Assembly: GCA_021205725.1 (NCBI GenBank)
Contig: JAJPWY010000054.1
Span: 1-41,461, forward strand
Reading direction: 5' to 3'
DNA length: 41,461 nt
Source of the DNA: Clostridiales bacterium
GTDB lineage: Bacteria; Bacillota; Clostridia; Oscillospirales; Oscillospiraceae
Positions 1 through 41,461 of the stretch are shown here, in pieces. The translations under genes were made by a program, and so were the position numbers. Within the stretch, counting starts at the first letter, position 1; the number at the start of each line of letters is the position of its first letter. The notes under the pieces were generated by a model. The model was not told where the DNA came from. It saw only the letters and a list, made by a program, of their open reading frames with translations, and did no database searches.

Positions 1-31
1 TGCTGCGTCTATTTTACTCCACGATGGAGGT

Positions 32-364
32 TTACACAATTTTCGGGATGGTCTCGGGGGTGCCGAAATACACCGTTCGTTCCACCGTCTCCCCGCACAT
101 ATCGGTGTAGGACACGGGAACAAAGGGATTGTCCGGGTCGCTGACCGCCGATTCGATGAGGGCGACCTGGTCGGTGGTGAGCACTGGCCACTTGATTTTG
201 ATGGTGGTTTTGGTGGCGATAATGCTCCCCACCATCTTCCCCGAGGCCGTCCGCCCGGTGTTGGATGACCATACCTTTTCCGTGGAGATGGTCACTCCCT
301 CCAGAGCCGGGTCGGGCATGGCCACCCCGTTGATGGTCAGACCGCTGACCGATACCGTTGCCAT
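32..364 (-). CDS. Small phage tail-associated protein, 110 aa
   Basis: It lies 19 bases after the tape-measure stop, reading leftward, a place where Firmicute siphoviruses often encode a small protein linking the tape measure to the distal tail. I start it at the ATG at 362-364 (protein begins MATVSVSGL), preceded by a GAGAGGAGGA ribosome site; the longer open frame to 463 runs into the tape-measure gene and has no comparable signal. The sequence is rich in beta-forming residues, with no membrane segment or catalytic motif. It may belong to the DUF6711-type small tail proteins, a match from memory of that family's look only. The exact role is unknown. Confidence 0.75.
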   Translation of the reverse strand: MATVSVSGLTINGVAMPDPALEGVTISTEKVWSSNTGRTASGKMVGSIIATKTTIKIKWPVLTTDQVALIESAVSDPDNPFVPVSYTDMCGETVERTVYFGTPETIPKIV

Positions 365-383
365 AGCTTCGTTCCTCCTCTCG

Positions 384-2255
384 TCACACGTAGATGGGAC
401 AGCGCCCGGTTCGCCGGGTGGTTTCGTTGACTCTGCGGATGACCTGCTTTGCCAGCAGCTCATCTCCCACGTGTACCTCCAGCACCAGACCGTCTCCCTG
501 ACGGCCCTCCGCCTGGGCCAGACGCTCTGCCAGCCGATCCATCCAGTCTGTGTTCCGCTCCAGAGGCAGCACCGCCTCCCGGCCCGCCTCGCCGATCAGG
601 GAGAACACCGGCCCGGTGGTGATGCCGCCCTCCGCCAGCCGGGGGATGGTGGGCATCTGTGCCAGAGTCACGCTTCCTGCCGGGACGATGACCTTACCCA
701 GCACCTTGACCGCCGACCAGGAGAATTTCAGGGCAGAATTGACCTTCTTGATCATCCGATTCACCAGATCGATCACCGCATTCAGCCCGTTTTTAAAGGG
801 AGTGGTCAGGGCAGTCTTGACCCCGTTCAGCTTGCTCTGGAGGGTAGAGACGATGGTGCCGAAAATGCTGGTCAGCTTTGTCTTGAGGCTGTTCCCCTGA
901 TTGACGGCGCTGCTGGTCATCTGGGTAAAGGCGTTGACCACAGCGGTCTTGCTGCCGTTTGCCGCCCCGGTCAGGGCGGCTTTGATGGACTCCCAGATGC
1001 CGGACGCCTTCGCCTTCAGCGCCTCCCACCCGGCGGGCAGACCGTTCAGCACCCCCGACAGGGTGTTAAAGGCATTGGAGACCGCACCCAGAGCGGCGGT
1101 AATGACCTGACCCGTCCACTGGCCCAGGGGCTGGAGCAGATTGCTCCACACCGCCTGACCCAACGGCTGGAACAGACTCAGGGCGGAGGTGAGCAGCTTG
1201 ACCGCCGAGGTCAGCACGTTCAGCGCAGACGGGCCGGCTGACTGGATGACCCACCCCGCCAGGGGCAGCAGCACGTTGGTATACGCCCAGCTCAGCCCGC
1301 CGGACAGCAGCTCCACCAGCGGCTTGCAGGCGGATACCAGATTGCCGAAGCCGCTGACCAGGCCGGAGAAGTCCAGCTGTCCTGCCCAGACTGCAGTGGC
1401 AGCGGCCATGTCCTCCAGGGCGTCCAGAAAGACGTTGGCGATGTCCGCCAGATCCTGGAAGATGGCGTCTCCTGCGCCTCCGGCTGTCCAGGCCTCCCGG
1501 AATCGGGCGGCCACATTGCCCACCGCCGTCAGCAGATTTTGGACGATGCCCAGCACCGAGGACACCGCCTGTTCCCCGGCCCCGCCTGTCCAGGCCTTGA
1601 GCCAGCTGCTGCCCACGGCGGCGGCCGCCGAGCCGATGCTGGCGAGGGCGGTCTGTGCCGCCTCCACCACCCCGGCGCCCTGGCTGTCCCAGGCGTCGGC
1701 AAAGGGCTGCCAGATCTGCCCCAAAATCGACTTCGCTCTGGCGGCAAAGTCGTCCAGCAGCCCGGAGATGCGCACCCAGCTTCCCTCTGCATCCCCGCCG
1801 CCACCGGCGGAGCTTCCTCTCGAGGAGCTGCTGCCCGAGCCGGAGCCGGAACCGGCGCTGACCCGGGTGATCTGGTCAAAGCCGTACAGATCCCGCTGGG
1901 CGCTGGCCGCCGATTTGGCCGCTTTTGTCACAGAGTTGATGGCAGAGGCGGTGGCGTTTGCCGCCTTCGTCCCCGACTGCCAGACCGTGGCCCCGAACAG
2001 CTTCACCGCCAGATTGGACAGGGTTTGTACCGCCGGGGTCACGGCGGAGATCAGGCTGGAAAATGCGTTCATCCCCACCGCCGCCAGCCCCCGGAAGGCC
2101 CCGGAGAGCTGGCTCAATGCGCTGTTCATCCGGTTCAGGGCGTAGGTATAGGCGCTCTGCATCTGGGCGGCGCTGGCGGTAAAGCGGAGGGCGGCGTCGT
2201 TTGCCGCCGACAGCTCTGCCCGAAGCCGGGCCGCCTCCTGTGTACTGTCACTCAT
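384..2255 (-). CDS. Phage tail tape measure protein, 623 aa
   Basis: Tape measure proteins set the length of the phage tail and fill its lumen before ejection. This 623-residue protein starts with a helical segment (about 1-110), has a Gly/Ser-rich linker with SGSGSGSS near residue 135, then a long Ala/Leu/Val-rich region with many predicted hydrophobic helices. It ends with the motif found near the end of many tape measures, here GGITTGPVFSLIGEAGREAV near residue 540. It is short for the family, predicting a short tail (roughly 90 nm at the usual 1.5 angstrom per residue). The start overlaps the preceding chaperone frame by 8 bases (ATG at 2253-2255, upstream TGA at 2248-2250), with AGAGGTGAGAG as ribosome site. 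Confidence 0.93.
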   Translation of the reverse strand: MSDSTQEAARLRAELSAANDAALRFTASAAQMQSAYTYALNRMNSALSQLSGAFRGLAAVGMNAFSSLISAVTPAVQTLSNLAVKLFGATVWQSGTKAANATASAINSVTKAAKSAASAQRDLYGFDQITRVSAGSGSGSGSSSSRGSSAGGGGDAEGSWVRISGLLDDFAARAKSILGQIWQPFADAWDSQGAGVVEAAQTALASIGSAAAAVGSSWLKAWTGGAGEQAVSSVLGIVQNLLTAVGNVAARFREAWTAGGAGDAIFQDLADIANVFLDALEDMAAATAVWAGQLDFSGLVSGFGNLVSACKPLVELLSGGLSWAYTNVLLPLAGWVIQSAGPSALNVLTSAVKLLTSALSLFQPLGQAVWSNLLQPLGQWTGQVITAALGAVSNAFNTLSGVLNGLPAGWEALKAKASGIWESIKAALTGAANGSKTAVVNAFTQMTSSAVNQGNSLKTKLTSIFGTIVSTLQSKLNGVKTALTTPFKNGLNAVIDLVNRMIKKVNSALKFSWSAVKVLGKVIVPAGSVTLAQMPTIPRLAEGGITTGPVFSLIGEAGREAVLPLERNTDWMDRLAERLAQAEGRQGDGLVLEVHVGDELLAKQVIRRVNETTRRTGRCPIYV

Positions 2256-2580
2256 GTTCTCTCACCTCTCTCTTGTCCCCGGCCAGGCGCTCCATCATGG
2301 AGCGATAGCCCGCCAGCCGGAGGGATGCCTGTTCCGATTCCTCCCAGAAGGGGAACCGCTCGTATACCGGCTCCGCCCGCTCTCCTGCCAGCAGCCGGGC
2401 AGTGAACACCGCCTGCTCCCAGGCGATGACGCTCATGGCCTGATACCGCTGCCGTTCCGCCTCCCGGCGGCACCGGACGAGCTGGAGCACCTCGCCCCAG
2501 GTCCAATCCTCCAGCTCCGGGGGACTGGCTCCCGCCCGGACGCCGGCCTCCAGCAGCTCCTCCAGCGTCAGGCCCGGGGA
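2248..2580 (-). CDS. Tail assembly chaperone, T-like extension made by -1 frameshift
   Basis: This frame lies between the gpG-like gene and the tape measure. It has no good start of its own: the first usable codon is a GTG at 2490 without a ribosome site. The frame is open back through the end of the upstream gene, and the extra upstream residues look like real protein (LTLEELLEAG, ELEDWTWGEV) before LQLVRCRREAERQ. Reading enters it from the upstream frame at the CCCTTTT heptamer (2586-2580), which gives a G-T type fusion ending at 2248. In lambda-like phages the analogous gpGT fusion binds the tape measure and recruits tail tube subunits. About 110 residues follow the shift. Family identity rests on position and architecture more than on sequence recognition. 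Confidence 0.8.
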   Translation of the reverse strand, partial: SPGLTLEELLEAGVRAGASPPELEDWTWGEVLQLVRCRREAERQRYQAMSVIAWEQAVFTARLLAGERAEPVYERFPFWEESEQASLRLAGYRSMMERLAGDKREVREHE

Positions 2581-2996
2581 AAAGGGGCGGCAGGCTGCTC
2601 CTCCTGGGCCGCCTCCGACCCCTCCATCCGGGTGTAGGCCTGCTCCACCGCCGAGCGGAGAGCGCCCTTGAGCTGCCCCGCCTGCTCTGCCGTCAGCAGA
2701 CCGGAGGCCGCCGCCAGGTCAAAGGCCAGCGCCCCGAATCGCTCCTGTCCCTGATAGCCCCAGTCCACCAGCAGGTCCAGAAACTGCTCCCCATCGGTGC
2801 AGTCGTTGCCGCTGCCGGGCCAGCTCAGGGCCTCTCCCAGCAGGGCGCACAGCCGCTCGCTGTCCCCGGCGGCCAGGAGGACGGTCTGGAGGGTCTCCTC
2901 CTGGAACCGCTCCCGGAGGTTCCGCTGTCCCCCCACCGTCAGCCGCAGCCGGTACTCCCGTCCGTCCCCCCGCAGGGGGAGATATTTTCTTGCCAT
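2568..2996 (-). CDS. Tail assembly chaperone, gpG-like, 142 aa
   Basis: It lies directly downstream of the tail tube gene and two frames before the tape measure, the standard place of the G-type tail chaperone, which keeps the tape measure soluble and is not found in the virion. The N-terminus (MARKYLPLRGDGREYRLRLTV) is short and beta-rich; the rest is helical. The ATG at 2994-2996 follows GGAGGG at a 7-base spacing. The stop at 2568-2570 comes 10 bases after a canonical -1 slippery heptamer, so a fraction of ribosomes should read on into the T-like frame. The short acidic/Ala/Pro tail before the stop looks like a linker. Confidence 0.82.
   Translation of the reverse strand: MARKYLPLRGDGREYRLRLTVGGQRNLRERFQEETLQTVLLAAGDSERLCALLGEALSWPGSGNDCTDGEQFLDLLVDWGYQGQERFGALAFDLAAASGLLTAEQAGQLKGALRSAVEQAYTRMEGSEAAQEEQPAAPFPRA
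2580..2586 (-). promoter_or_regulatory. Programmed -1 ribosomal frameshift site (C CCT TTT)
   Basis: On the minus strand the upstream frame reads gcC|CCT|TTT. This is the X XXY YYZ pattern: a slip of -1 re-pairs CCT to CCC and TTT to TTT. The new frame then reads TCC CCG GGC CTG and stays open to 2248. The zero-frame stop follows at 2570-2568. The position, between tail tube and tape measure, is where dsDNA phages use such a shift. I could not establish a downstream stimulatory structure by eye. Confidence 0.78.
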
Positions 2997-3065
2997 TGAA
3001 ATCCCTCCGTTTCATTTACTCAGGCCGTCCCGCTCCGAAGAACGGGACGGCCATTGGAACGTCTG

Positions 3066-3479
3066 TTACGCCGCGCTGGGGTCGGTGACCGTCCAGTTGC
3101 TCTGGAGGGTCATGGACAGCTTGGCGGAGATCAGCTCGTCCACCTTCGCCCCCACCACATAGGTGCTGACGTAGCCGGAGCTGGTGAAGGTGGTCCCGTC
3201 CGGGAACACCACCCCGATGGGCACCACCTTCCCCGCCGTCTGGAGGGCCTTGAGCACCCGATAGTCCGAGTCGGCGGCGGTGTTGTCGTAGAGGTAGGTC
3301 ACCTCAAACGCCTTCACGTCCTGCACGCCGGGGACGCTCTTCTTCATGCTGTCCTGCATACAGGTGGCGTCCAGCGTGGCGGGGGTGCCGCCGATGTCGC
3401 CGATCTCGGTGACATAGTTCATGGCCACCTCGTTGACCTTGACCTGAATCCCGATAGTGGAAAGTCCCTGTGTTGCCAT
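3066..3479 (-). CDS. Major tail tube protein, 137 aa
   Basis: It polymerises into the tail tube. Evidence is its place between the tail terminator and the chaperone pair, its size, and its beta-rich composition with a typical pattern: an N-terminal beta region (LSTIGIQVKVNEVAMNYVTE), a middle with aromatic residues (FEVTYLYDN), and an IGVVFPDGTTF strand pair. I place the start at the ATG at 3477-3479, after AGAAAGGAATG. The open frame extends to 3575, but those extra residues are a translation of a dispersed intergenic repeat and are not part of the protein. The family (short tail tube proteins of Clostridia siphoviruses) is inferred, not matched. Confidence 0.8.
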   Translation of the reverse strand: MATQGLSTIGIQVKVNEVAMNYVTEIGDIGGTPATLDATCMQDSMKKSVPGVQDVKAFEVTYLYDNTAADSDYRVLKALQTAGKVVPIGVVFPDGTTFTSSGYVSTYVVGAKVDELISAKLSMTLQSNWTVTDPSAA

Positions 3480-3519
3480 AGTCGTATCATTCCTTTCTGC
3501 GTTTGCGCTTTTGTTCTCT

Positions 3520-3608
3520 GGCTCCCCTGAAAGGGGAGCTGTCAGCGTAAGCTGACTGAGGGGTGCAGCAGGCACTGTCGGTCAGCCGAAATCCCCCGGC
3601 GAATCCGT
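3520..3608. repeat. Dispersed double-hairpin repeat, copy 1 (inside prophage operon)
   Basis: It begins GGCTCCCCTGAAAGGGGAG, a hairpin, followed by a second hairpin GTCAGC-GTAA-GCTGAC, then CTGAGGGGTGCAGCA and a less conserved tail ending near CGGCGAATCCGT. The same element recurs at 22279 and, in a diverged and expanded form, near 9556. Here it sits between the tail terminator and the tail tube gene of the prophage. The second stem differs from the other copies by paired changes (AGC/GCT against GCC/GGC), so the structure itself is conserved. Confidence 0.85.
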
Positions 3609-3619
3609 CCCTGGCGCCC

Positions 3620-4009
3620 TCAGTCCACCAGCCGTAGCGTCCGCTTGTCCACCCTCCGGCCAAACCGGAGGGTCTTGCGGCAGTACCCCGGCCCGATATC
3701 CTCGTAGCCGTCCGGCCCGGCGTAGATGCGCCGCAGGCCGATCTCTCCCAATGCCTGATTCACCGCCGCCGCCAGCTCGTTCTGGCTGTCCCGGTCGGCG
3801 GTCCACAGGTCCACCTGAAAGACCAGCTCGTCCACCACCGGGCAGTCGGTGGCGATGTTGGAGTATTCCCCCCAGACCACCACGGGCGGCTCCGCGCTGC
3901 CGGGGGCGAACCGCCCCCGGAGGGAGAAGGAGCATTCCGTCTCCATCTCCTCCAACGCCTGGCGCACCTGCTCCCGGGCGTCTACCATGGTCCATCTGAT
4001 GTCTGCCAT
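3620..4009 (-). CDS. Tail terminator / tail completion protein, 129 aa
   Basis: The order head closure, this gene, tail tube is that of the tail terminator (gpU-like or HK97 gp10-neighbour type), which caps the tail tube and joins it to the head. Seen directly: an N-terminal helix (AREQVRQALEEM), a central strand pair with VVVWGEYS and VFQVDLWTADRDSQ, and a C-terminal helix (AAAVNQALGEIG), the arrangement typical of small phage head-tail joining proteins. The ATG at 4007-4009 follows the upstream stop at 4021 by 11 bases. The name is inferred from synteny and fold pattern; the alternative is a generic minor capsid/neck protein. Confidence 0.7.
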   Translation of the reverse strand: MADIRWTMVDAREQVRQALEEMETECSFSLRGRFAPGSAEPPVVVWGEYSNIATDCPVVDELVFQVDLWTADRDSQNELAAAVNQALGEIGLRRIYAGPDGYEDIGPGYCRKTLRFGRRVDKRTLRLVD

Positions 4010-4020
4010 CCCGTATCACC

Positions 4021-4395
4021 TCACCCGATCCGCTGGGCCAGCACCTTCCGGTGCCCCGGCCACTGCTGGAGGGAGCGCACCTCGTACAGCCCCTCTCCGA
4101 TGGTCAGACGGTCCCCCGGCGACAGCTCCAGGTCGGTGAAGAGGCATCCCTCCACCGCCCCGGTGGAGCTCTCCCCCGGCTCCTTGCGGGAGAGACCGGA
4201 GGTCAGCCGCCCGCCGCTCTGCCAGGACTGGACGCTCTGCCAGCAGATGCCGTCCTCTGTCCCGTCCTCCGCGGTGAAGTCCGGCTCGTCCATGTGGTAG
4301 ACCGCCACCGGGTCTCCCATGCTGTCCGTCTCCAGACTCCGCCGGTAGAGGGAGAACCCCCGCCGCCAGGCCAGGGGGGTCTGACGGCTCAGCAT
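4021..4395 (-). CDS. Phage head closure protein, 124 aa
   Basis: It follows the head-tail connector, as head closure (SPP1 gp16 / HK97 adaptor-type) proteins do, and probably forms the ring that seals the portal after packaging. The C-terminal half has the beta pattern LTIGEGLYEVRSLQQWPGHRKV, like head-tail adaptor proteins whose end reads as a strand, loop, strand. I start it at the ATG at 4393-4395 (MLSRQTPLAWRRG), overlapping the connector stop by 7 bases. The longer frame to 4539 overlaps the connector heavily and reads as low-quality Arg/Gly-rich sequence there. Confidence 0.75.
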   Translation of the reverse strand: MLSRQTPLAWRRGFSLYRRSLETDSMGDPVAVYHMDEPDFTAEDGTEDGICWQSVQSWQSGGRLTSGLSRKEPGESSTGAVEGCLFTDLELSPGDRLTIGEGLYEVRSLQQWPGHRKVLAQRIG

Positions 4396-4748
4396 GACAC
4401 CCTCCGGTACCGGGCCAGGCTGTCCAAAATCTCCGCCGTCCCGGCCCGCAGCTCGGCGGGGGAGAGATACTGCTCGGACTGGCTGATCTGTCCCTCGGAG
4501 TAGGCGGAGGAGCGCAGTCCACCGCCCTCCAGCTCCCACCGATCCCGCTGATAGTAGAGGGCCGCCAGCTCCACTGCCTTATAGAGGAACTGCTCCTCCA
4601 GGGAACTCACCCCCAGATAGATCAGCAGCTCACCCTCAGCGTCCAGCAGCTCGTCCTCCAGCAGCAGGGCCACGTCCTCCTCAGGATTTTCCAGCCCCAG
4701 CTTTCTCGCCAGCCGCTCCAGACTGGACTCCATCTGCTCGTTCGTCAT
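4389..4748 (-). CDS. Phage head-tail connector protein (gp6-like), 119 aa
   Basis: It sits directly after the coat protein gene and is mostly helical, with the acidic pattern of connector adaptors (SPP1 gp15 / HK97 gp6 type) that bind below the portal ring: LLEDELLDAEGELLIYLG then LYKAVELAALYYQRD. The ATG at 4746-4748 is preceded by AAGGGGTAATCCC, which overlaps the end of the coat gene 5 bases away. The length of 119 residues is normal for the family. Assignment is by order, size and helical pattern. Confidence 0.78.
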   Translation of the reverse strand: MTNEQMESSLERLARKLGLENPEEDVALLLEDELLDAEGELLIYLGVSSLEEQFLYKAVELAALYYQRDRWELEGGGLRSSAYSEGQISQSEQYLSPAELRAGTAEILDSLARYRRVSC

Positions 4749-4752
4749 GGGA

Positions 4753-5598
4753 TTACCCCTTGTTGCAGGTCATGACTGCCAGGGCCTTGGGCTGGACGAC
4801 CTTGGCCCCGTAGACGTGGAGCCCCTTCACGGCGTCGGAGAAGTTCTTCTCCAGCCGGTAGGCCTCCAGCTCCACCAGCTGCTCGGCATAGGCCCCGGCG
4901 GCGCTGGTGCCGGCGATGACCTTGTACAGAGAGCCGTTGGTGTTGGGGACATTGTTGGACAGATGGATCTGGAACCCGGCGGCCTCGCCCACCAGACCGC
5001 CCTGGAGGATGGCCTGGTTGTAGCCCGTACCGTTGCCCACGAACCGGGAGTCCTTCAGCAGCAGGCCGTGGTACCAGGGGGGCAGCACCACCCACCGGCC
5101 CAGCATGGGGACGTTGGCCTCGTTGAGCAGCACTCCCAGATCTACCAGGTAGTCATAGGCGTTTGCGCTGGTGGGGGTGACGGCGGAGCTGTCGTCATAG
5201 AGAATGTTGCCGCTGTCCGCTCCCTCCAGCAGCAGGGAGGCCAGATACTGGTCGATCACGTCGTTCATGCCGTAGCTGGCCCGCTGCATGGCGGCGTCCA
5301 CCAGCTTGGGGTTGGACTGGGCGTGATCCACGTCCTTCACCTGGAAGTTGAAATACTTGGCCTTGTCGATGGTCAGATCCTGCATGGAGCCGTCCAGCTC
5401 CTCCGGGTCGGCGATGTCCGCGCCGGTGTAGTCGCTGATGGTGATGTCCCCCAGCTGGTTGATGTGTACCGTGTCGCCATAGGCCCGGATCTCGCCCTCA
5501 TAGTCCCGGTTCATCAGACCGGCGTAGACGTGGACGTTGTCCAGATGCTCCAGCAGCCGGGCGGACCAGATCTCAGGGATAAAATTGGAAAATGCCAT
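4753..5598 (-). CDS. Major capsid protein, P22 coat-type, 281 aa
   Basis: It forms the icosahedral head. The sequence has hallmarks of the P22-coat-like family of Firmicute phages: an N-terminal segment ending in IWSARLLEHLDN, then RDYEGEIRAYGDTVHINQLG, ISDYTGADI, and the middle KYFNFQVKDVDHAQSN. The C-terminal half contains LPPWYHGLLLKDSRFVGNG and a domain ending HVYGAKVVQPKALAVM. The ATG at 5596-5598 follows AAGGATGAGAG. The scaffold gene lies just upstream and the connector just downstream, so particle assembly genes are in normal order. No frameshift or truncation is visible. Confidence 0.9.
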   Translation of the reverse strand: MAFSNFIPEIWSARLLEHLDNVHVYAGLMNRDYEGEIRAYGDTVHINQLGDITISDYTGADIADPEELDGSMQDLTIDKAKYFNFQVKDVDHAQSNPKLVDAAMQRASYGMNDVIDQYLASLLLEGADSGNILYDDSSAVTPTSANAYDYLVDLGVLLNEANVPMLGRWVVLPPWYHGLLLKDSRFVGNGTGYNQAILQGGLVGEAAGFQIHLSNNVPNTNGSLYKVIAGTSAAGAYAEQLVELEAYRLEKNFSDAVKGLHVYGAKVVQPKALAVMTCNKG

Positions 5599-5639
5599 TC
5601 GCTCTCATCCTTTCCTTATGTTGTCAATATGGTATCGTG

Positions 5640-6179
5640 TCATTGTGTCTCCCGGAGCAGACCGGAGATCTGTTCCCAGTTCCGGTTGATTTCCCGGGGG
5701 GACATCCCCCGCACCTGCTCCCGGGTCAGCTCCCGGGGCCGATCCGGTTCTCTGGGGGCGGCCTCCCCCCGCATCCGTCCGGCCACCGCCTGGGACAGGG
5801 CCTCCTGAAACAGCCCGGTGAACGCTTCCACCCGCTGGGCGGAGTCCTCGTCGCTCTCGCCGGTGATCCAGGGGGCAAAACGGGCATCCAGGCCCCGCTG
5901 CTGCAGGGCTTCGCCCACTGCCACCTGCCGGAGCCGCCGGTCAAAGTCCTGCCGCTGTCCGGCAAGCACCTGCCGCTCCTGCGCCAGCGTCTCCTGCATC
6001 TCCGCCTCCAGCGTCTGACGGATTCGATCCTCCTCCCCCTGACGATCCCGTTCCCAGTTGGCCCGGGCAGTGGCCAGTGCCTGGCTCACCTTTTTGTCGT
6101 AGGCGGACTGATAGTCCCGATCCTCCCGGAGCAGCGTGTCCAAATCCGGCCGCTCCTGTCTCAGCTCCTCTGCGCTCAT
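5640..6179 (-). CDS. Capsid scaffolding protein (DUF4355-like), 179 aa
   Basis: Scaffolding proteins direct procapsid assembly and then leave the head. This one lies between portal and coat genes, is strongly charged, and is a long predicted coiled coil from about residue 15 to 90, rich in Glu, Arg and Gln (RIRQTLEAEMQETLAQERQV). A conserved-looking FAPWITGESDEDSAQRVEAF block follows, then a C-terminal basic segment. This layout is that of DUF4355 scaffold proteins. The start codon overlaps the portal stop in an ATGA (6176-6179), indicating translational coupling. Confidence 0.85.
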   Translation of the reverse strand: MSAEELRQERPDLDTLLREDRDYQSAYDKKVSQALATARANWERDRQGEEDRIRQTLEAEMQETLAQERQVLAGQRQDFDRRLRQVAVGEALQQRGLDARFAPWITGESDEDSAQRVEAFTGLFQEALSQAVAGRMRGEAAPREPDRPRELTREQVRGMSPREINRNWEQISGLLRETQ

Positions 6180-7603
6180 CCGATCTTCTCCTCTCCGTCC
6201 GGACCGTTCCCGAAGGCCCGCCCCGTCCTGTTATGGTCACAGGCATTGCCTGCTGTCCCCTGTAGCTGCTCCTGACGGCGGAGATTCCGCAGCGCCTCCG
6301 CCGGGTCCCGGATAAACCAGAGCTGCCCCAGCAGCGTCTGGTCGTCCACCATTCCCCGGAGGCGGGTCACCATGTCCACCGTCTCGCTCTCGTTGATGGG
6401 CAGGTTCCGGGTGAACACCACGTCCACCTCTGCCGCCGACACCGGGGCCATCTCCCCCTTGACGGCCAGCCAATGGCTGTACAGCTCGAACCGCTCCCGC
6501 AGTCCCCGCTCCATCTGCCGCATCTTGCCCTGTACCAGCTGCTCCATGGTCAGCAGCTTCAGCTTCAACGCCTGCCCGGAGGCGTTGCCGGAGAACTGCT
6601 CATCGGACATATCCACCGTCAGGGTCATCTTGTGCATCTCCCGTACCAGGCTGTCTGCCAGCACCTGCACCCCCGCCTCGTCGAAGGTCTTTTGGATGTA
6701 CTCCGCCCGGGCGTCCAGGGGCGCCCCGTCGATGAACCGCTCCCGGAGCAGCTTTTCCTCCTCCCCGGGGGCCAGGGTCATGCCGAAGAACACCAGCAGC
6801 GCATCCACGAACCGCCGCTTATCGGTGAGACGGCTGGACATCAGGTCGTCATAGGCGTCGATCAGGCTCATGATCTGCTCAAAGTCCCCCTGGCGCTCGG
6901 CGTTGTTCTCATAGGCGATCACCGGCACCGCCCCGAAGTAGTGCTCCCGGGCCGGGCCGATGGGCCGAAAGACCGCCGTCTCCAGGTCGCCGCTGATATA
7001 GTCCCGCTCCGTCCGGTCGGTGTAGCAGGTGACGGCGTAATACTGCTCTCCGGAGGGCCGCTCCCGCCGCTCCCACACCAGGGCCAGCAGCTTGTTGTGC
7101 TCCACGGTGGCGTCGCACAGGAGGATGCCGTTTCTCGGGTCGATCCGGGCGCTCCTGGGGTGTGGATTTGCCTCGCAGGAGGCGTAGCACAGCTCCAGGC
7201 AGTCCCCCATCACCCCCATGGTCTTGCCGATCTCCCGATCCACCTGACCGATGTGCTGCCGGTCATAGCAGGTCAGCAGGGGAGTGATGTCCAGCGCCCG
7301 CCGTCCCAGCAGGCCCCGGGAGGGAGCCTCGCTCCAGCTCTGAGGGTTGGGGTCGTATTTCACATCCGTCCCCAGATAGTACCCCAGGGCGATGTCCACC
7401 ACATACCGGGCGTAGTTCACCGCCACCCGGCTCTCCCCCTCTCCGCCGCTGCGATGGAGGATGTCGTGCTCTCCCCGATAGTACCGATCCAGCCGCTGAT
7501 ACCGGCCGTTGGCGCTCTCCGCCTTGCGGATGCACCACCGGAGCACCGCCGGGTCGGGATGCTCCGGGTCGGGGAGATCCTGTCTGTCCACATACAAAAT
7601 CAT
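6176..7603 (-). CDS. Phage portal protein, SPP1 gp6-type, 475 aa
   Basis: It makes the twelve-subunit ring through which DNA enters and leaves the head. The features fit SPP1 gp6-type portals: an N-terminal RYQRLDRYYRGEHDIL, then VNYARYVVDIALGYYLG, the central VPVIAYENNAERQGDFE with SLIDAYDDLMS, and the late FSGNASGQALKLKLLTMEQL. The length of about 475 residues is normal. I prefer the ATG at 7601-7603, which has GAGGTGA 7 bases upstream, over the GTG at 7612. The C-terminal residues are polar and overlap the scaffold start by 4 bases. No MuF-type head protein gene follows it. Confidence 0.92.
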   Translation of the reverse strand: MILYVDRQDLPDPEHPDPAVLRWCIRKAESANGRYQRLDRYYRGEHDILHRSGGEGESRVAVNYARYVVDIALGYYLGTDVKYDPNPQSWSEAPSRGLLGRRALDITPLLTCYDRQHIGQVDREIGKTMGVMGDCLELCYASCEANPHPRSARIDPRNGILLCDATVEHNKLLALVWERRERPSGEQYYAVTCYTDRTERDYISGDLETAVFRPIGPAREHYFGAVPVIAYENNAERQGDFEQIMSLIDAYDDLMSSRLTDKRRFVDALLVFFGMTLAPGEEEKLLRERFIDGAPLDARAEYIQKTFDEAGVQVLADSLVREMHKMTLTVDMSDEQFSGNASGQALKLKLLTMEQLVQGKMRQMERGLRERFELYSHWLAVKGEMAPVSAAEVDVVFTRNLPINESETVDMVTRLRGMVDDQTLLGQLWFIRDPAEALRNLRRQEQLQGTAGNACDHNRTGRAFGNGPDGEEKIG

Positions 7604-7630
7604 GCTGTTCACCTCATATCTGAAATTGGT

Positions 7631-8878
7631 TTATAATCCCTTGGGCCGCTTCCCGGCCCGGGCCTGGCTGCGCACCAGTACAGTGCTCACAAAGTAGCGT
7701 AGGGCGTCCATACAGTGGTCGTGCTCCTTCACCGGCCTGTCCTGTCCGGTCTCGTCCTCGTCCCAGACGTAGCTGCGAAACTCCTCTATGGTCCGGACGC
7801 AGCCGGGAGAGAAGAGCAGCCGCTCCTCCCGGAGCAGGTCGCCCACCCGTCGGATGCCGGAGAGCACCTGATTGTCCGCCCCCAGGACGGGGTATCCCCG
7901 CTGCCGGAGCAGGGCGATGAAGCTGGCCGCCGACGGGTCAACAATCACCGCCCGGGGCTTCACTCCGTCCAGAAACACCTCCAGATCGTCGGCATACTCC
8001 CCGTCCGTCTTCTGCCGCATCCGGTCCCGGCCGGACCAGTAATACTCCCGCAGGCAGTACCACCGGCCCCGCTCCCCCTTCTGCCACAGCAGAAAGACGG
8101 TGGGATTCTGGGTACCGTAGTCGATGGAGACATAGCACTCCCGTCCGGCCTCCGGCAGCTGCTCCGTGACGTGGATCTCCGGCCGGAACATGTCGTAGAT
8201 CAGCCCCTTTGCCGCCGCCCAAAGCCCCTGGACGTACCGCTGGTAGAACACCCCGGTATACAGCCGCTCATACCGCTGCCGGATGGCGGGGGAGAGGGCG
8301 GGATTGTCCTCCATGGTGAAGTGGAGATAGAGCAGGTTCCGCTCCTCCGCACGGGAGAGCCAGCTCTGATAGAACCAGTGGGTGGGACCCTCCGGGTTGC
8401 AGTTGAACCAGAATTTGGAGCCCTCCACGCTGCACCGGGCCAGCGCCTGCTCCACAAAGAACCGGGGCATCAGCGCCACCTCGTCAAACAGCACCCCCGC
8501 CAGGGTCATGCCCTGGATGAGGGCATAGCTCCCCTCGTCCTTGCCGCCGAACAGGTAATAGTCGTTCTCATGCCCGTTCATGCGCACGGTGAGCCGGTTC
8601 TCTCCCCGGCGCTCCTCGATGACGCACAGCCCCTCCATCCACTGGGGCAGCAGCCCGGACACGTTCCGCCGCAGGCTCTCGATGGTCTTGCCGCAGAGGG
8701 CGAACCGCTGCCGGTCAAAGGTCTCCATGCTCCACAGCAGAAAGCCTACCGCCATGCTCACAGTCTTACCTGAACGCACCGAGCCGTCGCAGATAATTCC
8801 GTCACGGCTCCGGAACGCCGGGTGCTTCCACCAGGTGAGCACCAGCTTCTGCCGTCTGCTGAACGTCCGGTAGTGCAT
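7631..8878 (-). CDS. terL: Terminase large subunit, PBSX family, 415 aa
   Basis: This is the motor ATPase and nuclease that packages and cuts phage DNA. The Walker A motif is GSVRSGKT (residues 32-39); the Walker B end is VLFDEV with Asp132 and Glu133. RNase H-type nuclease aspartates are visible in SIDYGTQNP (Asp253), VIVDPSA (Asp314) and HDHCMDALRY (Asp387, Asp391). All catalytic positions look intact. The length is normal for the PBSX/XtmB-type family. The start at 8876-8878 follows GAGAGGAG and lies 77 bases inside the small terminase gene, a larger overlap than others in this operon. Confidence 0.95.
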   Translation of the reverse strand: MHYRTFSRRQKLVLTWWKHPAFRSRDGIICDGSVRSGKTVSMAVGFLLWSMETFDRQRFALCGKTIESLRRNVSGLLPQWMEGLCVIEERRGENRLTVRMNGHENDYYLFGGKDEGSYALIQGMTLAGVLFDEVALMPRFFVEQALARCSVEGSKFWFNCNPEGPTHWFYQSWLSRAEERNLLYLHFTMEDNPALSPAIRQRYERLYTGVFYQRYVQGLWAAAKGLIYDMFRPEIHVTEQLPEAGRECYVSIDYGTQNPTVFLLWQKGERGRWYCLREYYWSGRDRMRQKTDGEYADDLEVFLDGVKPRAVIVDPSAASFIALLRQRGYPVLGADNQVLSGIRRVGDLLREERLLFSPGCVRTIEEFRSYVWDEDETGQDRPVKEHDHCMDALRYFVSTVLVRSQARAGKRPKGL

Positions 8879-9320
8879 CCCCTCTCAACTCCTCTCTCTC
8901 CCAGTCTCCCAGGGCCGCAAACAGATTGTTCTCCGCCGGAGGCCCCGGCTCCTCCTCTCCGCAGTCCCACACCACCGGCTTCCGCCGTTTCAGCCACAGG
9001 CTGATGGCGGTGACGTTGGGGCTGACCTCCTTCTCCGTGGAGACCAGCTTGTCTCCCCGTTCGGTCTGCTCCGTCTTTTCCTCGGTGTACCGGTAGCCCA
9101 TGGCCGCCTTGAGCAGCGCCTCCTCCACCTGGTAGTCGGTGAGCTCTCCCGTCTGGGCCAGCGCCGCCCCGATGGCCGGATACCGGCTCTGCCAGATCCG
9201 CAGGCCCAGGGGCTTGAGCCCCATCCGGCGGGCGATCTCCTTCGTCTCCACACCGTCCCGCACCCAGCCCCGCAGCAGGGCCAGCTGCTCCGGCTGCTGC
9301 CAGAACTCCGCCTGGGTCAT
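8802..9320 (-). CDS. terS: Terminase small subunit, 172 aa
   Basis: The small terminase recognises phage DNA and hands it to the large subunit. The N-terminal part carries a helix-turn-helix-like segment (about residues 12-45: LALLRGWVRDGVETKEIA then RMGLKPLGLRIWQSRYP), as in phage DNA-packaging small subunits. The middle has a helix plus ALLKAAMGYRYTEEKTEQT, common in Firmicute TerS proteins of the PBSX-associated kind. I start it at the ATG at 9318-9320, which has a very strong GGAAGGAGGAGAG site; the longer frame to 9530 is intergenic. Its end overlaps terL by 77 bases. It is the first gene of the visible late operon. Confidence 0.88.
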   Translation of the reverse strand: MTQAEFWQQPEQLALLRGWVRDGVETKEIARRMGLKPLGLRIWQSRYPAIGAALAQTGELTDYQVEEALLKAAMGYRYTEEKTEQTERGDKLVSTEKEVSPNVTAISLWLKRRKPVVWDCGEEEPGPPAENNLFAALGDWEREELRGDALPDVQQTAEAGAHLVEAPGVPEP

Positions 9321-9753
9321 GTCCTCTCCTCCTTCCCGCACCGGATATCCCCGGCGCTCTTGCTGAGTAAAGGATAGAACATTCGTGCTATTTGCAAAAT
9401 GCAAAAAACAAATTTTCAACGAAAAAGAGGGGAGAGAACGGTGGAAAGTTGCAAATCTGCGCAAACAGGCGCAGAGAGGCAGAATGTAGAGAACCGGCGG
9501 CGAGAAGGGAGAGTGGGAAAATATGAACAACGTGTCAGGATGTGCACACGTCCTGGCTCCCCCCTTGAGGCAGGGAGCGTAGCGGAAGTGCCGCTTGACG
9601 GCGGAGCTGTCGCCGCAAGGCGACTGAGGGAGAGCAGTAGAAATTGCCGATACGCTGAAGTCCTGCGGCGAATTCGCTGAGGACTGGCCTTATGCTGCTT
9701 TTTGACATCTGCGAGAGGAAGCCAACATACACCCAAAAACTTTCCCTACCCTG
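9321..9753. other. Intergenic stretch between prophage terS and host cluster
   Basis: No convincing gene lies here. It holds an AT-rich leader near 9365-9425 with the small inverted repeat TTTGC-ATTTT-GCAAA, presumably the control region of the late operon, but I found no well-spaced -35/-10 pair. It also holds the diverged copy of the dispersed repeat (9556-9680). No integrase, direct-repeat attachment site or tRNA was recognised, so the exact prophage boundary is unresolved. Confidence 0.5.
9556..9680. repeat. Dispersed double-hairpin repeat, copy 2 (diverged, expanded)
   Basis: It begins GGCTCCCCCCTTGAGG and, after about 30 extra bases (AGCGTAGCGGAAGTGCCGC...), contains the second hairpin GTCGCC-GCAA-GGCGAC followed by TGAGGGAGAGCAGTAG and a tail with CGGCGAATTCGCTGAGG. 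The stem of the second hairpin matches copy 3 and the loop differs (GCAA for GTAA). It marks the stretch between the prophage and the LRR gene. Confidence 0.7.
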
Positions 9754-9782
9754 TTGCCCCAAACCGCCGAATTGGATATAAT
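9754..9782 (+). promoter_or_regulatory. Promoter of the LRR-VWA operon
   Basis: TTGCCC (9754-9759) and a perfect TATAAT (9777-9782) are separated by 17 bases, a good sigma-A type promoter. The first start codon follows at 9821 with an AGGAGG ribosome site. Confidence 0.7.
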
Positions 9783-9820
9783 AGGGTGCGAAAAAACAAC
9801 CGGGGAGAGGAGGCTTCGCC

Positions 9821-10960
9821 ATGCCCTGGACGATTTACTACCATGTTGCCGACGGCGAGGCCGCCGTCCTTCGCTGCGCCGGAGACGGCGCTCCCCTGAC
9901 CCTGCCGGAGACGGTGGAGGGCTGCCCGGTCACGTCCCTCGGCCCGGACTGCTTCGGAGGCGGGGAGTGGACAGGGGAGAGGGACCGCCTGGTCGCCGCT
10001 GCCCCGGAGGAGCTGCCGCCCCTCTCCCGGACCGACAGCCCCCTGACCCGGCTGACCATCCCGGAGACGGTCACTTCCATCGGCGACCGGGCCTTCGCCC
10101 GGTGCAGCAGCTTAAAACGCCTCACCCTCCCGGCGGACTTGACCCATCTGGGGGCCAGAGCCTTTCAGGGCTGCGGCAGCCTGGAGCGCATCCGTCTCCC
10201 GGAGGGGCTGGTCGATCTGCCGGACTATGCCTTTTCCCAGTGCCGCCGTCTGGAGCGGGTGACCGTGCCCACCCGGCTGGAGACCCTGGGGAGCCATGCC
10301 TTTTACAACTGCGTGGCCTTGAAGGAACTGACCCTCCCGGACACGGTGAACTTCGTGGGGGGCGGGCTGTTCCTCAACTGCAAGCATCTCTCCCGGCTGA
10401 CCCTCCCGTTGGGCATCAACATCAGCGTCCTGCTCTCCGATCTGTCGGACGATCTGAACCTGACCGTCCGCTGTCCCGACGGGGTGGCCCGGTTTTTCCT
10501 CCCAGGCTTTTCCTATGAGTACGAGGACATCAACGCCCCCCGGATGTGGCGAACCATCACCTACGGCTCCGGCCAGCTCTACCGGGAGTGCTTTTCCAGC
10601 CGGGACATCGACTTTGAACTGTACGAGAGCTATTTCGACCTGGCCCGGAAGGAGGAGACTCCCGCCGTGGCCGCCCGCATCGCCTGGTATCGCCTCCGCT
10701 GGCCCTATCACCTGGGCAAGGGCCGGGAGGACTATCTGGCCTATGCCGCCGCCCATACGGGAGAGCTGCTGGCCCTTCTGCTGGAGCAGGAGGACACCGA
10801 GGGCCTGGAGGCTCTGCTGGAAATTTTGTCTCCGTCCGGGGAGACGCTGGAGGCGCTGTCCGGACAGGCGGAGCGGGCGGGGAACGTCCGCTTTGTCAGC
10901 CGTCTGCTGGAGGCCCGGATGGGTCTGGGCGGCGGCGCAGACCGGGAATTTGACCTGTGA
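9821..10960 (+). CDS. BspA-type leucine-rich-repeat protein, cytoplasmic, 379 aa
   Basis: Residues about 74-190 form five consecutive 23-residue repeats of the LRR_5 (BspA/TpLRR) type: LTRLTIPETVTSIGDRAF, LKRLTLPADLTHLGARAF, LERIRLPEGLVDLPDYAF, LERVTVPTRLETLGSHAF, LKELTLPDTVNFVGGGLF. A degenerate unit precedes them (LTLPETVEGCPVTSLG). The remaining 180 residues are mostly helical. Most BspA proteins are secreted adhesins, but this one has no signal peptide, anchor or membrane segment, so it is probably cytoplasmic and acts as a binding scaffold. It is the first gene of an operon whose next member starts 12 bases after its stop. In view of the downstream VWA and MoxR genes, a substrate-recognition or adaptor role is inferred. 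The start has AGGAGGCTTCGCC upstream. Confidence 0.85.
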   Translation: MPWTIYYHVADGEAAVLRCAGDGAPLTLPETVEGCPVTSLGPDCFGGGEWTGERDRLVAAAPEELPPLSRTDSPLTRLTIPETVTSIGDRAFARCSSLKRLTLPADLTHLGARAFQGCGSLERIRLPEGLVDLPDYAFSQCRRLERVTVPTRLETLGSHAFYNCVALKELTLPDTVNFVGGGLFLNCKHLSRLTLPLGINISVLLSDLSDDLNLTVRCPDGVARFFLPGFSYEYEDINAPRMWRTITYGSGQLYRECFSSRDIDFELYESYFDLARKEETPAVAARIAWYRLRWPYHLGKGREDYLAYAAAHTGELLALLLEQEDTEGLEALLEILSPSGETLEALSGQAERAGNVRFVSRLLEARMGLGGGADREFDL

Positions 10961-10971
10961 CGGGGGAGCAT

Positions 10972-12336
10972 ATGCACGAAAATCACGAAAAGCTGGATCG
11001 TCTGGGCCGGGCCATCCTGTCCTCCGCCCGGAACGAGCTGTATCTGAATATGCGCTTTCTGGACATCGCCCTGTCAGGCCTGGACTACGCCATGAACCTG
11101 AACACCCCCACCATCGGGGTGGACGGCATCTCCATCCAGTTCAACCCCCGGTATCTGATGGAGCTGTACCGGGACGACCTGGTGCTGCTCAACCGGGTGT
11201 ATCTCCATATGCTGCTCCACTGTCTCCTCCGGCACCCCTTCAACCGGCAGGGCCGGGAGGAGGAGCGGTGGAGCCTGGCCTGCGACATCGCCGTGGAGTC
11301 CATCTTGGACTCCATCGACAGCCGTTGCCTGAAGGTGATGCAGAGCGAATTCCGGGAGGACACCTACGCCGACCTGAGCGCTGAAATGCCCGTCCTGACG
11401 GCGGAGGCCATCTACCGCTGGCTGGGCCAGCGGTGCCGGAGCTATGACGACGAGCTGGCCCTCATCCGGGAGTTCCGCCGGGACGACCACCGGTTCTGGC
11501 CCCCGGAGGATGACCCCCAGGGGGACAGCCAGCCGGACGATCAGCCGGGAGACGGGGACAACGGCGACGGGGACCGTCGGCAGGAGCTGGAGGACAAGTG
11601 GCGAGACCTGGGAGAAAAGACCCAGACCAGCCTGGAGACCTTCTTTGCCGACCACGGCGACCAGGCGGGGGACCTGCTCCAGTCCCTGGCGGTGGAAAAC
11701 CGGGAGCGGTACGACTACCGGCAGTTTCTCCGCCGCTTTGTCACCACCCGGGAGGAGATGCGGGTGGACGTGGACAGCTTTGACTACGCCTACTACGCCC
11801 TGGGCCTGGAGCTGTACGGGGACATCCCCCTCATCGAGCCGCTGGAATACCGGGAGAGCCGGAAAATCCAGGACTTCGCCATCGTCATCGACACCTCGGA
11901 CTCCTGCTCCGGGGACACGGTGCGCCGCTTTCTGGAGGAGACGAGGGCCGTCCTGTCCAGCGAGGGCCTGTTCTTCGACCACGCCAACCTCCACATCATC
12001 CAGGCGGACGCTGGGGTGCAGCAGGACACGGTGGTACACACCCCGGAGGAGCTGGAGCAGCTTTGCCGGGACTTTCAGGTGCGGGGCTTCGGCGGCACCG
12101 ACTTCCGCCCCGCCTTCGGCTATATCGACGGCCTGGTGCAGTCGGGAGAGCTGGCGGGGCTGAAGGGCATCCTCTACTTCACCGACGGCTTCGGCAGCTA
12201 TCCGGAGCGCAAGCCGGACTACGAGACCGCCTTCGTCTTTTTCCGGGAGGACTACCAGGCGCCCCCGGTGCCCCCCTGGGCCATCCGGGTGGTGCTGGGC
12301 CCGGAGGAGCTGCCGGAGTGGACGGAGGGCGGCTGA
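10972..12336 (+). CDS. VWA-like protein with DUF2201-type pseudo-metallopeptidase domain, 454 aa
   Basis: The N-terminal domain (about 1-160) resembles the putative metallopeptidase domain found with VWA-like domains (DUF2201 group). The helix that normally carries HExxH reads HMLLH (79-83) followed by His88, so the histidines are kept and the catalytic Glu is Met. An acidic Asp/Gly/Gln linker covers 170-205. The C-terminal VWA domain has a complete metal-ion site: DTSDS (307-311), GGTDF (Thr376) and FTDG (Asp405). Such proteins pair with MoxR AAA+ ATPases, one of which is encoded 1.7 kb downstream. I prefer the ATG at 10972, with GGGGGAG just upstream, over the GTG at 10957 that would overlap the LRR stop. 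Confidence 0.85.
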   Translation: MHENHEKLDRLGRAILSSARNELYLNMRFLDIALSGLDYAMNLNTPTIGVDGISIQFNPRYLMELYRDDLVLLNRVYLHMLLHCLLRHPFNRQGREEERWSLACDIAVESILDSIDSRCLKVMQSEFREDTYADLSAEMPVLTAEAIYRWLGQRCRSYDDELALIREFRRDDHRFWPPEDDPQGDSQPDDQPGDGDNGDGDRRQELEDKWRDLGEKTQTSLETFFADHGDQAGDLLQSLAVENRERYDYRQFLRRFVTTREEMRVDVDSFDYAYYALGLELYGDIPLIEPLEYRESRKIQDFAIVIDTSDSCSGDTVRRFLEETRAVLSSEGLFFDHANLHIIQADAGVQQDTVVHTPEELEQLCRDFQVRGFGGTDFRPAFGYIDGLVQSGELAGLKGILYFTDGFGSYPERKPDYETAFVFFREDYQAPPVPPWAIRVVLGPEELPEWTEGG

Positions 12337-12372
12337 CGCTTTTTACATGGGAATCAGTGATGAAAGATGCCT

Positions 12373-12393
12373 GGCTCCCTCAAAGAGGGAGCC
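12373..12393. terminator. Hairpin after the LRR-VWA operon
   Basis: GGCTCCCT-caaag-AGGGAGCC forms an 8-bp stem. A run of six T lies about 20 bases further on, so it is a poor textbook terminator. The arm resembles the first hairpin of the dispersed repeat and may be a remnant of it. Confidence 0.4.
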
Positions 12394-12427
12394 AAGAATA
12401 GATTTCATCCTTTTTTCGGGAAACCCC

Positions 12428-12458
12428 TTGACTGTCAACCGGCTTGATACCTTATGCT
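12428..12458 (+). promoter_or_regulatory. MerR-type promoter with 19-bp spacer and operator dyad
   Basis: TTGACT (12428-12433) and TATGCT (12453-12458) are separated by 19 bases instead of 17. The spacer contains the dyad TCAA-CCGGC-TTGA. Long-spacer promoters with a dyad between -35 and -10 are the hallmark of MerR-family targets, where the regulator untwists the DNA. The next gene encodes a MerR-type protein, so autoregulation is the natural reading. Confidence 0.75.
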
Positions 12459-12508
12459 GGGGACAGAGAACAGGGGAACGACAGCCCCCTGCAAAGGAGG
12501 TCATACCC

Positions 12509-13984
12509 ATGACGATCAAGGAGATCGAGAGCCGTTCCGGCATGGTGCGGGCCAACATCCGCTTTTACGAGTCGGAGGGCCTGCTCCACCCCCAACGGGA
12601 GGCCAACGGCTACCGCAACTACTCCCAGGATGACCTGGAGACCCTGCTGCGCATCAAACTTCTGCGAACCCTGGGCCTGTCCGTCGAGGAGATTAGGGCC
12701 CTGGGCCGGGGAGAGGCGGCGCTGCCTGACGCTCTGGATGAGCGGCTGGCCCAGCTGGAGCGGGAGCAGGCGGCGGCAGAGCGCTCCCGGCAGGTCTGCC
12801 GGACCATGCGGGCGGACGGCGTCCAGTGGGAAAACCTGGACGCCCGGCCCTATCTGGACGCCTCCGCCGCCGGGCCCTCCGCCCCCGCCCCCACTCGGGC
12901 AGTCAGGGAGGACGTGACGCCCCGGGTGCGTTCCCCCTGGCGGCGGTTTTTCGCCCGGGGGCTGGACCTGACCCTGTGCCAGCTGCTTTGCAGCGCCCTG
13001 TTCTGCCTGGCAGGCAACAGCGGACTCACCCAAGACACCTGGGGAACGGCGACCGCCCTGCTGGCCCTGCCGCTGTTGCTGTTGCTGGAGCCGTTGTTCC
13101 TGTCCCTGCTGGGGGCCACGCCGGGTAAGCTGATTCTGGGCCTGGAGGTCATGGACGGAGAGGGCGGAAGACTGTCCTACCCCGCCGCCCTCCGGCGGAC
13201 CTGGAGGGCGCTACTGTACGGCTGCGGCCTGACGGTTCCCCTCGTTGACCTCTACCGCCTGTGGAAAAGCTGCCGCACCTGCGGAGAGGGGGAGACGCTG
13301 CCCTGGGAGGAGGACAGCGAGCTGACCCTCCGGGACGAGAAGCCCTGGCGGAGCGTCGCTGCCGGGCTGGCCTGGGCGGCGCAGGTAGGGCTGTTTGTGC
13401 TGACCATATCCGCCGCCGGGATGCCCCCGCACCGGGGGACGGTGACGGTGGCGGAATTTTGCGACAACTACAACCGCCTGTCCGCCTATTACGGGGTGGA
13501 CATCACCTATCAGGGCGGGGACGGCGCAAACTATCAGGGCCTGGACAGCGACGGCAGCTGGAGCGCCCTGGCGGGAGACGGGACGGTTTACATCTATATG
13601 AGCGAGCTGTGCGCCCCGCCGGAGCTGCAATTCAGCGAGTCGGAGGGGGCTATGACCGGCCTGTGCCTCTCCGCCGCCCTGGAGGGCGGGAACGAGATGC
13701 TGTTCGAGCCCTATGGGAATGAGATGCAGCTGGCCGTCCTCTCCTTTGTAGCGGCGCAGAACGGCGGCCCTGTGAGAGGAGAGCAGGTACAGGCCCTGCT
13801 GGAGCAGATCGAGGGGTATGACTTTCAGAGCTTCGAGGCTCAGGCAAACGGCGTCACCGTGACCTGTCAGGTGGACTACTCCGGTTATGAGCTCTGGCAC
13901 ACCGGGGACGCGGCGGTGCTGTCCCCCAGAGAGGGAGAGGAGACGCATTTCTCCTTCCAGTTTTCCATGACACAGACGGAATAA
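12509..13984 (+). CDS. MerR regulator fused to RDD membrane domain and C-terminal sensor-like region, 491 aa
   Basis: Residues 1-70 are a MerR winged helix (IKEIESRSGMVRANIRFYES, then GLLHPQREANGYRNYSQDD), followed by a dimerisation helix to about 105 and a Pro/Ala linker. From about 145 to 270 lies an RDD-type membrane domain (FFARGLDLTLCQLL; ATPGKLILGLEVMD between helices). A further hydrophobic helix near 292-315 (SVAAGLAWAAQVGLFVLTI) leads into about 175 residues, probably extracytoplasmic. The start ATG has AAAGGAGG 8 bases upstream; the longer frame is leader. A one-piece membrane-bound transcription factor is inferred: the outside domain could sense a signal and pass it to the DNA-binding head. 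It sits between the VWA and MoxR genes, 53 bases before MoxR. Ligand and targets are unknown. Confidence 0.85.
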   Translation: MTIKEIESRSGMVRANIRFYESEGLLHPQREANGYRNYSQDDLETLLRIKLLRTLGLSVEEIRALGRGEAALPDALDERLAQLEREQAAAERSRQVCRTMRADGVQWENLDARPYLDASAAGPSAPAPTRAVREDVTPRVRSPWRRFFARGLDLTLCQLLCSALFCLAGNSGLTQDTWGTATALLALPLLLLLEPLFLSLLGATPGKLILGLEVMDGEGGRLSYPAALRRTWRALLYGCGLTVPLVDLYRLWKSCRTCGEGETLPWEEDSELTLRDEKPWRSVAAGLAWAAQVGLFVLTISAAGMPPHRGTVTVAEFCDNYNRLSAYYGVDITYQGGDGANYQGLDSDGSWSALAGDGTVYIYMSELCAPPELQFSESEGAMTGLCLSAALEGGNEMLFEPYGNEMQLAVLSFVAAQNGGPVRGEQVQALLEQIEGYDFQSFEAQANGVTVTCQVDYSGYELWHTGDAAVLSPREGEETHFSFQFSMTQTE

Positions 13985-14037
13985 CTAGGGCATCACCGCA
14001 CAAATACAAAAAGACAACAGACGAGGGAGCAACGGGA

Positions 14038-15540
14038 ATGAACATCAAAGAGGCGAAGGAACAGGTCAAAAACACGGTAAAGGCGTATCTGTCCAAAGAC
14101 GAGCACGGGGAATGGAGCATCCCCCTGGTGGCCCAGCGGCCCATCCTGCTCATGGGCCCTCCGGGGGTGGGAAAGACCGCCATCGCCCAGCAGGCGGCCC
14201 GGGAGTGCGGCGTGGCCCTTGTGAGCTATACCATCACCCACCACACCCGCCAGTCCGCCATCGGCCTGCCCAGCATCCGGGAGGCCTCCTATCACGGCAA
14301 ATCCTTCCAGGTGACGGAGTACACCATGAGCGAGATCATCGCCAGCGTCTACCGGGCTATGGAGGAGACGGGGCTGGAGAACGGCATCCTGTTTCTGGAC
14401 GAGGTGAACTGCGTCTCCGAGACCCTGGCCCCGGCCATGCTGCAATTTCTCCAGTGCAAGACCTTCGGCAGTCATAAGCTGCCGGAGGGCTGGGTCATCG
14501 TGGCGGCGGGAAATCCCCCGGAGTACAACCGCTCCGTCCGGGACTTCGACGTGGTGACCCTGGATCGGGTGCGGCGGCTGGACATCCAGGCCAGCTACCC
14601 GGCATGGAAGGAGTACGCCTATCTCCGCCAGGTGCATCCGGCGGTGCTGGCCTATCTGGAGCTGAAGCCGGGGAATTTCTATCGCCTGGAGACTACGGTG
14701 GACGGCAAGCGCTTCGCCACCGCCCGGGGCTGGGAGGACCTGTCCCGGCTCCTCTCCGCCAGCGAGAGGCTGGGTCTGACGGTGGACGAGAGCGTGGTGG
14801 GCCAGTACATCCAGTACCCCGCCGTGGCCAAGGACTTTGCCAACTACTACGACCTCTACCGGAAATACCGGACGGACTACGACGTGGAGGCCATCCTCTC
14901 CGGCCATCTGACGGAGAAAACCGTGTCCCGTCTCCGGACGGCTCCCTTTGACGAGCGGCTGTCCGCTCTGTCCCTGCTGCTGGACGCCCTGTTCCGCACC
15001 TGCCGGGAGGCCAACGAGGAGGACGCCTATGTGACCCTTCTCCACAGCCAGCTCAAGGGTCTCATGCCCGCCCTGGAGGGCGGCACTGCCCCGGAGGCCG
15101 CCTTTGCCCCGGTGACGGAGACGCTGGCGGGAATGAAGGCGTCCAAAGCCAGGGCGGATCTGCTGGAGCCGGAGGAGGCCCGGCGGATGAACCGGGCGCT
15201 GGATACCCTGGACGGGCTGCTCCAGACCCTCCGGCGGGAGTCCCTGACGGGAACCGCCGCCGCGGATCGGGTGCGCACCGACTTCCGGGGAGCGGTGGAG
15301 GCCCGGAAAGGGGCCATTCAGAACGCCTCCCTCCGGCTGGACCGGGCCTTCGCCCTCATCGAGGCCGCCTTCGGGGAGGGCCAGGAGCTGGTCATCTTCC
15401 TGACCGAGCTGACCATGAACCCCTACTCCATGGCGTTTATCGCTCAGAACGGCTGTGAAAAGTTCTCCGGCTACAACCGCTCCCTCCTGCTGGGGGGCCG
15501 TCAGCGGGAGATCCTCCGGGAGCTGGAGGAGAACGGATGA
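14038..15540 (+). CDS. MoxR-type AAA+ ATPase, 500 aa
   Basis: The AAA+ core occupies about residues 20-290: Walker A GPPGVGKT (40-47), Walker B ILFLDEVN (117-124, Asp121/Glu122), sensor-1 region VAAGNPPEYN (Asn159), and an arginine-rich VVTLDRVRRLDI that fits the arginine-finger region. The C-terminal 200 residues are helical and charged. MoxR ATPases work with VWA proteins as remodelling machines that mature or regulate other complexes (RavA-ViaA, MoxR-MxaC); here the VWA partner gene lies upstream in the same direction. The start follows GAGGGAGCAACGGGA. The stop overlaps the start of the MFS gene (ATGA), so the two are translationally coupled. Confidence 0.9.
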   Translation: MNIKEAKEQVKNTVKAYLSKDEHGEWSIPLVAQRPILLMGPPGVGKTAIAQQAARECGVALVSYTITHHTRQSAIGLPSIREASYHGKSFQVTEYTMSEIIASVYRAMEETGLENGILFLDEVNCVSETLAPAMLQFLQCKTFGSHKLPEGWVIVAAGNPPEYNRSVRDFDVVTLDRVRRLDIQASYPAWKEYAYLRQVHPAVLAYLELKPGNFYRLETTVDGKRFATARGWEDLSRLLSASERLGLTVDESVVGQYIQYPAVAKDFANYYDLYRKYRTDYDVEAILSGHLTEKTVSRLRTAPFDERLSALSLLLDALFRTCREANEEDAYVTLLHSQLKGLMPALEGGTAPEAAFAPVTETLAGMKASKARADLLEPEEARRMNRALDTLDGLLQTLRRESLTGTAAADRVRTDFRGAVEARKGAIQNASLRLDRAFALIEAAFGEGQELVIFLTELTMNPYSMAFIAQNGCEKFSGYNRSLLLGGRQREILRELEENG

Positions 15541-16727
15541 GAGACGGAACCGCCCCCAACTATCAACACACCCTCTTTGCCTGCTGCTTTGGGTACATCA
15601 CCCAGGCCATCGTCAACAGCTTCGCGCCCCTGCTGTTTCTCACCTTCCAGTCGGAGTTCGGCATCCCCCTGGAGCAGATCACCCTGCTGGTGACGCTGAA
15701 CTTCTGCATCCAGCTCACGGTGGACCTGCTGTCGGTGAAGCTGGTGGACAGGATCGGCTATCGTCCCTGCGCCGTGGCCGCCAACCTGTTTGCCGCTCTG
15801 GGCCTGGTGGGGCTGGGGACGCTGCCCTCTCTGCTGCCGGATCCGTATATCGGCCTGCTCTGCTCCGTAGCCCTCTACGCTGTGGGGGGCGGACTGCTGG
15901 AGGTGCTGGTCAGTCCCATCGTAGAGGCCTGCCCCTTTGACAACAAAGCGGGGGTCATGGCAAACCTCCACTCCTTCTACTGCTGGGGCTGTGTGCTGGT
16001 GACCCTGGTCTCCACCGGATTTTTTGCCCTGGCGGGGGTGGGCAACTGGCGCATCTTGGCCTGTCTGTGGGCGGTTTTGCCCCTGGCCAACGCCCTGCTG
16101 TTCACCCGTGTCCCCATCCCCACCCTGGTCCCTGAGGGAAAGGGGATGAGCCTGGGGGAGCTGCTCCGGTCCAAGGTGATCTGGCTGTTCTTCGTGCTGA
16201 TGCTCTGCTCCGGAGCGGCGGAGCAGGCCATGAGCCAGTGGGCCTCCACCTTCGCCGAGGCGGGGCTCCAGGTGTCCAAGACGGTGGGCGACCTGGCGGG
16301 GCCCTGCGCCTTCTCCCTGCTCATGGGGGCCAGCCGGGCCATCTACGGCAAATTCAGCGAAAAGTGGGACCTAGTCCCCTTTATGATGGGTAGCGGCGTG
16401 CTGTGTATCGCCAGCTACCTTCTGGCCACCCTCAGCGGAAACGCGGCGGTGGGACTGGTGGGGTGTGCCCTCTGCGGCTTCTCCGTGGGCATCCTCTGGC
16501 CGGGCACCTTCTCCCTGGTGTCGGCCAGATGTCCCCGGGGCGGCACCGCCATGTTCGCACTGATGGCCCTGGGGGGCGACCTGGGCTGCGGCGGCGGTCC
16601 CACTTTGGTGGGACTGGTCTCCAGCGCCGCCGGCGATCTGAACATCGGCCTGCTGGCGGGGGTGATTTTCCCCGTCGTCCTCATCGCCGGTCTGCTGCTG
16701 GTGCGGCGGACGGAGAGGGTAAAATAG
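15537..16727 (+). CDS. MFS transporter, 396 aa
   Basis: It is a major facilitator protein with about twelve hydrophobic segments and the length usual for the family. The loop after TM2 reads VKLVDRIGYRP, the degenerate GxxxDRxGxR motif. The repeat loop between TM8 and TM9 (GASRAIYGKFSEKWD) matches the second half. The general look (FQSEFGIPLEQITLLVTLNF near the start, GILWPGTFSLVSARCP near the end) is like fucose-permease-type MFS proteins, which often carry sugars, but the substrate cannot be read here. Its start codon overlaps the MoxR stop by 4 bases. It may belong functionally to the MoxR/VWA cluster or simply be co-transcribed. A bidirectional terminator follows at once. Confidence 0.88.
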   Translation: MRDGTAPNYQHTLFACCFGYITQAIVNSFAPLLFLTFQSEFGIPLEQITLLVTLNFCIQLTVDLLSVKLVDRIGYRPCAVAANLFAALGLVGLGTLPSLLPDPYIGLLCSVALYAVGGGLLEVLVSPIVEACPFDNKAGVMANLHSFYCWGCVLVTLVSTGFFALAGVGNWRILACLWAVLPLANALLFTRVPIPTLVPEGKGMSLGELLRSKVIWLFFVLMLCSGAAEQAMSQWASTFAEAGLQVSKTVGDLAGPCAFSLLMGASRAIYGKFSEKWDLVPFMMGSGVLCIASYLLATLSGNAAVGLVGCALCGFSVGILWPGTFSLVSARCPRGGTAMFALMALGGDLGCGGGPTLVGLVSSAAGDLNIGLLAGVIFPVVLIAGLLLVRRTERVK

Positions 16728-16734
16728 CGAAAAA

Positions 16735-16765
16735 AAGACGACCAACCAAATCGGTTGATCGTCTT
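16735..16765. terminator. Bidirectional terminator
   Basis: AAGACGACCAACC and GGTTGATCGTCTT form a 13-bp stem with one mismatch and a 5-base loop. It is flanked by A6 on the left and TTTT on the right, so it can stop both the MFS operon and the convergent minus-strand operon. Confidence 0.88.
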
Positions 16766-16808
16766 TTCACTTGACATCGGATATGAGAGAGGGTGGAGCC
16801 TCTTTGCC

Positions 16809-17483
16809 CTATTCCGTATCGAAATGGATTTGCAGTTTTCTTTGTGCGGTCAAAATCATGCGAACCGCCGCCCCGGTGATGATAAGACAGGCCCCGGCCC
16901 CGGTCATGACGGTCATCGTCCGGAAAAAATCTCCGTCCCCGCCGAACCGCAGTACCATGGCGATCTCCAGAGAGAGCAGAGAGACGATGGCCGATACGAA
17001 GCCGACGATTTTGGAGGCGGAGATCACCGGGTCGTCTGCCTTTCGGTATTTGAACAGATTGCGTATCGCCATCCCCACCCGGTAAAAGGTGTAGGCTGCC
17101 ATGACATAGACCAGATAGCCTGCATAGTTTGACCCCTGATGGTCGAGCACTGCCAGCACCACGATACCGGACAGAATGAAATTCAGCGGTAGCAGCAGAA
17201 TACCGCAGGCGCGGTAGCGTTTCCACCCCATCCGCTGTGATCCGTTTTTGCCGTGAGCCTGGCGCAGCAGGAGCAGCCGGGACAGGGTCAGCAGGATGTA
17301 GTAGCAGCCCAGGGTGACGAACCAGTAGGAACGGTAGTAAAAACCGCAGCCGATCTCCCAGAGGGCATAGAGCAGGTTGAAGGCAAGAGAGCAGCCCAGG
17401 GAGACGGAGACCTTCCACCTGTTGTCTGACAGATACCTGTGGATGACGGGATGGCGGCGGAGCATTTTGTTTGACCGTCTCAT
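16809..17483 (-). CDS. Membrane protein of unknown function, 224 aa
   Basis: The protein has about six hydrophobic helices (for example LGCSLAFNLLYALWEIGCGF, ACGILLLPLNFILSGIVVLA, GYLVYVMAAYTFYRVGMAI, IVGFVSAIVSLLSLEIAMVL) and a short basic N-terminus (MRRSNKMLRRHP). I do not recognise the family. The start ATG at 17481-17483 lies 4 bases after the stop of the TetR gene, with only a weak GGCGGTGA, so translation is probably coupled to it. The TetR neighbour suggests regulation by that protein, possibly as an efflux or stress membrane protein, but nothing in the sequence shows transport. It ends 44 bases before the bidirectional terminator. Confidence 0.75.
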   Translation of the reverse strand: MRRSNKMLRRHPVIHRYLSDNRWKVSVSLGCSLAFNLLYALWEIGCGFYYRSYWFVTLGCYYILLTLSRLLLLRQAHGKNGSQRMGWKRYRACGILLLPLNFILSGIVVLAVLDHQGSNYAGYLVYVMAAYTFYRVGMAIRNLFKYRKADDPVISASKIVGFVSAIVSLLSLEIAMVLRFGGDGDFFRTMTVMTGAGACLIITGAAVRMILTAQRKLQIHFDTE

Positions 17484-17486
17484 CTG

Positions 17487-18065
17487 TCACCGCCGGATGA
17501 CGGTCATGATCACGCTGGCGATGTGTTCGACGGACTCCGCACAGTCTGACAGGAGCCACCGCCGGACGATACCCATAATGCCATTGATATAGAAGGTGAG
17601 CATATATCCACGGTCTGCCTCCGGCACGGCATGACGAGCCAATATCTCATTGAGAATGTCGCTGAATAAAGCGGTGTATGTCCGGTCGGCATGCAGGGCC
17701 TGGGGGCTTTTGAGCACGACCCGGAACACGGCCCTGTGCTCGGAGATATAGGTCAGATATGGCGTCAGATATTCCGGTGTGATCAGAAAAAGCTGCTCCA
17801 GGGGGGCTGTCCTGATGCTCTGCCTGAACTCCGCCGCCGTCTTGTCAAAATATGCGAGGAACTGTTGATTCATCTGCTCCACACACTCGTTGAGCAGATC
17901 TCCCACCGTCTCGTAGTGGAGATAGAAGGTGGAGCGGCTGACGCCCGCCCTCTGGCAGATCTCCTTGACGGTGATGTATTCAAAGTCCTTTTGCTCCATC
18001 AGCTCCAGAAAGGCCTCATCCATTCTGCGGGCGGTGTTGAAGTATTTGCTCTCAGACCTGGTCAT
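17487..18065 (-). CDS. TetR/AcrR family regulator, 192 aa
   Basis: The N-terminal 60 residues are a TetR DNA-binding domain: ARRMDEAFLELMEQKDFEYI, then the helix-turn-helix VKEICQRAGVSRSTFYLHYETVGDLL. The rest is helical, with the C-terminal YMLTFYINGIMGIVRRWL pattern typical of TetR_C_8 (DhaS-like) proteins. I start it at the ATG at 18063-18065, with AGGAGG 8 bases upstream; the GTG at 18074 would sit on that site. It lies in the middle of a three-gene minus-strand operon with two membrane proteins, which it probably controls. Ligand unknown. Confidence 0.9.
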   Translation of the reverse strand: MTRSESKYFNTARRMDEAFLELMEQKDFEYITVKEICQRAGVSRSTFYLHYETVGDLLNECVEQMNQQFLAYFDKTAAEFRQSIRTAPLEQLFLITPEYLTPYLTYISEHRAVFRVVLKSPQALHADRTYTALFSDILNEILARHAVPEADRGYMLTFYINGIMGIVRRWLLSDCAESVEHIASVIMTVIRR

Positions 18066-18095
18066 CCGACTCACCTCCTGCCCTTGACGGGACGC

Positions 18096-18449
18096 TCAGC
18101 TCTCGCTGATCTCCTTTGCAAGCTCCATGATCTCAAAGGCGTACTTCCTTTTGCCCCGCTCCCGGAGGGCCCGGTAGATGGGAAAGTTGACGCCCATGCC
18201 GATAAAGCCGATGATGCCCACGACGATACCTGCCACCATTGTGGCTGGCTCCTCCGGGCCGATCACCTGCAGGGAGAGGCACATCCCGAAGCCTGCGACC
18301 AGGGTGGAGAGGATGCCGAAGCAGTACCCGAATACATCCGCCGGTAGCTTTGCCTTCCTGTCCAGCTTTTTCAGGGCGACGACCTTGGACGTATCCTTGG
18401 GGGCATACTCGTTGGCGATGTTCTCTGCGAAGATTTTATCTGTGTTCAT
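18096..18449 (-). CDS. Small membrane protein, 117 aa
   Basis: First gene of the minus-strand operon. It has a polar, charged N-terminus of about 38 residues (KDTSKVVALKKLDRKAKLP), two hydrophobic helices (VFGYCFGILSTLVAGFGMCL and TMVAGIVVGIIGFIGMGV), then a positively charged end (RALRERGKRKYAFEIMELAK). By the positive-inside rule both ends should be cytoplasmic. Similar small proteins occur beside TetR regulators in Clostridia, but I know no established function. The ATG at 18447-18449 follows AAGGAGGTTTTCCCC. Confidence 0.78.
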   Translation of the reverse strand: MNTDKIFAENIANEYAPKDTSKVVALKKLDRKAKLPADVFGYCFGILSTLVAGFGMCLSLQVIGPEEPATMVAGIVVGIIGFIGMGVNFPIYRALRERGKRKYAFEIMELAKEISES

Positions 18450-18479
18450 GGGGAAAACCTCCTTGGTGTTGATGTGCCC

Positions 18480-18508
18480 ATTATAAGGGCTTCAACGGCA
18501 AAATGGAA
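18480..18508 (-). promoter_or_regulatory. Promoter of the TetR operon
   Basis: Minus strand: a perfect TATAAT (18485-18480) with a weak TTCCAT 17 bases upstream (18508-18503). It lies 31 bases before the first start codon. The weak -35 leaves room for regulation; no clear TetR palindrome was seen. Confidence 0.5.
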
Positions 18509-18636
18509 CGACACGGGAGGGGAGAAATGTCGTTTTCAAACGCCGTGATACCGCAAAATTGTGGAATACGGCTGAAAAAAGAGAGAAAAATCCCTTCTGA
18601 CCGGCAGCTGAAAAGGTTTCCTGTTACTTTTTGTAA

Positions 18637-18664
18637 TTGCAATTTCTTACAGATTCATTACAAT
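18637..18664 (+). promoter_or_regulatory. Promoter of the anchored exported protein gene
   Basis: TTGCAA (18637-18642), 16-base spacer, TACAAT (18659-18664), in an AT-rich stretch 50 bases before the start codon at 18715. Confidence 0.5.
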
Positions 18665-18714
18665 ATCATTTGACAGTAGTTTGCGCCGATCTGCGGCAAA
18701 AGGAGGTGCGTCCC

Positions 18715-19332
18715 ATGGTCAGGCGTTCCACAGCGGTTTTGCTGTCCGTTCTCTTTCTCATCCTCGGCCTGGCCGGGGGATTTGCCGTCAGCCGGGCGAT
18801 CTCCCCCAGAGACGCCGCCATCCTCTCCAATCAGGAGGAGGGGGACACCGCCTCCCTGGTGTCCTGCGCCGTGGAGACCGCCGAGGCCCTCCGGAACGGG
18901 GACTTTGAGACGCTGGCGGAATATATCCACCCGGAAAAGGGAGTTACCTTTACCCCCAATACCACAGTGGACACCGCCTCCAACCTGAACTTTTTGCCGG
19001 ACGCCCTTGTAGAGGCCAGCGAGTCGACGGCCACCTACCTCTGGGGCACCACCACCGACACTGCCTCTCCCATCAATCTGACGGTGACGGACTACTTCGC
19101 CTCCTACGTCTGGGAGCGGGACTATCTGTCCTCCCCCCGCATCAGCGTGGACAGCAGCCAGGTGGCGGGAAACGGCCTGGAAAACGTTACGGAGATTTAC
19201 CCGGATGCGCGGTACGTGGAGTTCTATGCCACCGATGGGGAGAGCAACTGGTCCACTCTGAAGCTGGTCTTTGAGTGGGACAGCGGCGCCTGGTATCTGG
19301 TGGGCGTCGTCCACAGCGGCTGGGTGGAGTGA
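18715..19332 (+). CDS. Exported, N-terminally anchored protein of unknown function, 205 aa
   Basis: Starts at the ATG at 18715 after AAAAGGAGGTG; an upstream in-frame ATG at 18637 lies in the promoter. Residues about 6-28 (TAVLLSVLFLILGLAGGFAV) are an uncleaved signal-anchor or signal peptide with no lipobox Cys. The mature part has SCAVETAEALRNGDFETLAEYIHPEKGVTF and ends with LVFEWDSGAWYLVGVVHSGW. This is the pattern of extracytoplasmic proteins with an NTF2/DUF4878-like fold in Clostridia, where a hydrophobic end strand describes the effect of a load or ligand, but the similarity is only an impression. No catalytic motif seen. The next gene starts 42 bases later in the same direction. Confidence 0.8.
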   Translation: MVRRSTAVLLSVLFLILGLAGGFAVSRAISPRDAAILSNQEEGDTASLVSCAVETAEALRNGDFETLAEYIHPEKGVTFTPNTTVDTASNLNFLPDALVEASESTATYLWGTTTDTASPINLTVTDYFASYVWERDYLSSPRISVDSSQVAGNGLENVTEIYPDARYVEFYATDGESNWSTLKLVFEWDSGAWYLVGVVHSGWVE

Positions 19333-19374
19333 CTGTTGGTGGTTAGTGGTTAGTGACTAGAGAAGGAGACGACG

Positions 19375-19755
19375 ATGGAATCATTGACCCAATTGCTCCG
19401 GCGCTATCAGCGCAAACCGGAGCAGTCCCTGGCGGCCCAGATCATGTCACAGCTGGCGGCAGGTGAGCTCTATGTCCCCGTCCAGGCGGCCTCCGGCGGC
19501 CAGGGGTTCTGCCCGGACACCATCCCCGGCCCGGAGAACGCCGTTCTGTTCCCGGCCTTTTCCGCCCAGACCCAGATTGCCAACGAGTACGGGGAGCGGT
19601 TCGCTTTCCTGCATCTGGCGACTCCTGCCTTTGCCGCCGCCTGTCTGAACGACCCCCGATGCGGCGGAGTGGTGATCGACCCCTTTACGGCGAAGTTTTT
19701 CCTCCCACCGGAGGCCCTCCGGGAGTTGGCCGGGGGAGGGGGAGCGGCCCGGTAA
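19375..19755 (+). CDS. SseB-family N-terminal domain protein, 126 aa
   Basis: The layout matches the SseB N-terminal domain: an N-terminal helix (LTQLLRRYQRKPEQS), an ELYVPVQ strand, a centre with LFPAFSAQTQIANEYGE (the usual form is a Phe-x-Ala-Phe-Thr-like strand followed by a helix), and the end GGVVIDPFTAKFFLPPEALREL. Proteins of this family in Firmicutes are small cytoplasmic proteins of unknown role; only the SseB of Salmonella itself has a virulence function, which should not be carried over. The start has AGAAGGAGA upstream. It is likely co-transcribed with the preceding exported protein. Confidence 0.78.
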   Translation: MESLTQLLRRYQRKPEQSLAAQIMSQLAAGELYVPVQAASGGQGFCPDTIPGPENAVLFPAFSAQTQIANEYGERFAFLHLATPAFAAACLNDPRCGGVVIDPFTAKFFLPPEALRELAGGGGAAR

Positions 19756-19830
19756 GAACGGCTATTTCCCCAATCCGGGGAGAGAAAACCGGCTCCATTC
19801 CCGGCTTTTTCACGAAAAAGGTTCCGGCTC

Positions 19831-19859
19831 TTGTGTTTTTGAACGGATGCTGTTATATT
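19831..19859 (+). promoter_or_regulatory. Promoter of the aconitase-family gene
   Basis: TTGTGT (19831-19836), 17-base spacer, TATATT (19854-19859). It leaves a leader of about 110 bases before the start at 19977. The leader contains the inverted pair TTTTCAG/CTGAAAA (about 19861-19902) and a GC-rich GACGGCGACGGGGCCGTC stretch. Confidence 0.5.
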
Positions 19860-19976
19860 ATTTTCAGTCGCCTGTGCTGTATGGGCGGCTGAGCTGAAAA
19901 ATGTGGCGTAGAGCAGGGAGACGGCGACGGGGCCGTCCCGCCCCTCTGCGTCTTTGTTTGAACTGGAGGTATCCCC

Positions 19977-22217
19977 ATGATCAACGTACTGAGCTCCGGC
20001 GCATACTTTACCGGCGGCACCTTCGTCCCCCTCAGCGAGGGGGCGGAGCTGTATCCCGTGGAGGAGGCCAAAAAGAAGACCATCTCCTACGGCATCCTCA
20101 GCAGCCACAACACCTCCCCGGACATGGAGGAGCTGAAGATCAAATTCGACGCCATGGCCTCCCATGACATCACCTATGTGGGCATTATCCAGACTGCCCG
20201 GGCCTCCGGGCTGGAGCGGTTCCCCCTGCCCTATGTGCTGACCAACTGCCACAACTCCCTGTGCGCCGTGGGCGGCACCATCAACGAGGACGACCACGTG
20301 TTCGGCCTCTCCGCCGCCAAAAAGTACGGCGGCGAGTTCGTCCCCGCCCACCAGGCGGTCATCCACTCCTATATGCGGGAGCGGTACGCCGGCAGCGGCA
20401 AGATGATCCTCGGCTCCGACTCCCACACCCGCTACGGCGCCTTCGGCACCATGGCCATCGGCGAGGGCGGCCCGGAGCTGGTGAAGCAGCTGCTGAACAA
20501 GACCTATGACATCTCCTATCCCCGTGTGGTGGCCGTCTACCTCACCGGTGCGCCCCGGCCGGGGGTGGGCCCTCAGGACGTGGCCCTGGCCATTATCGGC
20601 AAGACCTTCACCAAGGGCGTGGTGAAAAACGCTGTCATGGAGTTCTTTGGCCCCGGTGTGGCCAGCCTCTCCATGGACTACCGCTGCGGCATCGACGTGA
20701 TGACCACCGAGACCTCCTGCCTCTCCTCCGTCTGGGCCACCGACGAGACCACCCGGGACTATCTCACCCTCCTGGGCCGGGGCGGGGACTACCGCCGCCT
20801 GATGCCGGGGGAGGGCGCCTATTACGACGACGTGATTTTGGTGGATCTGAGCCTGGTGGAGCCCATGATCGCCCTGCCCTTCCACCCCTCCAACGCCTAC
20901 ACCATCAAGCAGTTCAAGGCCAACATGACCGACATCCTGGCAGAGACGGAGGAGACCGCCCGCCGCCAGCTGGGGATGGACAAGGTGCCCTCCCTGCTGA
21001 GCAAGGTGAAGGACGGGAAATTCTACGTGGATCAGGCGGTCATCGCCGGCTGCTCCGGCGGCACCTATCAGAACCTGCTCCGGGCCTCGGAGATTTTGAA
21101 GGGCAGCTCCATCGGCAGCCAGTCCTTCTGGCTCTCCTGCTACCCCGGCTCCATGCCCATCTTCCAGGAGCTGACCCGTCAGGGGGCCATCTCCGACCTG
21201 ATGGCCGCCGGGGCCTCCATCCGGTCCTGCTTCTGCGGCCCCTGCTTCGGCGCAGGCGACGTGCCCGCCAACGGCGGCTTCTCCATCCGTCACTCCACCC
21301 GGAACTTCCCCAACCGGGAGGGCTCCAAGCCCGGCAACGGCCAGCTGTCCTATGTGGCCCTGATGGACGCCCGCTCCATCGCCGCCACCGCCCTGAACGG
21401 CGGCGTGCTCACCTCCGCCTTCGAGCTGGACAGCATCCCGGAGGATAAGCCGGACGAGAGCTATCACTACGACGACTCCGCCTACAAGAGCCGGGTCTAC
21501 TTCGGTGTGGGCAACCCCCAGCCGGAGACGGAGCTGGTCTTTGGCCCCAACATCACCGACTGGCCCGCCCAGATCGCCATGCCGGAGAACCTGATGCTCA
21601 CCGTGGCCTCCGCCATCTATGACCCGGTGACCACCACCGACGAGCTCATCCCCTCCGGGGAGACCTCCTCCTACCGCTCCAACCCCCTGGGCCTGGCGGA
21701 GTTTGCCCTGAGCCGGAAGGATCCCGCCTATGTGGGCCGGGCCAAGGCCATCCAGAAGGTGGAGAAGCAGCGTCAGGCGGGCAAGTCCACCGCCAAGGTG
21801 AAGGAGGCCCTGGACGGCTGCGACCCGGAGACCACCGGCCTGGGCTCTCTGGTCATGGCCCTCAAGCCCGGCGACGGCTCCGCTCGGGAGCAGGCCGCCT
21901 CCTGCCAGCGGGTGCTGGGGGGCGTGGCCAACCTGGCCGCCGAGTACGCCACCAAGCGTTACCGCTCCAACGTGGTCAACTGGGGCATGCTGCCCTTTAT
22001 CGTGGACGGTCTGGCGGAGCTGAACATCCAGCCCGGCGACCGGCTGTACATCCCCGGCATCAAGGCCCTGCTGGAAGGGGACGGGGAGGAGATCGAGGCG
22101 ACCCTTTACCAGAAGGAGGGCGAGAAAACCGTCACCCTCCGACTCCCCGGCATGACCCGGGAGGAGCGGGACATCGTCCTGGCCGGGTGCCTCATCAACT
22201 ACTACGCCAAGGCGTAA
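19977..22217 (+). CDS. Aconitase-family hydratase, YbhJ-like, 746 aa
   Basis: A single-chain aconitase-superfamily protein. Substrate-domain motifs are present: GSDSHTRYG near residue 145, and the three expected iron-sulfur cysteines, Cys359 in AGCSGGTY and Cys420/Cys423 in CFCGPCFG, equivalent to the C...CxxC spacing of aconitase. The C-terminal swivel domain starts near 600 ([13 protein letters not shown]). Length and overall look fit the E. coli YbhJ-type predicted hydratases rather than AcnA/AcnB or the two-subunit LeuCD enzymes. The substrate is unknown, and GCSGG in place of the usual GCTN/SCTN suggests it is not citrate. The start follows CTGGAGGTATCCCC. Monocistronic, with its own promoter and terminator. 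Confidence 0.88.
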
Positions 22218-22241
22218 GCAAAAAACGAAATACAGCGACCT

Positions 22242-22278
22242 GCGGCGCAGCTCCTTCGACGGGGCTGCGCCGCTTTTT
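22242..22278 (+). terminator. Rho-independent terminator
   Basis: GCGGCGCAGC (22242-22251) and GCTGCGCCGC (22264-22273) form a perfect 10-bp stem followed by TTTTT. It closes the aconitase-family gene. Confidence 0.92.
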
Positions 22279-22370
22279 GGCTCCCCTGAAAGGGGAGCTG
22301 TCGCCGTAAGGCGACTGAGGGGTGCAGCACGCACTTCCATTTAACAGAAGCCTCCCGGCGAACTCGTAGA
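22279..22370. repeat. Dispersed double-hairpin repeat, copy 3
   Basis: GGCTCCCCTGAAAGGGGAG, then GTCGCC-GTAA-GGCGAC, TGAGGGGTGCAGCA and a tail ending CCCGGCGAACTCGTAG. It is nearly identical to copy 1 over the first 50 bases, apart from the paired stem change. It follows the terminator directly, where such elements typically sit. Confidence 0.88.
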
Positions 22371-22529
22371 AAGACCTTTATCTGTCGGGCAAAACTTCCC
22401 CCCAAAAGGAGGCAATATCCCCCTCTGAAACCCTCCCCCGCTTTACTTGCAAAATGCGGTGAAGTGAAGTATAATCTCCCTATCATGTGCCGCCGAACGG
22501 GCGGCAGACCACTGATGGAGGGAATCAAA

Positions 22530-24233
22530 TTGAAATTTTCGGAAATGCCCTATGAGCGCCCGAACCTGGAGGCGCTGAAACAGGAGCAGGCGGCCCTGAC
22601 AGAGCGGCTGAAGCAGGCGAAGAACTACGAGACGGCGAAGCAGGTCTTTCTGGAGAACGAGACGATGACAAAGCACGTCGCTACCCAGGCGACCCTGGCC
22701 AGCATCCGCCACTCCATCGACACCCGGGACGCTTTTTACGACGGGGAGGAGAAGTTCTGGAACGCCGCCATGCCGGAGCTCCAGGCGGTGAGCCAGGAGT
22801 GGACGATGGCTATGCTGTCCAGTCCCTTCCGGGCGGACTTCGCCGCAGAGTACGGCGAGCTGATGTTCACCAACGCCGAAATTCAGCTCAAGTCCTTCTC
22901 ACCGGAGATCGTCCCTGAATTGCAGCAGGAGAACGATCTGACCCAGGAATACGAAAAGCTGCTGGCCTCCGCCCAGATCCCCTTTGAGGGGGGCGTGTAC
23001 ACCCTGAGCCAGATGACCCCCTTCAAGAGCGACCCGGACGATGACCGCCGTCTGGCCGCCTGGAAAGCGGAGGGCCGGTGGTACAAGGAGCACCAGGCCC
23101 AGATGGACGACATCTATGACAAGCTCGTTCATCTCCGGGACACCATGGGCAAAAAGATGGGCTACGAGGGCTACACCACCCTGGGCTATTACCGCATGGG
23201 CCGCAACTGCTACACCAAGGAGGACGTGGAGAAATTCCGGGCCGCCGTGGTCAAGTACCTGGTGCCTGTAGCGGACAGCATTTACCAGGAGCAGGCAAAG
23301 CGGCTGGGGAAGGAATACCCCATGAGCTTTGCGGACAACGAGCTGGAGTTCCGCTCCGGCAACCCCCGGCCCCAGGGGTCGGCGGAGGACATCCTGGCCC
23401 AGGGCAAAAAGTTCTACGACGAGCTGAGCCCGGAGACCAGCGAGTTCTTCAACACCATGCTGGACGGGGAGCTGCTGGACGTACTCAGCACCGAGGGCAA
23501 GGCCGGGGGCGGTTACTGCACCAGCATCCCGGACTATGAGGTGCCCTTCATCTTCGCCAACTTCAACGGCACCCAGGGGGACGTGGAGGTGGTCACCCAC
23601 GAGGCGGGCCACGCCTTTGCCGGGTATTTGAACCGGAAGCGGGTTCCCATGTCCTACGGCTGGCCCAGTATGGAGGCCTGCGAGGTTCACTCCATGTCCA
23701 TGGAGTTCTTCGCCTGGCCCTGGGCAGAGGGCTTCTTCGGGAAGGACACCCGGAAGTTCTACTACAGCCATCTGGCCAGCGCCCTGACCTTCATCCCCTA
23801 CGGCACCATGGTGGACCACTTCCAGCACATCGTCTACGAGCAGCCGGACCTGACCCCCGCCCAGCGGCATGGGGTGTGGAAGGAGCTGCTGGGGGTCTAT
23901 ATGCCCTGGATGCGGCTGGACGGCGACATCCCCTTCTATGCCGAGGGCGAGGGCTGGCAGCGGCAGCACCACATCTATTCCTCCCCCTTCTACTATATCG
24001 ACTACTGCCTGGCCCAGACGGTGTCCCTCCAGTTCTGGGCCATGATCCAGAAGGATCTGCCCGACGCCTGGCAGCACTATATGGCCTACGCCGTCCAGGG
24101 AGGCAGCGCCACCTTCACCGACCTGCTGAAAAACGCCGGACTGGAGAGCCCCTTTGAGGAGAGCTGCCTCCGTGGGGTGTGCCAGGCCGCCCGGGAGTGG
24201 CTGGCAAACTTTGACCTGACGGGCATCGACTGA
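22530..24233 (+). CDS. M3 family oligoendopeptidase, 567 aa
   Basis: Zinc metallopeptidase that trims oligopeptides in the cytoplasm. The active-site motif HEAGH lies at residues 357-361 (His357, Glu358, His361) inside VVTHEAGHAFAGYL. The third ligand is probably the Glu in ACEVHSMSMEF (Glu385), 28 residues after the first His as in thimet-type enzymes. The length matches the family. I choose the TTG at 22530, which gives the usual family start (MKFSEMPYERPNLEALK) and has GGAGGG 7 bases upstream; the ATG at 22515 lacks a ribosome site. No signal peptide. The oligopeptide transporter operon begins about 570 bases downstream, so uptake and digestion are encoded side by side. Confidence 0.93.
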   Translation: MKFSEMPYERPNLEALKQEQAALTERLKQAKNYETAKQVFLENETMTKHVATQATLASIRHSIDTRDAFYDGEEKFWNAAMPELQAVSQEWTMAMLSSPFRADFAAEYGELMFTNAEIQLKSFSPEIVPELQQENDLTQEYEKLLASAQIPFEGGVYTLSQMTPFKSDPDDDRRLAAWKAEGRWYKEHQAQMDDIYDKLVHLRDTMGKKMGYEGYTTLGYYRMGRNCYTKEDVEKFRAAVVKYLVPVADSIYQEQAKRLGKEYPMSFADNELEFRSGNPRPQGSAEDILAQGKKFYDELSPETSEFFNTMLDGELLDVLSTEGKAGGGYCTSIPDYEVPFIFANFNGTQGDVEVVTHEAGHAFAGYLNRKRVPMSYGWPSMEACEVHSMSMEFFAWPWAEGFFGKDTRKFYYSHLASALTFIPYGTMVDHFQHIVYEQPDLTPAQRHGVWKELLGVYMPWMRLDGDIPFYAEGEGWQRQHHIYSSPFYYIDYCLAQTVSLQFWAMIQKDLPDAWQHYMAYAVQGGSATFTDLLKNAGLESPFEESCLRGVCQAAREWLANFDLTGID

Positions 24234-24234
24234 C

Positions 24235-24777
24235 ATGGCACGGCGAAAATGGGGCGTCAACGCCCACACCGACGAGTTCCAGCAGACCGCCACCGGAGAG
24301 TACGTCTACACCGGCAGCCATTACGCCTACCAGAACCGGGGCAAGAGCCGCCTCCGGGCCATGGCGGAGCTGGTGATTCTGTGGGCGGTGTCCTTCGCCG
24401 CCACCATCGCTGCGGGCTGCATCTCCGGCACCGGGATGGAGAATCGGGCCTACGCCGTGCTGCCCTATGCAGTCCAGCTGGCGGCCTCCGTCAGTCTGGG
24501 GTGGGGCGTCATCCGCCTGGCGGCGGGAGGCGACCCCCTCCGGGCCTATGTCTACGACGAGACGGCGGGGCGCATCCCCCGGCGGGCCGTCGTCGCCGCC
24601 GTTGGGTGCGCCGTGACCGCCCTGGGAGAGCTGCTGGGGCTGCTCTTCGCCGGGGAGGGTGAAACTTTTCTGCCGGTGATTTGCTTCTTCGGTTTGGAAA
24701 TACTGGCGTTTTCCGGGATTCTCCTGACAAAACGGGCACTTTCCAAACTGCAATGGGAAAAAGCTGACGGAATTTAA
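24235..24777 (+). CDS. Membrane protein of unknown function, 180 aa
   Basis: Starts one base after the peptidase stop with no ribosome site of its own, so it is probably translated by coupling. A polar N-terminus of about 45 residues (TGEYVYTGSHYAYQNRGKSR) precedes about four hydrophobic helices (MAELVILWAVSFAATIAAGC, AYAVLPYAVQLAASVSLGWG, AVVAAVGCAVTALGELLGLL, FLPVICFFGLEILAFSGILL) and a short basic tail. I do not recognise the family. Similar membrane proteins next to M3 peptidases could be coincidental. Codon use is like that of its neighbours. Confidence 0.75.
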   Translation: MARRKWGVNAHTDEFQQTATGEYVYTGSHYAYQNRGKSRLRAMAELVILWAVSFAATIAAGCISGTGMENRAYAVLPYAVQLAASVSLGWGVIRLAAGGDPLRAYVYDETAGRIPRRAVVAAVGCAVTALGELLGLLFAGEGETFLPVICFFGLEILAFSGILLTKRALSKLQWEKADGI

Positions 24778-24805
24778 GAAAATTTCCGAAAACTTTACAA
24801 AGAAA

Positions 24806-24834
24806 TTGACAAATGACCGAAAAAGCGGTATGAT
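24806..24834 (+). promoter_or_regulatory. Strong promoter of the oligopeptide transporter operon
   Basis: Perfect TTGACA (24806-24811), 17-base spacer, TATGAT (24829-24834), in an AT-rich tract. It is the best promoter in the window and precedes the binding-protein gene by about 90 bases. Confidence 0.85.
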
Positions 24835-24926
24835 GAAACAGAACAGTACTACCGACCGGAAGGAGTGCACAGAAGAGGGCGCTTCCTGGAGGCGGGGGAC
24901 TGCAAATTAACAAGGAGGAAGCAAAA

Positions 24927-27281
24927 ATGAAACATGTCAAGAAACTGCTTGCACTGCTTCTGGCGCTGATGATGGTTCTGTCCATGGCAGCCTGCGGCAG
25001 CAGCAGCGACTCCACTGACACGACGAGCACCGATGACACCACCGCCACCGATGACGCCGATGCCACCGAAGACGCTGAGGCCACTGACGACGCCGAGGCT
25101 ACCGACGACACCACCACCGAGGAGACCAGCTCCAGCGGGAACGATACCCTGGTGGCCAGCGTCACCGGCCTGGAGCAGAAGTTCTCCCCGTTCTTCGCCT
25201 CCAGCGTGGACGACGTCAACGTCACCGATATGACCCAGCTGTATCTGATGAGCGGCGACCGTGTGGGCGAGCCTGTCCTCAACGGCATCGAGGGCGAGAC
25301 CCGTTCCTACAACGGCACCGACTACACCTACTATGGCCCCGCCGACATCACCATCACCGAGAACGATGACGGCACCGTCACCTACAGCATCGTCATGCGG
25401 GAGGACATCCAGTTCTCCGACGGCACCTATGCCGACATCGACGACGTGATCTTCACCATGTATGTGTTCCTGGACCCCACCTATGACGGTTCCACCACCA
25501 TGTACTCCGCCCCCATCGTGGGCCTGGATGCCTACCGTTCCGGCATGAGCACCCTGTTCGATCTGTTGGTTGCCGCCGGTGAGGACAACACCGACTACAC
25601 CTATTGGGATGAGGCCACTCAGACCGCCTTCTGGGCCGATCTGACTCAGGCCGGTATCGCCTTCGCTCAGGAGATCGTGGACTACTGCGCAGACGCCGGT
25701 TATGCCGCTGACTCTGACGATGTGGCTACCGCCGCTTCCGCCTGGGGCTTTGACGGTCTGGCTGAGGACGCCACCGCTGAGGACTTCTGGAACCTGCTGG
25801 TCGAGTCCTATGCCAGCGACTATTCCTCCCTGTCCGACACCGAGACTGCCGGTTCCTCCCTGTTCGATCTGATGGAGGACTATGACAGCTACACCGTCGG
25901 TATCGAGACCGGCGAGTCCGCCGACTACATCGAGGGCATCGTCCGCACCGGCGACTACAGCATGGAGGTCACCACCTCTGAGCTGGACGCCACCTTCATC
26001 TATTACCTGGAGATTCCCATTGTTCCCATGGCCTACTATGGCGATGAGAGCCTGTATGACTATGACAACCACTCCTTCGGTTTCACCAAGGGCGACCTGA
26101 GCGCCATCAAGGAGAAGACCTCCGCCCCCATGGGCGCCGGCCCCTACATGTTCAACGACTACTCCAACGGCGTCGTGTACATGGAAGCCAACCCCTACTA
26201 CTTCCTGGGCGAAGCCAAGACCAAGTATCTGAACTTCCAGGAGATCACCTCTGAGGACGATAAGATCACCGCTGTCGTCACCGGCACCGTTGATATCGCC
26301 GACCCCTCCTACTCCGCCGAGCGCGCTGCCGAGATTAAGACCTACAACTCCAACGGCGAGCTGGAAGGCGACGTGCTGACCACCTATCTGTATGACTTCC
26401 GCGGCTACGGCTACATCGGCATCTGCGCTGACAACGTGAAGGTGGGCGACGATCCCTCCTCCGAGGAGTCCAAGAACCTGCGCAAGGCCTTTGCCACCAT
26501 CTTCTCCGTCTATCGTGACGAGTCTGTTGACTCCTACTATGGCGAGACCGCTTCCGTCATCAACTACCCCATCTCCAGCACCAGCTGGGCCGCTCCTCAG
26601 GTCACTGACGACGGCTATCAGGTCTGCTACTCCACCGACCTGGAGGGCAACGCCATCTACACCGACGACATGAGCGTGGATGAGAAGTACGCTGCCGCTC
26701 TGGAGACCGCTCTGGAGTACTTTGAGGCTGCTGGCTACACCGTGGAGAACGGCGTCGTCACCGCCGCTCCCGAGGGCGCTTCCCTGACCTACACCATCCA
26801 CATCGGCGGTTCCGGCACCGGCGACCACCCCTCCTTCCTGCTGCTGAGCAACGCCTCTGACGCGCTGGCCACCATCGGCATCACCCTGGACATCAACGAC
26901 CACGCCAACGCCTCCGAGCTGTACGCTGCGTATCAGTCCGGCGAGGCCGACATGTGGGTTGCTGCCTGGCAGGCTTCCACCGATCCCGATATGTATCAGC
27001 TGTATCACAGCGAGGGCTCCACCAACTACTACTGCATCGACGACGACGAACTGGATGAGCTGATCATGACTGCCCGTCAGTCCACCGACCAGACCTTCCG
27101 GAAGACCCTGTACAAGAGCGCCATGGAGATCATCCTGGACTGGGGCGTTGAGGTTCCTGTCTATCAGCGGAGCGAGAACTACATCGTCTCCACCGAGCGG
27201 GTCAACACCGACACCATCACTCCCGATATGACCCCGTACTGGAGCTGGATGGCTGAGGTCTATCTCATCGAGATGAACTGA
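24927..27281 (+). CDS. Oligopeptide ABC transporter, substrate-binding lipoprotein, 784 aa
   Basis: SBP family 5 (OppA/DppA type) lipoprotein. Signal peptide at 1-22 with lipobox LSMAAC, so Cys23 is lipidated and anchors it outside the membrane. Residues 24-70 are an unusually acidic Thr/Ser/Asp/Glu tether ([20 protein letters not shown]). The binding domain follows, with typical segments: [18 protein letters not shown]-like [35 protein letters not shown], and the late [20 protein letters not shown]. At 784 residues it is longer than OppA (about 540), chiefly because of an insert near residues 195-330. Start follows AAGGAGGAAGC. Codon use favours common codons, as expected of a highly expressed protein. 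First gene of an operon with both permeases and both ATPases. Confidence 0.93.
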
Positions 27282-27305
27282 GCTTCCTCCCTGCACTGAC
27301 AAGAC

Positions 27306-27329
27306 CCTGACCCCCAATCGGGGGTCAGG
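27306..27329 (+). terminator. Hairpin 1 after the binding-protein gene
   Basis: CCTGACCCCC-aatc-GGGGGTCAGG, a perfect 10-bp stem without a T-run. With the next two hairpins it probably protects the binding-protein mRNA and limits read-through into the permeases. Confidence 0.65.
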
Positions 27330-27332
27330 AGG

Positions 27333-27360
27333 CAGGGGCGGCGGTTCGCCGCCGCCCCTG
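27333..27360 (+). terminator. Hairpin 2 after the binding-protein gene (UUCG loop)
   Basis: CAGGGGCGGCGG-TTCG-CCGCCGCCCCTG, a perfect 12-bp GC stem with the very stable UUCG tetraloop. No T-run follows (CAAAAAAG), so it is more likely an RNA-stabilising end than a terminator. Confidence 0.7.
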
Positions 27361-27378
27361 CAAAAAAGAAACATCTGC

Positions 27379-27428
27379 AAGCGCAAAGGAGCCGCTCCAG
27401 AGCCTTGGAACGGCTCCTTTGCGCTTTT
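27379..27428 (+). terminator. Hairpin 3 after the binding-protein gene (terminator-like)
   Basis: AAGCGCAAAGGAGCCG (27379-27394) and CGGCTCCTTTGCGCTT (27411-27426) form a perfect 16-bp stem, with only TT following. It is a probable partial terminator. Confidence 0.7.
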
Positions 27429-27514
27429 GGAGTTTCAGCACGCTACAGCGAAAAAGCACCCGCAGACATCCCCGGGTCTGCGGAGAAAAAGAGAAAGGGA
27501 AGGGGAGTACGTTT

Positions 27515-28516
27515 ATGCAGCAGAGTATGACCAAGTACGTAATCAAACGAATCCTGTTGTCTGTGGTGATCCTCATTCTGGTGGCCTTCATCATCTATGT
27601 GCTGATGCGGTGCCTGCCCACCTCCTATGTGGAATCCATGGCGCAGCAGCGGGCCACCGCTCCCGGCTCCAAGAGCTATGAGGAGTGGCTGGAGCAGCTC
27701 AACGCCCAGTACGGCCTGGACAAGGGCATCGTCCCCGGCTTCCTGAGCTGGTGCGCCAACGCCATCCAGGGCGAGTTCGGCGACAGCTGGAAGTTCACCG
27801 TTCCCGTCACCGAGAAGTTTGCCGAGGTCATCGGCGTCTCCGTGGTCATGGCCGGTATCTCCTTTGTTCTGGAGCTGGTCATCGCCATCCCCCTGGGCGT
27901 CATCGCCGCCGTGCGGCAGTACTCCCGGACAGATTATGCCATCACGACGATAGCACTGATCGGTATGTCCCTGCCCACCTTCTTCTTTGCGGCCCTGCTC
28001 AAGCTGGTGTTCTCCGTCAATCTGGGCTGGTTCGACCTGACCGGACTGGTGGGCCGCGACTATGCGCAGCTGGACTCCTGGGGCCAGTTCTGGGATATGG
28101 CCCACCATCTGGTGCTGCCCATCGCCACCCTGGTCATCATCTCCATCGGCTCCCTGATGCGTTACACCCGCACCAATATGCTGGAGGTGCTCAACGCCGA
28201 CTACATCCGTACCGCCCGGGCCAAGGGCCTGAGCGAGGGGAAGGTCATCTTTAAGCACGCCTTCCGCAACACCCTGATCCCCCTGGTGACCATCATCGGC
28301 GGCTCCCTTCCCGGTCTGTTCTCCGGCGCACTGATCACCGAGACCCTGTTCTCCATCCCCGGTATCGGCTACACCTCCTACCAGGCGATGGTGGCGGGCG
28401 ACATCCCCTTCAGTATGTTCTATATGTGCTTCCTGGCTGTTCTGACCCTGGCCTGCAACCTGCTCACTGACATTGTGTACGGTCTGGTCGATCCCCGTGT
28501 CCGTGTGGCCGCATAA
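27515..28516 (+). CDS. Oligopeptide ABC transporter permease, OppB/DppB type, 333 aa
   Basis: Inner membrane permease. About six hydrophobic helices; the first is KRILLSVVILILVAFIIYVLMR, followed by a large loop. The ABC coupling motif appears near the end: YIRTARAKGLSEGKVIFKHAFRNTLIPLV (the EAA loop). The PGIGYTSYQAM segment is typical of DppB proteins. I start it at the ATG at 27515 (MQQSMTKYVIKRI), with AAGGGAAGGGGAG upstream. It follows three hairpins, so its expression is probably lower than that of the binding protein. The next permease starts 17 bases after its stop. Confidence 0.93.
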   Translation: MQQSMTKYVIKRILLSVVILILVAFIIYVLMRCLPTSYVESMAQQRATAPGSKSYEEWLEQLNAQYGLDKGIVPGFLSWCANAIQGEFGDSWKFTVPVTEKFAEVIGVSVVMAGISFVLELVIAIPLGVIAAVRQYSRTDYAITTIALIGMSLPTFFFAALLKLVFSVNLGWFDLTGLVGRDYAQLDSWGQFWDMAHHLVLPIATLVIISIGSLMRYTRTNMLEVLNADYIRTARAKGLSEGKVIFKHAFRNTLIPLVTIIGGSLPGLFSGALITETLFSIPGIGYTSYQAMVAGDIPFSMFYMCFLAVLTLACNLLTDIVYGLVDPRVRVAA

Positions 28517-28533
28517 GAGAGGAGGAGTAAACC

Positions 28534-30102
28534 ATGAGCGAAAACAAGAAAGACGAGCGCAAGGATGAGGTTACTCCTGCTCAGGAGGAACAGCAGTATT
28601 CCCTGAACGACGACCGCCGGGTCAAGGTACTGACCCCCGGGGCCATGGTGGCAAAGCGGTTCTTCCGGAACCGGCTGGCCATGGTGGGCCTGGTCATGCT
28701 GATCGCCATGTTCCTGTTCTCCTTTGTGGGCGGCTGGATCAGCCCCTATGACGAGAACGAGCAGTTCTACACCTATGAGTATCAGACCAAACAGTACGCC
28801 GGTGTGGTACAGAACGACGATTTCCGCTATGCTGTGGCTGACGATCAGGAGTTCAGCACCACTGTTCAGGCCTACTTCCTGCTGGGCTACAACAGCACCA
28901 ACGGGGCGGAGGACTTCACCTTCGACTACAAGGACGTGACCTATGACGCCGTGTGCGAGGGCGAGGACTTTTTCTCCGTCTACTCCGACGGCACCCTCCT
29001 GGCCATGGCCTACAAGGATATCATCAACGAGGAGAGCGGCAGCCTGAGCTTCAATGTGAAGTACGCTGCCATGCTGGCCTACGTCAACGGGGAGACCACC
29101 TTTGAGGCCGACGGCGCTACCTACACCATGGACGAGGACGGCAATATCGGCCAGGACGGCACGGTGATCGCCTATATCAGTCGCTTCGTGGTCACTGCCA
29201 CCGAGAACGGCGTCACCCTCACCCGGGCCTTCAAGGAGGAACTCCAGGAGTGCATCGAAAACGATGAGGAGGAGTTCGTCTTTACCGACGCCGACGGCGA
29301 GACCTACACCTATGAGGTCAGCTATGCGGCCTTCACCGACAGCTGGAACGTGAACCAGGAGACGGAGACCTACGTCTATGACGCCTACTCCTATCCCTCC
29401 ACGTCCCACTGGCTGGGCACCGACCGGAACGGCATGGATATGCTGACCCGTCTGATGTACGGCGGCCGGGTGTCCCTGGTCATCGGCTTTATCGTCGTGC
29501 TGATCGCAGGCGTCCTGGGCATCATCTTGGGCGGCGTCTCCGGCTACTTCGGCGGCTGGGTGGACAACCTGATTATGCGTATCGTGGACGTGTTCTACTG
29601 CATCCCGTCTACCCCGCTGATGATCATTCTGGGCGCAGCCATGGACGCCATGAACGTGGACGCACAGATCCGGATGCTCTTCCTGATGCTGCTGCTGGGC
29701 TTCCTGAGCTGGCCCTCCATCGCCCGTATGGTTCGTGGACAGATCCTCTCTCTCCGTGAGCAGGAGTTCATGATGGCTACCGAGGCCTGCGGCATCCGCA
29801 CCTCCCGCCGGATCTTCCGGCACCTGATCCCCAACGTTATGCCGCAGCTGATCGTCTCCTGCACCATGATGCTGGGCAGCACCATCATCACCGAGGCGAC
29901 CCTGTCCTTCCTGGGCCTGGGCGTCAAGTTCCCCTTCGCCTCCTGGGGCAACATCATCAACGATGTCAACAGCACCTACGTCATGACCAACTACTGGTTC
30001 ATCTGGATTCCCGCAGGTGTCTGCCTGCTGATCACCGTGCTGGGCTTCAACTTCGTGGGCGACGGTCTCCGTGACGCCTTCGATCCCAAGATGAAACGGT
30101 AA
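28534..30102 (+). CDS. Oligopeptide ABC transporter permease, OppC/DppC type with large insert, 522 aa
   Basis: Second permease. Standard OppC elements are present: N-terminal tail and first helix (RLAMVGLVMLIAMFLFSFVG), then PSTSHWLGTDRNGMDMLTRLMYGG followed by five helices and the EAA loop (FMMATEACGIRTSRRIFRHLIPNVMP). The usual 30-residue stretch between ISPYDENEQ and PSTSHWLGTD is replaced by about 200 residues (about 75-285), rich in acidic and aromatic residues, with internal repeats of strand character (EDFTFDYKDVTYDAVCEGEDFF). This makes the protein 522 instead of about 300 residues. By topology the insert lies on the outside, where the binding protein docks. Start follows GAGAGGAGGAGTAAACC. 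Confidence 0.92.
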   Translation: MSENKKDERKDEVTPAQEEQQYSLNDDRRVKVLTPGAMVAKRFFRNRLAMVGLVMLIAMFLFSFVGGWISPYDENEQFYTYEYQTKQYAGVVQNDDFRYAVADDQEFSTTVQAYFLLGYNSTNGAEDFTFDYKDVTYDAVCEGEDFFSVYSDGTLLAMAYKDIINEESGSLSFNVKYAAMLAYVNGETTFEADGATYTMDEDGNIGQDGTVIAYISRFVVTATENGVTLTRAFKEELQECIENDEEEFVFTDADGETYTYEVSYAAFTDSWNVNQETETYVYDAYSYPSTSHWLGTDRNGMDMLTRLMYGGRVSLVIGFIVVLIAGVLGIILGGVSGYFGGWVDNLIMRIVDVFYCIPSTPLMIILGAAMDAMNVDAQIRMLFLMLLLGFLSWPSIARMVRGQILSLREQEFMMATEACGIRTSRRIFRHLIPNVMPQLIVSCTMMLGSTIITEATLSFLGLGVKFPFASWGNIINDVNSTYVMTNYWFIWIPAGVCLLITVLGFNFVGDGLRDAFDPKMKR

Positions 30103-30118
30103 AGGGAGGTAGAAGAGA

Positions 30119-31273
30119 ATGGCAAAGAAAAAAGCGGAAGGCTACCTTTCTGCGAAGGAGTCCCGGCGCATCTCCAAGGCAAACCGGAAGATCACCCAGG
30201 AGCTGGAGAAAAAGCGCAAGCGCAAGCACGTTCCCGAGTCTGAATACCTGACCACCATGCACGACCCCAACAATGCGGTGGAATTCGATAACCTGCACAG
30301 CTGCTTCTTCACCGACGCAGGAACCGTCAAGAGCGTGGACGGCGTCAGCTTCGACGTGCCCATCGGCAAGACGGTGGGCGTCGTGGGCGAGTCCGGCTGC
30401 GGCAAGTCGGTGACCAGTCTCTCCCTGATGCAACTGCTACAGCGGCCCCAGGGCCAGGTCGTGGAGGGCGAGATCCGCCTGAATCTGGGGGACAAGGCCT
30501 ATGATATCGCCAAGATCCCTGAGGAGAAGATGCAGTCTCTCCGCGGCAACTTCATCTCCATGATCTTCCAGGAGCCCATGACCTCCCTGAACCCGGTCTT
30601 TAAGATCGGCGCCCAGGTGAACGAGGTCATCGCCCTCCATGACGGCGAGGGCAAGAGCAAGGAGGACATCAAGGCCCGTACCATCGAGCTGCTGGAGATG
30701 GTGGGCATCGCCAACAGCGAGGGCGTGTACAATATGTACCCCCATGAGCTCTCCGGCGGTATGCGCCAGCGTGTCATGATCGCCATGGCTCTGGCGTGCA
30801 ACCCCAAGATCATCATCGCCGACGAGCCTACCACCGCTCTGGACGTGACCATCCAGGCCCAGATCCTGGACCTGCTGCGGCAGCTGAAGGACAAGATCAA
30901 CTCCTCCATCATGTTCATCACCCATGACCTGGGCGTCATTGCGGAGATGGCGGACTACGTGGTGGTCATGTACTCCGGCCGTATCGTGGAAAAGGGCACC
31001 GCCGAGGAGATCTTCGCCCATCCCGCCCACCCCTATACCATCGGACTGATGGCCTCCAAGCCCGTGGTGGGCAAGCAGGTGGACGAGCTGTACTCCATCC
31101 CCGGCAAGGTCCCCAACCCCATCAACATGCCCAACTACTGCTATTTCAAGGATCGCTGCGAGATGTGCGTAGAGGGCTGCAACGGGGCCTATCCCTGCGA
31201 GATCAGCCTGTCCCCCACCCATAAGGTCAGCTGCTATCGCTACTACGACAAGAAAGAGAGAGGCGAGGCGTAA
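30119..31273 (+). CDS. Oligopeptide ABC transporter ATPase, OppD/DppD type, 384 aa
   Basis: ABC ATPase. Walker A GESGCGKS, signature LSGGMRQR, Walker B IIIADEPTT, and H-loop in MFITHDLG are intact. Residues 1-55 are a lysine-rich extension (KKAEGYLSAKESRRISKANR) absent from typical OppD. The C-terminal oligopeptide extension carries a cysteine cluster (CYFKDRCEMCVEGCNGAYPC), which in related transporters can hold an iron-sulfur cluster. The start at 30119 follows AAAGGGAGGT. Its stop shares one base with the next gene (TAATG). Confidence 0.94.
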   Translation: MAKKKAEGYLSAKESRRISKANRKITQELEKKRKRKHVPESEYLTTMHDPNNAVEFDNLHSCFFTDAGTVKSVDGVSFDVPIGKTVGVVGESGCGKSVTSLSLMQLLQRPQGQVVEGEIRLNLGDKAYDIAKIPEEKMQSLRGNFISMIFQEPMTSLNPVFKIGAQVNEVIALHDGEGKSKEDIKARTIELLEMVGIANSEGVYNMYPHELSGGMRQRVMIAMALACNPKIIIADEPTTALDVTIQAQILDLLRQLKDKINSSIMFITHDLGVIAEMADYVVVMYSGRIVEKGTAEEIFAHPAHPYTIGLMASKPVVGKQVDELYSIPGKVPNPINMPNYCYFKDRCEMCVEGCNGAYPCEISLSPTHKVSCYRYYDKKERGEA

Positions 31274-32433
31274 TGGCAATTGGAAGCGGTATGGGCGATG
31301 CGTTCGGCAGAAATCACCCTGAAAAAGACCCCAATCGGATGCAGGAAGAACATGAGAAGCGGGTGGAGCGTGTCTCCAAGGGCGTTTCTCAGCAGCCCGG
31401 CGATGAGAAGAAGGGCAAAAAGAACGACGAGGCCTTGGACTATGAGCCGGTAGTCTATGACCCTCAGTACATCCTGATGGTCAACAATCTGAAAAAGTAT
31501 TTCCCCATCAAGGGCGGCATGATCTCCCACGTGGTGGGCCACGTCAAGGCCGTGGACGGCGTCACCTTCAATCTGAAGCGGGGCACCACCATGGGTCTGG
31601 TGGGCGAGTCCGGCTGCGGCAAGACCACCTGCGGACGTACCATTCTCCGGCTGGCCGGTTCTAAGACCGGCGGCCAGGTGCTGTTCAACGGCCAGGAGGT
31701 CTATGACCTGACTCCCCAGGAGATGCGCCCCATGCGCACCAAGATGCAGATCATCTTCCAGGATCCCTTCTCCAGCCTGTCCCCCCGTATGCCTGTCAGC
31801 GAGATCATCGGCGAGGCCGTCCGGGAACACAACCTGGTGCCCAAGGAGGAGTTTGACGACTACATCGACCAGGTCATGGACGAGTGCGGCCTCCAGCCCT
31901 TCCACAAGGATCGGTATCCCCATGAGTTCTCCGGCGGCCAGCGGCAGCGTATCTGCATCGCCCGGGCCCTGGCCCTGAACCCGGAGTTTGTGGTCTGCGA
32001 CGAGCCGGTCTCCGCCCTGGATGTGTCCATCCAGGCACAGATCATCAACCTGCTGAAAAAGCTCCAGGAGGAGCGTCAGCTGACCTATCTGTTCATCTCC
32101 CATGACCTATCCGTGGTGGAGCATATCTCCGACTCGGTGGGCGTCATGTATCTGGGCAACCTGGTGGAGTACGGCGACACGGCGGACATCTTCCGCAACC
32201 CCCTGCACCCCTACACCAAGGCGCTGTTCTCCGCCATCCCCGTCCCAGATCCCACGGTGAAGATGAACCGCATCGTGCTGGAGGGCTCCATCCCCTCCCC
32301 GGCCAATCCGCCCTCCGGCTGCAAGTTCCACACCCGCTGCGCCAACTGCATGGAGAAGTGCAAGACAGAGGCACCCATCCAGCGTGAGATCGAGCCGGGA
32401 CACTATGTGGTCTGCCACCTGTACGACGAATGA
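31273..32433 (+). CDS. Oligopeptide ABC transporter ATPase, OppF/DppF type, 386 aa
   Basis: Partner ATPase that forms a heterodimer with the preceding protein. Walker [10 protein letters not shown], signature FSGGQRQR, Walker [10 protein letters not shown] and H-loop in FISHDLS are visible. The N-terminal 70 residues are polar and charged ([18 protein letters not shown], then KKGKKNDEA), longer than in E. coli OppF. The C-terminal extension has the expected [14 protein letters not shown] motif. The [19 protein letters not shown] stretch at the start of the ABC domain is typical of the F subunit. Start overlaps the preceding stop by one base. Confidence 0.94.
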
Positions 32434-32726
32434 GCAGGCGCAAAAGCGATTTCTGGGACGGCGAGGACGACGGACGCACCATAGCGGACATGAGCGGCGT
32501 CACCCGACCCTCCATGTTCGGGCATATGCCGTCCACATTGCGGCATGAGCGGGAGGCGGAGGAGGCTTCCAAAAAGGAGCCCCCTCCCTGGGAGGATCAG
32601 CCCCCCACCCTCCGGGAGCAGCTGGGCTACGCCCTGGGTGCCATGGGTGCCGCCCTGTGCGTCGGACTGATCTATATCGTTGTCCTGGGACTCATCATCC
32701 TGCTGATGGTGGTCTGTTGGACTTAA
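32430..32726 (+). CDS. Small single-span membrane protein at the end of the opp operon, 98 aa
   Basis: The ATG lies in an ATGA overlap with the OppF stop, so it is coupled to the transporter. Residues 1-65 are polar, with many Arg/Lys and acidic residues ([17 protein letters not shown]), a proline-rich stretch (KKEPPPWEDQPPTLREQ), then one hydrophobic helix (ALCVGLIYIVVLGLIILLMV) and almost no tail. By charge it should face the cytoplasm with its N-terminus. I do not recognise the family. A possible role as a transporter accessory or assembly factor is only suggested by the operon. A terminator follows. Confidence 0.72.
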   Translation: MSRRKSDFWDGEDDGRTIADMSGVTRPSMFGHMPSTLRHEREAEEASKKEPPPWEDQPPTLREQLGYALGAMGAALCVGLIYIVVLGLIILLMVVCWT

Positions 32727-32738
32727 ATCGTGCATGAC

Positions 32739-32774
32739 AAACCGGCTCTGGCTCTGTGCCAGGGCCGGTTTTGT
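32739..32774 (+). terminator. Terminator of the opp operon
   Basis: AAACCGGCTCTGGC (32739-32752) pairs with GCCAGGGCCGGTTT (32758-32771), with one wobble and a loop of five. A T and then GT follow. It closes the transporter operon. Confidence 0.85.
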
Positions 32775-32827
32775 AGCCTTCTGTCAGAATCAGTGGCGGA
32801 GGCTGACGCAAGGGAGCTCAGACAGGG

Positions 32828-32860
32828 AAAACCCCGGAAACGGTACGCTTCCGGGGTTTT
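32828..32860. repeat. Perfect inverted repeat AAAACCCCGGAA / TTCCGGGGTTTT
   Basis: Perfect 12-bp stem with a 9-base loop, with A4 and T4 at the ends so it could terminate on either strand. It lies 54 bases after the opp terminator. Function otherwise unknown. Confidence 0.75.
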
Positions 32861-33058
32861 GAACTGCATTGATTCGATTTTTGTGGAGAATCAGCGCTTG
32901 CTGAACTTCAAAGGCTCAATACTGCAATCAGGAAAGCTGAGTGATTTTGCGCTTTTCGTCCAGTTTTCCCTTCATATTGGCTTTTTCCTCGTCCTATTGT
33001 TCCAAAACACGCATTTCTGACCGTGCCACGAAAAACGAATTTGCTGCCTACCTGCTCC

Positions 33059-33133
33059 TTGTCCACAGCGTCCCAGGGCTGCGGACAACAACAGATCACC
33101 CACCACCTCCCAGCCAGGCAGCTACCTGGCTGG
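33059..33133. repeat. Two tandem hairpins upstream of the DUF6061-like gene
   Basis: TTGTCCACAGC (33059-33069) pairs with GCTGCGGACAA (33078-33088), with one mismatch. CCAGCCAGG (33110-33118) pairs perfectly with CCTGGCTGG (33125-33133), followed by TTCTGTTG. The second could be a terminator. They may be one folded leader. Confidence 0.55.
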
Positions 33134-33210
33134 TTCTGTTGAAAGCTGCTGTGATAGACGGGATGGATTGGATAGCGGAACTATACTCAAATTGCAAAGG
33201 AGTCCTGAAA

Positions 33211-33459
33211 ATGAAGAAATTACTTTCCTGCCGATTTAATGTCGACACTGCCAGCGTTGAGATCAGGTACACGGATGGTAGCCAAATCAGTATCTACACC
33301 CCAGGGGTGGACGATGAGATTTGCCCCACCGTCCCAATGCAGACAGAAATCGACTGGCTGATTTATAATGAGCCTGTGACCTATGCTAACTTGGTGTTTT
33401 CTGGTGAATTGGAGCAGTATGCCAGGAATATGGCGGGGACACATGGACTAGCTGATTGA
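33211..33459 (+). CDS. DUF6061-like small protein, 82 aa
   Basis: Short protein starting MKKLLSCRFNVDTASVEIRY and containing TDGSQISIYTPGVDDEICPT and ETEIDWLIYNEPVTYANLV-like text (actual: QTEIDWLIYNEPVTYANLVF). This matches my recollection of the DUF6061 family of small Clostridia proteins (an N-terminal MKKLLSCRFN and a WLIYN centre), usually found in mobile or accessory regions. No function is known. The ATG at 33211 follows GCAAAGGAGTCCTGAAA; the open frame extends further upstream to 32941 but that part is intergenic. The following membrane ORF overlaps its end by 8 bases. Confidence 0.75.
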   Translation: MKKLLSCRFNVDTASVEIRYTDGSQISIYTPGVDDEICPTVPMQTEIDWLIYNEPVTYANLVFSGELEQYARNMAGTHGLAD

Positions 33460-33751
33460 GCAACAATCTTCGGTTGCGCTGCTGGGCTATGCGTTCCTAA
33501 TCTTTATTGGAACCGGAATAGAAGTAGAAAACGCCACCCCTTCCATTTTACTGTTGAACCGTATTACCGTGATCCTGATGGGGCTTTGTGTCGTTCTGTT
33601 TTCTGCGAATTACTGCAATGTACAGGCACATCTGCCGTTGACACAGAGCAGCCACCCGACCCTGCGGGTCATTGGCGTTGTTCTATACGATATTGTCATT
33701 GCGTTTTTCTTCATCATCGCACTGTCGGTGGTGGAGCCGTTGCTCGGTTAA
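33452..33751 (+). CDS. Small three-helix membrane protein, start uncertain, about 99 aa
   Basis: The open frame begins after a TAG at 33449 and runs to a TAA at 33751. It encodes three hydrophobic helices: VALLGYAFLIFIGTGI, RITVILMGLCVVLFSANYC and VIGVVLYDIVIAFFFIIAL. The first is lost if one starts at the TTG at 33554, so the true start is probably CTG at 33452 or ATT at 33455, overlapping the end of the preceding gene, which would be translationally coupled. There is no ATG near. Both rare start codons lack a good ribosome site, so the call is tentative. Family not recognised. Confidence 0.45.
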   Translation: MIEQQSSVALLGYAFLIFIGTGIEVENATPSILLLNRITVILMGLCVVLFSANYCNVQAHLPLTQSSHPTLRVIGVVLYDIVIAFFFIIALSVVEPLLG

Positions 33752-33779
33752 GCAATGTCTCGTACAATACTTGAGCAGA

Positions 33780-33825
33780 GAAATCGGCACGAGGGTCACT
33801 GATCTGTGACCTTCGTGCCGATTTC
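33780..33825. terminator. Bidirectional terminator with 20-bp stem
   Basis: GAAATCGGCACGAGGGTCAC (33780-33799) pairs with GTGACCTTCGTGCCGATTTC (33806-33825), with one G-T wobble and a 6-base loop. It separates the plus-strand small genes from the convergent two-component operon. Confidence 0.92.
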
Positions 33826-33882
33826 TTGTTACCTGTTGGTATTATGGTGTTGCTCCTGTTGTCAGGCCAGGTAGGGCGTCTG

Positions 33883-35166
33883 CTATGGAACAGGGATCAT
33901 AATATTCACGTTGAAAATTTGACCGTCAATTACAACGGAAAGTGTTCCATTATACCGTTTTGCCAACAGCTGAACGCTCTCCATACCAAAGCCGTGAAAG
34001 CGGGCATCCTCTTTTGTGGTCGCGGGCAAGCCATTGACCATGGTAACAGGATGGTCAAAATAATTTTCAGTATGTATGAGCAGCATGTTCCCGGTTTGGC
34101 GAACTGTCAGCCCTATGGTGCGCAATTCCGGTTCAGGCAATTTCAAAACGCTTTCCATGGCGTTATCCAGGATATTACCGAAAATGGAATATAGATCCGT
34201 CTCCCGAATGGAGGCGAGTCCGGTCCCATCTACCATACAGGTCAGCCTGATATGGTTCTTCTCACAGATCAGGCTCTTTTCTGTCAGGATCACATCCAGC
34301 GCCCGATTTCCGGTTTTTACAATGGAATCGTATATCAGAACAGCCGATTCAATTTCCTCTAATGCGACCTGCGAATTCGGGTCATAGGTCCGTTGGCGCA
34401 ATGCTGACAGCTGATGTTTTAAATCGTGGCATTTGAGGTTGATGCACTGGATGGTCTCTTCCGAGATCTTCAGCTGTTCCTGCCGACTGTGAAGCAGATG
34501 CTCTGTGATATCCAGCTTCTGTTCCAGCTTGGAGCGTTGAAACAGCCCAGCCTGGATAAAAAGGGCGAACACACACCCGATGATAGCATATAGGCCGGTG
34601 ATCAGGTAGGTATACCGATCCTCCAAAGGCAAATATAACGTCCGCATATAGTTGAGTACGAGCACCAAAAAAAGCGTAATCAGGACAAAGCATGAGAGGA
34701 ACCGGTTATTCAGTCCATATAATCCATCCCTGCGAATCCGTCGGGCAAAGCACAGGTAAACGATACAATAGACCAAAAGGTAAAACACCAGACCGGAAGC
34801 CTGCCAAAGCAGCTCGCTTCTCACGCCCAAGAGTGTATAAATTACAGACCCAAACAGAAAAACCGCCTGATAGGCAAGATGCTGGGCCGCATATGCCGCA
34901 GCACTGCGGTAGAGCGCCTCCCAAAACGAGATGCAAAATATGCTCCACATACCCACCACAGAGATCGCATATACCAAAAAATATTTTATGATTTTCACAG
35001 CGCCATCCCAGGTGGCCGGCCAGCAAAGGGACGCCAGCAGCAGGACTGCCAGTGCCACAGCCAGGCGCAGCCACCACCTGTTGCGCTTTTCAAGCCAAAA
35101 AAAGAACATCAGTTCAGCCAGCACAAGCTCTGCAGTGAACTGAAGCGGCTCCACGATAAAACTCAT
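33883..35166 (-). CDS. Sensor histidine kinase, AgrC-like GHKL type, 427 aa
   Basis: Residues 1-210 hold about six hydrophobic segments and no large outside domain, as in AgrC/ComD-type peptide-pheromone receptors (SPOB-GHKL group). A coiled coil precedes the histidine motif KCHDLKHQL (His247 the likely phosphate acceptor). The GHKL ATPase domain has the N box GNILDNAMES (Asn331, Asn335) and the G box HGFGMESVQLL near 391. Length normal. The start overlaps the response-regulator stop (ATGA at 35163-35166), so it is coupled. No AgrB- or AgrD-like gene is visible nearby, so the signal is unknown. The operon is bounded by the 20-bp terminator downstream. Confidence 0.92.
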   Translation of the reverse strand: MSFIVEPLQFTAELVLAELMFFFWLEKRNRWWLRLAVALAVLLLASLCWPATWDGAVKIIKYFLVYAISVVGMWSIFCISFWEALYRSAAAYAAQHLAYQAVFLFGSVIYTLLGVRSELLWQASGLVFYLLVYCIVYLCFARRIRRDGLYGLNNRFLSCFVLITLFLVLVLNYMRTLYLPLEDRYTYLITGLYAIIGCVFALFIQAGLFQRSKLEQKLDITEHLLHSRQEQLKISEETIQCINLKCHDLKHQLSALRQRTYDPNSQVALEEIESAVLIYDSIVKTGNRALDVILTEKSLICEKNHIRLTCMVDGTGLASIRETDLYSIFGNILDNAMESVLKLPEPELRTIGLTVRQTGNMLLIHTENYFDHPVTMVNGLPATTKEDARFHGFGMESVQLLAKRYNGTLSVVIDGQIFNVNIMIPVP

Positions 35167-35870
35167 AACAGACTCCCTCCCAGATAGTCGGCAAGCTGCC
35201 GCAGGAAATCCGCCCGTCGTGAGCGGCTCATTTGTAACGAAACTGTACCTACCACAATATCATTGCCCTGGACTGCTCTTACATGGCGGAGATTGACCAG
35301 ATAGCAGTTATTGCATCGCACAAAATGAAGCGGATTCAGTTCCTGCTCTGCGCTTTTCATTGCTCCACGCGCTGTGTAAGTATCTGTCTCTGTATAATAG
35401 GTCAGATAGTGTTTGCGCACCTCCACATAAAGCACCTCGGAGGCGGATATTCGCAAAAAACCGGATGTTGTCATCAGGTTCAGCTGGACATCGCTGTGCG
35501 TTCGAATATTTCTGAGCGCTTTTTTCAGCTTCATGGAAAGGGTCGCATATTGCACCGGCTTCAGGATGAAATCAAGCGCATCCACTTCATAACCATGAAG
35601 GGCATACTGGGCCATATTGGTAATAAAAATCAGGGTCGCCAATGTGTCCTTCTGTCGGAGCCTTCGGGCTGCATCCATACCGTTTTGTCCCGGAAGCTCA
35701 ATATCCATAAAAATCAGGTCGTAGGGTTGGTATTGCGCCAGGAAGCTGTCCGCACTTTCATATGACGTCACTTGAAATACATCGCCATTTTCTGCTGTAT
35801 ACCGCTGCAGCAGCTGCAATAATTCACTTGCATCTACAGGATTGTCCTCTATAATCGCAGTACGAATCAC
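35163..35870 (-). CDS. LytTR-family response regulator, 235 aa
   Basis: The receiver domain (1-125) has IIEDNP near its start and the phospho-acceptor Asp56 in FMDIELPGQNG; TNMAQYALHGYEVDALDFILKPV is the typical last part. The LytTR DNA-binding domain (about 130-235) has RISASEVLYVEVRKHYLTYY and HFVRCNNCYLVNLRHVRAV, the AgrA-type pattern. LytTR proteins bind pairs of imperfect direct repeats spaced about 21 bases. Such a pair lies upstream of the divergent glycosidase gene, 80 bases from this gene's start. The start is GTG at 35868-35870, with GGGAGGG 7 bases upstream. Confidence 0.93.
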   Translation of the reverse strand: MIRTAIIEDNPVDASELLQLLQRYTAENGDVFQVTSYESADSFLAQYQPYDLIFMDIELPGQNGMDAARRLRQKDTLATLIFITNMAQYALHGYEVDALDFILKPVQYATLSMKLKKALRNIRTHSDVQLNLMTTSGFLRISASEVLYVEVRKHYLTYYTETDTYTARGAMKSAEQELNPLHFVRCNNCYLVNLRHVRAVQGNDIVVGTVSLQMSRSRRADFLRQLADYLGGSLL

Positions 35871-35896
35871 AGCGCATCCCTCCCCTCTGATCCTAA

Positions 35897-35925
35897 ATTA
35901 TAGCAGAGCCGGAGACTAGTGAAAA
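35897..35925 (-). promoter_or_regulatory. Promoter of the two-component operon
   Basis: Minus strand: perfect TATAAT (35902-35897) and TTTTCA (35925-35920), spacer 17. It leads into the response-regulator gene starting at 35870. Confidence 0.65.
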
Positions 35926-35948
35926 CCCCTTTTTGCGAAAACAAAGCT

Positions 35949-35983
35949 GCAAGTTGTGCCTGGCAAAATGCAAGATGTGCCTG
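35949..35983 (+). promoter_or_regulatory. LytTR-type direct-repeat operator
   Basis: GCAAGTTGTGCCTG (35949-35962) and GCAAGATGTGCCTG (35970-35983) differ at one base in 14 and start exactly 21 bases apart, two helical turns. That is the arrangement of AgrA/LytTR binding sites. The second copy ends 5 bases before the expected -35 position of the glycosidase promoter. Confidence 0.75.
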
Positions 35984-35988
35984 CCATC

Positions 35989-36017
35989 TTCCCATTCCAA
36001 ATTGTGATTGTTATACT
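35989..36017 (+). promoter_or_regulatory. Promoter of the GH3 gene, activator-type
   Basis: TATACT (36012-36017) is a good -10, but the -35 place (35989-35994) reads TTCCCA. A poor -35 right after a LytTR repeat pair is the layout of activated LytTR promoters. The start codon is at 36089. Confidence 0.55.
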
Positions 36018-36088
36018 GTTCTTCACAAGACCGGTCAAGTTCAGACTGGCGGCTGGCCACCGCCGGAAGAAAGAAAAGGAGCACAATT

Positions 36089-38947
36089 ATGGGAAAGAAC
36101 CAGAGCGGTATAAAACCGACCCGGCTGTTAACGGTACTGACTGCACTAGTGCTTGTGGTGGCATTGACAGCTGATGTGCTGATGTTTGGAGTGTTTCCAG
36201 ATTCGTTGGATAAGGCATTCCCTGGCAGCAGCACCGATCAAGACGAAATTGACGCCTCTTATGCAAACGGTCTGAGCGTGGCCCAGACGATCGAGGAGGA
36301 AGGCGCTGTCCTTTTGGAAAACAACGGCGCACTGCCGCTTTCCTCCTCTGACCGGAAAATCAACCTGTTGGGTTATTCTTCCGTAAACCTGGTTTTTGGT
36401 GGCACCGGCTCCGGTGGCAGCAGCTATACGGCAAACCGGACCGACTTCGTCACCGCCTTCACGAATGCAGGCTTTGAAGTCAACGAAAATCTGGTCGCCC
36501 TCTATACCTCTGACGATGGCGACGCCAATACGTTTTCTGTCGATTTCGCTATTCAGGAATTGCCCGCGACGGAAGAGCTGGCGGCAGATATGGGGGTCGA
36601 CTATCAGTATGTGGGCGACTGCTCCTTTGAGTCCATGAAGGAGTTCTCCGACATCGCTGTGATCGTCTTTTCCCGGAAGGGCGGGGAAGGCAATGACCTG
36701 CCTACCATTATGACCGATTACACCAGCTATGCCCCCGACCAGTCGAAGCATTATTTGGAGTTAAACAGCGCAGAGCAGTCTCTGCTGGAGCAGGCAGAGG
36801 CCACGTTCGAGACGGTCATTGTCCTCATCAACTCCGGCAATGCGCTGGAACTGGGTTTCCTGGAGGATGAGGGAGTCGATGCGGCTCTGTGGATCGGCGA
36901 TCCCGGCGACGTGGGGACCGTGGGAATCGTCAACATCCTCACCGGAGAGGTAAATCCTTCCGGTCGTCTGGCCGACATCTATCCCTATGCAGTGGAGACC
37001 ATCCCCTCCTACTACAATTTCGACACCTATGAGTATACCAATTCCTCTGACTGCTTCGCCGACTTCGAGAATCACTCCGCTTACCTGATCGAATATCAGG
37101 AGGGTATCTATGTTGGCTACCGCTATTACGAGACCAGAGAGGTCTACGATTACACCAGCCGGGAGGGTGAAACGCTGTCCGGCTTGACCTATGATGATGT
37201 TGTGCAGTATCCTTTCGGCTATGGCCTGAGCTATACCAGCTTTGAATGGAATGTGGTTTCTGCGCCGGATGCCAATGCGATCACCGCCAGCGACACTCTG
37301 ACCTATGAAATCGAAGTCACCAACACCGGCACTGTGGCTGGTAAAGACGTGGTAGAGCTCTACTACACCGCACCCTATTACAGCTCCCTGACTGGCGGAA
37401 GCGGCATTCAGAAATCCGGCGTGGTGCTGGGCGGCTTTGCCAAGACCGACCTGTTGGAGCCGGGCGCGTCACAGACCGTTACCATCGAGCTGCCTGTGGA
37501 GCAGATGGCCTCCTATGATGACCTGCGCTATTATTCCGCCAACGGCTCCTATGTGTTGGAGGCAGGAGATTACACCATCTCTCTCCGTACAGATTCCCAT
37601 ACCGTTAAGGACAGCAACGCTTTCACCTATACCCTGGAGAGCACCGTAGTTTATGATGACGAGAGCGCCTCCACCGGTGTGGCCAACTGTCAGTATATGG
37701 GCAAGCGTTCTACCGATCAGGTGACGGCAAACAACCAGTTCGATGATGTGGCCGGAGATATCAACTACCTGAACCGGGATACCTGGGAGATCGTGGAAGG
37801 CTCCAGCAAAGAAGCCACTGCAGAGCAGCTGGAGGCGTTTTCCAATGCTCTGGTCATTGACGACAGCTATATTGATGACAGCGATGTTGCCCCCACCTTT
37901 GGCGCAGATAACGGCCTTACCATAAAGGACATGACAGGGCTGGATTACGACGATCCCCAGTGGGATGACCTGCTGGATCAGCTGACTTTGGAAGATATGT
38001 ACAATATGCTGGGCGCCAACGGCTGGGGCAGTGCTGAGGCAACCAGCGTCGGGAAGGCCCAAACCTATGATATGGATGGCCCCTCTGCTCTGAGCTACGT
38101 TTTTGACGCTTTTATGGGCACCTGTACCTATGAAACGGTTTCCTATCCCGCAGAGGTCCTGCTGGCATCGTCCTGGAATGTTGACCTGGCGGCAGAGTAT
38201 GGCGATGCGATCTCCACGGAAGCTGCTGCCTGGAACATCTCCGGATGGTATGCGCCCGGTGCAAACACCCACCGCAATCCCTTTACCGGACGGAATTTTG
38301 AGTATTACTCGGAGGACGGTTACCTGGCAGGAAGTATGGCCGCCAATGTGGTAAAGGCTGCCACCTCCAACGGGCTGTACTGCTACATCAAGCACTTTGC
38401 CCTGAATGAGCGGGAGACCTGGCGGCACTACGGCCTGTGCACCTGGGCCAGCGAACAGTCCATGCGTGAGCTGTATCTGGTTCCCTTTGAGATGGCTGTG
38501 AAGGAAGGCGGCACGACCGCGATCATGTCCTCCTACAACAATCTGGGAACCACCTGGGCAGGCGCCAGCACTGCGCTGCTCACCAACGTACTGCGCAACG
38601 AATGGGGCTTTGTAGGCACCGTTCTTACAGATAACAACGAGGAACACGGCTTTATGGATATCGAGCAGGCCGTACTGGCAGGAGGTACTGCCCTGTTGTA
38701 TGGCTGGGGCGTGAAAACCTTCGACAATCTGAGCAGCAATGCTTCCGGGCAGCTGCTGATGCGGGAGGCTGCTCACCAGTATCTGTATACGGTTGCAAAC
38801 AGCAATGTCGTCGATTACGTCACCCCGACTGCACTTTGGAGAATGCCAACTATCGCCGCAAGTGCCGCGCTCTATCTGCTGGGCGCCCTGGGCATTGTCC
38901 TTATCGTGAAGCGCAAACGCTACAATAAGGCGCTTGCATCAAAATAA
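36089..38947 (+). CDS. GH3 glycosidase, reversed domain order, membrane-anchored at both ends, 952 aa
   Basis: Glycoside hydrolase family 3 enzyme, probably beta-glucosidase-like, with the two catalytic domains in reversed order. The alpha/beta sandwich comes first (about 60-300: EEEGAVLLENNGALPL; KGGEGNDLP with Glu200 a candidate acid/base; NPSGRLADIYP). A fibronectin-III-like domain follows (about 395-505: VVELYYTAPYY). The TIM barrel comes last (about 610-880), with ASSWNVDLAAEYG, IKHFALNERETWR and LTDNNEEHGF with the predicted nucleophile Asp848. Hydrophobic helices at 13-36 and 916-940, each with basic residues on the cytoplasmic side, should hold both ends in the membrane with the enzyme outside. 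The ATG at 36089 follows AAAAGGAGCACAATT. Substrate unknown. Confidence 0.9.
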   Translation: MGKNQSGIKPTRLLTVLTALVLVVALTADVLMFGVFPDSLDKAFPGSSTDQDEIDASYANGLSVAQTIEEEGAVLLENNGALPLSSSDRKINLLGYSSVNLVFGGTGSGGSSYTANRTDFVTAFTNAGFEVNENLVALYTSDDGDANTFSVDFAIQELPATEELAADMGVDYQYVGDCSFESMKEFSDIAVIVFSRKGGEGNDLPTIMTDYTSYAPDQSKHYLELNSAEQSLLEQAEATFETVIVLINSGNALELGFLEDEGVDAALWIGDPGDVGTVGIVNILTGEVNPSGRLADIYPYAVETIPSYYNFDTYEYTNSSDCFADFENHSAYLIEYQEGIYVGYRYYETREVYDYTSREGETLSGLTYDDVVQYPFGYGLSYTSFEWNVVSAPDANAITASDTLTYEIEVTNTGTVAGKDVVELYYTAPYYSSLTGGSGIQKSGVVLGGFAKTDLLEPGASQTVTIELPVEQMASYDDLRYYSANGSYVLEAGDYTISLRTDSHTVKDSNAFTYTLESTVVYDDESASTGVANCQYMGKRSTDQVTANNQFDDVAGDINYLNRDTWEIVEGSSKEATAEQLEAFSNALVIDDSYIDDSDVAPTFGADNGLTIKDMTGLDYDDPQWDDLLDQLTLEDMYNMLGANGWGSAEATSVGKAQTYDMDGPSALSYVFDAFMGTCTYETVSYPAEVLLASSWNVDLAAEYGDAISTEAAAWNISGWYAPGANTHRNPFTGRNFEYYSEDGYLAGSMAANVVKAATSNGLYCYIKHFALNERETWRHYGLCTWASEQSMRELYLVPFEMAVKEGGTTAIMSSYNNLGTTWAGASTALLTNVLRNEWGFVGTVLTDNNEEHGFMDIEQAVLAGGTALLYGWGVKTFDNLSSNASGQLLMREAAHQYLYTVANSNVVDYVTPTALWRMPTIAASAALYLLGALGIVLIVKRKRYNKALASK

Positions 38948-39006
38948 CAACTGAACCTTTCCTCTCATTGTTCTTCCTTGCTTCCCGGCAGGTTCAGTGC
39001 GTTAGA

Positions 39007-39041
39007 AATCCCGCCAGGCTCTTTTCCGGCCTGGCGGGATT
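39007..39041. terminator. Terminator after the GH3 gene
   Basis: AATCCCGCCAGGC (39007-39019) pairs perfectly with GCCTGGCGGGATT (39029-39041), with a 9-base loop, then GTTATC. The A/T ends let it serve both strands, so it may also bound the mobile region to the right. Confidence 0.88.
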
Positions 39042-39110
39042 GTTATCATATACCGTATACGCTTTCGAAATTCGGAGCCCGTCAGCCTATTTCTGACAGA
39101 AAAAGGGCTG

Positions 39111-39353
39111 TCAAGACTTTATAAAACTCCATAGGGAATCACTCAATGCGTTAGCCACTCCGCTCACCCATCCGGCAGTGAGGGGCAGGACAAACACCGC
39201 AAACCCCACCGTCAGCATCCGGATGGCCTCTGCGCCGGTGTTGATTCCCATCAAGTAACTAAGAACGGCAAGCACGAAGCATAGACCGGAGAAAATATAG
39301 AAAAGCACCCCAAAGCTGGACAAAACATACCGGCTACTTTGCAATGGTGACAA
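39111..39353 (-). pseudogene. Small ICE-type membrane protein, second frame of a possible frameshifted gene
   Basis: The frame encodes two to three hydrophobic stretches (SSFGVLFYIFSGLCFVLAVL, AIRMLTVGFAVFVLPLTAGW) and a polar end ANALSDSLWSFIKS. It resembles the roughly 95-residue membrane proteins carried beside relaxase modules in Clostridia elements. The only start available in this frame is a TTG at 39353 without a clear ribosome site. A separate ORF (39334-39414) in the neighbouring frame has a proper ATG and ends just inside this one. Joined by a +1 shift they would make one normal-sized protein, so this is either a broken gene, a sequencing error, a frameshift, or two tiny proteins. 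Confidence 0.5.
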
Positions 39354-39414
39354 TCAGCGCCACCGACAGTGCAACCAGCTTCAGCGGCAATTTCAATAAT
39401 GATATAACCATCAT
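39334..39414 (-). CDS. 26-aa hydrophobic peptide, first frame of a possible frameshifted gene
   Basis: ATG-ATG start at 39414 with GAAGGTAAG upstream, encoding MMVISLLKLPLKLVALSVAL and ending VTIAK at a TAG (39334-39336). It overlaps the next frame, whose sequence continues with further hydrophobic helices. The pattern LLKLPLKLVAL is typical of the start of small membrane proteins in conjugative elements. Too short for a gene of its own with confidence. Confidence 0.4.
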   Translation of the reverse strand: MMVISLLKLPLKLVALSVALIVTIAK

Positions 39415-39429
39415 CTTACCTTCTATCTG

Positions 39430-39645
39430 CTAAATCTGTCCATTCTCATACTGAGACCGCCTCGCACAAATAACCTGATTCAGAATTGTCTCTTTTTTTG
39501 AGAATTGATTTGTCCCAACATCGTAGTGCCGGTTTAAGATGACGGTCAGCCCGTCATATGTGTAATGGCAGACAGTCGCTTCGAACAAGCCGAGTTCGGA
39601 TCTTCCTATCTGATACTTCCCTTCAACCCATTCACCTTTGCCCAC
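39430..39645 (-). CDS. Small TnpW-like protein of mobile elements, start uncertain, up to 71 aa
   Basis: The C-terminal part (ATVCHYTYDGLTVILNRHYDV, then FSKKETILNQVI) reminds me of small transposon-encoded proteins of the TnpW type, which have a short strand pair ending in a helix. This is a weak, by-eye similarity. The frame starts with a GTG at 39645, overlapping the end of the preceding gene by 40 bases, with no clear ribosome site; a TTG start at 39591 would shorten it to 53 residues. Function unknown. Confidence 0.45.
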   Translation of the reverse strand: MGKGEWVEGKYQIGRSELGLFEATVCHYTYDGLTVILNRHYDVGTNQFSKKETILNQVICARRSQYENGQI

Positions 39646-39899
39646 TCGCTCTGCTTCTGCCGTCGCTCCTGGGAGTACGGCTCCGTAATACGAATGGACA
39701 CCCTGGAACGGTCAATGTCGAAGCATTTCCCATTGTACTCGTCGTCCTCCACCATCCGGCAGAGGTCGGGGTGCTTGTTGCTGAACTCTTCCAGCCGCTT
39801 AATCAGCCGAAGATCGTGTGTGCGGATATGGGCAACAGGGTCGGCGGCGTTGTAAAACAGCTCCGTGTCCTTCTCCCGCTTGGATAAGCCTTTTATCAT
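39606..39899 (-). CDS. Conserved small protein of Clostridia mobile elements, 97 aa
   Basis: Starts at the ATG at 39897-39899 after AGGAGGTAAATTCG; the frame to 39977 is leader. The sequence (ELFYNAADPVAHIRTHDLRL, then IKRLEEFSNKHPDLCRMVED and SVRITEPYSQERRQKQ-like RVSIRITEPYSQERRQKQSE) matches a small, charged, helical protein that recurs beside relaxases and other mobility genes in gut Firmicute integrative elements. No function is known to me. It lies about 180 bases after the relaxase gene, in the same direction. Confidence 0.75.
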   Translation of the reverse strand: MIKGLSKREKDTELFYNAADPVAHIRTHDLRLIKRLEEFSNKHPDLCRMVEDDEYNGKCFDIDRSRVSIRITEPYSQERRQKQSEWAKVNGLKGSIR

Positions 39900-39990
39900 C
39901 GAATTTACCTCCTGATTTCTAAAAAGTTTGTAAGAGTGGCACTTGGTGGGATATTTTCCCGATTCAAGAATTGGCATTTTCGGGATTTTT

Positions 39991-40043
39991 CAAATGGGAG
40001 CAGTCTTAATGAAGCGGAGTTCATTTCGGGACTGCTCCATTTG
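39991..40043. repeat. Long imperfect stem-loop between relaxase and accessory genes
   Basis: CAAATGGGAGCAGTC (39991-40005) pairs with GACTGCTCCATTTG (40030-40043), with one bulged base, and a 24-base loop. AT-rich inverted segments extend it loosely on both sides (ATTTTCGGGATTTTT to the left, AAATTTGGGGATTTTC to the right). It could be an attenuator or part of a replication/transfer origin. Confidence 0.6.
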
Positions 40044-40079
40044 AAATTTGGGGATTTTCTCAATTCAAGCATGGAAGCC

Positions 40080-41402
40080 CTACCGTTCCACGCTGTGTTG
40101 TTGTGTCCTGGTGGGCTGACGTCTCTGAGGGATGTCCCTCTCCTGGATTATCTTTCGCAAAAAGTCCGCCACCCGTTCCGGAGCCTTCTGCACGGCAGCA
40201 AGGTAGCTCTGAACCTGATCTAACAGCTTTTTATACCGCTGCTTCCAGATATCGATATCCTTTTGGGCACGAACAACCTTATCCTCCAAATCTGATATTC
40301 TACGATCAGCGGTCACGCCCTTCTTGGCAAGCTCCTTGAGTTCTTTGGCGTCATCGGGTGCAAAGGCGATATTGCCGGTCAGCGTTTTCTTTCCCATCGA
40401 ATCGATCTTCATGAAAGTCATCGACTGTGTGCGGAGCGCCTGCTCAGCCTGAGCCATTTTCTTTTCGGCAGCATCGGCGGCTTTCTCTGCCTTGCGGGTG
40501 CTGCTCTCCATCTGCTGGATTGCTGCATGGCCGAAGGTGAGCTGCTGTTGTACCGTTGCCAGCTCCGTACCGGATCGCTCTATCTGCTCCGTCAATCCCT
40601 CCAGCCGTTTCTCCTCCTGCATGACCTTGAACTGGGTCACAGTCAGATGCTCCTCGCTGCTGCCACGTTCACCACGTTCCACGTCGGTATAACCGGCGGC
40701 TCTCATGTGATGAAAGAAGTCGTCCTGCAACACGGAGTAGGACTTCTTCAATACCGGTTTACCATTCCTCTGTAGGATAGGATTCCCGGCCTCGTCCAGC
40801 GCAGGTTTGGACAGCCATTTCTTACTGCTGCTGACCTGCATGATCGTCTCCTTAACGGTGCTGACCAGGGACTTGTCCTTGCAGCGCTTCGACCAGAGGA
40901 TTTGCTTCTCCACCACCGGGATATAAACAACGTGGAGATGGTAGTGATACACGTCCTGTCCGAGCGCCTCAGACATGGCCCGGTTGCGCTCGTCGGCGTG
41001 CATGACGGCGGAGAGGATATACTGTTCACCGCCCACAATGTCCACGGCGGCTTGATAGGCGTCTGCATAGAATTGTTTTGCGTACTCATAGCCGCCGTGA
41101 TTGTGGAAGTAGGCGGAATTGACATCGAAGATCAGCTCCCCAAAGAGGCAGGCGTCAGCTTTCAGCCCACGTGTGGAGATGGTCTTTTCCTCGACCATTG
41201 CATCAAAAATTTCCTGATAGGAGCCAGACGGTGTTTTGAAGTGAACGTTCAGCGGGGTGCGTTCCGGAACAATGTCCTGATTGACGTAGGATTCCTTTTC
41301 CCGTTCGTTGTGCCGCTGGACGTTGCCGATTTGGTTTTTTGTCAGGTTGGCGTTCCTGACTGTGGTGCGATGCACCCCATCGTTTCTCGCGATAAATATC
41401 AC
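40080..41402 (-). CDS. MobV/Pre-type relaxase, 440 aa
   Basis: Relaxase of the MobV (plasmid recombination enzyme, Mob_Pre) family, which nicks DNA at oriT and carries it into the recipient. The N-terminal motif HNEREKESYVNQDI (31-44) and metal-binding motif HADE (135-138) with HYHLH (153-157) are intact, followed by the proline-containing strand YIPV. Residues about 265-330 and 375-410 are coiled coils (ELATVQQQLTFG; EKAADAAEKKMAQAEQAL). The start is GTG at 41400-41402, after AGAAAGGTAAAG, giving MIFIARNDGVHRTT, which fits the usual N-terminus of Clostridia MobV proteins (IARNDGVHR). Codon use is less GC-rich than in the host block. Confidence 0.92.
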   Translation of the reverse strand: MIFIARNDGVHRTTVRNANLTKNQIGNVQRHNEREKESYVNQDIVPERTPLNVHFKTPSGSYQEIFDAMVEEKTISTRGLKADACLFGELIFDVNSAYFHNHGGYEYAKQFYADAYQAAVDIVGGEQYILSAVMHADERNRAMSEALGQDVYHYHLHVVYIPVVEKQILWSKRCKDKSLVSTVKETIMQVSSSKKWLSKPALDEAGNPILQRNGKPVLKKSYSVLQDDFFHHMRAAGYTDVERGERGSSEEHLTVTQFKVMQEEKRLEGLTEQIERSGTELATVQQQLTFGHAAIQQMESSTRKAEKAADAAEKKMAQAEQALRTQSMTFMKIDSMGKKTLTGNIAFAPDDAKELKELAKKGVTADRRISDLEDKVVRAQKDIDIWKQRYKKLLDQVQSYLAAVQKAPERVADFLRKIIQERDIPQRRQPTRTQQHSVER

Positions 41403-41413
41403 CTTTACCTTTC

Positions 41414-41459
41414 TTGTATTACACGTTTGTATTACACGGGAGGCACTTCTGCGGAAGTG
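41414..41459. other. Candidate oriT of the mobile element
   Basis: Just upstream of the relaxase start are two copies of TTGTATTACACG, 13 bases apart (41414-41425, 41427-41438), then the inverted repeat CACTTC-TGCG-GAAGTG (41444-41459) at the window edge. MobV origins lie upstream of the relaxase gene and contain short inverted repeats. The nick site itself cannot be assigned. Confidence 0.5.
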
Positions 41460-41461
41460 TA

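Follow-up and report, generated by a model that had tools for sequence, protein, structure and literature searches.

The run of co-directional genes at positions 9821-15540 of contig JAJPWY010000054.1 from a Clostridiales bacterium (41,461 nucleotides, hereafter the window) raises the question of which of its products work together and to what end. A sequence-only reading had proposed a single unit of four, namely a leucine-rich repeat (LRR) protein, a VWA protein, a MerR-RDD regulator and a MoxR ATPase. All four open reading frames are intact and lie on the forward strand with gaps of 11, 172 and 53 bases, as that reading described; the MoxR gene additionally overlaps an MFS gene (15537-16727) by 4 bases. 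The LRR protein (9821..10960, + strand; 379 aa; Pfam LRR_5, E 9.9e-33; AF2 pLDDT 86) is followed by the VWA protein, a putative co-chaperone with DUF2201_N and DUF2201 domains (10972..12336, + strand; 454 aa; PF13203 and PF09967; AF2 pLDDT 81), whose probable ATG start at 10972 is preceded by 'gggggag' and whose stop is at 12336. The MerR-RDD gene (12509..13984, + strand; MerR_1, E 5.5e-18; RDD, E 1.6e-14), with its ATG at 12509 behind 'aaaggagg' and its stop at 13984, is inserted between the VWA gene and the gene for the MoxR AAA+ ATPase (14038..15540, + strand; 500 aa; AAA, E 5.4e-9; AAA_5, E 1.3e-7).

Comparison of gene neighborhoods across genomes upheld the proposed unit for the LRR, VWA and MoxR genes, which adjoin in many genera of Clostridia, but not for MerR-RDD, which is an independent gene. 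Since the genome contigs sampled were chosen by similarity to MoxR and are related to one another, the counts do not represent independent events; with this proviso, 63 of the 80 named Clostridia loci have the three genes contiguous, on one strand and in the order LRR>VWA>MoxR, with gaps of about 20 bases at the median, and in 5 further loci the LRR gene is located elsewhere in the cluster. Nearly all loci of the genus show the same arrangement. The position of the LRR gene (before, between or after the other two) and the spacing vary, yet the linkage holds. Within the genus, 28 of 32 genomes have an orthologue of MoxR (partial in two), and the genomes that lack it also lack the LRR and VWA genes. 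Among 200 genomes of the family, 31 are MoxR-positive and 25 of these encode an LRR protein or a tailed helical partner (see below), with no LRR partner seen in the six genomes with a divergent MoxR; conversely, the C-terminal domain of the LRR protein is found in 24 family genomes, every one of which also has the VWA gene and 23 of which have MoxR. Where LRR genes are unlinked, they are kept only in genomes that have the system, and the three proteins co-evolve, their distance matrices being correlated (r 0.90-0.93; 65 loci). Flank clustering detected no conserved fourth partner, the neighbors outside the trio being variable. The link between the three genes is thus well supported, and we hold it nearly certain that they constitute one functional unit.

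The conserved unit therefore comprises LRR (9821-10960), VWA (10972-12336) and MoxR (14038-15540), one gene fewer than first proposed. MerR-RDD is encoded in 10 of 32 genus genomes, beside the system in 3 and elsewhere in 7, one of which is a genome without the system; given this independent distribution, it was dropped as a component. It also has a MerR-type promoter-like site of its own, read from the sequence as TTGACT-19 bp-TATGCT (12428..12458, + strand) with TCAAccggcTTGA within the spacer, which is assigned to this gene and not to the trio. MerR-RDD is a passenger, independent of the other three genes.

The MoxR protein combines AAA and AAA_5 matches with the Walker A (GPPGVGKT, residues 40-47; 14155..14178, + strand) and Walker B (LFLDE; 14389-14403, + strand) motifs, both near-invariant in alignments A1 and A6, and thus has the AAA+ core of the MoxR ATPases along with the genetic pairing with a VWA gene typical of this family. 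Against sequences of solved structures, it yielded generic AAA matches only. In the alignment, its C-terminal extension (residues about 330-500; 15025..15537, + strand) is missing from the 341-347-aa MoxR-type neighbors of classical DUF2201 genes; its final 60 residues show good conservation within the genus.

The VWA protein matches both DUF2201_N (E 3.8e-12; 46.8 bits against a cut-off of 23.2) and the VWA-like DUF2201 domain (E 6e-10; 39.7 against 26.4 bits). Its profile has no significant match among sequences of solved structures, and its AF2 model matches a VWA fold (Z 13.6, rmsd 2.8, 150 aligned), the VIA fold matches covering residues 255-449 only and not the N-terminal domain. The complete metal-ion site noted earlier is borne out: the MIDAS residues D307, S309 and S311 (D-x-S-x-S; 11890..11904, + strand) and the completing T376 and D405 (12097-12099 and 12184-12186, + strand) are invariant in 60 homologues. 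The sequence-only reading had missed that the protein belongs to DUF2201 and carries an N-terminal zincin-like domain. The zincin motif itself, HMLLHCLLRH (residues 79-88; 11206..11235, + strand), is degenerate, with the histidine triad retained and the catalytic glutamate gone: H79, H83 and H88, and with them the pattern HxxxHxxxxH, are present in 60 of 60 homologues, whereas in 55 of the 60 position 80 is taken by M, V, S, L or T (M in the window). E109, D171 and H173 are likewise invariant. The active HExxH of a 'putative metallopeptidase' is accordingly absent, although HExxHxxxxH is intact in three classical relatives, from Synechocystis, Thermus and Cupriavidus, and the VWA protein is, by homology, a DUF2201 member predicted not to be a peptidase.

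The third component is built of repeats, a helical domain and a short tail. The leucine-rich repeats (residues 74-190; 10040..10390, + strand), probably a recognition module, are of the BspA type (LRR_5, 113 bits against a cut-off of 27.7), and VIA-align matches include TpLRR 6mlx (Z 15.3, rmsd 5.8, 150 aligned), 4oju (Z 12.8, rmsd 2.1, 124 aligned) and 4gt6. Because the chain begins directly with the first LRR cap strand (MPWTIYYHVADGEA; strand E4-10 in the AF2 model), there is no sign in the sequence or the model of a signal peptide or transmembrane segment, in line with the earlier description of a protein without signal peptide, and the protein shows no secretion or surface feature of the BspA type. 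The C-terminal domain (residues about 251-366; 10571..10918, + strand) is helical in the AF2 model (pLDDT about 97) and is probably the docking domain. A fold search with this model gave no confident match (Z at most 8); a resemblance to Ctf4/AND-1 (Z about 8) was set aside, the score being within the expectation for helical bundles. In some systems the domain occurs without any LRR, in helical proteins of ~120 aa (homologues at L059:3526-3885 and L062:11185-11553) that retain the tail (ends DRDFSL and PEYSL), and the size and number of the LRRs differ widely between systems. The core of the partner protein is hence the helical domain plus the tail, and the LRR is the variable module.

The tail, R-E-F-D-L-COOH in the window (10943..10957, + strand), did not figure in the sequence-only reading and is newly recognized here from counts of protein ends and per-position entropy. 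The LRR proteins end in [K/R]-x-[F/Y]-[D/E]-L-COOH even though their median identity is 28%, and a terminal [FY]x[LFI] is found at 58 of 63 LRR ends compared with 15 of 855 other genes. Among 42 dereplicated sequences, K/R occupies position -5 in 33, F/Y position -3 in 38, D/E position -2 in 31 and L position -1 in 33, with high entropy at -4, -6 and -7. Some tails (FAL, FVL, FRL, FQL) contain no acidic residue, and large multi-LRR proteins of some genera have no tail. An artefact at the DNA level (the LRR stop overlapping the VWA start) is ruled out, since LRR genes that are unlinked (L192, DKDFSL; L193, EREFEL) or otherwise placed keep the tail. Low AF2 confidence over these residues suggests that the tail is probably flexible.

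Together, the conserved tail and the LRR-less minimal partner strengthen the earlier idea of the LRR protein as an adaptor, and we somewhat favor, as a complete mechanism, a MoxR–VWA remodeling machine with an LRR adaptor that docks through its tail. MoxR would form an ATP-driven ring carrying the DUF2201 VWA protein, which would bind partners through the MIDAS metal. The helical domain and flexible [KR]x[FY][DE]L-COOH tail of the adaptor would attach to the core formed by VWA and MoxR, most likely through contact of the tail's acidic residue or terminal carboxylate with the MIDAS metal; the tails devoid of acidic residues imply that such a contact is made by the terminal carboxylate or that the tail binds elsewhere. 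The LRR face would bind a client, expected to be cytoplasmic, and ATP hydrolysis would pull or twist the assembly of VWA protein, adaptor and client. The complex, the tail-MIDAS contact, client binding by the LRR and the remodeling outcome are what we infer beyond the observed linkage, co-occurrence and co-evolution of the genes, the intact ATPase and MIDAS motifs, the missing peptidase glutamate, the conserved tail and its presence on the LRR-less partner. In NorQD, activation of the target requires the MIDAS, whereas binding to NorQ does not, acidic target residues being the proposed ligand (PMC9976466), and a finger of the VWA protein inserts into the NorQ pore while the NorD C-terminus touches the postS1 loop (PMC13036017). 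More tentatively, interchangeable LRR proteins with a common [KR]x[FY][DE]L tail might bring different clients to one VWA-MoxR engine via the MIDAS, in an integrin-like recognition of cytoplasmic peptides, with the ancestral peptidase domain now a scaffold.

The linkage and tail data also fit an arrangement in which the LRR protein is a dedicated client that itself does the cellular work, VWA-MoxR capturing its tail and remodeling or activating it. One tailed partner per locus is indeed the commonest arrangement, and NorQD (target cNOR) and CbbQO each serve one dedicated target; on the other hand, the LRR-less 120-aa helical partner and the widely varying LRR size and number would be odd for a fixed function, and Pfam detects no enzymatic domain in the LRR protein. 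We regard this reading as possible but unlikely.

A rather less likely variant of the adaptor scheme has the tail docking not on the MIDAS but in the pseudo-zincin cleft of DUF2201_N, so that the dead peptidase domain would serve as tail receptor and the MIDAS would bind the client. The invariance of H79, H83, H88, E109, D171 and H173 despite the lost glutamate does argue that selection maintains the binding of a metal or a peptide in the absence of cleavage, and the carboxylate at a C-terminus is well suited to coordinate a bound metal. The MIDAS, however, is just as invariant and has precedent as a partner-binding site.

That the trio is an anti-phage or conflict system akin to the MoxR-vWA ternary systems (Kaur et al., 2020), a role alluded to in the sequence-only reading, appears improbable. 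The combination of MoxR, vWA and a third component offers a general parallel, the distribution in the family is patchy (31 of 200 genomes), and comparison of close relatives shows the LRR gene diverging about 2-4 times faster than the other two. Yet the trio is present in nearly the whole genus, dN/dS below 0.4 throughout indicates purifying selection, and PADLOC returned weak, generic AAA and MerR matches only. Of the marks of the beta-propeller and FtsH classes, the bpMoxR domain scores 24.8 bits against a cut-off of 27 and the GXXXTAKS P-loop is replaced by GPPGVGKT; Pfam finds no VMAP, iSTAND, FtsH or effector neighbors in the window, the flanks are not conserved by clustering, and viral contigs contain no orthologue. 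Carriage by mobile elements was also rejected. Phage terminase genes occur upstream in the window, and likewise in L031, L033 and L034, but L032 has the trio and no terminase gene was detected there; the 'Bacteriophage sp.' records MT835935 and MT837836 that contain the trio were treated as mislabelled, the longer one resembling a bacterial chromosome; and plasmids hold distant relatives only. Finally, an inherited neighborhood of functionally untied genes is very hard to credit: gene order is kept among related Clostridia and, with about ten LRR_5 genes in this 2.1-Mb genome, one accidental LRR neighbor would be unremarkable, but conservation over dozens of genera is not chance, linkage persists while order and spacing shift, unlinked LRR genes occur only alongside the system, and the tail is preserved in proteins whose identity overall is 28%.

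The trio thus looks like an undescribed ATP-driven protein-remodeling machine of gut Clostridia, in which the LRR protein probably delivers targets to the MoxR–VWA motor. MoxR–VWA machines are widespread, but targets are known for few and target choice is an open question, for which the LRR protein is a candidate selector; the system offers a short peptide tail open to truncation or exchange and a mutable MIDAS site, and common genera of the human gut carry it (Blautia, Coprococcus, Gemmiger, Faecalibacterium, Anaerostipes, Mediterraneibacter). The trio further suggests what BspA-type LRR proteins, generally regarded as surface proteins, might do when they are cytoplasmic, and provides a predicted case of a metallopeptidase domain turned pseudoenzyme within a chaperone pair.

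Among the publications searched, none ties BspA to MoxR or describes DUF2201 with MoxR. The closest known arrangements are the DUF2201-MoxR pairs of Synechocystis (pSYSA_M, MYO_RS17305/17300) and Thermus oshimai (pTHEOS01, THEOS_RS11255/12685), which share with the trio the homologous DUF2201 VWA protein with its zincin-like N-terminal domain and a MoxR. The pairs differ in that their MoxR is shorter (341-347 as against 500 aa), in that its gene precedes the one for the VWA protein rather than following it, and in an unbroken HExxH in place of a motif that has lost its glutamate; they have no annotated LRR partner, whereas the trio has a fixed third gene. RavA-ViaA is likewise a cytoplasmic MoxR and VWA pair, but it is not known to have an LRR partner or a pseudo-zincin domain, and Pfam and NCBIfam detect no RavA- or ViaA-specific domains in the trio (generic AAA for MoxR, DUF2201 for the VWA protein). 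NorQ-NorD and CbbQ-CbbO also join a MoxR AAA+ ring to a MIDAS-bearing VWA partner that touches the target, but their N-terminal domains and targets are unrelated and a third protein with LRRs is absent. The MoxR-vWA ternary conflict systems follow the same logic of MoxR, vWA and a third component, which there is VMAP, iSTAND, FtsH, a beta-propeller, iSTAND2 or TERNS3, typically with effectors and chiefly in multicellular bacteria and in phyla other than that of the trio (PMC7159879, PMC8195603); in the trio, it is an LRR plus a helical domain, and effectors are absent among the window genes (Pfam) and flanks (clustering). With the BspA-type proteins, the LRR protein shares the LRR_5 repeats, with structural matches to 6mlx, 4oju and 4gt6; several relatives of known structure are reported as proteins of the cell surface, whereas the LRR protein of the trio shows no signal peptide and adds a helical domain and a conserved tail.

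On the forward strand of the window, a gene for an LRR protein (9821-10960; Pfam LRR_5) is followed by genes for a VWA protein (ATG at 10972, stop at 12336; DUF2201_N and DUF2201), a MerR-RDD protein (ATG at 12509, stop at 13984; MerR_1 and RDD), a MoxR ATPase (14038-15540; AAA/AAA_5) and an MFS protein (15537-16727), all called as longest open reading frames. Among the window proteins, LRR and VWA have no PADLOC match, MerR and AAA have only weak generic ones, and no NCBIfam equivalog scored above cut-off. Capsid-, portal- and large and small terminase-like genes, judged from sequence, lie on the reverse strand immediately upstream of the LRR gene (4745-9323). Given that TerS/TerL homologues occupy the equivalent place in three related loci (L031, L033 and L034) and were not found in a fourth (L032), a prophage has probably integrated beside the LRR-VWA-MoxR trio.

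The sequence-only reading joined the first four genes into one remodelling system, and for the trio the linkage is borne out. A MoxR match is present in 30 of 32 genomes of the genus (E<=0.001), 28 of these being orthologues, including two partial ones at contig ends; in the regions around 27 orthologues, nearly every locus with sufficient flank has LRR, VWA and MoxR in this order on a single strand, even though LRR identity falls as low as 41-45%. In G011, G026 and G030, genus genomes without MoxR, neither the VWA gene nor the LRR C-terminal domain was found. A genome-contig scan (403 relatives among candidates) yielded 80 named loci, picked by MoxR similarity and related by descent, with hosts including Oscillibacter, Blautia, Coprococcus comes, Anaerostipes, Gemmiger, Faecalibacterium, Mediterraneibacter, Caproiciproducens and [Clostridium] symbiosum. 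The contiguous order is found in 63 of the 80, a slightly conservative count because one full trio (L134) was lost to it, the called MoxR frame overlapping VWA; L134 is among seven loci with no VWA counted on that strand, and the remainder have the LRR gene elsewhere within the cluster (5), VWA-MoxR without LRR (4) or a contig end (1). Clustering of the flanking genes of the named loci revealed no other conserved partner, and the LRR, VWA and MoxR distance matrices correlate (r 0.90-0.93, 65 loci). Two UNVERIFIED GenBank scaffolds labelled 'Bacteriophage sp.' (MT835935.1, L186; MT837836.1, L187) also carry the trio; both are probably mislabelled bacterial contigs, as the longer has bacterial-looking neighbours.

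The MerR-RDD gene does not belong to the unit. It is present in 10 genus genomes. Only in the window, L032 and L035 does it separate VWA from MoxR; in the other seven it sits elsewhere, one of these copies being about 125 kb from the trio on a shared contig and another belonging to G011, which has no MoxR. This distribution marks it as an independent gene inserted at this locus. The 172-base gap ahead of it contains a MerR-type promoter-like site and a perfect palindrome (12370-12396, TGGCTCCCTC-AAA-GAGGGAGCCA). A related GGCTCCC/GGGAGC-rich element lies ahead of the LRR gene, at about 9555-9640, and both look like short interspersed palindromic elements.

The LRR proteins, whose median identity is 28%, nonetheless share a C-terminal tail with the consensus [K/R]-x-[F/Y]-[D/E]-L-COOH. 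A terminal [FY]x[LFI] occurs in 58 of 63 LRR proteins; within these loci it is seen in 0 of 76 VWA and 0 of 80 MoxR proteins and in 15 of the 855 remaining genes. The five exceptions (DDL, DDI, EDL and EDF endings, e.g. YDFDDL, YTFDDI, YSFDDL and FSLEDF) retain the aromatic-acidic core, displaced by a few residues. In the 42 sequences left when the set was dereplicated at 60% identity, position -1 holds L in 33 cases and F in 8, -2 is D/E in 31, -3 is F/Y in 38 and -5 is K/R in 33, with -4, -6 and -7 highly variable. The tail is kept (DKDFSL, EREFEL and DKEFDL) in LRR proteins not linked to MoxR, namely in G002 and G027, where the LRR gene is on a separate contig from VWA-MoxR, and in G023, where LRR-VWA and MoxR are on different contigs. 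In the AF2 model (pLDDT 86), an LRR solenoid extends to about residue 250 and is followed by a helical domain (251-366, pLDDT about 97) and the low-confidence tail. The gene directly ahead of VWA in G167 and G130 specifies a protein of about 120 aa that has no LRR, matches the helical domain and ends in DRDFSL and PEYSL, respectively; G131 encodes one of 180 aa ending in TDYDL. The helical domain and tail thus form the core of the third component, to which the LRR part is added as a variable module.

Of 200 genomes of the family (106 genera), 31 carry MoxR and 32 carry VWA. The LRR C-terminal domain is present in 24, each of which has VWA and 23 of which have MoxR; in the remaining one, G111, the contig stops within the VWA gene. 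In the fetched family regions, one to four LRR genes per system (180-1058 aa) lie ahead of VWA, between VWA and MoxR or behind MoxR. No LRR-type partner was seen in the six family genomes with the most divergent MoxR; in one, a 454-aa ankyrin-like protein ending in ADPYDL (L068:5208-6569) precedes the MoxR-VWA pair and may correspond to the adaptor although it is no LRR protein. In some genera, VWA-MoxR is surrounded by two to five large LRR genes (L084, L170, L149, L080 and L159), some of their products ending in FTL or FTLE, which suggests expansion of the LRR component. In the class sample, MoxR occurs in 16 of 291 genomes, which represent 13 of 181 genera; in the phylum sample it occurs in 4 of 299, one of them outside the class; there (L194, G421:C3:57000-73000) a 1177-aa LRR protein ending in DDYEL is encoded directly upstream of VWA, a candidate for horizontal transfer.

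The complete metal-ion site previously attributed to the VWA protein holds in its homologues: D307, S309, S311, T376 and D405 are kept in an alignment of 60 sequences (A5), amounting to a full MIDAS, and the AF2 model (pLDDT 81) matches VWA domains with Z about 13. In the zincin-like DUF2201_N part, H79, H83 and H88 are present in 60 of 60 sequences, whereas at position 80, the Glu of HExxH, 55 of 60 carry M, V, S, L or T, and the five commonest residues there do not include Glu. Plasmid relatives in Synechocystis, Thermus and Cupriavidus retain intact HELLH, HEALH and HEVLH motifs, and the clostridial domain is thus predicted to be a pseudo-peptidase.

Comparisons between close relatives show purifying selection on LRR, VWA and MoxR alike (dN/dS 0.04-0.24, <=0.36 in the most distant pair). 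LRR evolves fastest, above all in residues 1-72, a pattern that fits a recognition part changing faster than a motor and is unlike the strong diversification expected of an effector in conflict defence, a role considered earlier. In NorQD, a VWA finger is inserted in the AAA+ pore, while the C-terminus of NorD touches the postS1 loop (PMC13036017); MIDAS mutations abolish target activation and retain NorQ binding, and acidic target residues are the likely sixth metal ligand (PMC9976466). By analogy, the acidic tail of the LRR protein would be presented to the VWA MIDAS, with the helical domain contributing extra contacts and a client carried on the LRR face. Rival readings are that the LRR protein is itself the sole client of VWA-MoxR, or that the tail is bound in the pseudo-zincin cleft of the VWA protein.

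The trio is best classed with the MoxR-VWA remodelling machines. Its novelty is provisional, because the literature search, which returned no paper on an LRR component or on DUF2201 with MoxR, covered few subscription papers. In the plasmid relatives, MoxR-type ATPases of 341-347 aa are encoded upstream; the clostridial clade differs in that MoxR has a C-terminal extension of about 160 aa, the gene order is reversed and a third gene is present. In published MoxR-vWA ternary systems, mostly from multicellular bacteria, the third component is VMAP, iSTAND, FtsH, a beta-propeller, iSTAND2 or TERNS3 (PMC7159879, PMC8195603), whereas in the clostridial trio it is an LRR protein.
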